A DNA stretch of 64,000 bases from Nemophila menziesii (Eukaryota > Streptophyta > Magnoliopsida > Boraginales > Hydrophyllaceae): positions 2,698,544 through 2,762,543 of the forward strand of contig JARWIR010000042.1 in NCBI GenBank assembly GCA_029959085.1, written 5' to 3'. Made by a program: the position numbers and the translations under genes. Within the stretch, counting starts at the first letter, position 1. Every line of letters begins with the position of its first letter. Under the pieces are notes generated by a model, which was given only the letters and a program-made list of their open reading frames with translations, did no database searches and was not told where the DNA came from. This document shows, one piece after another, positions 1-64,000 of the stretch.

Positions 1-712
1 TCTCGAAGCCCTTCTAGCGTGGTTGAACCATGATTTTCTCTTAGTCATTGAAAACATGGGATACGATTTGACAATCAATTGCATTCCAAGCTAACCCTTT
101 AATCATAAGAGTTACTCTATTTAGTTGTTGTCTTGTTTAAATAGCTAATCAGTTCCATCATTTAATTATAGTTATAATCATATTATCTCATCTCACGTTT
201 ATCGTTGCATGTCCACAATGTTATCAATGCATTATAATATAAATACACTAAATTTTAGAATCTGTTACCTAGCTATCAAATTTGTATTTTCCAGATCTTT
301 ACATTCTCAACGAAATAATGTAAATTTCCTACATCAAATTTACGGGTTCAATTTTAGGATATAAGTTTATAAGTTTCAGGGCTGAAAGTACATAATTTGT
401 TTTCCAATTTAATATCATAGGTTTAGAGTATTTTTAACATATAATTCCATTCCTTAAAATGTTTATTTAATTTGTTTGATTGAGAAAAATGATCATTATG
501 TTTATATATAAAGTAGTTGATTTGATAATGCGACCTTTGATATCTCGATTACTTCACAGAATATAATATTTTGATTGTTGGCTATGTGTGTGTATATGTC
601 AACCTCAACAAAGTTAATATGCAAACATGAATACGAGGTTGTTGATATGTCATTCCCTCTTTCATTAGCACATCGATAGAACCAGAAGTTCAAATTGATT
701 ACCAAAGTATAA

Positions 713-716
<4 letters not shown>
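1..716. other. AT-rich intergenic sequence, no gene seen
   Basis: No coding similarity, RNA gene or repeat boundary could be recognised. The short open frames here lack recognisable domains and codon bias. Confidence 0.5.

Positions 717-805
<89 letters not shown>
717..805. repeat. (AT)n microsatellite, about 44 units
   Basis: An uninterrupted AT dinucleotide run seen directly. It produces spurious Ile-Tyr open frames on both strands. Confidence 0.97.
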
Positions 806-807
<2 letters not shown>

Positions 808-3185
808 TATAGATATATATTATTGTGTTTTCATTATCTCTAAATGGTTCCAACTAAATTGTTATATGCTATCATATTTATAACATTCTATATGTTGAGT
901 GAAAGAGTATCCAAATATCTTTACTTGGGCAAAATATTATTTTTCATCTTGCATTTAAAAGTTCACTTTTCGGCCATAATTTGTTATATATGTAAATTGG
1001 TAAAAGTTTTCAACTAAACCTTTCTCTAAATTAGTTTTTAAACACATCTCATGAAGAAAATATTTTCATGTAACCTTTTTTACTATTTCAAAACCATGTT
1101 TGTTTCATATACTTCTATGCGTTGGGAATCTTGAAAAGGCTTGAGCTAAAAAAAATCTTAGAATGTCATTGCTAATATTTATCCTTTGTTAAATTCTTTT
1201 CATTATAATAACTATGTGAAATAAAACAAATCCGCCAAAATAGAGAATTTTTTGGCCCAGATTGGGTGAAAACAGAATCACAATATAAACCGACATCCCA
1301 GTTCTATGAAGAATATGTCATCCGGCTATTAACAAAGAGAAGTTGTATCCTTATCAGTTGGATAATTAAATTCAACAATGGGCAAATAGTTCAAGTGATA
1401 AAACAAGATCCGATATCAAGTAAAAACGGTAACCCGTTATCATTCAGCCATATTTTTTTTTTAATTACAAAGCCGGTGGGGTTATCTTGTGATATAAATA
1501 ACCACAACAAAGGGTCATTCAACACACTATTGATCATAATCAACTACCATCATTTTTAAGCACTAAATCAAGAGTTCTCAATCAATAAATTTTTTACCTT
1601 CTTATCATAATCAAAACTTGATCACTATAACTTTCATATTCACTAAAGAGGAGCAGATCCATATTTATTGATTAAAGAAACTAAAGAATGAGCCAATCAA
1701 GTATCAATTTATCATCTAATAAAAAGGATATTATCATCAAGTATCATTTATCAATCCACTCGTTAAGGATGCAACAATCTTCATATTCTTATCTACTCTT
1801 TACAAGTAATTTGTTCTTATTGTAATAATTGAACATTTATAAGGTTTTAGCTCTTGATCTAGATTAGAGAAGAGTGTGTGTAAAGACTTAGATTGATCCT
1901 AGCATAAATTTCACTTAGTTGTGACTTATCCCGGTAAAAGTCTCATTGTAATTTTGATTAAGCCCGTTAAAAATAGTGTGTAAGGATTGTGCTTGAGCCC
2001 GACGAAAAATAAGGTGTATCGGTTGTGGTTGAGCTCGAAAAGCCACCCTATGTTAGTTTCATTTTTCACTGTTAAGAAAAGAATAGGCTTTATTGCATGA
2101 GCTTAAAATCCAAAGATGGAGGTTCTCTCCAGAATAAACAAGATTTTCATAAGACTCTTTAATCGATGATATATATTGGGAGCATTAACTGCTAAGAAAG
2201 CTAGTAAGACCTCGATATTCAGTAAGAAAAGATATATTGGTACCTATAAAATAAAAATCAATCACTTTTTTCTGGGTGATAGAGCAATAATGATGTGGAC
2301 ATTCTTTAATGTCTCATTGAAGATATTTTATACTTCAACGACTTCCATGTTGGGTGAAACCTCATCAAGGGGAGGGATATCAAAGGTTTGAATATCCTCA
2401 TCTCTTATATATATAAAGGTTATGTCTCCTTATTTTGAGAAAGTTTTGTGAAAATGAGGGAAAAGAGATTTAGAAATGGTAAGGCTTTGAAATAAAGTGC
2501 TATAGAAGGAAGAGAGAATGACCCCAGAAAAAGACAAGGTATTGATACCATTACACACCAGTAAAATGATATGTCCTTTCTACCTCCTAAATTTCAAATG
2601 TCGGATACCTGACAAGATCAAATCAAGTGCCTGTTAGCTCACTGTAAAAATATCAGAAGAAGGATTACCGAATGACTGGTTCAGAAAAAAGAGTGGGTGG
2701 CCGATAGAGAATTTTTGATAAGACATGCAATAAGCAATAAAAAAGTTAAATAAAGGTAAGAAAAAGGGCACATACATGAATTCCTTAGGAAAAGGCAAGT
2801 TCGATGATCGAATCGGATGAAATTATAGATGATCTTGCCTTGATTCCTTTTAGATTAAGATTAATTCCTTGGAACCCAATCATTTGGTTTCTATTTGAGA
2901 TAGCAATACAACTTTTCTTGAAAACCCATTTTGGTATTTTCCTAAAGGGAACTTTTGATCCTTTCTCCACAAGATTTCGATAGTAACATGTCAAATTTAT
3001 ATGGCCATTTTGTCATAGTAATTAGTATATGCAAGCATAATTATCCTTTAACAATGATGATGTGATATACGAATACGTGGCTTTAATAAAGATGATTCTT
3101 CAAAAATTGTTTACTAACACTCCTTTTCATAACCTATACTTCTTTTTTTAAAAAGGTCGCTTTTGAAAGTACAAGATAGAATTAA
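806..3185. other. Intergenic, possibly degraded retroelement noncoding DNA
   Basis: No intact gene is seen. The part around 1840-2060 (repeated 'ttgtgattaagcccg'-like phrases) has the texture of a Copia LTR or leader, and the minus-strand frame at 2785-2994 could be a further downstream piece of the dead Copia gag at 3.2-4.07 kb. Both are weak readings by eye. A 97-residue plus-strand frame at 1266-1559 has no recognisable domain. Confidence 0.3.
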
Positions 3186-3189
3186 AATT

Positions 3190-4065
3190 ATCATGAAATT
3201 TCAAATCTTGATATAATAGCATTTTGATCTCCAATCTTTTTTAGCAAGGAAATAATTAACTTAATAATCCCTTTCTCTTTGTTAGGAAGGATCCCGTTTT
3301 CAAGTGCAAATTCATCATTCAACTTTTGAGAGGCAGCCAAGGCCTTCGAAATCTCATTGTTATTTTCTTTCTCCAATTTTAACTCCTTTGCAAAAGCATT
3401 TTTTATTTTGATAGAAGTCAAATAATATTTGTAAAGAGAATAAAATGCGTCGTAATGATCACCATCATGAAAGAATCAAGAAAATAAACAAGAATTAAGT
3501 TTAAAAGATACCTCTTACTGGTTCGTATTCATGAATGCAACCACATTTTCACTTTTACTTTCTTTATACTTGCTTCTTTCTTGATCATTGTGGTAGTGTT
3601 CTTGATCGCTCACGACTTTATATGGTTTTCCCTTGAAGAGTTCCAGAGAATTTGGTTTAATATGTCTGATCTCGTTACAATGATAGAATGTGAATTCTTC
3701 TCGTCCTTGACTTTATTTCTCACTCCTATTGCTTGAGTATTTTTTTGGTAAGGTTCTTGTTCTTCAATATTTTCTTCATATCCCTTGATATTTCTTTGAT
3801 GCTCTCATCGCTAGAGCATTCTTCTTCTAAATTCTTCTACACTCTTGCTCGCGTTCCTTCGTCTTGTGGCATGATATATGATAGATGTCTTTCTTTTTCT
3901 TTCTTTATTGTTTTGAAGTTTTTTCGATCAAGAACAAGATCTTTTGTCATTAAGTTTCAAATAAAATCATGCACGAATATATCTGAGAGATCCTTTGATT
4001 CTCTAATCGCGGTCACTTTCTCCTTGTACTCCTTTGTAAATGCAACCAAGAGTTTTTAGCATACT
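3190..4065 (-). pseudogene. Copia-type gag relic
   Basis: Read on the minus strand from 4065 downwards, the translation resembles plant Copia gag (UBN2 family). First comes a helical segment with EYKEKVTAIRESKDLSD, then an acidic KEKE/EEECSSDE linker. Near 3700-3640 lies a degenerate zinc knuckle (FYHCNEIRHIKPN) in which only one of the CCHC cysteines remains, followed by a Lys/Glu-rich stretch. At 3421-3191 there is a coiled-coil-like segment. In-frame stops and a frame change between these parts show that it is dead. No LTRs were found. The order of parts matches the family; the assignment is by eye. Confidence 0.6.
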
Positions 4066-4539
4066 ACATTGTTTGTATTCCTTTAACTAGGAGCTCTTAA
4101 ATTGTTGCGGTGGTAAAAAATCTTTGATGCATTGTGTCCAATTTCTATCTGGGCTCCATTTTAAACAACTTAAATTGAGTTACGTATATATCAATTTTTG
4201 TCTTTTTAACGTCTGGAGTTCCTTAATAAGATCACTCTAAAAGCGTCCAACTTTATTGTGCCAACTTTGTAGAGATTTTACCTACCAGGTTTTGTAACTT
4301 CCCCTCCACCCAGCCCACCCTCCACCCCCACCCCACCCCCCACCCCTTTCCCTCCAAATGATGCAAGCACCCCCTCTTAATCATCTCTTTTTACAAAAAA
4401 AAACACTAATAAGATTAACATTATAAGGCACTATAAAATTAATTTTCACTATCTATTATGCCCTCATTTATTTTTAACTACTATATATATTATATGAAAT
4501 AACACAAAAATCATAAATATACCACTAAATCATATATTT

Positions 4540-4542
<3 letters not shown>
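4066..4542. other. Intergenic, with a C-rich low-complexity tract
   Basis: At about 4296-4350 there is a run of CCACCCC-type low-complexity sequence. Nothing else is recognisable. Confidence 0.5.

Positions 4543-4626
<84 letters not shown>
4543..4626. repeat. (CT)n microsatellite, about 42 units
   Basis: A perfect CT dinucleotide run seen directly. Confidence 0.97.
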
Positions 4627-4628
<2 letters not shown>

Positions 4629-5878
4629 ATGTATATATATATCGTATATAAGAATTTCAAGCTAAAACTCATGTCATGGTCGCCCCCGTCGTGGCTTATT
4701 CATGGTGTTTCCATGGCGGAATCAAGTCTATCTTCAACATTAGATCGCGGAGCTTCCATGGTAGAAGCTCTTAGTTTTCAACGGTAGGTCTCTATTTTCA
4801 AGCAACCATTAATGACTTCCGAAGATCGAGTACTCAATGTTTCAATGGTCGATCCATTTTGTTTTGAGATCCAACAGTTAGATTCAAAAATGGCAGAAGC
4901 TTTTGAAGGTATTCTGGCAGAAGCTTCGGTGGTCATCGAGTACTCGCTGTTTTCTATATAGACCTTCATAAAAAACATAATTGAGTCCAATAAACGGACC
5001 ATAAGTGAGTTTCAAAGTAAAAATCATTACTTCATGCAACGAAGCTTAGGTGAGATATTAATTCCTGTGGGGGCGATGAAGAAGAATCAAAGCAAGAACT
5101 TAAGTGAGAACAAGAGGAAAGCAAGCGGAGCTTCTAAGGACCCTACTAGCTATCGCAACAATAATTATAAAGAAGTTGGAAAAAAGTAAATACGAAAGAT
5201 TACTTGAGTTCTTGGATCGATTGGTATGGACCACATTAGGTGTAATGCAAGGACTAGTCATGGTGATACAAGAAGCACGCGGTGAGATAAGCACCGCACC
5301 CTACCTTGGGTGTTGCAAATGCGAGGCAATTGCCTCGAAGAGTACGTTTTATCCCTTCTATAACATTTCTTTATTTGTATATTATGTGTTTCATTTTTAA
5401 TCTTATTAAGTCTGTTTCAAGTCATGGATGTCACGACCCACCTTTGAGTTGTGGGTCAGGGATCCATTGTCCCCTCCCCACTTTATATGTTAATTGTTTT
5501 TTGTGTCTAGACGTAAAATGTAGTGAATGTATCTTTTAAGTGTAATTTTAATTAGTTAATGATAGTAGTTAGTAGGTTTATAAATTTGTCTTGTATATTC
5601 TTAAAGGATTTACATGAAATTCAAATCAAAAGTAAAGGAGAGAATAGTAAGCAATTTGATGAAGTTAACTCGGTTTAAGGGAACATGAGTGGTGTGTAGA
5701 ACGTGAGATCTAAACTAGATGATAAACCATTTAATGAACGTTATAGAAGTGAGAAAGTAACTAATTTGTGTAGGATAGGACATGACTAAGGTAGATCTTT
5801 GTTTAGCCCTTTATGCCTTTTAGCCTTGCTGTCCATTATAATTGTTATATAATTGGTGGGGCCTAGGGTGTGATAAAA
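4627..5878. other. Intergenic, no supported gene
   Basis: Overlapping frames occur on both strands (for example 5104-5400 plus and 4778-5002 minus), but none shows a domain or splice structure. A 'tgtcacgaccca' phrase near 5430 recalls the start of some plant LTRs, but no second copy was found. Confidence 0.35.
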
Positions 5879-7336
5879 TAAGATATAATTAACGTGCAAA
5901 TAACACCCTAAAGCTACACGGTTCTGCAAGTATACAGATCGTATGCAAGTTTTAGTTAAAAGATTAAGATTCGTTCCGCAGAGACTACGAAGGTTAGGAG
6001 AATCTTATGCAAATACCAAGTGCAAATAAATTAAAGTTAGAAAAACTAAACGCAAATAAAAGTAAAGACAAATAAAGATGGATTTGATTTTCTAATTACC
6101 TAAATTAAAACTAAGAATTAAAAGACAGCAAATAAATATGAAAGAGAGGTGATATGAGAATATAGCTCGAGTTATTAGCATGTAATCCCCACTAGTTTTG
6201 CCGTTCTAAACATGTAAGGGTGAATTATGTAGTATTTCCCTAATCGGTCCCAATTCGCTATCGGTAGTTTCAAATAGGATTTACCTGTGTCAATAAGGCT
6301 TCCTAAGCAAACTTTTCCTGTAATTGGTAAATAGTCACAAGAACTAAACCATAGTGATTATCTAGCTAGGTTGGGTTGTCAAATCAGACCTAATACAAGA
6401 CGTTATGTGCTAAACATGCAATTAAACACCGTTGTCAATGGTGACCTAATTACTAGATGGTAATTCTAATGGCTGCAGTCCACAAGAACACAGAATATAA
6501 ATCCAAACACATAAGCAGAGAATAAAAACTATAATTCTATTTAAAACATTAAATTCCCAAATTAGATAGATGTCAATCAAAACTAGGGTTCATACATATA
6601 TGCTAAAACTCAAGCTAAAGAAATTAAGTTCATGAAAGAAAAGAAAGAAATTACAAATTTAAAGGTAGAAGAAGACATAATGATGAACAACTCCTTTCAG
6701 ACTTCTCTCTTGTGTTGTTAGCTTCCTCTTGGTTTAAGGTTTCACCAAGGATGATTTAAGAGTGTTAAGAGACTGTATTTATAGTGTATAGGTTGACCTA
6801 TTCGTTTCTTGGAGATAAACCTAAGTAATGGACTCCTAGCCCAACTCAAATTCGTAAGGAAATAAAGATAAACATTGCTGGACCGTTTTGGGCATATCTT
6901 CTTCGTTATTGGTCGGTTTGAGCTCCATAAGATACCAAAAGAATCGTAACAGAATTATCTATGTCCCTACGAAAGGAATCTTCCAAAATCGGCTTCCTTG
7001 TAGGAGTAATCATCACTTCTTTAGACGTGTGCTGCAGAATCTCAGATTTAGGCAGCTTTTCCTTTTCCTAATTTTTAGCCTTTGTTTCCTTATCTCCAAT
7101 TTCCATGTAAATCTCTTTCCATAAGTTGTAGTCTTTGACTTGGACTCTAATTAAGCTCCATAATTATCTTTAAAGCTTCACACTAAATAAACAATTAAAC
7201 CCAATATGCTCTAAAAATATTATGTTCCTAAATCAAGACTCAAAATAGGAAAGTGCACTAAACTAAGCTAAAATCAACCTATAAACTAATAAATAAGCCT
7301 AAAATGATGTCTCAGAAGTATATTTTATTATCACAA
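5879..7336 (-). repeat. Probable retroelement noncoding sequence
   Basis: The stretch 5900-6000 (tRNA-independent phrase 'gtatacagatcgtatgcaag', then 'attcgttccgcagagacta') resembles a noncoding motif often seen in plant LTR elements of the Ty3/gypsy Tat/Ogre type, here read on the minus strand. A related phrase, 'ccctgaggaaatcgatacc', recurs on the plus strand near 9815 and 12400. There is no coding part and no LTR boundary. Assignment is from memory of such sequences, so confidence is low. Confidence 0.3.
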
Positions 7337-7707
7337 ATGAGGATACATCAATAATATGTCTCAACCCCCTCTTCGCCTTTCTAAGCCTTTTTATATAGCC
7401 ACATTACAGGCCTTATCCGTCAGATTTTTATAACTTTATCATATGACCCACACTCGAATCAGGATGCTTTGACACTCGTCTAGAGCTTGAGTTTGGAGTG
7501 GTGGTTTAATGAAAATTATCATTGGTTGGGTTGCGCTATGTAGTTGTGCTTTTTGATCACTTGTTATATTTACATTGTAACCCTTTGCCGGGGTAAAAAG
7601 AAAAGGGAAAAGATTTGAAAAAGAAAAGAAAAGTATAATGCAAAAGAAAAAGAAATATAGTGGCATGACTTCTCAAATCAAAAAGAGAGTCATTGCCACT
7701 TACAAAA

Positions 7708-7780
<73 letters not shown>

Positions 7781-8902
7781 TTTTGGACCATGAAAGTGGG
7801 ATTTTATTTAGGTTATCATGAAGGGGTTTCAATTGGGTTTTTGGGGATGCTAGTAAGTGCATCAATTGGGATGAGTGAGAACATCTTCGAGAGTAACTCA
7901 AGCTCTAAGGAGACTCGTTGATGGCTAGTGAGGAGAGAGCCAAAATCTTACTCTAAAACATCAAAACGACGTATCACACCTACCTAAAGCCTAAATTACA
8001 ACCTTAAAGACCTTAGGATTCTTGACTACACAATTAGGAGCTTTCCCATTATATAGAGTAGGTATATGGACCTTATAAACTATGTGAGGACCTAGGAACA
8101 CCCTATAGCCACCATTGTGAATTAAGAAATGATTTAACTTTGCGCATTGCAAAACTACTTTGATCTTGAAATTAATTTGTGTGAATTGAATATTTGATAA
8201 GTATATATTTGATTTTGTTTTTAAATTGTACTATATGAGACTTGTTAAGATAATTGCTTTAGTTTCATTCATTATTTTTCTATTTCTATCTTCTTTAGAT
8301 TGATTGGACTTAAGACCCTTCAAAACTCCATTTTTCTTTTTATTATGTCGGGACGACAAAACATTGAGTTGGGGGTCTTGATGTCTTTATTTTTTCATGG
8401 ATAAATCCATTCATGAGACATTATTTTGGGATTTTATTGAGCCTAAGTGGGGTATTTTTGCCTATTATTTGCTATATTGCACCTTTACCTCTTGTTTTGG
8501 ACATAATACTGTTTATAGAGATTTTGTGCCTTAATTATGTGTTAAGTTTGTAACTTTTGGGTACATTCTTGGTACGAGATTCTAGGAAGAGAAGAAGAGG
8601 TCAAAAAGTCAAGATAAACCCCAATACAAAGCGTGAAACGAGCTTAAAGCCACTTCGGAAAGTGGGAGCAAGTATTGGACAAATCTTTTACCTTAATATT
8701 TCAGCCACTATGACTTATTGGTGAGAGATATGGACCTGATTATTTTTATTTAGAAGGAGCTTGAAGTCAGGGTCAAGTGGCAAGTGACGAAAGTCAATTC
8801 GGATTTAAGATGAAAAGTTATGCTAATAATCACTGTCGTGGCTTGAACCTAAAATCTGTAAAGTAAAAACAGGTTTGGGCTATTCTAACCTAATTAGTGA
8901 GC
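7337..8902 (+). repeat. Probable gypsy-like noncoding tract with (AT)n
   Basis: A purine-rich 'aaaaagaaaagaaaag' tract at 7600-7660 is followed by 'gccacttac', then a segment at 7990-8110 ('accttaaagaccttaggattc ... cctaggaacaccctatagcc'). This order resembles internal noncoding DNA of large plant gypsy elements. No coding region survives. A perfect (AT)n microsatellite lies at 7710-7777. Confidence 0.3.
7710..7777. repeat. (AT)n microsatellite
   Basis: An uninterrupted TA dinucleotide run of about 34 units. Confidence 0.95.
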
Positions 8903-11367
8903 CCATGGAAGCCCTAATACATTTTTCCTATCTTATATAAGCCTCATAACAACCCCAATCTCATTATCCATCAAATTATATAATAATTAATCGATCAAGA
9001 CATCAAGAAGGGAGCAAGCAGAATAGCCAGAGGAGAAGAAAATGTGGGTTAATGTGGGTTTGTCTATGAACCCAACGATTCTTCTCCATCCCACATCCGA
9101 TTTCCTTCAACCCAAAAAGTAACTTCACTTTATTTTTATATTTAGATATGTATTTAGTTTTATTTAGTTTATCTTTAATAATATTAATTCGATTATGAGC
9201 TAAACTTTGATTGCTTGAGGATGCTTTTGTAAGACGTTGTGTATATTTTTTTTATTATGTTATTGCATTGGGATATCTACTGATATTTAATCGAGTTAGG
9301 TTTTATTTTATATTTTTATTGTTTGTGTATTTATTATATATAATCCTAATCTCTGGCAAGTAGCGGTATTTGTCGTAATTAGGCTAACATCTTGACGTGG
9401 GAATTTGATTACATAACTAGTACATAAGTGCCTAGTGCCTTGAACCGGTGGGTTCTTGCACGCTAGGTTGTCAAAAGGGTTAGGGGAACTAACCCATCCT
9501 AAAAACCCAAGAGGTGTATAATTATAAACACAACTACTCGTCCTTATCAATAACAAAGTCAATTAGCGACACAACTTATTACTAGCAAATCCTCAAGCAA
9601 CCATCTCCCGTAGTTTATTTGTTATTTCATTAGTTGTTCATTTATCTTTGTTTAATCATCATTACTAGTTAAATCTTAATTGCATTTATTTAATCTTTAG
9701 TTGTTAATCATTGAAATCCAAACAAACATTCTCTCTTTGCTATTTTATTGTTTAGGTTACAAACTTCATATATTTACACTATAATAAATTCCATTAATAG
9801 CAATTGATCCCTGAGGAAATCGATACCTTACTTGTCACTTTTACTCGTCTCTGATCCGTACACTGCAGAACTGTTACCCCGTTTATATTACTAAGTTATT
9901 TAATCACACAACGTGGGGACGTTTTACATCTTTATACTATAAAAGCATATTAGACTGATTTGAATTTTGACACGTTTTTACCTCAAATAATGGATAAAAT
10001 CTACTGCTACCAAGTATCTATCCTGGGATTTGAGTGCCATCTGGTTGTTTTAATAACCTATCCCCTACAGTATGATATCCCTTATACACGATGAAAATGA
10101 CGACTAGTTGTTCACCCGAACGTTGAAACCAAAAATGTATTTCACGATTTTTTGCATGATGTGCTAATATATATAGGCATTTTGCAACTTGTTTTTCAGT
10201 ACTAACTTGTCTAGTTGGTTGGAGTCCACCAAATTTCTCTAGAAGATCACACAAGTTTAAGAAATCTTATGGACCCATCCTTATAATATCATAACCTTTT
10301 TAACTTCCTATGATTCTACCTATAATTTATTCTAGATATCTCTCCTTCTCCGAGGTCATCATTGAATTAGGGACCTTATTACGAACCCGTCTTAAACGAC
10401 TAAACCAATAAACTAGTAAGTAAATAACTTGTATGACTATCGCACAATGCATGTCTCTCCATCTAAATGGTACAATATTTGTCTCATTTCTTGAGCTTTC
10501 CATCTATAATTAGAGATCAGTTGAAAAACAAATATATTACTCATCCAAATCGACATCCACGTTTAGTGGAAATATTATAAACCGATACTATAACAAGAAA
10601 AAAAAATTATATGTATAAGACGTAATTGATTTTTTAGTAATAAAATAAATATTGTTCTTGATTATATTTCGGACAACTGTAACTTTTTCCAAAATATTTT
10701 TTCATTAACAAAATAGATTTATCAAACTATATTCAATTAGCCTACTGTACTAGTTTGCACATATAAGTATTTGAATAGATTAAACAATTTTAACAAGTTA
10801 TATCATCATCACAAAAGTAAATTTCTTTTTTTTTAATATTAAAAATGTATGGCTGAAGAAAATTGAAAATATCTTTTTGTAGTTTGAAATAAGATATGTG
10901 AATTTGATAGCCATGGTAAAAAATATGCTCTAAAATTGAAGAAAAATATACTATTAACAGTTTGACTAAAAGAATTAACCTACGTACCTACAAATAAAGT
11001 AGGTGAATTAGGTCGTGTGTTCTTTTCTTGCTTTCTTTGCGTAATATATGTAATATATCTAATCGTTAATAAAATTCCTCTACCTCTATTTGATTCCAAG
11101 TTAAAGTGATAATAAAAACAAATACAGAAGTAATTTTTAGAATAATTTTCTTAATTTATTTTATAGATTTTTTTAAAATACATATAAGAGCCACTTTCAT
11201 AGATTTTTCTAATACAAACAAGGTAAAAAATAAAAAATCATTTCTTTTTCTCTATTTTTTTTATTTCTCTCAATCCAAACAGACATGATCAGTTCATGCA
11301 TGGTGACAATTCTCTATCTTGTGCTTTTGTAGCCAAAATTCAACATTTTTCCTTGTCAATTGATCAA
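8903..11367. repeat. Tandem segmental duplication, copy A
   Basis: From 'ccatggaagccctaatac' at about 8905 to 'tcaattgatcaa' at about 11365, this segment repeats collinearly at 11446-14248. Long stretches match with scattered substitutions. The left half is noncoding (TATA-like 'cttatataagcc', then LTR-leader-like sequence); the middle carries a Harbinger transposase fragment on the minus strand. Copy A lacks the MITE present in copy B. Confidence 0.85.
10010..10500 (-). pseudogene. PIF/Harbinger transposase N-terminal relic (copy A)
   Basis: The minus-strand translation includes FLNLCDLLEKFGGLQPT, then STEKQVAKCLYILAHHAKNR and FWFQRSGE, ending with LLKQPDGTQIP. This is the helical N-terminal domain (DUF8040) that precedes the DDE nuclease of plant HARBI1-like proteins. 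Upstream codons contain stops (for example within IGS*KGYDIIRM), and the nuclease domain is absent. The fragment is therefore dead, and its counterpart is in copy B. Confidence 0.75.
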
Positions 11368-12599
11368 AACAAAACAAAAATGAGGTTTTAGCAATCTGGG
11401 AATAGTTCATGGGAGGTTTTAGCAACCCGGGTTAAAATTCCTGAACCATGGAAGCCCTAATACATTTATCCTATCTTATATAAGTCTCATATAAGCCTCT
11501 ATCTCACTATCCATCAAATTATCCAATCATTAATCGATCAAGACATCAAAAAGGGAGCAAACAGAAGAGCGGAAGGAGAAGAAAATGCTGGTTTTTCTAT
11601 GAACCCAAGGATTCTTCTCCATCCCACCTCCGATTTCCTTCTACCCAAAGAGTAACTTCACTTTATTTTTCTTTTTAGATATGTATTTAGTTTTAATTAG
11701 TTTATCTTTATTTATTTTTAATTCGATTATAAGCTAAATTTTAATTCCTTGGGGATGTTTTTGTAAGACGTCGTGTTTAGATTTTTTTTATTATGTTATT
11801 GCATATGGGATATCTACTGATATTTAATTGAGTTGGGTTTTATTTTATATTTCTATTATTTGTGTATTCGTTATAAATACTCCTAATCTCTGGCCAAGTG
11901 GCAGGATTTGTCGTAATTAGGCTAACATCTTGACGTGAGGACCTAATTACAAACTACTACATAAGTTCTTGGTACCTTGAACTGGTTGGTTCTTGCATGC
12001 TAGGTAGTCGATAGGGTTAGGGGAACTAACCCTACCTGGAAAACGGAGATGTGTATTAGGTAGAGAGCTAAGATCACCCGGGTAGGGACTTGGATCTATT
12101 TGAATCACGACTAATATGAACACAACCACTCGCCCTTATCAATAACAAAGTCAATTAGCGGCACAACTTATTACTAGCAACTGCCAAGCAACCATCTCCC
12201 ATAGTTTATCTCTTATTTCATTAGTTGTTCATTAATCTTTATCTAATCAACATTCCTAGTCTAGTCTTAATTGCATTTATTTTATCTTTAGTTGTTAATC
12301 ATTGAAATCGAAACAAACATCCTCTCTTTTCTATTTTATTATTTAGGTTACAAACTTCATATATTTACACTATAATAAATTTCATTGATCGCAATTGACC
12401 GCTGAGGAAATCAATACCCTACTTGACACTTTTAATTGTCTCCGATTCGTACACTGCAAAACGGTTACCTCATTTATATTACTACGTTATTTTATCACAC
12501 AATGGGGGACATTATACATCTTTATACTATAAAAGCATACTAGATTGATTTGAATTTTGACATATTTTTATCTAAAAGTATGGATACAATCTACTGCTA

Positions 12600-12754
12600 C
12601 CAAGTATCTCTCCTGGGATTTGAGTGCCATCTGGTTGTTATAATAACCTATCCCCTACTAGTATGATATCCCTTAATACACGATGAAATGACGACTAGTT
12701 GTTTCATCCGAACGTTTAAACCAAAATTGTATTTCACGGTTTTCATATGATGTG

Positions 12755-12802
<48 letters not shown>

Positions 12803-13086
12803 CATTATGCAACTTGTTTTTCAATACTAACTTGTTTAGGTGGTTGGAGTCTACCAAATTTCTTTAGAAGATCACACAAATTTAAGAAAGCTTGTGGACT
12901 CATTCTTATAATATCACAACCTTTTTCACTTCCTATGAATGTACCTATAATTCCTTCTCGACATCTCTCCTCCTCGGAGGTCTTCATTGAACTGGGGACT
13001 TTATTACACGACCGTCTTAAACGACTAAACCAATAAACTAGTAAGATAATATCTTGCACGACGCATGTCTCTCCAGCTAAATGGTA
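12600..13086 (-). pseudogene. PIF/Harbinger transposase N-terminal relic (copy B)
   Basis: The minus-strand frame reads LAGETCVVQDIILLVYWFSR, then a Lys/Glu-rich linker (KTSEEERCREGIIGTFIGSE) and RMSPQAFLNLCDLLKKFG, QVSIEKQVA. This is the DUF8040-type N-terminus of HARBI1-like transposases and is better preserved than copy A at its start. It is then broken by the (AT)n expansion at 12758-12800, and on the far side the MITE at 13087 interrupts it. No DDE nuclease domain is present. Confidence 0.78.
12758..12800. repeat. (AT)n microsatellite
   Basis: Expanded TA run inside the Harbinger relic of copy B. The paralogous site in copy A (about 10167) has only a short run. Confidence 0.95.
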
Positions 13087-13333
13087 CTCCCTTCGTCCCA
13101 AAAATAATGTCCACTTACTTTTTACACAAATTTAAATAATTGCATACACCATTACAAATTTATCCTTCATAAAGTGTTTTGATATTTTAAATATGCATTG
13201 AAAATATAAATTTTAACTTTTAATAAAGGTAATAATGAAAAAAGTTGAAAAAAGTGTCTTGATATCCTAAGTAGACAATATTTTTGGGTCACCATATTTA
13301 ATAAGTTGGACATTATTTTTTAGACGGAGGGAG
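13087..13333. mobile_element. Stowaway-like MITE (Tc1/mariner)
   Basis: Ends are CTCCCTTCGTCCCAAAAATA and the inverse TATTTTTTAGACGGAGGGAG, flanked by TA on both sides. The interior is AT-rich and noncoding. The paralogous sequence in copy A (about 10468) is the uninterrupted empty site with a single TA, which confirms both boundaries and the TA target duplication. Confidence 0.95.
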
Positions 13334-13969
13334 TACAATATTTGTCCCATTTCTTGAGTTTTCCATCTATAATTATAGATCAATTGAAAAACAAATATAT
13401 TTCTCAGCCAAAGCGACATCCATGTTTAATAGAAACATTATAAACCAATACTATAACAAAATAGATTTATCAAAATACATTTTATGAGCCTACTGTACCA
13501 GTTTGCACATATAATGTTTGAACAGATTAAACAATTTTAACAATAGGTATATTATCATCATAGAAGGAATTTTTTTTGTATATCAAATTGTCTGATTGAA
13601 GAAATTTGAAAATATCTTTTTGTAAATTAAAATAAGATATGTGAATTTGATAACCATAGTAAAAAAACATGCTATAAAATTGAAGAAAAAAACAGTATTA
13701 ACAATTTGACCTGAAAATTTAACCCACATACCTAAAAACAAAGTAGGTAGATTAGGTTAAGTATTCTTCTTTCTCCGCTTTCTTTGTTTTTGCTGCGTAT
13801 GTTATTTATGAGAATGTCTACGGTATGAATATATGTAATATTTTTAAAAGAAAAAGGTTAATTTAGTCTTTAATCACCAATACAATTGTTTTTTTCATTT
13901 GAAAAGTGATAATAAAAATAAATGTAGAAGTAATTTTTAGAATATTTTTTTTATTTCTTTTATAAATTT

Positions 13970-13973
<4 letters not shown>

Positions 13974-14028
<55 letters not shown>
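13974..14028. repeat. (AT)n microsatellite
   Basis: Perfect TA run of about 27 units. Confidence 0.95.
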
Positions 14029-14032
<4 letters not shown>

Positions 14033-14248
14033 TATTTACTCCGAGTCCAAAATGACTCTTTCATGTATTTTAAAAAAACGAAGTCATTTTTATAGATTTT
14101 TCTAAACTAAACAAAAATAAAAAATCAATTTTTTTCTTTTATCTTTTTTAATTTCTCTCAGTTTAAACAAACCTTAATGATCAATTCATGCATGGTGACA
14201 ATTCTCTGTCTTGTGCTTTGATAGCCAAAACTCAACATTTTCCCTTGT

Positions 14249-15270
14249 CAATTGATCAACAAAAAAGGAATTGATTGCCATGATCTATTTGAGAAGAATC
14301 CTTCTTCGTAACTCGTTCTTTCTTATTTGCGCTTCCAAGTAAGAAGTAGTGCATACTAATTGCAATATAAAATTCTCATTGTCTCCAATCTTTTTATAAA
14401 ACACCAAAATTTATTACTAACAAAACCTGGCCCTTCTTTTCTTTCTTGTTTTTGTTCAACACAACAGTCTCTCTCTACATCACGCATATTCCCTCACCAA
14501 AATGGGTCCCACAAATTTACATGGCAAAGGCATCTAAGCCAGTAGTGCTGGCTTCATGGTCTTGCACGAATAATGATGGATAGGTGGTGACCGACCTTCC
14601 TTTCCTACCTAGCTATTTTACTGGTCCCCGGAAAGCGAAAGTCAGCAAAAAGAACCGACCATCAAGTCGGACCAAAAAAAATGACCATCAAGATTCAAGC
14701 ATGCATAAACAAAAGATTTATTGTTCAAAAAAAAATAACAATAGTTTATTTTATTTTTTGGTCTAAACAAAAGAATATCTTACATATTTCCCAACGGGAA
14801 AATCTATACTATTAACATAACTAGAAATACACAGGACTAAAATTAATATATACCGGAAACTATCAACATACTACAAGAAGTATTATAACTTTTTATTTTT
14901 TGTTGTCATCGTTCAAGATGGTTTAAATCAAACAAATAAATTTTCCGAGCCTTATCTACTGAAACAATAAGGTTTAGGATCCAAGAAAGCGGTCTTTCGA
15001 TAATGTCTGGATGATTAAATTATATAGTGAATGAGAAATAGGATTGGAGAATAGATTTTAGTTCTATAATAATAAGTGAAAAACTTATTTTTTTATAAAA
15101 ATTTCAAAAATGATCAAATACAAAATCTTATTTTTTTTTAAAAAATTTCAAAAATGATCAAATACAAAATCTTATTTTTTTACAAATATTTAAAAAATGA
15201 CCAAATACATAAATACACTTATGTAATACAAAAAATACTAAAAAACAAAAAAAAGTTGTTAAATGTTGGC
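14249..15270. other. Intergenic, no gene seen
   Basis: Two adjacent near-identical copies of an A/T-rich phrase ('aaaaatttcaaaaatgatca') lie at about 15097-15180. No coding feature is recognised. Confidence 0.45.
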
Positions 15271-16440
15271 ACTGTTAATCTCCGACCACCACCCATCGAC
15301 CTCCGGCTACCACCCATCGCCGGAAAAAATTATAAAGTATCGGAACAAGGTATACAGTATCGGAAAATAGTATAGAGTATCGGAATTAAAACAGTGAGTA
15401 TCATAATAAAACACAGAGTAATATTCAAAAAAATATAGAGTACTCCATAAGAAAAAGTATTCCATGAAAAAGATAGAGTACTACATGGAAAAGATAAAAT
15501 TCTCTATACAAAATATAAAGTATTATTAAAACACAAATAGTATTACTAAAAAGAACAATTTGTATTTAATTTTCAACCAGCTACTCAAAGAATATTACAA
15601 TCAGCTACTCAAAAAAAATACATAAACATTCTCGCAGCTACTACACGATAAAGAGCAGCTAAAACATGAACATAGCTAAAACATGAACATATACAGCTAA
15701 TTCATTAACAATTTTCGAAATCACAAAGAATAACTTTAATCTAGAAATGGTCAAAACCAGCAACAACAGAAAATAAAAATAAAGCTCATCTTCATCATCG
15801 ATCGCTCGATCTGAGCTCACAAAAACTGCCGCCACTTGTTCTGTCCATGTCCGGCTAGATGGGTCTTATCCTTCACCAATAAACCGCCGCAATTCCGGCG
15901 AGGCTCTAGCGAGCTCACAACCACCAATAAAATACAGAGCACTGCTGGTGGCGAATGGTGTTGTGGTGTCCGTTATAGGATTTGGTGTGCTTCGTTGCTA
16001 AAGGAAAATCAAACCAGCAAATAAGTTTCACCATGGTCTACGGCTGGAGGCCAGGAACGGTGGCTAGAGATCAGGAACGACGGATGGAGGTCTTCTCCGG
16101 CGGCTTTAGACATGGTCTGCGTAGATTTGATTTCGAAGCTAAAAAATGGAGTTCGAGATCTGCATGTCTTCGTCTTCATTGCCATGGCTACGAAAGAGAA
16201 CGACTTGGTGGTGCGGTGCGACGTTGAGGAACCAAAAACATTGGTCGTAGCTTTTAGGTTTTAGAGAGAGAGTATAGGACTTGCGGCTGAAAAAGAGATA
16301 GAATGTATATGATTATTAGTTTTTAGAAATAAGATAATTAGTATATATAGGGGGAAAACAAAAAGGGTTAAAAATGTAATTGGGTTTTTAATTATAGTGT
16401 AAGATCTTATTTGAGATCTTTAGTAAGAAGAGAAGGTAAC
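15271..16440. repeat. AGTATCGG-type dispersed repeat, copy 1
   Basis: Starts with 'ctccgaccaccacccatcga' near 15280 and continues into several AGTATCGG / AGTATC phrases at 15330-15420. The same combination (CTCCGACCACC block followed by AGTATCGG repeats) recurs at about 17300 and in inverse orientation at about 20400. Small frames at 15836-16227 have a GC content unlike their surroundings but no recognisable domain. The boundaries are approximate. Confidence 0.5.
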
Positions 16441-17290
16441 TGGGGTTGGGAACGACTATTGGGGGATGCCTTTAAGACCCCGTAAGTAATAATCTCTAAA
16501 TTATATGAGAAGAAAATATTTAAAAATAATAAATAGAGTATACTTGGACATATTTTTTCATATATATAGTAAGTTGAAACTCATTAAGATTTTTAGGGCC
16601 TTCGTAACTTTTCACTTTGGGAAAGTGCCGAGAAATATATATTTTGCTCTGTTGAGGCACTCAATAAGGGTGAAAAAAATAGTTACAGGATATCACCCCA
16701 CCCCTTGTACCTACACCCATATTTTTCCTCCCGTTAATGGAGTTTCAACTCATGAACAATGGAATTTCGACTGTGAAAGTTGACAAACAATATCTACAAG
16801 ATCTACTAAACACCATAAACGTAGCAGGAACGAATCGCCACCAAATTATTTTTTTGATGAGTATAAACTGAACTAGAGTTAAACCATTAGAGATTAACAT
16901 CGGGTCCATTGCCAATAAGAGCAACTCCAGATCATTAAGCTAAATAAGCTTTTTACCATACTCCATTGCCGAAGAAGAAACTCCATCCAAGATGAGAAGT
17001 TGGCGCTCTATTGCACGGGCGGATACATGAAGGGTTTTGGGGGAAGGGTTTAAAAAGTAGTGGGGTTTGGGGTGGCACTCCCGAAAAAAATTAGGGTAAT
17101 TTTAAGCTTGGGGGACGAAATGTTGGCTTGGGGGGGGGGGCAAAACACTACTTTTATTAAGGATTTTTCGCTAAAAAACTTTCAACCATTTAATCACTGT
17201 GTCCCGGGGTTCAGGGGCAAGGGGAATGGGGCCTCCCCCTTGCCCTCCCCAGATCCACTATCTCATTGGGTATCGAGTCACTAAATATCA
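16441..17290. other. Intergenic, no gene seen
   Basis: Contains a G-rich stretch at 17030-17150 including a run of ten G at about 17131-17140. No coding similarity is recognised. Confidence 0.4.
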
Positions 17291-18420
17291 TTATTGTTTA
17301 TCTCCGACCACCACTATCGACCACCACCGGCGCCGCCAACCGGTGCGTACTTAGTGAATTTACTGAGTATCGGAAAAATCACCGAGTTTCATAGAAATCA
17401 CAGAGTTTTGGAAAAAATCACCTAGTATGAAAATCACTATGGACGAGATTTCACTTAGTACGAACAAAATCACCGAGTATCGGAAAAAATCAATGTGTAT
17501 CGGAAAAAATCACCTAGTATGAAAATCACTAAGGACGAGATTTCAATTAGAACGAAAAAAATCACTGAGTATCAGAAAAAACCACCTAGTATGAAAATCA
17601 CTAAGGACGAGATTTCACTTAGTACGAAAAAAATCACTGAGTATCGGAAAAAATCATTAAGTATCGGAAAAAATCACCTAGTATGAAATCACTAAGGACT
17701 AGATTTCACTTTGTACGAAAAATAAGTACACTCAACAATTCAATGAGTATACTCATCCAATCACTGAGTATAATTAGAAAACACTAAGTAATACAAAAAC
17801 TGCATAAGATTTATTTTTATTATAAAAAAAATCTAATTATTACAAACTTAAACTATTTAAAAAATATATAAAATTATAATACTACATAATTATTCATTTT
17901 AAAAATCCACTATTGAGCTGGAAAAAAACCTAAAAATACAAATAAAAAATGGAATAAGCATATCACCATTAATATTCTAAGTATTCTCTGTCTTATCAAG
18001 CTTCGAAATATATGGCAGAACCATTTCAAACCTCCATGGACGAACCATTGTCGAAGCTCAAATCTGGTATGAAAATCAGTTGAAACAAACTTTGCTTCAA
18101 GTAATAGATCTTAATAACTTAGAGCATAGATCAATGGTTGAGCACAGATCCATGACCGTGGAAATTTCAACCACAAATAGATTTGCAAGGGAAACTTCAA
18201 CCACAAAGAAATTTGCTCTAAATTACGCCATTAACGTCGTCTCCTCAAAACTCTTCCATCAACGTCAATTTCGAGAGATCTTGCTTCGAAGTTGATTAGC
18301 TCTGTTCTTGGAACAAAGGATGTTTCCTTTGTTTCACACCTATGTCACCGTGCTACCTTCGTGAAGTACCATTCTGGTGGGTGGGGTACTGGGGTTGTGG
18401 AAAGCGATGAGTGTAAATAA
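17291..18420. repeat. AGTATCGG-type dispersed repeat, copy 2, with minisatellite
   Basis: A CTCCGACCACC block at 17301 is followed by a minisatellite at about 17360-17720. Its unit, CACCTAGTATGAAAATCACT plus AAGGACGAGATTTCA, occurs four times at about 72-85 bp spacing, interleaved with AGTATCGGAAAAAATCA phrases. Copies are imperfect. Open frames in the array are by-products of the repeat. Confidence 0.6.
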
Positions 18421-18816
18421 TATTTTAGGGTTTATAGACAAAAATATCAATATAAATTTTATCTTCCAAATTTTAAATAATCTTTTTTGGATCATCAATT
18501 ATCACAACTTGTACAAATGATGGCTAAATTAAGATTCCGTTTAGATATAACCCCAAAATTAATAGTGAACTTTTTAGAGCTATCTATCAAAGCTAAATTC
18601 AATCTCTTTTCAATGCACTTTGGAATTTATAAAAAGATAATTACGTTTTATTAAACTTCAATATTTTAAACATTTCACCAGTGAAATTTCCACTATTAAA
18701 ATAAGAATAAAGAAAATTACCCAAAGGGTCTTGAACACACTTCTTTAAGACCCAATAAAACCGGGTGAATTATATTTTCTTACTAAAGGTCTCAACAAAA
18801 AATTAACACTATACCT

Positions 18817-19102
18817 CAAATCATCTCAGTATACATTTTCGCTGCTTCTCCATGACTATTATACTTACATAATCCATTAATTAACATGAAATAAGTTACG
18901 ACATCTGGTAAGATTCCATTTTCCTTCATATTGAAAAATTATTGTAGAGCATAATCTACCTCGTGCTCCTTGCAAAGCCTATCTAAAACTGTGTTATAAG
19001 CTTTAATACCGGGCTTATAACTATTATCCTTTTCTAGTATTTTTACCAAATCAATAGCTTTAAGAGTATTTACCCGTTCGTGAGCATCTGAAGGAGGAAG
19101 AT
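18817..19102 (-). pseudogene. PPR fragment, left arm of inverted duplication
   Basis: On the minus strand this reads as pentatricopeptide-repeat sequence: YKPGIKAYNTVLDRLCKEHE, then a stop (TAA after VDYALQ), then MKENGILPDVVTYFMLINGL. The pattern of helix A/B with 'P...YN.L..GLC' is typical of P-class PPR proteins. It is the inverted copy of 19776-20049. The internal stop and short length show it is not a functional PPR gene. Confidence 0.75.
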
Positions 19103-19775
19103 AGCAGCTCCTTCTTCGTTGCCAGAGATCTAATGGGGAGGTGTTGCCGCCGCCGTTCGTGGAAGACATCAGCTCCTTCTTCGTTGCCGGAGATCTATGG
19201 AGAGGTGGTGTCGCCGTTGTTCGTGAGCAGCAAAAAGAGGAAGACAGCAGCTCCAGATTCATATATATATGATTTGTCTATATATATATATATATGTATA
19301 TATCTTAATTTGGTCAGAAGTATCTAAACCTCTCTTTTTTCTCTCTCTTCTTTCCCTAAACATCACGGTGTTTTTTCTCAAAAATCCAACCGAGCTAAAA
19401 AATCTTTCTCCTTTTGCTGCTCATGAACGGCGGCGACACCACCTCCCCATAGATCTCCGTCGACGAAGAAGGAGCTAATGTCTTCCTCCTTCTGCTGCTC
19501 ACGGACGGCGGCGACACCACCTCCCCATAGATCTCCGGCGACAAAGAAAGAGATGTTGTTTTTCACAAACGGCGGCGACACCACCTCTCCATAGATCTCC
19601 GGCGACGAAGAAGGAGCTACTGTCTTCCTCCTTTTGTTGCTCACGAACAGCGGCGACACCACCTCTCCATAGATCTCCGGCGACGAAGAAGGAGCCGATG
19701 TCTTCCACGAACTGCGGCGGCACCACCTCCCCATTAGATCTCCGGCGACGAAGAAGGAGTTGTTGTCTTCCTCCT
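19103..19775. repeat. Spacer between PPR arms: AGATCTCCGGCGACGAAG repeats
   Basis: Two copies of a GC-rich unit (AGATCT with CCGGCGACGAAGAAGGAGC and GGCGGCGACACCACCTC) lie in one orientation at 19110-19240. Five lie in the opposite orientation at about 19430-19760, with spacings of 63-79 bp. The spacer is thus itself partly self-complementary. Repetitive frames such as SPEIYGEVVSP arise from it and are not genes. Confidence 0.7.
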
Positions 19776-20151
19776 TCAGATGCTCACGAATGGGGAAATA
19801 CTCTTAAAGCTATTGATTTGGTAAATACTAGAAAAGGATAGTAGTTATAAGCCCGGTATTAAAGCTTATAACACAGTTTTAGATAGGCTTTGCAAGGAGC
19901 ACGAGGTAGATTATGCTCTATAATAATTTTTCAATATGAAGGAAAATGGAATCTTACCAGATGTCGTAACTTATTTCATGTTGATTAATGGATTATGTAA
20001 GTATAATAGGCACGGAGAAGCAGCGAAAATGTATACTGAGATGATTTGTCTTTCTCTAGATTCATATACATACACTATATTACTTGATTCATATTGTAAG
20101 AAAGGATTAATAGATAATGCTCTAAAATTATTTAATGATGTGAAGGATTAA
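19776..20151 (+). pseudogene. PPR fragment, right arm and extension
   Basis: Plus-strand PPR sequence: after KPGIKAYNTVLDRLCKEHE there are two adjacent stops (TAATAA at about 19920), then MKENGILPDVVTYFMLINGL, CKYNRHGEAAKMYTEM, and beyond the end of the inverted repeat SYTYTILLDSYCKKGLIDNA. About two and a half PPR motifs are preserved. The first 274 bp pair with the left arm at 18817-19102. A 2-nt deletion near 19830 relative to that arm is a further inactivating change. Confidence 0.78.
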
Positions 20152-20157
20152 TAGATA

Positions 20158-20640
20158 ATGCTTTGTTTAGGCCTAATACTCCGTAAAAATCCTGAAAATT
20201 CAGTACGAGCATGCTCAGTAAAATTACTGAGCAAACGAGCATGCTCAGTAAAGCGACTCAACAAAAAAATTCGAATAATCAGCAACTTTTTCCGATACTC
20301 AACTTTTTTTCCGATACTCAGTAGCTTTTTTCACGCTCGGTACCCCATGCTCAGGAACTTTTTCCATGCTCACTCCATCCTCAGAATTTTTTCCGGCGGT
20401 GGTCGACGGAGCTGGAAATTATTGATAGTTAAGGGAGGAGGAGAGAGAAAAAATGATAAAGGAGGAGAGATTAATGGTAATAGAAGAGAGAGAATAATGG
20501 TAATGGAGGAGAGAGACTTTTTTTTGGGTTTTTTTTTTTTTGGTCTTATATAGTATACTATAAAGGTAGTAATGCAATAAAGGCCTCTATAAAGGAGAGA
20601 GAAATCAGAGGGTTCCTTTGTAACACTAAAATGATTTTCA
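20158..20640. repeat. AGTATCGG-type dispersed repeat, copy 3 (inverse)
   Basis: Contains CCGATACTCA phrases (20290-20330), the GAGCATGCTCAGTAAA unit twice (20207 and 20238) and CCGGCGGTGGTCGACGGAG (20393), which is the inverse of the CTCCGACCACC block of copies 1 and 2. It directly abuts the PPR fragment. Confidence 0.5.
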
Positions 20641-22330
20641 AGACTCTATAGATAATTCATCCATAAATATAAGAAATGTTACCTAAAATCTTTTGTAATC
20701 TCTTTTGGTATATGCTTTTTTAGAGTTTAAAATCCTAGTGATGGTTCATAATTTATTTTTCAAGTTGTGAATTGTATACATAACCAAATATTCAAGTACA
20801 ATATCAAATATGGTAACAAAAGGGACCAAACCTATCCCTATATTAGAAAATTCAACCAAAATATCTAAGAATTTTTTTAAAGATAGTGTGTGTCATATAA
20901 TTTTCTTGGCAATAGAATTAACCATGGAAGTATAAAATTTCAGAATATATCGGAAAGAGAAGATGAAATCATATTCATCGTTTTTCGGCTTTAGACGTCG
21001 TTAGGATAGTCAAATATCCCTCAAGCATTTGTAACAAGCAGGGCATCTTTAATTCACTTTATATTGTAACTTGACACTTAAATAAATTAAACAAGAAAAT
21101 ATAGGTGTCAGGAAGAGGCGAATTCCGACCACAAGGTCAAACTCAACCTTAGAGTCGATACCGGCCATGCCAACAACCATAAACAATATAACAGTAGGAA
21201 TCAGGGAGTAAAACGTAACTTAAAACTTAACAAAAGCAACAAAGCAAACATTAATGTCAAGGTAAGATAGATTCCCCACTATGTCGATACTAACTATAGA
21301 GTCAATTTCAGGCATTAGCATAACTTTAGCCGGAATAAACCAAATGGTACGCAGATTCCTATCACAAACGATTCTAACCATATCAATAGCATATAACGAG
21401 AAGAAAGAACGTTAATAAGAAACTAAATTAGCGTTAAACCAAGAAAAGCCATCATGGAGATTCACCAAAGATTTATACCCAAGACACGATTAGTTGAAGA
21501 AACATCCAACTTGATAGTAATATATTTTTGACAAAAAAAAAAGATAGTAATATATTGGAATATCCGGGTACTGAGTAGGAAAGTCAATACCTGATGGTTC
21601 ATAAATCAATTCCATATTCTCGTAGGAAAATAATGAAATTCTATAAGTCCATGTTAAATTAAAAAAATAACATCCAGCTTGGTAGTAGCCTTGACCAACA
21701 CGATGGTAGGATATTAAACAAAACTAACTAACTTTTACCTGTAAAAGCAAAGTGCACTTTTATGTTCCCTACTTCTCATAAAGTTTAAGGTTGGTCTTTG
21801 ATCATCTCCCTACCTTATTGACCAGCTCGCATAGTTTGATTTTAAGATCTAATTGATATGTCTTAAAGTTCGTACTAATATATTATAATAATTTATAAAC
21901 CAGCTCACATTTTTTGATTTTCAACTAAATTATATAAATAGTATTAGTACTAGTAATATATAGAGTAAATAGCGGTATTCGTATATTATACAAAATACAA
22001 AAAACAACTTATTTGTTAGTATTTTTTTCGATAAACATGACATATATGAAAATAAATATAGTCATCCGACTCGCGAAAGAGAGAGATTAGGTGTTATATT
22101 TTTATCAAATTAATACATGGTAAAAAAAACTAGATTTAAAGACAAATCATGGAACACATTTCTCATTACTACCTAATCAATAACATTATTGATTCACATA
22201 CTTGATAAAAAAAAGTTATTTACTAGTTCACATACTTATTTTTCATTTATAATTAATTAAACCTCATGATTCATAATTATAAATATAGAGCATATAACGT
22301 TCTTAGTCTTGATTGTTGGTGATGTACTTA
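20641..22330. other. Intergenic, no gene seen
   Basis: AT-rich. A weak direct similarity between about 21118-21180 and 21265-21330 ('gaattccgaccac ... agagtcgataccggc' and 'gattccccactat ... agagtcaatttcaggc') suggests old tandem duplication. No coding similarity. Confidence 0.4.
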
Positions 22331-22985
22331 TCAAAGTAGGGTGAATAGTTTAACCTGTTGAAGAGCGATGTTCGGGATTGAAAAATTATTTTTGAGGTAG
22401 TAATTATGTTGGAAACGATGTTTGGGATTAGAAACCAATACAAATTCTTTTTAACGTACATAAAAATATATACGTAAGGGAAAAGTTTTTTTTGTGATAA
22501 ATGATGAAAAAAGCAATTCTATAACAAAATGAGTCTCAGAATGATTTATTTGGGGTTGAAATTCGATGTGGAGGTAGTAAACATGTTGGAGAACGATGTT
22601 CAGGATTGGGAACACAATATAAAATCTTCTTAATGTACAAAAAAAATCTAGTTAGGGGCAAAAAGTTGTTCTTTTATGATAAAATGACTATATAACCCTT
22701 TATGTATAGTAAAACGAGTCTCCAAAATGAATAGTTTGGGGATGAAATTTGTTCTAGAGGTAGTAAACATGTCAGAGAACAATATTTGCGATTGGAAACA
22801 CAATAAAAAACCTTCTTAATGTACAAAAAATGATCTAACTAGGGGCAAAAGGTTTTTTTTTTTGTGATGAGATGACGAATAAGCCATTTTTGCAAATCAA
22901 AACGAGTTCCAAAATGATTTATTTGGGGTTGAAATCCGACTTAAAGGTAGTAAACATGTTGGAGAACAATGTTCAGGATTGCAAT
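22331..22985. repeat. Tandem repeat, period about 182 bp, 3-4 copies
   Basis: The phrase GAGGTAGTAAACATGTTGGA followed by GAACGATGTTCAGGATTG recurs at about 22395, 22571, 22755 and 22945, with intervening ACCTTCTTAATGTACAAAAA and TAGGGGCAAAA. Copies are imperfect and the first and last are partial. Confidence 0.8.
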
Positions 22986-23925
22986 AAAGGTTTTTGCTTA
23001 ATCTTTTAAAAATGCATTTGTTTTTTATATGTATATAAGAGAATACGTAGGGGTAATATGTATATGTATATGTATATGTGTATGTATATGTATATGTATA
23101 CCATTTTCCCTTGAACTAAACCCAAAAGGTCCATTCGCCCTATCAGAGTAATTGAAAAGATTGATGTACACTAATAAGGAGAAATGCATCTTTTTTTTCC
23201 TGAGAATTTGATACTTGAATATCTCGAAGACATTGAGATACAACAAGTCAAGATCCAATCAAGGGTGAACGAATCCACATTGGCCGGATTCATTAGGTTA
23301 TGAATTATAGGAAAAACTGTTCGATCTTATCTTCCCACACTCTACCTCATACACATTTTTTGTGACGTTGTAGGATGCGTATCAGTCTCGAGAGACACTC
23401 AGAACAGATGACAACTTCCACATTACTCTAGGAATCTTACCATAATTATAACATATTTCTATGTATAATAAAATCTTGTAAAAGAAGAGGATTCAAGTTT
23501 TTTCTTGTTGAATAAGATACAGATTAATTGTAGTGTTTAGTCTTTTTTTTTAAATATATTTGGTAAAAATTGATCTATCGAATTGGCATCATCTGTGAGA
23601 AATTGGGTTTCTTATCCATTGAGATATCACGATGGTAAGAATAAGAGTTAGTAGAAAAAATGAAAGTAGAGGAATACGAGTAGTTCAAGTAGCACAAGCA
23701 CAAGCACATAATGAAGAGTTGGTTAATGGAGTTATAACCTTTGTTATGGTGGAATACAAGAAATAAATGAATTTGTATTGGGAACATGAAGGATAAATTC
23801 TACCATTGGAAGGAATATTGATCGTAACAACATCTATCAACACAAGGTTTTTCCATTCCAAGTTTCACAACCCAAATGCAAGTCTAGGTAATCAAGAATA
23901 CTTTAATATGACAGAATATCAGGAC
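22986..23925. other. Intergenic with (GTATAT)n short repeat
   Basis: A GTATAT-type simple repeat lies at about 23057-23100. The rest shows no supported gene. Confidence 0.45.
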
Positions 23926-25610
23926 CATGTAAGGCTAGTAGTGAAGCAAAGGTTAATCAAGAGAGCCTCTTTTATTGGAAAGTGATAGATGTTTCGTCAC
24001 CATAGGGGTTCAAACCACCCTAGAAACTGATACATGATGGTTTGACGGACCCGATCAACACACTCACGTGTACAAGATACACACGAAATTAAGAACGAGT
24101 TTTGATTTGATTCATTGCAAGGCCTTCCCTTCTACCATTGCAATAGTGGATTGCAAAATTAATGTCTAAAACTATTTGAAATTTTGAAGATTATACGGTG
24201 AAAAGTGCACTTCGCAAGAAGCAAACTCCCAGTGCGAGATTCATCATCTTTACTATAGTTATATCGATTAAAAGATGAGTCCCTGTGAAATTATACTGAG
24301 ATATTTTGTAATACTGCATACAGTGTAGAGCACCTATTTAATACTATAGTCTGCCTCACTTTCATACATGGTCTTAGGAGCAAGAAGTTTTGAATAAGGC
24401 CATCATTTAAGCCTAATTGACTATGACTAAAATCCTAGAAGAGGCCAAGCCTTATATCGAAGTTGAAGATGTAATATTGATGTCAAGATACAAAGCCAAA
24501 ATCCGTGACGAACAAGAAAGTCATCGGAAATAGGATATACCTCGTACAAATTTAATGATTAAGATATAAAAGTAGGGTGGATATCGTGATTATACAACAT
24601 ATTTATGAAGTTTTGATATACGACCTACATCTAGAGAAGTGTTGAGTTTAATCAAAATGAGCATGAATTGAGGTGACACAAAAGATGATAGGAAATTCAG
24701 GAAAAAATATCAAAATAAATATTTTCATTTTCACAAAGACATTGGTCATGGAACAATTGAGTGCCAAACATTGTTGCCTGCAATAAAAAGGTTAAAAAGT
24801 TTAGGAAAACTTTCTTATCCATACATCAGGAATAATACTAACAACGGTCAGAAAAAGAAGAAATTCGTACCTTAAAAAAAAAATTCAATATCCAATATCG
24901 ATGTAAAGAGGATGAAACTTGTTGAAAACCAATTAAAGATAAGAAATTCTTCAAAAAAAAAAAAAAAAAACGTATAGAGCTAACCCTCCAAAAGAAGGGT
25001 TCAAAATTGAATTTAATAACATCGATGGAGGATTTTTAGTGGGAACAACCCACACTTGAAGGAATCAACAGTTCAAGTAAGGTTAAGGTCCACCACCTAA
25101 TAATGGACTCAAGCATAACGACAATGTGAATTTCAATGTTGACGATGCAAAAGGTTTAATGTTTCTTCACAACGATACTTTGTCATTGGTAGTGCTCTCA
25201 CTACAAGAATTTTAGTCGACCTAGGAAGTTCAATAGATATATTGTTTTCCTCCACGATTGATAAGTGTAGATTCCTCTATTCAAGGGTTTAATGGGAAAA
25301 GTGTTATACTATTAGGGCATATTTAGTTAACTTTGAAAATGGGTACCAATGAAGGTATTTCACCATCAAAATAAATTAGTGGTAGTCCTGTGTGATTTAA
25401 CATATCATGTTATCGTTGGAAGAACTACCCTTAATAAGTTTCGTGTTGTGAAATCTATATTTCATATTGCGATGAAATTTCCAATGAAAGAAGGGATGGT
25501 AATTGTTAGAGGAACCCAGGCTTGAGCAAGAGAATATTATTTCAATCCATTAGCTGAACCTTATATGTTCACAATCAATATTTATGGGAAGCATTATCGA
25601 GTTAGGGCTT
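23926..25610 (+). pseudogene. Ty3/gypsy gag-protease relic
   Basis: In shifting plus-strand frames: a gag-like part (24000-24600), a CCHC-like knuckle near 24705-24770 (FHFHKDIGHGTIECQTLLPA), an aspartic-protease core at 25206-25262 (RILVDLGSSIDILFSSTIDK, with DLG where active enzymes have D[TS]G), and the segment after the protease at 25408-25510 (YHVIVGRTTLNKFRVV, then MKEGMVIVRGTQA followed by a stop). This order is typical of plant Ty3/gypsy elements. Frameshifts and stops are numerous, and no reverse transcriptase was found. Confidence 0.7.
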
Positions 25611-26016
25611 CGCCAGCTGAACCGTTGTTAAATGTTTCTACTGGTTCAAAAATCAAAATTTGGTGCTTGATGGCCTTAAGAATGTGGGATTTACTCAATA
25701 AGGGTGAACAAAGTATTCAAACACCAACTTTAGATAAACAATGGAGAATACGTCGGTGTTATATGGATAAAAAGCGAAATATTTGAAGAACACTTATTCG
25801 AGTTAAAGAAAGCAGTTGAAGTGACCTAAAGAATATGTGTAAGATTGATACCAGGATAGTGTGCTGTTGGGAAAATTCTTAGGGTGTATAATAAGGCAAA
25901 TGGAAATTAATGCTCATCGCAATGAACACAAAACATCATGTGAAGTCGGCAAAGGAACACTTTCCGTGTTCAAAACTCGATAAGGAGGTTTGGAGTTAAG
26001 GAAGTAAAGTTTTGAC

Positions 26017-26223
26017 ATGGATGATCCAAAGCATAAGCTCCGAACTCATAGTAGAATAGAGATACATCGCATAATACATGAAGTGACATATAAGTTAATT
26101 TTTAAAGATGGAAGGATTTTACCTAATCCATGGTATGATGAACATCTATGCGGATTTTATAAGAATTTACTCCAAAGGATACATATGGTTCCATGGGATG
26201 TAATTGGTAAAATGCTAGAATAA
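26017..26223 (+). pseudogene. Unrecognised fragment, possibly retroelement-derived
   Basis: A 68-codon frame lies 400 bp beyond the gypsy relic. Its last part (GRILPNPWYDEHLCGFYKNL) loosely recalls the C-terminal tail of gypsy integrases, where a W-x3-HL-x2-FY pattern is common. It could equally be chance. No start context or splice structure supports a host gene. Confidence 0.25.
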
Positions 26224-26389
26224 TTCTCGTCACACTCTTTTTCCTCGTCTAAGAGGTTTTTTAATGAGGTGTCTGAGACAAAAATGTATTTCATTTAATT
26301 TTAACTTATAAATCTAAATTCCAGTAATGATAATTATGTTATATATGTTTGTACTAGGCTCGATTATTGACTACGGGATAAAATGAAAG

Positions 26390-27370
26390 TTTTAATTACT
26401 TGATTAAACTCACCAAGTATTAATTCCTATAAAAAATTATTGAATAGAGTAATATTATATTAAATTCACAAAGAATTATTACGGAGCTCGATTAAATTCC
26501 AATACGGAATGATGAAGCAAGTAATACTTGATTAAATTCACCAACAATTATCAAAGAGTTAGATTAAATTCATATATGGAATTATCGAAACAAGTAATAC
26601 TTGATTAAATTCACCAAGAATTATCAAGAATCTCGTTTAAATCCCTATACATAATAACCGAAACAAATAATACTTGATCAAATTCACATAGAATTATCGA
26701 GGAGATTGATTAAATGTCTATATGGAATTATCAAAAAAATAACACTTGATTAAATGCACCAAGAATTATTAAGGAGCTCAGATAAATTCCTATACATAAT
26801 TGCTGAAACAAATAATATTTTCTTTAAGTCCACCAAGAATTATCAAGACGCTCGAAAAAATTTCTATACAAAATTATCGAAGTGAATAATATTTGATTAA
26901 ATTTACCGAGAAAGATCAAGGAGCTCGATTACATTCATATCAGTAATTTTCTAAAAAAGTAATATTAGATTAAATTCACCGAGAATAATCAAAGAGCTCG
27001 ATTAAATTCCTATACAGGATTATCGAAGCAAGTAACATATGATTAAGTTTACCAATAATTATCAGGAATTTCGATTAAATTCCTATACGAAATTTCAGAA
27101 ACAAATAATATTTGGTTAATTTTACAAAAAATATCAAGGTTCTCGATTAAATTCCTACATGGAATTATTGAAATAAGTGACATTCAATTAAATTCATCAA
27201 GCGATATCAAAGAGATCGATTAAGTTCTCATATGAAATTATCAAACAAGTGACACTTGATTAAATTCACCAAGAACTAACGACGAGTTTGGTTAAATTCT
27301 ATATTGAATTATCAAAGAAAATAACACTTGATTAAATACACTAAGAATTATCAAACATCTCGATTACTTT
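26390..27370. repeat. Tandem repeat, period about 74 bp, about 13 copies
   Basis: The unit contains GATTAAATTCACCAAGAATT, ATCAAGGAGCTCGATTAAAT and TCCTATAYGGAATTATCGAA, ACAAGTAATACTT. Occurrences of the first phrase are spaced about 70-75 bp across nearly 1 kb. Copies differ by many substitutions, so the array is old. It is satellite-like and noncoding. Confidence 0.85.
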
Positions 27371-28600
27371 TGAAACCACATATTTCTATTAGGATTGCGT
27401 AAATCTGTTCGAGAATTAATAAATTTATTAGTAAACCGACCCTAAAATTAGCAGGATATTAGGCGCTTGATTAATCTTACTCAAGAATCACCTAATAATT
27501 AAGTTATAATTATAGTAAGGTTATCAGTGATATAATAATTTTATCCGGTAGATGATTACATACGTCACGGCAAAATCTTAACCATGTCCGGTTCCCTTTT
27601 CATTATTACATTTCGTAACCACGTCTTATTGCCTTGCTAAGTTATAATTAAGAATTGAATTCTCTGAGTAAAAGGTTGACATTGTCTCACAAGCCCTTGC
27701 AAATTTGCATAAAAAAGACATATACGTGTTTCCAAACACTCTGCCAATACCTGTTTTAGTCAGATTTAATTTATTCGTCTATATAAAGCTTTACCCAATA
27801 TACTCAATAATTCAATATTTCAAACGCAATTCATTTGATTTTTTTTAGTTACATAAGATAACCCACCACTAGATTGGAGGACCAAGGCCCTGTCCAGTGA
27901 ACTAATCCCAATTGGTTAATTCATTTGATATGAGTGTTATAAGATTGTCAGATATTTTCCTTTTTTTATTTATGTAATCTTGATGTAATAATGTTATACT
28001 CAATTATATGTTAAATTATTATAATTATTTATTTAATATTAATGGTAATTACTCTAGTAAAATTCTAAAACGAGACATAAAAAAAGTTAATGTGATATAC
28101 ATTAACAACAATATATTTTATTTAGTCAAGAATAGCGTCAAATTCAAAGTATCCAATACTTTTAATTTTTTGACAAAAAAAAATTGGTTTAATTCTATAA
28201 AAACTTTCTATATTTTGGTTTCGATTTCGATTATTATTTAATGATTTTATGTTTGTTTTTCATATATAGTATCAGATAATTTCACATAAAAAGATTCCCT
28301 ATTGGACAGGTTGACCCCCATATTATCCCCGAAAATAACAAGTGCACTCCCATTTTTAGTTGCTACTTTTGTTTTGTTACACTACTACATCGGTGTAATA
28401 CTCCAATTTAGCCACATAACATAACACCAGGACCAATGTGCAATATATATACATAGAAATATGTTCCATTTTATTTCGAAGTGTAATTCTCGTCAAATAA
28501 TAAAGTAAAGAATCTTAACCTCAAAAATATTTTTATAATCATAATTAATTAAGAAAATAATGAAGCTTTACAGTTCATCACATCACGTATTACATATAAT
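27371..28600. other. Intergenic, upstream of the villin gene
   Basis: AT-rich. A 77-residue frame at 28008-28241 is Asn/Ile/Lys-rich and shows no domain. The last few hundred bases presumably contain villin promoter sequence, but no specific element can be defended. Confidence 0.4.
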
Positions 28601-28639
28601 TTTTTTTGTTGGCTGCCGTTAGTGATAAGCACGCCTGGC

Positions 28640-28911
28640 AGCTCATCATTTCTCTTTTTTTTTTTTTTGCTTTCTCATCTCTCTCTAGATACATCATACA
28701 TGTATTTGTAACAATTTTTCTGTTTTTTTTATTACACAAAACATTTTATTCTCTCTCTCTAACTATCTACCTCCTTCTTCTTCATCAAACGCAACGCACT
28801 TTTCTCGCTCTGTCTACATAGTTCTTTTGTTGTTGATATTATTCGATTTGAGCTAAATTCAGTTCGAGTTTGATTGGATCTATTGATTCAAATTTCCTCT
28901 CATATCAATAG
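28640..28911 (+). promoter_or_regulatory. Villin core promoter and 5' leader region
   Basis: Pyrimidine-rich tracts (CTCTCTCT at 28677 and 28751, poly-T at 28650) are typical of plant 5' leaders. The segment ends at a splice donor (ATAG|GTAAATTC at 28911/28912). The transcription start cannot be fixed from sequence. Confidence 0.4.
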
Positions 28912-30277
28912 GTAAATTCAGTTACGATTGTAATTATAATTCAGTTTTTTTTTTCCTATTCGCATCTGGTTTTTATTCTAAAAAATGAAGAATCTCGCTT
29001 GTAGTTTGTAATCATATACATTGCGTGCGTATATAATTATGTGTGTATATGTGCGCCCAGACGTTCTGAAAGAGCATAATATATATAAAATAATGCCATC
29101 GTAACTGGTGATGTGATGCATTGGAAATCGAAGAGAAGGATGACGTGTTTAATTTATGTTTAAAAATCGAAATGTCAATGTTTTTATGGTACTCTGTGCA
29201 ATTTAAATAATATAGATTATTTAGGAGAATTGCGAATTTCAAGCTCATTGGATTGGAGCTTTTTGTATCGTTATTTGTAATTTGTTGCCTGTGTAGATCA
29301 GTCAAAGATCATATGTTTCTGGTCATAGGAAATGTATTTCCACTGTGGATTATTTGTTTAATTTATTGATTTACTTTTTTATTATTATTTTTCAAGCTTA
29401 ACTATTTCCAAAGTGTGATATGAGTAAAGCTTAATTCATATATTGTTATTTTTATCATTGGTGTGCTGACAATGAAACTGAAAGTGAGGATCCAAATAAG
29501 TCCCTGAATTGTATCAATTATTCTAGGGGTCTTAGTTGCTTTGGCAGTGTGGTTGGGTATAATATCATTTATCAAGCATAAAGTAGGCATTTTAGCAGGG
29601 AGTAGGTATGGTTAGATGTGGGTGTAAATTTGATTGGTGATGTAGGAGAAACAAAAGTGACAAATCACAAAGAAAAATGCATTTGAAATTTTGAATAGTG
29701 ATTAATCATTAATCTCACCGGATAATTTTACATATAGCGAACAGTTAGTTCCACCTATTTACTAACAATTTAGAATGGATTTGTACTAGCAATTTTTAAA
29801 CTTAGTCGAATAAACTGCACAGTGACACATGGTATAGCTGGTTCAAATAAGATTAATTAGCAGCTCGTAGAAGTTGCTAATTGTTACTTAGATGTTAAGA
29901 GTTTGTTTGCAGCTATGCAGATTCACCTTTTAGTATAAGCGTATGCAATATTTTGTTTTTCATCTGTAATCTTTGAAACGAGAGAATTAGTCATTAATAA
30001 GTTCTGTTCATAGGATCGGGTGAATGACTGTAATTAAAAAAGTTTTAGAGCATGCGTAAAGATTCACTCCTCATTTTAGCATTTTGGGGTCTCAATTCTG
30101 TGTCTAGAGGACACCTTTTGCTTAAGCAAAAAGTTAGGTGTGATATATGTGGAGAACTCTTAAAGTCTATATGATCTATTTTCTTCTTCTTCATTTTATA
30201 GACCTGCTTATACCGTTAAATTATTATTTATTTCCCTTGTATATGTGATATTTACTCCTTTTTTGTGTTTGTCTCAG
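28912..30277 (+). other. 5'-UTR intron of the villin gene
   Basis: Donor GTAAAT at 28912 and acceptor GTCTCAG at 30271-30277, 33 bp before the start codon. The 1366-bp intron is AT-rich and free of coding similarity. A long leader intron is common in plant cytoskeletal genes. The exact donor is inferred and should be checked with transcripts. Confidence 0.55.
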
Positions 30278-30310
30278 CCGGAGGGCCTGCTAAGCTAGCT
30301 TCGGAACATT

Positions 30311-33300
30311 ATGTCTGTCTCAATGAGAGATCTGGATCCAGCTTTTCAAGGGGCAGGACAAAAAGCGTATCCTCCATTTAATTTCTGATGTGCTAATTAA
30401 ATAGTTATTATAATGACATCATACATTATCTGAACTATAATGATATTCTTAGCTACTTTATTTTGATATCATCACGTGTTTACTTGTACATTCTGTATCT
30501 TTGTTATCCTTGACCTTTGTACAGTGGAATTGAAATATGGAGAATAGAAAATTTCCGTCCCATAGTAGTTCCAAAGTCTTCACATGGAAAGTTCTTCATG
30601 GGAGATTCGTATATAGTTTTGAAGGTAACTACTGCTTATTGTTCTGATCCTAATTTTATGTTAAGGTTCTATATCAAATCATCAATACGTGTTCAGATAC
30701 TTGATTAGCTACACTTGTTTTGCAGACCACTGCTTCAAAAAGTGGCGCACTAAAGCATGATATTCACTATTGGATTGGCAAGGATACTAGCCAGGTAATA
30801 CTTTTATCCCACTTATATTAATTAATTTTATTTCTAAAATTCTATTTTATATAGGATGAAGCTGGAGTTGCAGCTATTAAGACTGTAGAATTGGATGCAG
30901 CTCTTGGAGGGCGTGCTGTGCAATATCGTGAAATTCAAGGGCATGAAACTGAAAAGTTTCTTTCCAATTTTAAACCTTGTATAATCCCTCAAGAAGGTGG
31001 AATTGCTTCAGGGTTTAAACATGTCGAGGAAGAAGAGTACAAAAAGCGCTTATATGTATGCAAAGGGAAACATGTTGTTCATGTGAAAGAGGCAAGTTTT
31101 TGTCCATCTTCTCTTCATAGGTTTAAATAAATTTTCTTTCGTTTGCTTTTCTAATTATGGATTTTTGAAAATGGAACAGATTCCTTTTGCTAGATCTTCA
31201 CTCAATCACGATGATATATTTATTCTTGATACAAAGTCCAAAATCTTCCAATTTAATGGTTCTAACTCGTCGATTCAAGAGAGGGCTAAAGCACTTGAAG
31301 TTGTCCAGTATGTTAAAGATACTTATCATGATGGGAAATGTGATATAGCTTCTATAGGTAAGTATTAATAATTTTTAGTGCTTTGTTAGCAACACTTACA
31401 TGAATTTTGATGATATATAGAGGATGGGAAATTAATGGCTGATGCTGAATCTGGAGAGTTTTGGGGTTTATTTGGTGGGTTTGCTCCTCTTCCAAGAAAA
31501 AGTGCTGCTGATGATTCAAAAAATAGAGCTGCTATTCCTACTACATTATATCGGTAATTTTTAAGCAAATAAAATGTTTTAAAATGCGTTTTATGTGAAT
31601 TATGAAATCACGGTACTGAGACCATGTGTTTGCTATTCAAGTGTGGAGAAAGGGAAAACAGAATCTGTTGCAGCTGAAAGTTTAACAAGGGAGTTGCTTG
31701 ATACAAATCGATGCTATATTCTTGACTGTGGAGAAGAAGTGTTTGTATGGATGGGGAGAAATACTCCTCTAGATGAAAGAAAAACTGCAAGTGGATCTGC
31801 TGATGTAATATTTTATATTCTATATTCTATATCTAGTTGAGGTTTTGTATTGAGTTTATTGAAATTACGTATCTTTTTACACTTTTCCCTTGCAATATAG
31901 GAATTATTGCGTGGACTTGATAGACCAAACGCTCATGTAGTTCGTGTTATTGAGGGATTCGAGACAGTTATGTTTCGTTCCAAATTCGATTCTTGGCCTC
32001 AATCAACACAGGTGGCAGTTTCTGAGGATGGTAGGGGAAGGGTTGCAGGTTAGTGACTACTGTGTGTAATATGCTTCTGTTCCTTTTTCATAGTCTTTAA
32101 ACTTTTTAAATATTTTTTTTTGTGATTTTGTAGCTCTTTTAAAGCGGCAAGGAGTTAATGTGAAGGGTTTAATGAAAGCAGCTCCACCTAAGGAGGATCC
32201 TCAGCCTCACATAGACTGCACTGGGAACTTGCAGGTGCTTTATACATATATCTTTTTCTGTATTGGTGTACCAAATTTTATTGACTTTAACTGTAATTTT
32301 AATATTGTCCACATGGTGCAATAGGTTTGGCGTATGAATGGGGAAGAGAAGACACTTATTCCTGCTGCAGATCAGTCAAAATTTTACAGTGGAGATTGTT
32401 ACATCTTTCAGTATTCTTATCCTGGAGAAGAAAAAGAGGAACACCTTATAGGCACATGGTTTGGAAAGCAAAGTATTCAGGTTAAGTCCTTTTTTGTTTC
32501 TTCATCTTGCTGACATTTTGTGTTTCCATGTCATTGTGTCATTCTGTTTTTTATAAGTAGATGTAACTATAGTAATCTCATGTCCTTTTGATAAGAATTG
32601 GAAGTGGGTAAATTTATAAAACTAGAATGCAAACACATTATAATTCATGGAAGTCTGTATCCTTTTTCACTATTCATCGATTTTCTTTTTAGATTCTAGG
32701 CCTTTTCCTTAGGATCCAATTTTTCTGGTGAATGTATGTGTATCTTTTTTGGCTTCCATTTTGTCCATATATGCACATGAATATATCCAGCACTGGATAC
32801 ATTATAAACCTCTTCCGAATAACATAAAAGTAGAACCATCAATCACGTATATTTGATTCAATTGACTAAAACTTCCATGAATTTTTTTAGGAAGAAAGAG
32901 ACTCAGCAACTGCAAAGGCTAGCAAGATGGTCGAATCACTAAAATTCATGGCCACCCAGGTACTTTAATTTCTCTAATAATTATACTTTCTAAATTGCAA
33001 CCTAACTTTGTAGATAAATCTCTGTTTTGGTTTTGTTTATACTACTATTGATGATTTGGCTATTATTTTTTAATGTCTAGGCTCGAATCTACGAAGGAAA
33101 TGAACCTATCCAGTTTTTTGCCATCTTACAGAGCTTTATTGTTTATAAGGTTAGATCTTTTTCCTATATGTGTATCTCCTTTTTACCTGTGTTGTATATA
33201 AACCTTAACATCTCTGTAAATTTTTCAGGGTGGTCTTAGTGAAGGATACAAGAAAAGTATAGCAGAGAAAGAAATAGAGGATGATACGTATACCGAAGAA

Positions 33301-36032
33301 GGAGTTGCGTTATTCCGAGTACAGGGTACAGGACCTGACAATATGCAAGCAATACAAGTTGAACCTGTAAATCCTCTGCTCTACTTCTCTATTAATATAT
33401 TTTGTTTTCAAGTAACTATAGTTAGTATATGTTATACTTAAGTTGGTATATGGTTCTTTATGTTTTCAACAATTTTTACTGATTACTCTTCTCTGGTCCA
33501 AATTTTGCGTGATACAGCACCGGACACAAGATTAGTTGGTTTGTATTTATTACAAGCATATAGTTTGTCATTTAATTAATACATTTTAAAATTACAAGTG
33601 TCCAAACAGTATGAGAAAATGTTAGTACATTGATTGTGTAAATTAGATTTTACGTCTATTTGTTTTTACTTCTCTTTTTCTCTTTTGTTCCAAATATATG
33701 TTTTTGTTCTAGTCAAGTAAAGTACCACATAGGTACCATATCATGTACATTTTTAACCAAAATGGGCCAAATCTTTAGAAAGTGTCTTTTTTGATTATCA
33801 TGTTTGAACTTAGTGCCCGTTAGGCCAAATCCAAAACTATTAGAAAATTGACGGAACTTATGTTTAAAATGAACCTTTTTAGGCTATTTGTTAGCCCATT
33901 TTTTAAGGTTTTTATCTTCTCTTAGAAGGGATTATACTATGACAAAGTAGTAAAGTATATATGTAGATAAAGTGACATATCTTTTATGTCCTTTATGAAT
34001 CAGGTGGCATCATCTTTAAACTCATCTTACTGTTACCTTCTGCATAGTGGTGCTACTCTTTTTACATGGTTTGGAAACCTTACAACCTCTGAGGATCAGG
34101 AACTTGCTGAAAGGCTCTTGGATCTAATTAAGGTTTCATACCATTTTGTGATCATTTCCAGTTACTCACAAACTTATTTTGCTGAGACTTAATATTCTGC
34201 TTTATATATGGGTTTGTTAAGACTAATTTACTATTTTTATGATGAACATTTTTCTTACAGCCTAACATGCAGTCCAAACTGCAAAAAGAAGGTGCCGAAA
34301 CTGAGCAATTCTGGGAATTATTAGGTGGGAAATCTGAATATCCTAGCCAAAAGATCTCAAGGGGTTCTGAAAATGATCCTCACCTTTTCTCAATTACTTT
34401 CCCAAAAGGCAAGATATATTGTACTTTTACTCATAACTATTCCACTTATACTTATTATAAAAATTGCACTAACTCGATCCTTCTTTTGCTCTTCCACTAT
34501 TGATGACTGGATAATTACGCTGGTCTTCAGGTGTATTAACGGTGTGTATTTCAGTTTAAAAGATGTACTAAAACTTTGAGAATGATTTATTCTATGAGAC
34601 TAACTTAGATCTTCGCTACAGGTGAAAGAGATATACAATTTTAACCAAGATGATTTAATGACTGAAGACATGTTTGTTCTCGATTGTCACTCAGACATAT
34701 ATGTCTGGGTTGGTCAACAAGTTGAATCAAAGAATAAATTACAAGCTTTATCTACCGGAGAGGTATCTTTAGTTTTACCTTAAACACAAGTTGGATATTT
34801 AATTTTAAAATATATCACATTACCTTTCAATTTTTTAATTGTAACAGAAATTTCTAGAAGTTGATTTTCTGCTGGAGCAGTTATCTCATGAAGCTCCGAT
34901 ATATATTGTCATGGAAGGAAGTGAGCCAACTTTCTTCACTCGCTTTTTCACTTGGGACTCTACAAAATCTGCCGTGAGTATCTTTCTTTTTACTTCATTC
35001 AATAAACTTGCAAGACTAATCTAATATATACCTAATATAATTTCAGATGCACGGAAACTCATTCCAAAGAAAACTTGCTATAGTGAAAAACGGTGGCACT
35101 CCAGCACTAGATGTAAGTTTTTATTAATTTTTTTATACCATGTTTATTAAAGTACTAGTTTTATTTTTCTTTTTTTTTTTAAATAGAAACCGAAGAGGAG
35201 AGTACCATCATCATATAGCGGAAGATCAGCTGCGCCAGGTGGCAGATCGGCTGCACCAGAAAAAGCTCAACGATCAAGAAGTATGTCATTCAGCCCAGAT
35301 AGAGTTCGTGTTCGAGGAAGATCACCTGCTTTTAACGCTCTAGCCGCTACATTCGAGAACCCAAACAACGCAAGAAATCTTTCAACTCCTCCTCCAATGG
35401 TGAGAAAGCTTTACCCAAAATCAGGTTCTGCTACACCAGATTCAGCAGACACAGCAGCAGCTCCAAGAGCAGCAGCTATTGCAGCCATGACTGCTACTTT
35501 CGAAAAACCTTCACCCGCTAAAGATTTTCTCATTCCCCGTTCTGGTAAAGGTATTGTCCGTTCCATTTTCTCACTTTTGTATCATAATCGAAAGTTTGAT
35601 TCTATTTTTTTTTTTTATGTAAAGTGAGTGTTAACTCATCGAAACCAAAGACTGAGACAAATTCTGAAGATAACTCGAGAGAGGGCACACCAGAAGCTCC
35701 AAAACACAAACCAGAGACAATAGAAGAAGATGTGAAGGAAGATGAAGCTGAAGATGAGGAAGGCCTTCCCATTTACCCATATGATCGTCTCACAACTTCA
35801 TCAACTGATCCTATAGCAGAAATTGATGTCACCAAACGAGAGGTATAATATATATATATTTACGTCGTGTCTATACAGAAGAAAGTTTACTAAATATTCG
35901 ACCAATGAATTTGTGCAGACTTATTTATCTCAAGCAGAGTTCAAGGAGAAATTTGGGATGGTTAAGGAGGCGTTCCATAAGTTGCCAAAGTGGAAACAGA
36001 ATAAGATAAAAATGGCCCTTCAGTTGTTTTAA
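30311..36032 (+). CDS. VLN4-like: Villin, VLN4-type actin-binding protein
   Basis: Binds, bundles and may cap or sever actin filaments in the cytoplasm. Coding exons: 30311-30366, 30525-30624, 30726-30794, 30855-31091, 31180-31357, 31421-31553, 31642-31804, 31901-32048, 32134-32234, 32325-32480, 32891-32959, 33081-33149, 33229-33366, 34004-34132, 34261-34408, 34531-34541, 34622-34762, 34848-34973, 35047-35112, 35187-35550, 35625-35842, 35919-36032. They sum to 2934 nt, 977 residues, with no stop; Arabidopsis VLN4 is close to this length. The start [20 protein letters not shown], six gelsolin repeats, a Ser/Pro-rich linker ([19 protein letters not shown]) and a C-terminal headpiece ([17 protein letters not shown]) identify it. 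Introns after 31091 and 34408 start with GC, and exon 34531-34541 is an 11-nt microexon. Splice sites are inferred from phase and family conservation. The gene appears intact. Confidence 0.96.
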
Positions 36033-36445
36033 GTGTTCTCAAATATATTATTATTATATATATATAGCTGCAACTGCCCAAAAGTTCTCAGATGTGGCAA
36101 AAGGGGACAGCATCAGTGAATTTTTATCTGCTTCTGATCCCATGAGGCTTGATTTATATAATCTGGGGAGCGTATTTGTATTTGTATCATCATATCGATG
36201 ATATTCAAATACTACTCCAGGGGGTTTGTTTTAATTTGTCTTTGAGCTTAGTCCGATTTTTATATTCTTTTTGACATAGGTTGGTTGTTGTGAGGCTTCG
36301 TTTTTTGATTTATATACTTTGTTGAGTCTTATTTTATTTGCCAAAAAGAGATATAGGTTATTTTGTGCTCCAACAATTTATAAGGTGTGTATAGGATTGT
36401 AAAGTAGGGGCCATTGTTATTTCATTAGTGAATAAATGTGTGTTT
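36033..36445 (+). other. Villin 3' UTR with probable poly(A) signal
   Basis: Follows the TAA at 36030. An AATAAA lies at 36431-36436 within 'gtgaataaatgtg', with T-rich sequence following. The extent is an estimate. Confidence 0.5.
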
Positions 36446-36782
36446 TTTAATTTTTTTTATTCATATTGTAAACAAAATATTACGATTGTTTTTCTCATAC
36501 GAGATCTTTCAAGGTTGTAAAGGGCCCTCTTGGGGAGGTACCTTTATTCTTCCTAACTTTGTTTGTTAAACAGATGAAGTCAAGTTGTAAAAGCGTACAT
36601 TCACGAATCATCATAATAACTTATTCAATATTTGGTAAATTACTTTTTATAATTTGTTGCTAGAAATTTGGAATTTGTTAGAGGTTAATTTTGTTACCAA
36701 ATGTGATTAAAGATACTGTCTCTCCTAATTTACTGTGAGGAAGTGAATACAACCTATAATCCCTTGGTGTCTAATTGTTATA

Positions 36783-37083
36783 TCTTGGAGCATGAATTCA
36801 CTCTTAGAACAAAGCAAGATGCAGAAAACAAAGAACAATAAAGATGAGGGATCATTATGCAATTAAGGAAAAGTTGGATCAAGAATCTGTTAGTTAGTTT
36901 GTTTGTTTAGATTTCTAGCTGTAACTTAGCTGTGTAGATTACACATGTATATATACGGATACATTACATTACAATTTAATAAAAACAGAATCTAGCTTCT
37001 CTCTATCTCTCTTGTTCTTCATCTTCTTAAGCTCGCTTCTCGCCATTAATGGCTTCTCTTCTCTTCCTCTCTGAAACTTAACA
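36783..37083 (+). repeat. 5' LTR of the Copia element
   Basis: Begins TCTTGGAGCATG and ends GAAACTTAACA. TATATATACGG near 36950 is a candidate TATA box, and AATAAAAACAG at 36978 a candidate poly(A) signal. The target duplication places the start at TC rather than the canonical TG. Confidence 0.93.
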
Positions 37084-37095
37084 TGGTATCAGAGC
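37084..37095 (+). promoter_or_regulatory. Primer-binding site (initiator tRNA-Met)
   Basis: TGGTATCAGAGC directly follows the 5' LTR. It is the standard plant Copia primer-binding site, complementary to the 3' end of initiator tRNA-Met. Confidence 0.93.
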
Positions 37096-37169
37096 AAAAC
37101 ACTTTATTTCCGCACTAATCGTACTCTTTCACTCTCTATTTTCTATTCCTACTCACTATACTATAAACA

Positions 37170-38387
37170 ATGTCTTCAAATACACCGATTTCTGAAGATT
37201 TTTCAAGTCCTTACTACTTACATCCTAGTGAGAGCACTGGTATCTCTCTCGTTTCTGAGATACTTACAGGCGACAACTACCTAGCTTGGGCTCGCGCCAT
37301 TGAAATAGCTCTTTCTGTGAAGAATAAACTTGGTTTCATCAATGGCGATATACCTCAACCTTCACTAACTGACCTCGCTCTGTTCTCTGCTTGGACTCGT
37401 GCTAACAATTTGGTACTCTCTTGGATCCTCAACTCTATCTCTAAAGAAATTAGGAGTAGCTTGTTATATGTTAACTCTACACATGAGCTATATAATGAAA
37501 TCAAAACACGCTTTTGTAAGTCTAATCGCACACGTGTTTATCAACTCGAAAAGTCACTAAGTTCAATTACTCAGTCTTCTTCTTCCATTTCTGAGTACTT
37601 TGCAAAATTCAAGTCACTGTGGGATGAATATGTTCATTTTCGCCCAAATCCTACATGTTCTTGTGGCTTTATGAATCAATGTACTTGCAAGCTTCTTGAT
37701 ACGCTCGTTGAAAGACAACAAACTGACTTCATCATCAAGTTCTTAATTGGACTGAATGAATCTTACTCAGCTGCTAGAAGTCAGATTCTCTTGATGGATC
37801 CTCTTCCTAAAATCAACTATGTGTTTGCTATGTTAGTTCAAGAAGAAAGTCAAAGGGAATTAACAGCTTTTTCTGAGCCTACTCAGGCGTTTTATGTGAG
37901 AAATGTGCAAAAATCCACTAGCTATGGAGATAAGAAGAAAGTGCTGTGCACTCATTGTGGATATACAGGACATACTATTGACAAATGCTTTCAATTACAT
38001 GGATATCCAATTGGATGGACTGGTCCACGAGGTAAAAGATCTTACAGCAATTTCTCAACTAACTCAAAAGCAAATTGTGCTACAGTTTCTCAAGACACAA
38101 CTCAAGAATCTAGAAGTCTTAGCTCTTATGATTTTACTCCTGAGGAAGTTAGCAAACTCATTGCTCTAGCTCATAATTCCACTTCTACTCCTCCTGCAGT
38201 TCATCAAGTTTCAACTCAAGAAGGTAACTCTCTTAACTCTTCTTGGATTTTAGACACTGGTGCAACTGATCACTTAATATTTTCCCCTTCATTTTATACG
38301 GATTCTTACTATCCTACAAATATACATGTATCTTTACCTAATGGAGATGTAGTACAGGCTGACTATACAGGACATATATATATATAA
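37170..38387 (+). CDS. Copia gag and protease reading frame
   Basis: 405 codons. The N-terminus (PYYLHPSESTGISLVSEILT, GDNYLAWARAIEIALS) is the gag_3-type segment of plant Copia elements. A UBN2-like capsid region follows at about residues 70-220, then a CCHC knuckle (CTHCGYTGHTIDKC, about residue 250) and the protease site ILDTGATDH (about 362). The frame ends at TAA 38385-38387 inside an (AT)6 run, whereas the family continues into integrase. The next codons of the family appear in the frame shifted by two bases, so a 2-bp AT-unit gain is the likely cause. The protease is therefore truncated. Confidence 0.92.
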   Translation: MSSNTPISEDFSSPYYLHPSESTGISLVSEILTGDNYLAWARAIEIALSVKNKLGFINGDIPQPSLTDLALFSAWTRANNLVLSWILNSISKEIRSSLLYVNSTHELYNEIKTRFCKSNRTRVYQLEKSLSSITQSSSSISEYFAKFKSLWDEYVHFRPNPTCSCGFMNQCTCKLLDTLVERQQTDFIIKFLIGLNESYSAARSQILLMDPLPKINYVFAMLVQEESQRELTAFSEPTQAFYVRNVQKSTSYGDKKKVLCTHCGYTGHTIDKCFQLHGYPIGWTGPRGKRSYSNFSTNSKANCATVSQDTTQESRSLSSYDFTPEEVSKLIALAHNSTSTPPAVHQVSTQEGNSLNSSWILDTGATDHLIFSPSFYTDSYYPTNIHVSLPNGDVVQADYTGHIYI

Positions 38388-41300
38388 ATAAGTATATAAC
38401 CTTGAAGAATGTCCTATGTGTATCATTATTCAAGCACAATCTACTCTCTATTTCCAAATTAACTAAGGAATCTCAAGTTTTGGTGTCCTTTTTCCCTACA
38501 CATTGCTCATTACAGGAAACAAAGTCCAAGAAGATGACTGGGACTGCATATGAACTCAATGGTCTATACTATCTTCATTCTCCTTCTCAATCATCTTGTT
38601 TTCACTCAGTTACAAGTCAGAAGTCAGACATTTGGCACTCAAGGCTTGGTCATGCTTCAAAGGCCAAACTACAAGCCTTAAAGACAGTTGATTCTTCTAT
38701 TACTTTCTTACCTTCTAATGTTTGTGAAACTTGTTCTTTTGCAAAACAAAAAAGACTTGTATTTCCTACTTCAACTTCTAAATCTTCTTCTTGTTTTGAA
38801 CTTATACATTGTGACATATGGGGCCCTCTTAAACATGTCTCTCATACAGGACATAGATATTTTCTCACAATTGTTGATGATTTTTCAAGGTGTACTTGGC
38901 TTTATATGATGTCAAACAAATCTGAGGTTGGTTCTCATTTGTTTTCTTTCTATAATCTTGTTCATACTCAATTTGGTGTCAAGATAAAGAAACTTAGAAG
39001 TGATAATGGTGTAGAATTCAATCTTAACTCATTCTACTTAACCAATGGAATTATACATCAAACCTCCTGTGTTGAGACTCCTGAGCAAAATGGACTGGTG
39101 GAAAGAAAGCATCAACACCTACTCACAACTGCTAGAGCTTTGTTGTTTCAATCTAAGCTTCCAATTCAATTTTGGTCTGAAGCTATACTCACCTCAGCAC
39201 ACATTATCAACAGATTACCTACTCCTCTACTAAACAATAAATCACCTTATCAAATCCTCTATAACAAACCTCCTACACTTAGCCATCTGAGAGTCTTTGG
39301 TTGCTTATGTTTTGCCTCAACTTTGAAACAAGGTAGAACTAAGTTTGATTCCAGGTCTACTAAATGCATATTTTTAAGCTACCCTCTACACACTAAAGGC
39401 TACAAACTACTAAACATTGAAACAAACACAACATTTATATCAAGAAATGTGGTTTTTCATGAATCCATATTTCCCTTTTCTAACTCTTCACCCTCAGCTG
39501 ACCTTCACACATTCCTCTTCCCACCTTCAAACCAAACATACACTGAGTTTACCCACCCTACACAACCATCTATTACCTCTCTTAGTTCACTTCATACTTC
39601 ATCTACAAATAATCTTCCACCAACTCAAAATCTTACTCCACCTCTACAAACTAAACCTACAAGAACTAGAACTGCTCCTGCCTACCTTAAAGATTATATA
39701 TGCCCTACCAAAGCCTTATATTCATCTCTTCACTCAGACCAAACTCAGACACAACCTTCTACCCTATACCCCATTCAAGATTTTTTATCTACATCTCGCT
39801 TATCTCAATCATATACTCACTTTATAGCCTCAATCAGTTCTCAAACTGAACCTACATCCTATAAACAAGCCTCTACTTCTCCTGAATGGATGAATTCTAT
39901 ACAAAAGGAGCTCAATGCCCTTGAAGATAACCATACATGGTCTATTGTACCTCAAACTGCTGCAATGAAGCCCATTGGAAGTAAATGGGTTTTCAAGCTT
40001 AAATATAAAGCAGATGGTACACTTGAGAGACATAAAGCAAGGCTTGTTGCAAAAGGATACAATCAACAAGAAGGTTTGGATTTCTTTGATACTTTTTCAC
40101 CTGTTGCAAAGGTTACTTCTATTAGATTAATGCTTGCTCTTGCCTCCTCAAATCAATGGCATTTACATCAATTTGATGTGAACAATGCTTTTCTTCATGG
40201 TGAATTAAATGAGGTAGTATACATGAAGTTGCCTCATGGACTTAAATCTCCTCCAAACTCAGTTTGTAGACTAAACAAAAGTCTATATGGTCTAAAGCAA
40301 GCCTCCAGACAATGGTTTGCTAAGCTTTCTACTGCCCTTATACACTATGGTTTCACACATTCCAATAGTGATTACAGCCTATTTACTAAAGGTACTTCTT
40401 CAAACTTTATTGCACTATTGGTTTATGTAGATGACATAATCATCACTAGTGGTTCTCTATCTGAAATCACCAAGATCAAATCCTTTCTACATTCTGAATT
40501 CACTATCAAAGACTTAGGGGAGTTGAAATTTTTTCTTGGTATTGAGGTGGCAAGAAGCTCTAAAGGTATATCTTTATGTCAGAGAAAATTTGCTCTAGAC
40601 ATACTTACTGAATGTGGAGTTCTTGGTTCCAAACCTGTTGCTTTTCCAATGGAGTCTACTTTGAAACTTAAACAAGATGAAACAGAACTATTAGAAGATG
40701 CTTCATCTTACAGAAGACTGATTGGAAGACTGTTATATCTAACTATAACTCGACCTGACTTGACTTACTCCATCACTTGTTTAAGCCAATTTCTATCTAA
40801 ACCATCAACTAATCATTGGAATGCTGCGCAACGTGTTCTACGTTATCTTAAACTCACAGTTAGACAAGGTATATTTTACTCCTCTGCTTCACCAATCAAA
40901 TTAAAAGCATATTGTGATAGTGATTGGGCCGGTTGCTTGGATTCTCGACGAAGTATTACTGGTTTTTGTATATTCTTGGGTGATTCTTTGATCTCTTGGA
41001 AAAGTAAAAAGCAATCTACAATAAGCAGATCATCCGCTGAAGCTGAGTACAGAGCTCTAGCAACAACTACTTGTGAAATTCAGTGGTTATTATATGCATT
41101 ACATGACTATGGAGTTCCTCATTCTTTTTCAGCTCTTGTGTATTCTGATAGTAAATCCGCTATAGCAATGTCTACTAACCCAATTCAACATGAAAGGACG
41201 AAACATGTAGACATTGACTGTAAGATCACACGAGAAAAGATTCAAGAAGGAATTATCAAGCTTTTCTACATTCCTTCTACTTTACAATTAGCCGATATAT

Positions 41301-41470
41301 TTACTAAACCTTTAGGTTCTCTCGCTTTTCACAATAATATTAGCAAGCTGAATCTTACTAATATCCATCTTCCGCTTGTGGGGGGATCTTGGAGCATGAA
41401 TTCACTCTTAGAACAAAGCAAGATGCAGAAAACAAAGAACAATAAAGATGAGGGATCATTATGCAATTAA
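38388..41470 (+). CDS. Copia integrase, reverse transcriptase and RNase H frame
   Basis: This frame is open from before 38402 (LKNVLCVSLFKHNLLSISKL, no ATG needed because it continues the polyprotein) for about 1022 codons. Domains in order: integrase HHCC (WHSRLGH ... CETCSFAKQ), the integrase catalytic residues in IHCDIWGP, RSDNGVEF and PEQNGLVERKH; reverse transcriptase from WVFKLKYKADG with the YVDDIII catalytic motif near 40425; RNase H with AYCDSDWAGC, SRSSAEAEYRAL and KHVDIDCK; and the usual C-terminus ADIFTKPLG. Translation runs on for 28 codons into the 3' LTR. It is separated from gag by the frameshift described above. Confidence 0.93.
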
Positions 41471-41692
41471 GGAAAAGTTGGATCAAGAATCTGTTAGTTA
41501 GTTAGTTTGTTTAGATTTCCAGCTGTAACTTAGCTGTGTAGATTACACATGTATATATACGGATACATTACATTACATTACAACTTAATAAAAACAGAAT
41601 CTAGCTTCTCTCTATCTCTCTTGTTCTTCATCTTCTTAAGCTCGCTTCTCGCCATTAATGGCTTCTCTTCTCTTCCTCTCTGAAACTTAACA
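41387..41692 (+). repeat. 3' LTR of the Copia element
   Basis: Near-identical to the 5' LTR, but with one extra ATTAC unit in the ACATTACATTAC run and about three substitutions. Followed by the TTATA target copy. Confidence 0.95.
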
Positions 41693-41697
41693 TTATA

Positions 41698-42815
41698 CTT
41701 AAAAAGCTTCCCACTTAATATACAAATTACATTCGAATAGCTCTATAGCTGTAAGAGTAATAATTTTTATAAACGATATAAGAATTATCAAAATATAGGA
41801 AATATTTTTCAAATAAACTTTAAATAACTCTAGGATGTTTCGTGAGAATGATTTTGTATGATCTGCTCAGTCTTGTTAGGGTCAATTTTGTAAATTTGAA
41901 GGTTATGGACGAATGTCTAAACGATCCCTTATTTGTAGAAATACTTAACAATAGCAAAAATTTGTGAAAGAAATTTTGTTCTATTGAAGTGTGAGATTAT
42001 ATTTAAAAAAAAATTTGAATTAATGGTGAGATTAGAAAGCTTGAGTAAATTGGGCTTAATGTTTACGATGGTTTGAGGATTACATTATAAATATTTTCTT
42101 TACTATTTGACTCTTTCTACTTTTATAGGATAATTTGAATATTGTGAATCTTTCTTAATGTGACACCAATTTTTAATTTAAAATTAAAATTAGATATTGT
42201 TACAAACTCACAATTCACCAAAAACCTATATAAAATTATAGAATTTCATTGCATATTTTTATTATATATCATTCTTTAAAATATTATATATATGAATAAT
42301 ATAAAAAATATAAATATAAATTTAATTTATATTTATGGTAAATAAATATCACTACAAATATATATAAAATAATGCTTAATCGATAATAATTATAATTTAT
42401 GCGAAAAAGATAAAACTCATAACTTTATTTACAAGGGGCAACGCCCAATTAATTATACGAAGAGTGAAATTATTCCCAGTTAACTACAACTTTAAGTTAA
42501 TTCCTAATTAATTACAAAAAATTGAAAAATTACAAAAATAACCATAGACATATTAATTACTTTAATTATATATACTATTTGATTCTTATTATTTCACCAC
42601 TTATTATAATAATATTTATTTATTTATTTTTCTTCACCACTATCCCCACTAACACTCACACCCTCCACCACCACCCCACCCACCACCCCACCCACCACCA
42701 CCACTCCGATCCACTACCACCCGCCACCACGACCACCCCAACCACCCTAACACCCCCACCACTAATTACCACCAACTAATTTCATCATACGCACGCGTCC
42801 GTAAAATGTTTAAAA
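41698..42815. other. AT-rich intergenic, with a CCACC low-complexity tract
   Basis: No gene is recognised. 42640-42780 is CCACCAC-type low complexity, giving a false His/Pro/Thr frame at 42522-42779. Confidence 0.5.
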
Positions 42816-43170
42816 AAAAATTCATAACTAATTCTAAAAAAATCGTATTAATAAAAAAATTGCATTTTTGGACGAGACAAATTAATATTTACGTCTATGA
42901 ATTTTTTGATTGATTTATTTATTTATTTTAGAATTTTAGAATTTTTGAATTTCGATAATTTGTTTTATGTATAACACACATAAAAAAATTCCAAACTCCA
43001 CAACACGCGCGTATCTGTGATTTTTTTATATAAAAAATCATAATTAAATCCAAAAAAATCAGAAAAAGTAAAAAATTGTATTTTTTGACAGAGCAAGTTC
43101 ATATCTACATCAACGACTTCTTTTTGATTTTTTTTTATTTTTAAATTCCGATATTCAGTTTTATGTGTTC
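42816..43170. repeat. Direct repeat pair, about 205-bp spacing
   Basis: 42816-42975 and 43025-43170 share the order 'ttcataactaattcta / atcataattaaatcc', 'aaaaaaatc', 'ttgca/tatttttkgac', 'ttcatatctac..c', 'tttttgattt', 'gttttatgt'. Divergence is substantial. The second copy runs into the foldback. Confidence 0.5.
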
Positions 43171-43785
43171 TACACAAAAATATATTTTTGTATTCCTGTA
43201 ACACACAAAATTATAAAATCAATCTAAAGCATTCTCTTCTTTAACAAAATCGTTATTTTCCTCTTTATTAGTCACATATACAATATTTTTACTCGTTTTA
43301 ACTATCTTGGTGTATTAACTTTTTGTCCAATCCTTTTTTGTTATTTTGTTTGTTGTAATACACAAAACAGTCATTTGTGTATTACGGTAACACACAAATT
43401 CATTTTTTCTCTTCCAGTCAAATCTTTCGGTTTATGTGTTCATGTGATACATAAAATCACAGACTGAAAAGGGCAAGACTAAAAGGGAATACATGATTTT
43501 GTGTGCTGTTGTAATACACAAATGACTGTTTTGTGTAGTAGATCAACACACAAAATAACAAAAAGAGGTTGGACAAAAAGATAATACATCAAGATAGTAA
43601 AAAACAAGTAAAAATAAGGTATATGCAATTAATAAAAAGAAAAAAGGATTTGTTAAAGAAATGAATGTTTTAGATTGATTCTATGATTTTATGTGTTACA
43701 AGAATACATATATATATATATTTTTGTATTCTAGGAACACATAAAACTGAATATCAAATTTTTTATAAAAAAATCAAATTTTGAG
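43125..43785. mobile_element. Foldback element or MITE with about 270-bp arms
   Basis: The left arm (about 43140-43400: GATATTCAGTTTTATGTGTT, AAAATCAATCTAAAGCATTC, TTTTTGTCCAATCC, ACACAAAACAGTCATTTGTG) pairs with the right arm (about 43510-43775), read in reverse. The loop is about 100 bp. Pairing is imperfect, about 80-85% by eye. No coding capacity. It could be a MITE-like element or an inverted duplication that makes hairpin RNA. No target duplication could be fixed. Confidence 0.75.
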
Positions 43786-44309
43786 ATGGTGGTGGGTAAT
43801 TAATATCACGACGGAGGCTGGATCAAGGTTGAAGAGCCAATCTGGTGGTGGTGGTGCGATTCTGGGCCAACAACTCTATACGGTTTTCTTGTGAAGCTAC
43901 GCGGTCCCTTGATGATGGACAATGGCCTTGGAGAAGGACCACGACGGAGCTGCGGTTTTCGTAAGAGAGAGTGCAGAGTAAGAGGGAGGGGATTTGATTT
44001 CTGATTCTTAATAGGGGTTGGGTTTTGGGATTTATTGTTTTCTCTGTAGGGATATAGTAGTGGGGTGTTTTGGTATTTTACCTTCGTTAGTTAGCCTTCT
44101 ATCTACTAGTTAGGATTTAGGTTTTGAAAAAGAAACACAAAGGCTTATACGCCTTAAAAACTAAATGCCCCTAAAAAATGAGTTTTATTTTGGCAGGTAA
44201 TAGGGACAAGTCACCATCAAAGAAACCTTTGTTTGCGCATGGACCAAAGCAAATATATATTTATATTTAATATTTGGGTTATGTAAACGGTTGTATTTAA
44301 TAAAAACAA
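43786..44309. other. Intergenic, no gene seen
   Basis: Moderate-GC sequence with GGTGGTGG phrases near 43850. No domain or repeat boundary is recognised. Confidence 0.4.
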
Positions 44310-45350
44310 GAGTTTTTTTTTAAGTTTAACGTTTTTTTATAAATAATTAGCGATTTGGTATGGAAAAAAAATTGCGGATTTGGCACAAGGGCGGTATCCC
44401 GATCACCTCCCTTACTTAATTATCTGATTAAATTCTAAGGGCGGCTATTCGTTGACCGCCCAATGCCTAATACACTTTTTTAAGTATGGGCGGTAGTTTG
44501 ACCACCACCCTCTTCACAACGATATGAGTTTTGCGATGTTAGGATGTCTCATCAAAAGCGGTTATGTTCCGAACATTCGTACTTATACCACCTTGATAAA
44601 GGGAATCTTTCTTGAACATAGAGGAATCGAGGCTTGTAAGTTGTTCGATAAAATATCAATGAAGAAACTTTGTGAGCATACTGAAGTTACTTTTGGGGTC
44701 TTAATAAATGGGCTATGCAAAACAGGGCACGCATTTAAGGCTATCGAGTGGCTTAGGTATTAGAAAAAGGAAATATTAAACTTGATATTACAGTTTATAG
44801 CACTATAATGGTAGATGATGTCGTTAAACTATTTTTTTGAGATGAAAGATAAGGAAATACCCCCAGATGTTATCACTTATAATTCGTTGATCCAAGATTT
44901 GTATAATTTTGGTCTGTGGGAATAGGCTAATATGTTATTGACTGAGATGTTTGATTGTCGAGTTTTTCCAGATATTATTCCATACAATATATTGGTCGAT
45001 TCATATGGTAAGAAATGATTACTAAGAGATGCATAAAGAGTGATGTATATCATGAATTAAAAAGAAATTAAGCCTAATATTGCTACTTATAATTAAACCT
45101 CATATTGCTTCCTTTTCCCGTAATAGGTTCATGATCACCTGTTGCAATTTTTTATTTCTGTTAAGGGTGGTGGTTGAATGACCGCCTTACTTAAAATTGT
45201 ATTTTACTCTTCGGACGGTGTGTTGACCATCGCCCAACAAGAGGGGCGGTAAACGGGTCACCGCCCTTGTGTCATAACGCCGATTATTTTTCTTTCTATG
45301 CCTAATTGCCAAAAATATATTAAAAAAATGTGAAATTTTGAAAAACACTA
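44310..45350. mobile_element. TIR-bounded element carrying a PPR fragment
   Basis: Left end about 44310-44520 and right end about 45160-45350 are diverged inverted repeats. Shared blocks are a T-rich outer part, GGCACAAGGGCGGT (left) against GACACAAGGGCGGT (right, inverse), GGGCGGC..TTGACCGCCC, and TTTAAGTATGGGCGGTAGTT with ACCACCACCCT. Between them lies only a decayed PPR coding fragment. No transposase is present, so it would be non-autonomous, like a Pack-type gene-capturing element. No target duplication could be assigned. Confidence 0.6.
44521..45100 (+). pseudogene. Captured PPR gene fragment
   Basis: Plus-strand PPR motifs: SGYVPNIRTYTTLIKGIFLE, TEVTFGVLINGLCKTGHAFK, then after a stop at about 44761 and frame changes KEIPPDVITYNSLIQDLYNF, an internal stop after LWE, FPDIIPYNILVDSYGKK with a stop, and KPNIATYN. 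Four or five P-class 35-residue repeats can be traced. Several stops make it nonfunctional. A donor PPR gene elsewhere in the genome is likely. Confidence 0.8.
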
Positions 45351-45990
45351 AAAATAATGGTACACTATACATAAGAGTTACCTACGTAAGTCAAAAGGCT
45401 AAAGGTAGCAACAAAAAAGCTAAATACGACTATCTCATACTAATATAAACTAATGTTCTATTATCATCCATAAACGAATGCAGAGAGAACAAGATAAATA
45501 AAATGGAATATATGCATCACTTAATTTCCTTGGTAACCGTTTTTCTAGATGAAGATTCACCTCTCATAACTAGATGATATTTTGCTTTCCAAATACAATA
45601 TACGGTAGCTCCAAATCTAATCTTCCATGTTTTTTCCTCCAATTTTTTATGGCTTTAAACTTTTTGAGTCATTTCAAAACAATTAGAAGCGTGTTCATCT
45701 CCTTATTTAATCCTAGCCAAACTTTATCTTAACCCAAATAGCTTTCGAATATACCGGAAAAAGTTTTATTTGACTCAAAATCTTTCCCCATATAAATTAG
45801 GACTCAACTCCAAATAAGTCATACGATCCTTAATTTTAAGCCTCTACTTCAAAGCCGTCCAAACAATAACGAGCCCCAGCCAGCCCATATCGTATGTTTA
45901 TGATGTTATTTCACAAATCGATCTAAGCCCAGCCCATACCGTATAAGTATATTAAGCTGCAACAATTTAATTTCAGCTTTCGCTTTCACT
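45351..45990. other. Intergenic, promoter side of the JmjC gene
   Basis: AT-rich, with no coding similarity. The promoter must lie here, but no confident TATA box is named. Confidence 0.4.
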
Positions 45991-46000
45991 AACAGCAAAA

Positions 46001-48959
46001 ATGAACAAAGCAGAGAAGAAGAAGAAACAGCAGCTTATGAAGCAAACGACGAAGAAACGAAAGAGTCGTAGCCAGAAGAACAATGAAGTCACCATCGTGC
46101 TTCTAAACCACGACTCTCTGTTTGGTATAATACTAGCAGCAATTTGCAGTTCAAAGAAATCACGTGATGAAGAAGAAGAAGACGTAATAAAAAAATGCTT
46201 AAATGAATTGCATCTCTCTCTTCCCCAAAATTTCTCCACGCTGATGCTCTCCTTGCTACCTCCTCTTCTTCATTCCAAGTAATCTTCACCTCTTACCCCC
46301 TTTTAATTAATTATACATCATACACATTACACACATATGTATGTTTAATGTGTGTATATATATTACCCGTACACATACGCATACTGGGTAAACTAATACC
46401 CTGTTATTTATCGAAAGTGCAAAACAGTAGCAAATCAAACCTAATTAATTAATTTATCTTTTACACTTTAAAAAGGTTTACTTTTTATTCGCAGGTAATT
46501 CTTTTTTCGAAAATACTTCAAGAAAAATAAAAAATTAGTGATTTTATTTGATTCAGTTAAAAATCTATCACAATTGGACTGAGTCTAGAAAAAATTTATC
46601 CTCGTGATCTTCGAACCAGCTTTTTGGAGTTAAAAAGCTAAAATTATTGGAGTGGAAAAGATTAATTTTCTCTCTGGAGTAAATGAATGGTTATAATTTA
46701 CTTTAATTACATTTGATATTTGAAATATAACCTCTTTGGGATTGCAGATGCGATGAAATTGTATGTAAAACTGCAGAAATTGTAGGGTCAGCCTCTTTGA
46801 CATCACTTGAAATGAACGAAATGATTGCTTCACAAAGTGATATCATAAAATGTTTAATCTCTTTATTGAAACATTCAAACGAAAAAGTTCAAATAGTAGC
46901 GTGTAATGCTATATTAGATCTTTCAACTACCTATACTGGAAGATTTCAGCTAGTGCAATTTTTAGCCATCGAGACTCTCATGTAAGAATTTACACTAATT
47001 CTCCTCTATTCATCATAATCTTTCTTTACTAACTTAGTATCATTTAGTGTATGTTTCATTCAGGATCATAAGTTACCTTCTCCTGTGTATTTTCTATGGT
47101 ATGATGATGAAAAAGCTGATGAAACCAATAGTAGAATTGATTTTTGTATAAATAAGGCCGGCACATCGGTTCTTCATGCCATAATTCTACTCATCAATTC
47201 CTGCACTATTAAGCAGCTTCAAGAGATCCCAAAAACACTCTCTGCAAAATTATTAGCTTACCTAAATAATCTATGGAAAATAATACATTGGAAACTAGTT
47301 TGTCACGATTCTTACCCATACATTCAGGGTCAAGATTTTTACGTTAGCAATATCAGAGTAAAAGAAGTGTCCGAAACTATCTTCAGGCTTTCTATGAACA
47401 ATGATGAAATTCGAGAATCCTCACAATTAAACATTTTTCATCCCGAAAAAACCAGTTTTGAACATTTTGTGTCGAATCATTGGGAGACATTACCTTTACT
47501 GATGAAGGAAGTTAATGAACCGCTAAATGGTATTTTCAGTTCATTTCTTCGACTTTTTAACTCAAGAGAAGAAATTTATTCTTCTGTTCGACCAATACTT
47601 AACGCTCTCACTTCTTGCCCACCGATTAATTCTGATGAACTTGAAATTCTTCATTTCCTTACCGAGGTAAGTTTAGGTAATCCATTAATTTACCAACAAG
47701 ATATTCGAGTTGTGAAAGTAAACTCAGAAACCGAGTCACACTACTTTCAAACACGATCAAATTCACCACATGTGATGACCAGGCATGATTTCGTGACATG
47801 TGAAGAAGCATTCAAGAACGGATACACAATAGCTCTTCGAGGCATGGAGTTTCGTTACAAAAGCATAGCTTCCATTGCAGAAGAGTTAGCTATAATGTTT
47901 GGTCAACCATCAGCAGGGGTAAATATGTACTTAACACCACCTAATTCTCAAGGCTTAGCTTGCCATAAAGATGATCATTGTGTGTTTGTTTTCCAACTTA
48001 TCGGAACTAAACAATGGAAGATTTATCCCCGTTTAAGTACTCATTTACCTCGCTTGTACGATCCTGTTGATAATTCAAATCCTTGTCATGTTAATGAAGA
48101 TGGAGAGAAGATTCTGCTTAAAGAAGGGGATGTTTTATATATACCTCGAGGCTCACCTCACGAGGCAAATACTATTATTAATTCTGATATGTCCGACAAA
48201 ATAGCTGAATCCTCATTGCATATGACTCTTTCTATTGAGGTTGAACCTCCATTCGAGTAAGTACCGATTCTTATAATGAATTAACCTAGGTTTAGAAAGC
48301 GTTTAATTTGTTCGAATTTTTGAAAAAATTACAGGTGGGAAGGTTTTATTCATGTCGCACTTCATAACTGGGTCATGAAACAGAATAAAGATTCTGTTTT
48401 TGATTCTCATTCTACAAATTTACATTTCGAGGCAATGAAACTTATACATGTAGCTGTGAAGCTAATGGCTGATCAGAATCCATACTTTCGAAAGGCTTGC
48501 TTAGTTGGTGCAATTGGATCATCACTATTTGAAGAAAAATGGCTGGAAAAAAATCAAAAGATGATTTTCAATACCCTGTTGAGTACAATCGATACTGACT
48601 TGAATTTTTCGAATGCTCTTAAGCATGTTGAAGAATCTATTACAAAAGATGAGGATCCTTTTCAAGAAGTAAGATGGCTTGAGAATCTTATGGAAGAGGA
48701 GGAAACGATTGAATCATATCACTGGCATATCGCTTTTGCAGATGCTTGTGATTGTTTTAGTACATGTAATCAGCAAATAGATATGGTGGAAGGTGTTTTC
48801 ATGGAAGTTAAGTGTAGGTTTTGCAGTGAAGTAGTATTTGAGGATGTGAAAGAAAGCTATAGAAGTCTGCTTCACAAGTTTAGGAAGGTGAGAAAGCAAT
48901 ATAGTAATGGAATGCTTTCATTGCATTGTACTAAGAATAAGGATGGAGAGCCTTTATGA
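46001..48959 (+). CDS. JmjC/cupin ribosomal oxygenase, NO66/MINA53-like
   Basis: Predicted Fe(II)/2-oxoglutarate oxygenase of the RIOX family, whose known members hydroxylate ribosomal-protein histidines and are reported to act on histone lysines, mainly in the nucleolus. Exons: 46001-46278, 46748-46981, 47048-48256, 48335-48959; total 2346 nt, 781 residues, no stops. The third acceptor (CATTTAG at 47041-47047) was chosen because the nearer AG breaks the frame. The N-terminus is very basic (KAEKKKKQQLMKQTTKKRKS), consistent with nuclear import. Residues 93-175 look helical and repeat-like. The cupin core has HKD (H477, D479) and a distal His (PRGSPHEAN, H542), the expected iron triad, with NMYLTPPNSQGLACH and QLIGTKQWKIY flanking. 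A helical C-terminal domain follows. Intact by sequence; the exact substrate is unknown. Confidence 0.9.
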
Positions 48960-50461
48960 TTTACTAGATATCATGTCATGTGCATAGAGTAGAAGTTAGA
49001 GAAAGGACTATCATTTTGAGCTTGTTGAGTATGTAAACTATTATTCAATGTCTTCTAATTCTAAAACAGTTATTTTTGTTTATTATTGTAAGGCTAATTC
49101 GATAAGAGAAAGGACTCCGAAATTCCCCCTGTGAGGGAAGATTAATAACTCTAGGCTTCTTTCGCTTGTTCAATCACAAGTCAAACAATATCCAGAGATT
49201 GTTTGGGGGATCCTAATGATTTAAGTAGTTCCCATGTATGTGTGCTCCATAGTTTGCCGTACGGTACAACAATTTGTTTCCTTGTACGCGTGCAAGGAGG
49301 GGTATAAAGGAGTTAAATTGAGAAGTGGATGGCAAGTTTGTTTAACTTCTATAGTTGAGCCGATCCAAATTTTAATTTAAATAAATCGAGGCAAATATGC
49401 TTATGCTTATCGAAGGACTTTTTATGATTGAAGGAAGGATTTGTATTGGATTGAATGTGTAATATGAATTATGGAGTATAATACAAATAAAACAAATTTT
49501 TTTTATAGAATAAAAAGATAGGGTTAATATTCAAATTAGCAGGTTTACTAATATATGTACAGGGTTATGAGCCATTACTTATTTTTCCCTATATGTTTTC
49601 CTATATGTTTTTATTTTACTTAAACTCTATATTAAACTAAATAATTATCAAAAACTCTCCATTAAGTTTTTTTTAATACATATACAAGCTATTTTGTACT
49701 CGAAATTATTTTGCCTTTAATAAAATTCGATCCCAAAACTTTTTGCTTTTTACAGAACAGTCTAACTACTAGACCAACTATCGATAAGTACTATTTTACT
49801 TTTAGTATCATATTTATTTATTTTTTATTAAAAAACAAATAATAGGCTAACACACCTCTACCAACCGCCCACTGTGTCCGACCTTCTCTATCGTCGCAAT
49901 GGTTAACATATCCAATTTTCTTTCCGGCCATCAACTCCTCCTACCACCGCTCCCACCAACACCAACACCAACACCCGTCAAATATCTTTTCCCGTCCTGT
50001 AGCACATCCAATCACAACTGTTGCCTGTCAATTTTAAAAGAAAATCATAATTAACTAAAGAAAAATTGGATTTTTAACGGATTTGAAATCGAAATTATTG
50101 TATGAATAACGTGTACAAAATTTAGAACATCTAAAAAAAATCCGACCAGATCCCTGATTTCCGGCCATATGCGAGTTGTTAGTTGGAAATCTGATCAATT
50201 TTTTTTTAAAACTTCTTAATTTTTAATTTATGATTGATACAATAATTATACATTAAAACCTGGTAAAATCTATTTGTTTTCAATTTTATTTTCGATAAGT
50301 TATGATTTTTAAACATTTGGCCGACGATGGTTGTGATCGGAACTTGCGGTGGCAGTGGTTGGAGGGGATGGTGGTCATAGATGGTGGTGTTCAGAGGAGG
50401 AGGTGATGTGGCGGCGATGGTCACCGGAGGTAGGGAAAAGGGGTTGGTTAAATTAAAATGA

Positions 50462-50464
<3 letters not shown>
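48960..50464. other. 3' flank of the JmjC gene and intergenic DNA
   Basis: The first few hundred bases are probably 3' UTR. Further on there are no genes. 49890-49975 and 50330-50420 are GC-richer low-complexity pieces (CACCAACACCAAC and GGTGGTGG types). Confidence 0.45.

Positions 50465-50503
<39 letters not shown>
50465..50503. repeat. (AT)n microsatellite
   Basis: Perfect TA run of about 19 units. Confidence 0.93.
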
Positions 50504-50506
<3 letters not shown>

Positions 50507-51485
50507 TAAATAATTAAGTAATTAAAGGATTAAATACGATTTCTTTTGTCAATTTTAAAAAAAAAAAAATCTTATATTGGAGGTTGTTTAGAATAAGAAT
50601 ATTTTCAATATATGGTGTTCAACAATTGACTATATATTTATTAGTAAAATATTGATTTACAATTCATAAATATATAAAAACCGAACGAGATAGTTTTCTT
50701 AACGAGTTTAAATTAGTGATTGAGCTTGTTTTTAAATGAACAAACGAATAAGTTCAAACGAATTTTTTCTGAGCCAAGCTCAAACGGCTCGCAAACGGCT
50801 TGATTCATTTACATTCATATGAGCAAGGAAACATATCACTACAAGCGAAAACCTTATGACTTTCTAAACTTGTATATCACACGACTTCTATGCACTTAGA
50901 ATTAATATCTTAGTAAGCGTGTAACCATTCCATTTGATCTCGAGAAACAACGTATCTCGTTGCGTTTCTATTTTAACAAACATGTTCTTATCTTTTTAAT
51001 GCAACATTTATATTTTTTATCTCATGATAACGTCGTTGTTATCATAATATTTCTCTAATTATTGACAAAATAAGAACAAATGGCTTTAATTCAATTCTTT
51101 TACATGACGTGCTTATTTTCCATACAACAAAGGTCAAAGGTCGGTAAGAATTTTGTTACAAACCCCCCTTATATGATACTCATAACCTTAGTTATGGCAC
51201 AACCACTTATATCTCTCGTAGTTACTCTCCAAAACTCGTGGGATAATGCATATTGAATATGCCTCTCTTCGTTTCTGCTCCAAATTCTACTAGCTAATTA
51301 GAACACATATTAACTTTTTGATAGACATGGACTATCTCAGATTTAGTATGTATCTTAAGGATAATCAGACATTCCTTACCAACATTTGTCGGCCTATTTC
51401 CAGATTTACCATCGTCTTTCACTAGTCCGTGAAACTTAGACAAATCAGTCTCAATACATAAGTCCATATCTTTTCCTTCTAATTA
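50504..51485. other. Intergenic, no gene seen
   Basis: AT-rich sequence without recognisable coding, RNA or repeat boundaries. Confidence 0.4.
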
Positions 51486-51990
51486 TCTGAAAAGGCTAAC
51501 CTTGTTGAAAGTTCTGGTCACGAAAACAAAGACATGTACAAGGAAAAGGGAAAACAACATGGCTCAAATATGAACAAAAACGGTAGAAACAAGAACCAAA
51601 GCCACTCCAATAAACAAGGCGGCAGTTTCAAGTCCACCGGTAAAAGTAATAACCAAAAGACACCTACTACTATAGTGGGAAAGAAGGACACAACGCCTAC
51701 CAGTGTGAACAAAGAAAGAATTAGGGTAAAAAAACCGCCACCAATTAACCTGACTGAGACTGAAGAAATAATCGATGTGGTGATGGTTGAGGCAAATCTG
51801 GTGGACACGCGAGTTGATCCTCGACAATGGAGTGTCCCGACAATCTGTTCCAACAAAAACATGTTCAAAATCTTTGAGGAAGTGGCCGATGGTGAATGCT
51901 TGTACTTGGGCAACTCAACCACTATTATCGTCCTTGGGAAATAACATGTTCCTCTCAAACTAACTTCTGGTAAAAATTTAGAATCGAATG
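51486..51990 (+). pseudogene. Copia gag/protease relic
   Basis: A 136-codon plus-strand frame at 51534-51944. It has an Asn/Lys/Ser-rich linker of the kind that surrounds the gag knuckle, then VVMVEANLVDTRVDPRQWSV, where active elements carry the WxxDSGAT protease site, followed by ICSNKNMFKIFEEVADGECL and YLGNSTTIIVLGK, the usual post-protease segment. After the stop, 'HVPLKLTSGKNL' continues the family pattern. The protease site itself is missing (deletion or divergence), so it is dead. Confidence 0.7.
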
Positions 51991-53331
51991 ATTGTTACCT
52001 TGTAACTTTGTAAGTTGTGTAATTTATATTTATATTTTTTGTAATAGTTGTTATTTTTTATTTCGAAATATAAATTGTTTAAACCAGTCAACCGATCCGT
52101 GTTTACATTTTTTCAACAATTTTAAAAAGATATTATAGATGCAACCTGTATCTCCAAACTAGAATTTTATCACTACTTTATTGCTCAGAAATGATTTACG
52201 GAGAAGGAAGAATTCGAGCTTTCTGGAGTTTTCGATTTTTGTTATGTGTTTTACAAATGACTCCACCTTTGTTTATCTATAGGTGGAGATATAGAGGCCT
52301 TCAAAATAACGTCCACAATAAAAGATAATCTGGACTCCTGAGCTTAAAACCTGGACATTTTTAGTAGGTTGGAATTGGAGGTTTAATGCAATACATTTGG
52401 TCTTTGACAGAAGTTTATAAGTACTAACTCCTCTAAAATAAGGTTTTATTTTTTAATTCCCCAAAATTCTCCAACACGGTCGTCGAGCCGGGCCGAACGG
52501 GAAGACGGAAGGGGGATAGTAGTGCGCGTGTGTGGGATATTCCTATTTCTCCTTTTGCCTTTATTGTTGTAAGTTTTTGGAAATGTACAGAATAATAAAC
52601 TAATACTATAAATTAAAAAAATTCTTTCTTCATTTTTAATGTGGTTTTATTTGTTAAAAAGAGACGTTTGACCTCCTTTTCCAAAAACATGAACTAAATT
52701 AAAGTTTTTTTTTTTCTTCTAATTTCTAATAGGAAGAATATAGATAATTATTTTTATCAAGAACGGAGTTCGTAATCTTCCTAAACATTACTTTCTTTTA
52801 TATTAAACTTCCTAGGCTCGTTATTGTGTTAAGTCTTCAATATAATTTCACATCATATATTCATATAATTCTCATGAATTTTTAATCTTAATTATTGCTA
52901 CTATTATAAAGAAATGGTTTAGAGTTTTTAGAGACAACTTTCAAATTTAAGTGACCATTCTCGAAAAAACACCAGTTGATAAATAATATGTAATAATTGC
53001 AAATTGTTTGTTTGCCAATTTGGAGTCAAAACTCCTTTACTCTTTTGAATAACATTTAAGTTACAAAAGAAAGGCATTGATGCGGTTTTTTTATTTCTTT
53101 GGAATGAGGTTACAACTCATGCAATTACTATGCTTATAATTACTTTTCCTCTATTTCAAATTTTATGACATCTATAATGAATACATAATTAACAGTTTGA
53201 TGTTATATAATATATATAATCAACAATACTTGTAACCTTTTCCAAAATAACATCAATCAATCTATATAACAGAATACTCTTATCAAATATTGTTTTCTCA
53301 TCAACTAGGTGTACTAATCACTCTTTTTAAA
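51991..53331. other. Intergenic, upstream of the HD-Zip gene
   Basis: No coding similarity. A GC-rich patch at 52475-52540 ('cgtcgagccgggccgaacgg') stands out from the AT-rich background but has no recognised identity. Confidence 0.4.
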
Positions 53332-54435
53332 ATGGGAGATCACGAGATGTGCAACACAAGCCTTTCTCTTGGAATCGGTTTAGGATGTTATGCCGCCAAA
53401 AAGGAAGATAAAAATGATAAGTGTATTACGCGTTTGGATCTCTCATTGCCTATACACTTAGAGGATGAACCCATTGATTGTGATAATAAGACCGAGGGGT
53501 CAGTGTCAATGATAATATGTGAAGACGACAAACAAGGTACCGACATTAACAAAGATGATGACAATAATATGGACAACAATTGTGTCCGAAAGAAATTAAG
53601 GCTCACAAAAGATCAATCCACCTTGCTTGAAGAAAGCTTCAAAAAACACACTACCCTCAATACGGTATTACATCTTGTTCCCTCTAATATTTTCTAGCAT
53701 GCATTTTTATTCTTTCCTTTATTGAAATACCGTTAGGGTGTGGGGTGTAGGAATTGTTTATCCATAGCTGAAAGAAGGGGTTTTTCTGAATAATTAAATT
53801 CATTTCAAGATCTTATTATACACAATCTTACCTTGCATTTCAATTTATTGCATCTTTTTCTGATATTTGGGTGGTAACGATCAGATAAACATAGTATTAG
53901 CTATAGATAAAAGCAAGTGATGAATGAATTTGCAGGCTCAGAAACATTCGCTTGCTAACAAGTTGCATCTCAAACCACGCCAGGTTGAAGTTTGGTTTCA
54001 AAATAGAAGAGCAAGGTACACATATTTCCTGACTCATCCACGTATAAATTGCCTTCTGTTGTTGATTAGCCTGTTTATTTGGTAAAATATTTATGTTTCA
54101 ACAAAACATCTCTTGTATGCGAGTGTAAATGATATGGAAATTGCAACGACAATTTATCTTCTATTTTCATACTCGTATACTCCTAAATTCTTAGACAAAG
54201 TGAATGGAACTAAAAAAATAACCTTATCTCAAACAGGACTAAACTAAAGCAGACTGAGGCAGATTGTGAGTTCTTGAAAAAGTGTTGCGAAAGTCTGAGT
54301 AAAGAAAACCGGAGATTAAAGAAAGAGTTGCAAGAACTGCGAGCAATGAAGCTGCCAACACTTGGTTTCTGTTCAGCTTGCTCAAGTTGCAGCACTAACA
54401 ATGTGTGCAAAATACAAGAACGTCGCAAAAGCTAG
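53332..54435 (+). pseudogene. Class II HD-Zip homeobox gene, frame-shifted and 3'-truncated
   Basis: Exons 53332-53664, 53936-54015 and 54237-54435 join in phase to 203 codons. N-terminus MGDHEMCNTSLSLGIGLG and an acidic linker precede a homeodomain (KKLRLTKDQSTLLEESFKKH ... QVEVWFQNRRAR) and a leucine zipper ([39 protein letters not shown]). The first intron lies at the usual class II position after LN[PT]. Class II proteins then continue to a CPSCE motif. Here that part is found only in the +1 frame ([20 protein letters not shown]), and CPSCE is degraded to CAKYK. The open frame stops at 54433, two bases before a transposable element. A 5' gene that may still be transcribed, but probably not a normal HD-Zip. 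The in-frame start at 53290 is less likely because the 53332 ATG matches family N-termini. Confidence 0.8.
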
Positions 54436-54450
54436 GCACATCAGCACCCA

Positions 54451-54809
54451 CCTAGGTTGCACGGGAACGGGTGCGGGAAAGCGATGCGATGCGATTCGGA
54501 GATTCGGCATCTTTAGAAAAGGTCCGATTCAAAGATTCGGCGATATATTTAATTTATTTTAAATATATATATTTTAAACTAGAAAATTATAGAATAACAA
54601 TTCTCATACCACATCATAGTGTTTTAATAACCTATTTCAAATTCTATAATTATAAAAATGCAATATTATGTAATAAAATACTTCAATTGAAATAAAACAA
54701 ACACTTACTTAATTGTATTATCTTTCAATATAATTTCTAACCTAACATAGCAAAATATCAAAATTTGATATAAATGATTTTTTGATATTTTTTTTTAATT
54801 TCTAAATGA
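54451..54809. mobile_element. Older TIR element interrupted by the MULE, left part
   Basis: Begins CCTAGGTTGCACGG at about 54451. The right part of the same element ends with the inverse of CCTATGTTGCACGG at about 63210. CACCCA directly abuts both outer ends, a likely target duplication. GC-rich near the end (GGGAACGGGTGCGGGAAAGC), AT-rich inside. Noncoding. Confidence 0.65.
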
Positions 54810-54818
54810 TTTTTTTAA
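54810..54818. repeat. MULE target-site duplication, left copy
   Basis: TTTTTTTAA, identical to 62944-62952. Confidence 0.93.
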
Positions 54819-54965
54819 GAGTAAATAACACTTTTGCCCCCTGTGTTTATACCCGATTGACAGGTTGCCCCCTAACTCTTAAAATGCGCCTAGATGCCCC
54901 CCAAGATTTGTTTTTGTGACCCGTTACCCCCTACTGCGTGTTCCGTCCATTTATCACCGTTAAAA

Positions 54966-54988
54966 GTGACGTGGCAATTCCACGTCAC
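54966..54988. promoter_or_regulatory. Paired ACGTGG / CCACGT sites in the left TIR
   Basis: Nine-bp inverted arms GTGACGTGG and CCACGTCAC separated by CAATT. ACGTGG cores are typical bZIP (ABRE/G-box) sites. The same pair is in the right TIR at 62774-62796. Confidence 0.6.
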
Positions 54989-55089
54989 AATTTTTTTTTT
55001 TTTTTTAAATCCAGGTGTTAATTGCGTTTTTAATTAACTTAACCCTTATTTTAACAAGGGCAAGATGGGGAATTCACCAATGGCTATCC

Positions 55090-55097
55090 TATATATA
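55090..55097 (+). promoter_or_regulatory. TATA box of the GRF gene, inside the TIR
   Basis: TATATATA about 155 bp before the ATG, embedded in identical TIR context to the box at 62666-62673 for the transposase gene. Confidence 0.6.
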
Positions 55098-55245
55098 CCC
55101 CAAAAACACTTTAACATCTTAACTTAACCAAAAACGAAAATCAAAAGGAGAAAAAGGGTTCGGTTTGGGGAAGAACTCGAAGAACACCAAAACCCTAGCT
55201 TTCTACAGTAAATCGCGTCGGATCCTCCCAATACCTTCAACGTTG

Positions 55246-55845
55246 ATGCCGATGTCGCCCCTTAAAGCCGATAGCGCTGGTTCTTCTTCGCACTACACTT
55301 CTCAAGTCCCCTATTGCAGATGCAAGAAACTAGCAAGGCTTCACACCTCTTGGACAGATACGAATCCTTGCAGGAGGTTTTACAGGTGCATGTATTGGGG
55401 GTGTTCAATGGATTGCAAGTTCTTCATGTGGTTGGATGAGCCATTGCCGGAGGCTACTAGTTCGATAATTCGAGGGCTTCTATTTAAAGATTCCAATCAC
55501 TGTCTTGAGAAAGATGCAATGGAGACGAAGATGAACTTGTTGGTCTCTGATTACGGAGATATGATGCTGTTAGAGAAAAAAGCTTTTGCAGATTGGAAGC
55601 TTGAACATGAGAAAGTGAATGAACTGAACACACAGTTGGTTGAATTGCAAGAAAAAGAACAAGTTGTCTCAAAAGATTTGAAATTTGAGCGTGTGAAAGT
55701 AACTGTCTTGGAGAATGAGGTGCAACGTCTTAACATATCGATGGACACTATATCTCGGGAAAACAAGTTTCTGAAATGGACCTGCTTCATGATTATATTC
55801 CTCTTCCTCTCCATTTTGTCTTGTATTAGTGTGTCAAAGAATTAG
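55246..55845 (+). CDS. GRF zinc-finger protein with coiled coil and C-terminal TM
   Basis: A single-exon frame of 199 codons from the first ATG (55246); codons upstream are open but lack an ATG. A GRF-type zinc finger lies at residues 22-66: C24 and C26 in YCRCKK, HTSWTDTNPCRRFYRC (C42, C48), C53, C57 and CKFFMWLDEP. GRF fingers bind nucleic acid in other proteins. A helical, charged region with heptad character follows at about residues 95-172, then a hydrophobic segment WTCFMIIFLFLSILSCISV at about 177-195, predicted to span a membrane. The architecture matches plant proteins annotated as At4g04775-like. Its place in the MULE, driven by the TIR promoter, corresponds to mudrB of MuDR. Whether it helps transposition or is a captured host gene is not known. 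Confidence 0.85.
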   Translation: MPMSPLKADSAGSSSHYTSQVPYCRCKKLARLHTSWTDTNPCRRFYRCMYWGCSMDCKFFMWLDEPLPEATSSIIRGLLFKDSNHCLEKDAMETKMNLLVSDYGDMMLLEKKAFADWKLEHEKVNELNTQLVELQEKEQVVSKDLKFERVKVTVLENEVQRLNISMDTISRENKFLKWTCFMIIFLFLSILSCISVSKN

Positions 55846-56441
55846 AAGGTTGTTGGAGGTGTATTTTGGTTTAGCCAGAGTGATGCAGCAGGTGGTTGCA
55901 ACTGATGGTGTTTTGTGTTTGATTGATCATTTTGTTGAAGTTTGCAGCTGTTGGTGTTTTGTGTTTGTTTTATCAGTTTGTTGTAGTTCTAAATCTGGTG
56001 TAATGTGTTAGTTTTCAGCTTTGTTTGTAATAGACTGTTTAACTAAAGTTTTTGGTTTTTGTTGAAGTGGATTATGAAGTTATTGCGGTTTGTTTAAGTT
56101 GTGTTTTGCTGTGCAATGAATATAGTATGTTAAAGAAACACTTAATGGACAATAGAATCTAATGAAATCTAAAAAAAGTAGATAAAGAAAACAATAAAGT
56201 GCTGGCATTACATAGACCATAGCAAAAAAAATATTCAAAGCATCCACTTGTGCACTAGCATACAAAGCACCACAGACCTGCAATAAAGGCCTTACCAACA
56301 AAAAAACAGTATTTAAATACCACCTACACCTCATACTAGAAACCCTTAAAAACCACATCCTTGCTGCGTGAAGATCTACTTTTACACAAAATAAAAGTCA
56401 CAAAACACAGAAATATAAAACACTCAAATCTGCAGAATTCT
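55846..56441. other. Intergenic tail-to-tail region between the MULE genes
   Basis: Holds the 3' UTRs of the two convergent genes. T-rich before about 56090 and A-rich after it, as expected for ends of opposite transcripts. No other coding feature is supported. Confidence 0.55.
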
Positions 56442-59400
56442 TCAATCTTTAGCTTCTTTCCTAGTTTTTACTGAAGAACTGGTGGCTGCCTTCCTCATAC
56501 GAAGTGCTTCAGCAACAGTTACATACTTTGGATCACCCTCTCGCATTACCACCCCCTGTTTATGCTGGATTACGCGCCGCTTTTTCTCTGGTAGTCTTGT
56601 GTCTCCTTCCTGGTAGAATGATAAAGAAGAAGTTAAGCATTCTGTAGTATGTAATGGTGTAAAAAAAATCAACACATGGCTAACCTCAGGTAAACTCCTT
56701 TTTGATCCTGATTCTGCTGGTGGTTTATCATGTTTGAACCTCACCTACATGGTAAACAAATAAAAGCATTCAATAAAGGTATCTGCAGAAGGTCTTTTTT
56801 GCACAATTTTGTAGATCCAGGGGGCATTTAGTCACTGAAATAAAAGTCTAAGGGGTAGTTAGTCAAATCATTATATACTTACCCCTGGGATGTTCCTTAA
56901 TGAATTCTTCTTTTTTTGCTTAGGGGGGGCTTTCTCCTTTGTTTTGTCTATGCTAATCTGCTCACTTGTTTTCTCATTCTCATTTGTTTGTGCATCCCCA
57001 GCATTTTTATGCTTTGCTTTTTCCAATAGTTCTGTTAACTTCTCCATCTTTACCTTCTGCATAAACAAAGTAAGTTATAGGGGGTAAGTAGTCAAGACAT
57101 AAACAATTATAGGGGGTAAGTTGACAAAACATAATAAGGTATAGGGGGTAATTAGTCATAAACCATAACTTTAAAGGGGGTATTAGTACAAACCTTTAAA
57201 ATTGATTTAGGAGGATTATTTGTAGTCTTCTGTTTTTGTTTCCCAGATTCATCAACCTGTAATCATTATTCACATAATACAATGTCTTATAAACAATACC
57301 TAATGCAAAAAATAGTTTCTATTTCAATAATAATGACCTCTAATGGTGATGTAGGAGCAACAGAAGTATTTCCCTTTTGTGTCCCTGGTTCATCTTCCTC
57401 TAAAGATATAGGCATTGTGCTTGAACCTCCTGAAACTGTCTTCAATCCTTGATCCTTAATTCTACTGCTTTGGCGTATTGGTTTTTCCACTGCTTTGTCT
57501 GGTATGCGCATCTTTGGTCTGGACTTAGGTGGACTATCAACTACTGGCTCAACTGATCTGTGTACTGGAAAGCGCATCTTTGGTCTGGATCTGTGTGGTG
57601 AATTATCACCTGCCTCCTGTGATGTTTGTCCTGGTAAGCGCATCCTTGGTCTGGATCTAGGGGGTGAGTTAACTCCTGAATCCTTTTCCTGAGGTAAGCG
57701 CATCTTTGGTTTTGATCCTCTGGTTGCCTTAGCAATTGTTTTTTTCTCTTTGTCTTTCTCACCAATTGTATCTTTTTTTGTCACATTTAAATTTTCAGGC
57801 TCAGATGGGGTAGACTGTGGGTTAGAAGGAGCAGAGGGTTGGACTTCTAACTCATCGAACATTTTGTTAATCGTCTCATCTGGGGTCTCATCCACATCTG
57901 CATTAACACCAACACCCCTACCATCAGCTACACCATCTTCCATAACTTCATTGTCACCAACACCCCTACCATCAGCTGCACCATCTCCCATAACTTCATT
58001 ATCACCTTGAATATCCTCCAATCCTACTGTTTCCTGTTCTGTAGTACCTAAATTTGCCTTACATGACCTTTTGTTATGGCCTTCTCCCTTGCAAATTGCA
58101 CATTTATGTGAAGTACCTTTCATTAACATCTTTTGAACACCTTCAGATGTTCTTTCTTTCCTCCACTTTTTAACCTGGTCCTCATCTGCCTCCTTAGTTC
58201 TTGCCCTTTTGGGTCTGCCAACCAACTTAAAAGCTACTGGAGGTTCTACACTTACAGGCCTTGTACTAGGCCACATCTTTGGTCCATTTATAGGGTATAT
58301 CATTGGTGTATAAGCCTTCATATACGTCACCTTTGAGTAGCATTCGTGGACATAGTTTTCTGGGTCTTTACCTATGTATTGAATACTCGCTATCGCATGA
58401 AAGCAAGGTATCCCAGATAGCTCCCACCTCCTGCAGGGACAGCTATTTGTATCTAAATCTACAGCATACGAATCTGTTCCAAGGTTCCTTACTTCAAATT
58501 TCATTTCACCGCAAAACACTGCATGCCACTTTCCACTGTTTGTTTTACCTTTATTCACCAACTTCCTAACCTTAGGACATAGATCACCTTCGTATTTTGT
58601 CATCCATGCTCTTTTAGACTGAAGCCTTTTCAAACTATACATCCTCAGACCCTCTAGTATGAGGATGATAGACTTGTCCCTGAGAAAAAAAAACCTTTAC
58701 TGTCAGTTGTGTAGGGTTTATAGGGGGTAAGTGGTCATTAAATAAAACTTTATAGGGGGTAAATAGTCATTATGTAAAACTAAGTAGGGGGTAAGTAGTC
58801 ATTAAATAAAACTTTATAGGGGGTAAGTAGTCACCAAATAAAACTTTATAGGGGGTACGTAGTCACTAAATAAAACTTTATAGGGGGTACGTAATCATAA
58901 ATTAGCACTTTATAGGGGGTAAGTAGTCATAATACCTGACTTTTTTTATGGCATTGTTATAGCTTTCACAGATGTTGTTAAGTAGAAGATCACATTTTGT
59001 AACAGTACTAAAGTGAGACCTTGTCCATGTCTTAGGATCTAAACTAGATAGCCAATTGAATGCCTCCTCATTCATGTTTTTAATCTCAGCCATGACCTCA
59101 TTAAATATGTATTCTGTGGGGGCCCTAGCAGCTTCCCAAACTTTGTCTTTTAAGGCCATTCCAGGATGTTTGATTTTGAAATTATTGTAGAGATGTCTTA
59201 CACAATGTCTATGTTCAATATCTGGAAGCATGTCACTCATCACTTGAAGCAAACCCTATACACACATACATTTAGATATAAATTCAGTGTTCTAAAGAAA
59301 ACATTTTAATTAAGCCAGTGAAGGATAACCAACCTTTTGTCTATCTGATATGAAAGTCCATTCTTCTTGATTAGTAATACCAAGATCTTGTATCAACAGA

Positions 59401-62400
59401 TTAAAAAACCATCTCCAAGAATTGCTATCTTCTTTCTCAGCTACACAATACAAAATTGGGAATATACAATTGTTCCCATCAATACCAACTGCTGTCAAAA
59501 TTACACCAGGATGTGGACCTTTCAAGTGACATCCATCAACCCCAACAACCTTTCTACAACCCTCTAAAAATCCCCTTCTGCAACCCTCTAAGCAAACATA
59601 AATTCTTTGAAATCTTTCTACTCCAGTTACCTCATCAGTAGTTGTTTCAATTGCTACAGTACTTCCAGGGTTACTTCTTCTTATTTCTGCTGCATAATCA
59701 AAAAGCTTTTTGTATTGATCCTTGTATTCAGCCTCAATCATGCTTTTTGCAGACTTATATGCCCTGTAGCATGTTCTGGTACTAACATTAACTGAATAAT
59801 CCCGATGCACTAACTGTTGAAAGTCACTCACATTACTGTAGAGGTTCAATCTTATCATATCTTTAAAAGTATTTGCCAAGAACTTTGCAGTAACATGCTT
59901 ATGGTTAAGGTTTTTACCACAACTATGTTTATTACATAAACTCATTATCACCAGCCCACCAACCTTTTCTTTATACGATGCATATAAAAACCACCCACAT
60001 CCTGCTCCTTTGCAAACAACTCTAATCCGATTCCAATCGTTCTTCACAAACTTAATGTTGACCACCTTTCTTATGGCATGTGTTCTTACTGCTTGTCTAA
60101 GATCAGAGGCATTCGCAAACGTCAATCCTAAAACAAATCTAGGCTTCTGCATATCTATACTCGCCTTAAATAGGGGGTATTTCATCTTTTTCTTGCGCAA
60201 CTTTTTATTTTTTCCATCTTCATCTATACCAGAAGAAGAACTAGCTGTACTCAGATCTTCGGAATCATGTATATATTCATCCGAATCTGTCCCACCACCA
60301 ACATCATCACTATCGCCTTCAGAAACATCTGCATCATCATTTTCCACATTCATTCTATCCACTTCCACATCCGAGTCAATGAATGTATTATAATCCTGGT
60401 CGTCATCACCCTCACTCAAATCGATGTCGCTATCTATTATATAATCGTCATCAGTTGTGGATTCTTCATCCACATCTTCATCAGGTTCAGACAACTTCTT
60501 TTTCTTGTAACTCTCTCGTTTGGTACCACTAGGGCCCACTCCTTCTACTCTTGTTCTTTTTATACTAGCCCTCGTACGTTTCTTGTTACCAACTGTTTCT
60601 GTTTTCTTTACTTGTGAACTGGTTTGTTTCTTCTGTTGTTGTATAACCAACTTCTTCTTCTTTATGACATTAGCAAGTAACTCATTATCACTGAACTCCT
60701 CATCCACATCTTCTTCACCATCAGGGTTGTTAATGACATTATCCGAGTCATCTGTTAGGTCTTCATCTATAAGCCGGAAAGGCCTCAATGGAGATTTATG
60801 TTTGGAACTCCTCGTAGTCACATTATCTTCAGTGTTCAAAGCTTTCAACACTTTCTCCAACATATCATTAACAGACTTCTCCTTCTCTCCTATATCAGAG
60901 AGTTGTTCTTCCAAACTGTCATCCCCTTCCTTCTCATTAATTTGTGTGCTTTGTTCTTCAGAAACAACCTGAAACAAAGAATGAAATATTTAGGGGGTAA
61001 TTTGTCAAGCATACGAAATAGTAAGGGGTAAACTGTCACACAACCTTTGTCCCTTCTTTGCAATTCTGGTGTTCTTCTTCAACATCATTATCATCCACTT
61101 TATTATGGACTTCATCAGCAGTCTGAGATACTTCTTCACCAGTAACTCCTTCCTCCTTTTCACCTTCATTGTTATCACAGGTCTGCGCTCCTTCTTCAAA
61201 AACAACCTAAAACAAAGAATGAAATATTTAGGGGGTAATTTGTCAAACATACGAAATAGTAAGGGGTAAACTGTCACACAACCTTTGTCCCTTCTTTGCA
61301 ATTCTGGTGTTCTTCTTCAACATCATTATCATCCACTTTATTATGGACTTCATCAGCAGTCTGAGATACTTCTTCACCAGAAACTCCTTCCTCCTTTTCA
61401 CCTTCATTGTTATCACAGGTCTGAGCTCCTTCTTCAGAAACAACCTGAAACAAAGAATGAAATATTTAGGGGGTAATTTGTCAAGCATACGAAATAGTAA
61501 GGGGTAAACTGTCACACAACCTTTGTCCCTTCTTTGCAATTCTGGTGTTCTTCTTCAACATTACTATCATTATCATCCACTTTATTATGGACTTCATCAG
61601 CAGTCCGAGATACTTCTTCACCATTAACTCCTTCCTCCTTTTCACCTTCATTGTTATCACAGGTCTGAGCTCCTTCTTCAGAAACAACCTGAAACAAAGA
61701 ATGAAATATAAGTTAAAGAACTGAAAGGGGTAAACTGTCAAATGACTTTCTACCTTTAAACCTTCTTCTACAAGCTTGTTTTCCTCTAAGCTTTTCACTT
61801 CATTACAGTTTTGAACTAATTCTTGTTCATCTACTTCTACTTCATTAACATTGACTTCTTCTCGCTGGTTAACTGTTTCTTCATCCTTTTTCCACTTTAG
61901 TAACAAAGGCATGAAGATGGGAGATTGAAGAACTTGGTCATCAGGGCCTATGGGATTATTCACAACGTAAAGGTCCACAGTTACGTTGTTGTCTGCGATT
62001 CTACACATCTCCATGCCTTTGTCCTCGCTATCTAAACACACTAACCCATCAGGTAGATTTGAACCCACTTTCAAATAATAAACATCAGAGTAACAAATTA
62101 CACCCAATTTCGAAAGAATTTTTCTAAGAACTGGTATACTAAACTTGTCATAATGACAACCGTCAACATACTCTATGCTCACTTCATGATAGGAACTCTT
62201 ATCTTCATTAAAGAACCCACCGAAGTGAATCCTTAGTGCGAATTTATCTGTTAAACAAGCAAATTTTAATTGAATAGATTAGTTACCAAATACATTAAGA
62301 ATCACAAAATGGAAAAACAATAGTCAAACTACGGGTATGGTAACCGAATCCCGTAAAATCTGCTATTATTACTAAGAAAATCCCTCAATCCACGCGTGAT

Positions 62401-62523
62401 ATCTATGTATGTAATAAATTTAGTATAAAACCCTATATTTTCGGGTTAAAGGATCTTAGCCAATGAGCAAGGATTTAGGGTTAATAAATAAACCCACTTA
62501 CTCCATTGATTTGCCTGCGCCAT
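56442..62523 (-). CDS. MURA-type Mutator transposase
   Basis: Catalyses cut-and-paste transposition in the nucleus. Exons from the start: 62502-62523, 61754-62247, 61521-61688, 61283-61444, 61045-61206, 59334-60968, 58936-59255, 57338-58679, 57194-57256, 56883-57056, 56685-56744, 56442-56609. All junctions keep frame, giving 1589 residues without a stop. Domains: N-terminal PB1-like segment (KFALRIHFGGFF ... YVDGCHYDKF); acidic repeats; MuDR DNA-binding zinc domain (CKGAGCGWFLYASYKE); DDE transposase with D814 (VVGVDGCHLKGPH), D878 (FISDRQKG) and probable E978 (NNICESYNNAI); SWIM finger (CPCRRWELSGIPCFHAIA); CCHC knuckle (CAICKGEGHNKRSC); and a basic C-terminal tail with SRPKMRLP-type repeats. 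Longer than typical MULE transposases because of the acidic and basic extensions. Splice sites are inferred. Confidence 0.92.
56820..56865 (+). repeat. TIR-like motif pair in a transposase intron
   Basis: GGGGGCATTTAGTCA and GGGGTAGTTAGTCA, 31 bp apart, in the intron 56745-56882. Confidence 0.75.
57080..57190 (+). repeat. Four TIR-like motifs at exact 32-bp spacing
   Basis: The G5 starts are at 57080, 57112, 57144 and 57176, followed by TAAGTAGTCA, TAAGTTGACA, TAATTAGTCA and TATTAGTACA. They fill most of the intron 57057-57193. Confidence 0.85.
57490..57720 (-). repeat. Intragenic repeats encoding SRPKMRLP units
   Basis: Four DNA repeats of about 63-70 bp with GCGCATCTTTGGTCTGGAT (plus strand) encode copies of SPP(R/K)SRP(K/R)MR(L/F/I)P within transposase exon 57338-58679. 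A second pair of repeats at about 57915-57985 encodes two NEVM(G/E)DG(A/V)ADGRGVG units. Confidence 0.8.
58723..58931 (+). repeat. Seven TIR-like motifs at exact 32-bp period
   Basis: GGGGGTAAGTAGTCA-type units start at 58723, 58755, 58787, 58819, 58851, 58883 and 58915, joined by 'taaataaaactttata'-like linkers. They fill the intron 58680-58935. Confidence 0.95.
60961..61688 (-). repeat. Tandem triplication of an exon-intron unit (238/238/244 bp)
   Basis: Units start at 60961, 61199 and 61437, with the last ending at 61680. Each contains one acidic exon (54-56 codons, VVSEEGAQTCDNNEGEKEEG ...) and one intron carrying two TIR-like motifs. Units are nearly identical; the third from the left has a 6-bp in-frame gain. 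Confidence 0.95.
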
Positions 62524-62665
62524 TGATCTTCTTCAAAGCACAAGAATTTTGCTTTCCTGGGTTTGGATTTGGTGTTCGTCGAGTTCTTCACAAAACCCGC
62601 GCTCCTTGGTTTTCTCCTTTTGATTTTCGTTTTTGTTAAGTTAATTTGCTTTGTTGTTTTTGGGG

Positions 62666-62673
62666 TATATATA
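62666..62673 (-). promoter_or_regulatory. TATA box of the transposase gene, inside the TIR
   Basis: TATATATA about 143 bp before the ATG at 62523, in the same TIR context as the box at 55090-55097. Confidence 0.6.
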
Positions 62674-62773
62674 GGATAGCCATTGGTGAATTCCCCATCT
62701 TGCCCTTGTTAAAATAAGGGTTAAGTTAATTAAAAACGCAATTAACACCTGGATTTAAAAAAAAAAAAAAATT

Positions 62774-62796
62774 GTGACGTGGAATTGCCACGTCAC
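62774..62796. promoter_or_regulatory. Paired ACGTGG / CCACGT sites in the right TIR
   Basis: Counterpart of the left-TIR pair: GTGACGTGG and CCACGTCAC around AATTG. Confidence 0.6.
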
Positions 62797-62943
62797 TTTT
62801 AACGGTGATAAATGGACGGAACACGCAGTAGGGGGTAACGGGTCACAAAAACAAATCTTAGGGGGCATCTAGGCGCATTTTAAGAGTTAGGGGGCAACCT
62901 GTCAATCGGGTATAAACACAGGGGGCAAAAGTGTCATTTACTC

Positions 62944-62952
62944 TTTTTTTAA
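62944..62952. repeat. MULE target-site duplication, right copy
   Basis: TTTTTTTAA, identical to 54810-54818. Confidence 0.93.
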
Positions 62953-63210
62953 TAAGGATTAAGTTAATATAAACTTTTAGATATTCAATTTAACCCCTTA
63001 AACTTAGTAAGTTCATATTTGATCTTAAAAAAATAAAAAATTATTAGTTGGCGCTTCCAAAAAGAATGCTAACGCTGCGGTGCCGCATCCAAAAATGGTC
63101 AACGCTTCCGAAATCGTTGACAGAAGAATTTTCGAATCCGAGAAAGATACTTTCGTTTTTGATTTGTGATACTTCACAGTTTTGAAAAATCCGTGCAACA
63201 TAGGCACCCA
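62953..63210. mobile_element. Older TIR element interrupted by the MULE, right part
   Basis: Ends with CCGTGCAACATAGG, the inverse of the left end, directly followed by CACCCA. Together with 54451-54809 it makes an element of about 610 bp before the MULE inserted. A minus-strand frame inside it is not a gene. Confidence 0.65.
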
Positions 63211-63625
63211 TTGTCCTAAATATGGTCTACAGAGAAACAAATCTGCTTCAGAGGTAGCTTATAAGAAAATTAACTCACATACGCGATTAAGGCCAAAAGC
63301 AATAAGTTCAGTCATCATTAAATTTTGATCTTTAAAGTTTCCATCTCAATAATATGCCGGGACGGATTCAAAAAATATTCAGAGAATATCTTTGCAAAAT
63401 TTTTTGGGTTGTATTATACTAAAGAAATGTATATTGAGGAATAGGTCAAAAATCTCGAGGATAATTAGTTATTAATTTCATTGAGAATCGAATATGCTTT
63501 TTTTTCGGAAAGCATAATCATATATAAGATAAATAAGATAGTTCAGAATGTTACAAACTAGCCTATTCCTATTGGTTCGTTATCATTGCACAAAATGTTA
63601 ACTAAATGGGTTAGAGTACGACAAT
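63211..63625. other. Intergenic, possibly former 3' end of the HD-Zip gene
   Basis: If the older element and one CACCCA copy are ignored, the +1 frame of the HD-Zip tail stays open into this segment for about 40 codons and stops at about 63334. This may be chance. Nothing else is seen. Confidence 0.3.
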
Positions 63626-63629
63626 TTCA

Positions 63630-64000
63630 GTTACCAAACAAAATGCTTAAGCTCTTGTTTAGCAACCCAGTCAGTTGCCTCGAAACTATTCCTAAAATCG
63701 GATACGAAAGTAGGGTTTGATAGTTCCGCAAAGCTGTAGATATTACAAATAATATTAGTGATTACGTGATAATTAATATTTTGATTTGTTGACGGTGGGT
63801 GAATGGGTATCATTCTTAATGATAACACTTTCAGAGAGGTAGTCGCTAGTCATTTCTGTTGCTCTCAAAATGCCTAATGCTTCGGCCTCTAGGGCTGGCT
63901 CTGCACTAATATTTTTAATTTTTTTCCTATTAAAGAATCCCCGTTAGAGTTTCTTACAATACAAACTATTGAAGCCTTATCTGAAAAAAGTTGCATCATT
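63630..64000 (-). pseudogene. LINE-type RNase H relic, partial
   Basis: Minus strand from the window edge: ASIVCIVRNSNGDSLIGK, then after a one-base shift EPALEAEALGILRATEMT and ESVIIKNDTHSPTVNKS, a stop, and ICNIYSFAELSNPTFVSDFR with DWVAKQ. This follows the RVT_3/RNase H pattern of plant non-LTR elements ('A.R.s.G', 'AEA.AI..A', 'V..E.D', 'AD.LAk'). The frame break and stop show it is dead. It continues beyond the window. Confidence 0.65.

Follow-up and report, generated by a model that had tools for sequence, protein, structure and literature searches.

The element and its genes

The 64-kb window, that is, the whole stretch of DNA analysed, contains a Mutator-like element (MULE), whose limits are given by its terminal inverted repeats (TIRs) and a target-site duplication (TSD):

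54810..54818: left TSD copy, TTTTTTTAA, 9 bp, a perfect match to 62944-62952
54819..62943: Mutator-like element, 8125 bp (~8.1 kb)
54819..55194, plus strand: left TIR, with inverted motif units at 54834-54931 and, more internally, TATATATA at 55090
55165..55845, plus strand: second gene, encoding a GRF zinc-ribbon protein (PF06839) with a predicted hydrophobic C-terminus
56442..62523, minus strand: transposase gene, ~12 modelled exons, from reading frames and Pfam PF03108, PF10551 and PF04434
62565..62943, minus strand: right TIR, with motif units from 62831, 62861 (degenerate), 62890 and 62921, and TATATATA at 62666
62944..62952: right TSD copy, TTTTTTTAA, 9 bp

The two TIRs are 94% identical (alignment of 381 columns). 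Long TIRs and a 9-bp TSD at 54819-62943, together with a transposase that has MuDR DNA-binding (DBD), MULE and SWIM domains, place the element in the Mutator-like class. PF03108, PF10551 and PF04434 all score above their cut-offs in the transposase frames, and the exon-intron model is a prediction that combines homology with reading frames and GT-AG ends. The predicted protein consists of an N-terminal part labelled PB1-like on the basis of PF26130 in homologues, an acidic repeated exon, DBD_Tnp_Mut, MULE, SWIM and a repetitive C-terminal part. Its DBD, at about residues 265-355 of the core exon product, has a fold resembling AFT2 and WRKY. The GRF gene, the sole additional gene seen in the element, matches PF06839 slightly under the cut-off (25.3 bits against 25.9; E 1.6e-5). 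The two genes are convergent, with TATA-like boxes near the TIRs.

A near-identical copy of the element (L012) shows 99.7% identity over 8129 aligned bp. At least 78 near-identical copies exist (78 of 4377 candidates were scored), and 74 of the 78 scored core matches are stop-free. Short elements consisting of TIRs only also occur (L016, L017, and at least eight more recognised by eye among 100 listed places with the exact motif).

The TIR motif in the transposase introns

The motif TGAC-N3-TTRCCCC(C/T) is present in both TIRs, where it sits outside the TATA-like boxes, and in seven of the 11 modelled transposase introns. The introns concerned, with the motif-free i6, are as follows (all minus strand):

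61689..61753: i2, one motif, 61726
61445..61520: i3, motifs 61469 and 61500, within a 238-bp exon-intron tandem unit
61207..61282: i4, motifs 61231 and 61262
60969..61044: i5, motifs 60993 and 61024
59256..59336: i6, no motif in this element, ends approximate within a few bases
58679..58934: i7, seven motifs 32 bp apart (58723-58915)
57057..57193: i9, four units 32 bp apart (57080, 57112, 57144 and 57176, the last degenerate)
56745..56882: i10, motifs 56820 and 56851

Exact matches to GGGGGYAANNNGTCA number 12 for the plus strand and two for the minus strand, all within the element; the remainder of the 64-kb window has none. At a threshold of at least 10 of the 12 defined bases, a script counted 22 plus-strand sites in the element, whereas 100 first-order Markov simulations gave a mean of 0.4 and never more than 3. 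The introns hold 19 of these: one in i2, two each in i3, i4 and i5, seven in i7, three in i9 and two in i10. No motif reaches this threshold in i1, i6, i8 or i11. Neighbouring motifs start exactly 32 bp apart in i7 and i9, and 31 bp apart in i3-i5 and i10.

The initial annotation had described about 20 intronic copies in one orientation, and this count holds, as 19 or, with the degenerate fourth unit of i9 (57176, GGGGGTATTAGTACA), 20. The seven copies at exactly 32 bp proved to lie all in i7, and the 31-bp pairs, one from 56820 in i10 and three in the triplicated introns i3-i5, were likewise found as described. The four copies given for 57080-57176 are real in position and spacing, apart from the degeneracy of the fourth, and the single copy given at 61727 exists in i2 but starts at 61726. 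The four TIR sub-repeats do start at 62831, 62861, 62890 and 62921; however, the second (GGGGGCATCTAGGCG) departs from the motif and the last fits only with a one-base shift. The claim that exons are free of the motif stands for the sense orientation, with zero copies in modelled exons, and requires qualification for the antisense, since exon 2 contains a weak site at 62091 (10/12).

Conservation among related elements

A search for the motif at 12 related loci yielded 173 sense motifs and no antisense motif in introns; in exons, the sense motif was absent from all 12. The consensus is TGAC-N3-TTRCCCC, and 65 of 67 close pairs of neighbouring motifs are spaced 31-32 bp apart. None of the loci examined showed a relative whose intron arrays are unrelated to its own TIR. 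Across the genome there are 8,511 exact motifs versus 30 for a reversed-pattern control, and pairs at 31-32 bp, counted with a slightly wider motif (GWCA), number 1,139 versus 0. A chance origin of the arrays was rejected on these control counts and the Markov simulations.

Array copy number differs between family members: i7 has six to nine copies in 29 of 30 loci (a script count in which some nines are overlapping matches counted twice), and the repeated exon-intron unit has two to four copies.

History of the array introns

The array introns look lineage-specific, because i7 is present in all six array-bearing representatives compared and absent from all seven other MULE representatives read in this genome (J, K, L, N, O, H and I), while the position of the motif-free i6 is common to five of those seven. 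In the tree, the array clade has a support of 100 and its grouping with J and K/L/N/O one of 97, with just 49 for J as sister. Relatives on both sides of the array clade lack i7, as expected of a gained intron. No intermediate that would place an array at the time of such a gain was found.

For the covariation of TIR and introns, the comparison covered a single outside family, J, the nearest of those studied at length, and it showed absence rather than covariation. Its presumed TIR, assigned from one 39-bp inverted match of 79%, has three sub-repeats of different sequence spaced 32 and 29 bp apart, and J has neither intron arrays nor intronic copies of these sub-repeats. In family K, no TIR was found within 7 kb of sequence; it has a GRF-like frame (L054 5928-6320, manual reading) and no arrays.

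A tentative scenario, which we consider somewhat less probable than its opposite, is that TIR-motif arrays entered the transposase coding sequence in the clade ancestor and were kept because they were spliceable or later became so. The introns would then not be ancestral but would serve as cis-regulatory cassettes, and duplication of the acidic exon with its two-site intron as a unit (two to four copies) would raise acidic domain and sites together.

Possible functions of the arrays

What the introns hold is the element's own TIR motif, repeated every 31-32 bp in a single orientation. With a constrained core (see below), these features fit an interpretation as protein-binding sites, and the spacing is compatible with all sites lying on one face of the helix. 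The orientation itself was probably set by splicing, because reversed motifs would add donor-like G|GTAAGT strings to the pre-mRNA.

The reading we prefer, at about even odds, is that a TIR-binding protein of the element, in all likelihood its transposase, uses the intron arrays as binding platforms and so keeps promoter and gene body accessible. It builds on the observed arrays, their orientation, period and confinement to introns, the constraint on the core, the turnover of copy number and the absence of arrays from the other MULE families examined. From these we infer that a protein binds, that the transposase is that protein and that activation results. The transposase would bind TIRs and intron arrays via its WRKY-GCM1-like zinc domain, a GRF partner being a less likely binder. 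Protein bound at the TIRs and along the transcribed body would leave promoter and gene body accessible, and the outcome may be anti-silencing or transcriptional activation in cis, like that of VANC on VANDAL elements.

The gene body is strongly CpG-depleted, which speaks for past gene-body methylation and counts against lasting demethylation. In a search for signs of recent methylation among singleton changes in 30 near-identical loci (transitions: 6 at 102 CG sites, 16 at 274 CHG and 84 at 1362 CHH), no context is in excess, all being ~0.002 per site and copy, with few events.

The same anatomy would be expected if transposase on internal sites soaked up protein, blocked elongation of its own transcript or aided synapsis, and with at least 78 near-identical copies (78 of 4377 candidates scored) more copies mean more sites. 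We regard such titration, autoregulation or complex assembly, all suggested in the initial annotation, as rather unlikely. The occurrence of short TIR-only elements indicates that the arrays are dispensable in cis for amplification and disfavours complex assembly, and the effect of titration would be weak, with some 20 sites beside thousands of TIR sites.

Neutral slippage, in which TIR-derived fragments grew in introns and were merely tolerated there, was also part of the initial annotation. It accounts for the changes in copy number in i7 and the exon-intron unit, for the confinement to introns and for the homogenisation of arrays within families, but not for the slower change of the core. 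Between subfamilies, identity is 0.80-0.88 for core bases versus 0.54-0.78 for other bases in the same introns, with Fisher p<0.05 in four of five comparisons (E: p 0.10), although the alignment of arrays may favour the core. In the ungapped i5 and i10 of B only, 43 of 48 core bases are identical versus 95 of 134 others (p 0.01). An earlier comparison on score-selected units was biased by that selection and is excluded from the proof. In addition, independent introns have reached the same core with different spacers, and motifs occur in the i6 of family G, an intron that is motif-free in the other family members in which it is resolved. These comparisons support constraint on the core between subfamilies and, with the two reservations named, led us to reject slippage as the only cause, which appears quite improbable.

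A role at the RNA level, in which the pyrimidine-rich sense motif aids splicing through its C-tract and branch-point-like TGAC, or is a target of an RNA-binding protein, would agree with the strict sense orientation and with the estimated 46-93% of motif-bearing intron length made up by motif units. However, the motif also lies in the TIRs beyond the TATA-like boxes, four introns do without it and splicing needs no 31-32-bp period, which leaves such a role with little probability. An R-loop or quadruplex role was considered and set aside; G-runs are sparse, at one per 32 bp, and it is the template strand that is G-rich here. That the GRF protein rather than the transposase reads the arrays, as a functional counterpart of VANC, is equally hard to credit: it is the only second gene seen, and VANC is also a second gene, but family K has a GRF-like frame without arrays, the predicted C-terminus is hydrophobic, and GRF ribbons are known as single-strand binders.

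Comparison with known systems

In maize Mu, MURA binds a ~32-bp TIR motif, and the TIRs also hold the promoters of the two convergent genes (PMC3310237). The present element shares the transposase type, a ~32-bp TIR motif and convergent genes, here with TATA-like boxes near the TIRs. It differs in its introns, as we know of no report of the MURA-binding site arrayed in those of mudrA. In En/Spm, the TnpA sites repeat a short sequence recognised by a protein of the element, which has a second role in counteracting methylation; unlike the arrays described here, they are subterminal rather than intronic and belong to the CACTA superfamily. Introner-type intron gain creates new introns from repeated mobile-element sequence, whereas here the introns sit in the element's own gene and are built of short binding-site-like units. 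Outside VANDAL elements, no TIR motifs arrayed in transposase introns were found in the literature as covered by titles and abstract openings, subscription papers being mostly beyond reach.

The closest precedent is the VANC system. VANC is a MULE-encoded anti-silencing protein with DUF1985/DUF287 domains that binds tandem same-orientation motifs in introns and ends, with the cases in Figure 4 taken from VANB and VANC introns and from sequence upstream of VANA (PMC5735166). The VANC21 and VANC6 motifs of Arabidopsis VANDAL MULEs undergo fast copy-number turnover, with arrays homogenised within a family (PMC5735166, PMC10398659). The element described here resembles these MULEs in the placing of its short motif, which forms tandem arrays of one orientation in introns and in terminal non-coding sequence, and in fast turnover and within-family homogenisation. 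In contrast, its motif is a TIR sub-repeat with a period of 31-32 bp carried by transposase-gene introns, and by eye the VANC21/VANC6 motifs (YAGTATTAY, AGTTGTCC/AC) are unlike TGAC-N3-TTRCCCC. No VANC-like domain (DUF1985/DUF287) was found at E<=0.01 in five frames scanned, a scan that covered introns and short exons partly. If the preferred reading is true, MULEs without VANC have, by putting the TIR site to a second use, reached a VANDAL-like solution, a self-recognition motif arrayed through the transcribed body; one protein would mobilise the element and probably also guard its own expression, and the arrays would offer a clear case for asking whether introns arise as carriers of regulatory sites.

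The element and its genes

The window is plant nuclear DNA (G000:C275:2698544-2762543 in a 1.52-Gb assembly) and contains the following repeated features.

17374-17722, overlapping tandem repeats based on AAAAATCACYNAGTATCGG, possibly the subterminal repeats of another element
19403-19790, 78/142-bp tandem repeat, GC-rich, of coding-like composition
26422-27366, 73-bp tandem array, 13 copies
54819-62943, Mutator-like element with TIRs and TSD

The TIRs of the element (376 and 379 bp) are 94% identical and are flanked by a perfect 9-bp TSD, TTTTTTTAA. Two convergent genes are carried: a transposase (minus strand) with MuDR-type DNA-binding, MULE and SWIM domains (Pfam), and a GRF zinc-ribbon protein (plus strand, 55165-55845) whose match lies slightly below the Pfam cut-off. 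By our reading, a GRF-like zinc-ribbon frame also accompanies the transposase in another MULE family of this genome, K (L054 5928-6320), on the same strand there rather than convergent. The C-terminal part of the transposase (57493-57658) contains tandem SRPKMRxP peptide units encoded by 66-bp DNA repeats, and their number differs among relatives. One other copy of the element (L012) is 99.7% identical across 8129 aligned bp. Scoring of 78 out of 4377 candidates gave at least 78 core-exon copies that are 98-100% identical to that of the window, 74 of them stop-free in the matched part.

Motif arrays in the transposase introns

The arrays are a real, constrained and repeated feature. All the intron arrays described in the initial annotation were recovered in the sequence. 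Read in the transposase sense, the motif is TGAC-N3-TT(A/G)CCCC(C/T), and at 10 or more of its 12 defined bases the element has 22 plus-strand sites against 0.4 expected. In our predicted exon-intron model, built from reading frames, GT-AG ends and homology rather than from transcripts, 7 of the 11 introns (i1-i11) carry the motif, and the units occupy an estimated 46-93% of these introns, judging from unit counts. At 60954-61709, a 238-bp unit that combines an acidic exon with its two-motif intron is tandemly repeated.

Motifs per intron of the window's transposase
i2: 1
i3, i4, i5: 2 each
i7: 7
i9: 3, and one degenerate
i10: 2

For comparison, members of several array-bearing subfamilies were taken from the same genome; their fourfold-site distances from the window's element are 0.04 (F), 0.39-0.43 (B, C, E) and 0.89 (G, with 67% amino-acid identity over the aligned core). 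Twelve transposase-bearing loci, which are related so that the counts are not independent events, contain 173 sense and 0 antisense motifs in 14.0 kb of introns, and 0 sense and 5 antisense in 49.5 kb of exons, the five being one weak homologous site; the absence from exons noted earlier holds on the sense strand. The period of 31-32 bp noted earlier extends to 65 of the 67 close neighbours in 35 arrays of seven representatives (31 bp, 29; 32 bp, 36; 27 and 34 bp, one each). Seven longer spacings, of 61-66 bp, can be read as two steps across a degenerate unit, and four exceed 200 bp. Across the genome, 1,139 motif pairs have the 31-32-bp spacing, and the reversed control gives 0.

TGTC units are frequent in the arrays of F and TGACTAATTGCCCCC units in those of L010, a B locus, so the arrays are homogenised within a family. 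The intron motif is mostly TGACTA and the main TIR types are TGACAGG and TGACCCG; they differ at the N3 positions, so that the introns have since evolved as a set. The B element at L010-L011 (G000:C1:500900-517300) extends over ~16 kb, probably with a nested insertion between its gene parts.

Constraint and turnover

Orthologous introns of the window and other subfamilies were aligned, with core columns set from the window alone. Identity in the core columns and in the remaining columns of those introns was 149/175 against 231/345 (B, L013; Fisher p 6e-6), 126/151 against 202/325 (B, L010; p 2e-6) and 112/127 against 123/229 (C; p 1e-11), and, for i7 only, 61/70 against 114/147 (E; p 0.10) and 32/40 against 38/65 (G; p 0.03). 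In any of these comparisons array register during alignment may favour core columns; the ungapped i5 and i10 of B alone still gave 43/48 against 95/134 (p 0.01). Motif-free introns gave 118/185, 114/185, 75/128 and 33/65.

Comparison of array copy number between family members, suggested in the initial annotation, revealed variation among 30 near-identical loci including the window's. At 9 or more of 12 bases, i7 has 6 (1 locus), 7 (20), 8 (4) or 9 (4) matches, some counts of 9 including overlapping matches counted twice, and one locus was not scorable. The 238-bp unit is present in 2 (5 loci), 3 (18) or 4 (7) copies.

Apparently lineage-specific introns

The outside set comprised the conserved part of seven MULE representatives of the same genome (L054-L060; families K, J, L, N, O, H, I). 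In the maximum-likelihood tree the array clade has support 100 and the group enclosing it with J, K, L, N and O 97; J as its direct sister has only 49. Intron i7 is present in the window's element, F, B, C, E and G and absent, with read-through at its position, in all seven outside representatives, for which a single gain is simpler than repeated loss. Of the outside families, K, J, L, N and O share the window's motif-free i6 and H and I lack it, as judged by match length for L, N and I and by alignment or two reading frames for the others. G has two motifs in i6, with none in other family members whose i6 was resolved, suggesting another, independent acquisition. Family J lacks i2-i5, since a single open frame spans its E2-like part, its acidic part and its DNA-binding domain.

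In the 15.0 kb of the outside set, largely coding sequence, one site reaches 10 or more of 12, in L056, and longer J pieces have no array and eight scattered sites at 9 or more of 12 (two plus, six minus). The suggested search of related MULEs for intronic copies of their own TIR motif was positive in the array clade, whose intron arrays match its TIR motif, and negative in J: the presumed TIR of J has three GACT...TA(C/T)CC units 32 and 29 bp apart (L061 1700-1810), and the pattern used detected none in the rest of its 8.7 kb. TIR units repeated at roughly this spacing therefore appear to predate the intron arrays.

Proposed role and precedents

Because the TIR copies of the motif are nearer to the element's ends than the TATA-like boxes (55090 and 62666), a function covering both TIRs and introns is most easily placed at the DNA level. 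Splicing probably accounts for the single orientation of the intron motifs, since reverse-complementing the window's arrays would introduce 13 donor-like sites (7 in i7, 4 in i9, 1 each in i5 and i10), where the sense strand has none.

VANDAL21 has tandem motifs of one orientation in introns and in its intergenic and terminal parts; VANC21 binds them and lifts silencing, more strongly at non-CG sites (PMC5735166). MURA is reported to reduce TIR methylation (PMC10398659) and to bind a ~32-bp TIR motif (PMC3310237). These precedents favour, by analogy, the reading that the arrays would be a self-recognition platform that would keep the transposase gene active, to which we give an even chance.

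Against this reading, many copies also exist in array-less families such as K. CpG observed/expected in the window's transposase is 0.31 in exons and 0.19 in introns, where GpC is also low (0.46), and in exons of array-bearing relatives it is 0.44 (B), 0.42 (C) and 0.32 (F and G); the left TIR (54819-55000) has 0.95, the GRF gene 0.59, the remainder of the window 0.68, and the array-less K and J 0.78 and 0.60. The contrast between left TIR and transposase exons is sharp inside a single element. CG sites have thus been lost from array-bearing bodies, a loss like that left by prolonged CG methylation and contrary to what durable protection of the body predicts. Singleton changes among the 30 near-identical loci, which are few, show no CG excess. 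The loss does not exclude an activity-keeping platform, because VANC21 acts more strongly at non-CG sites.

The VANC21 system of VANDAL21 is the closest precedent for the window's arrays, and the arrangement is a VANC-type variant that is new in two respects: the arrayed motif is that of the element's own TIRs, and the motif-bearing introns appear to be lineage-specific.
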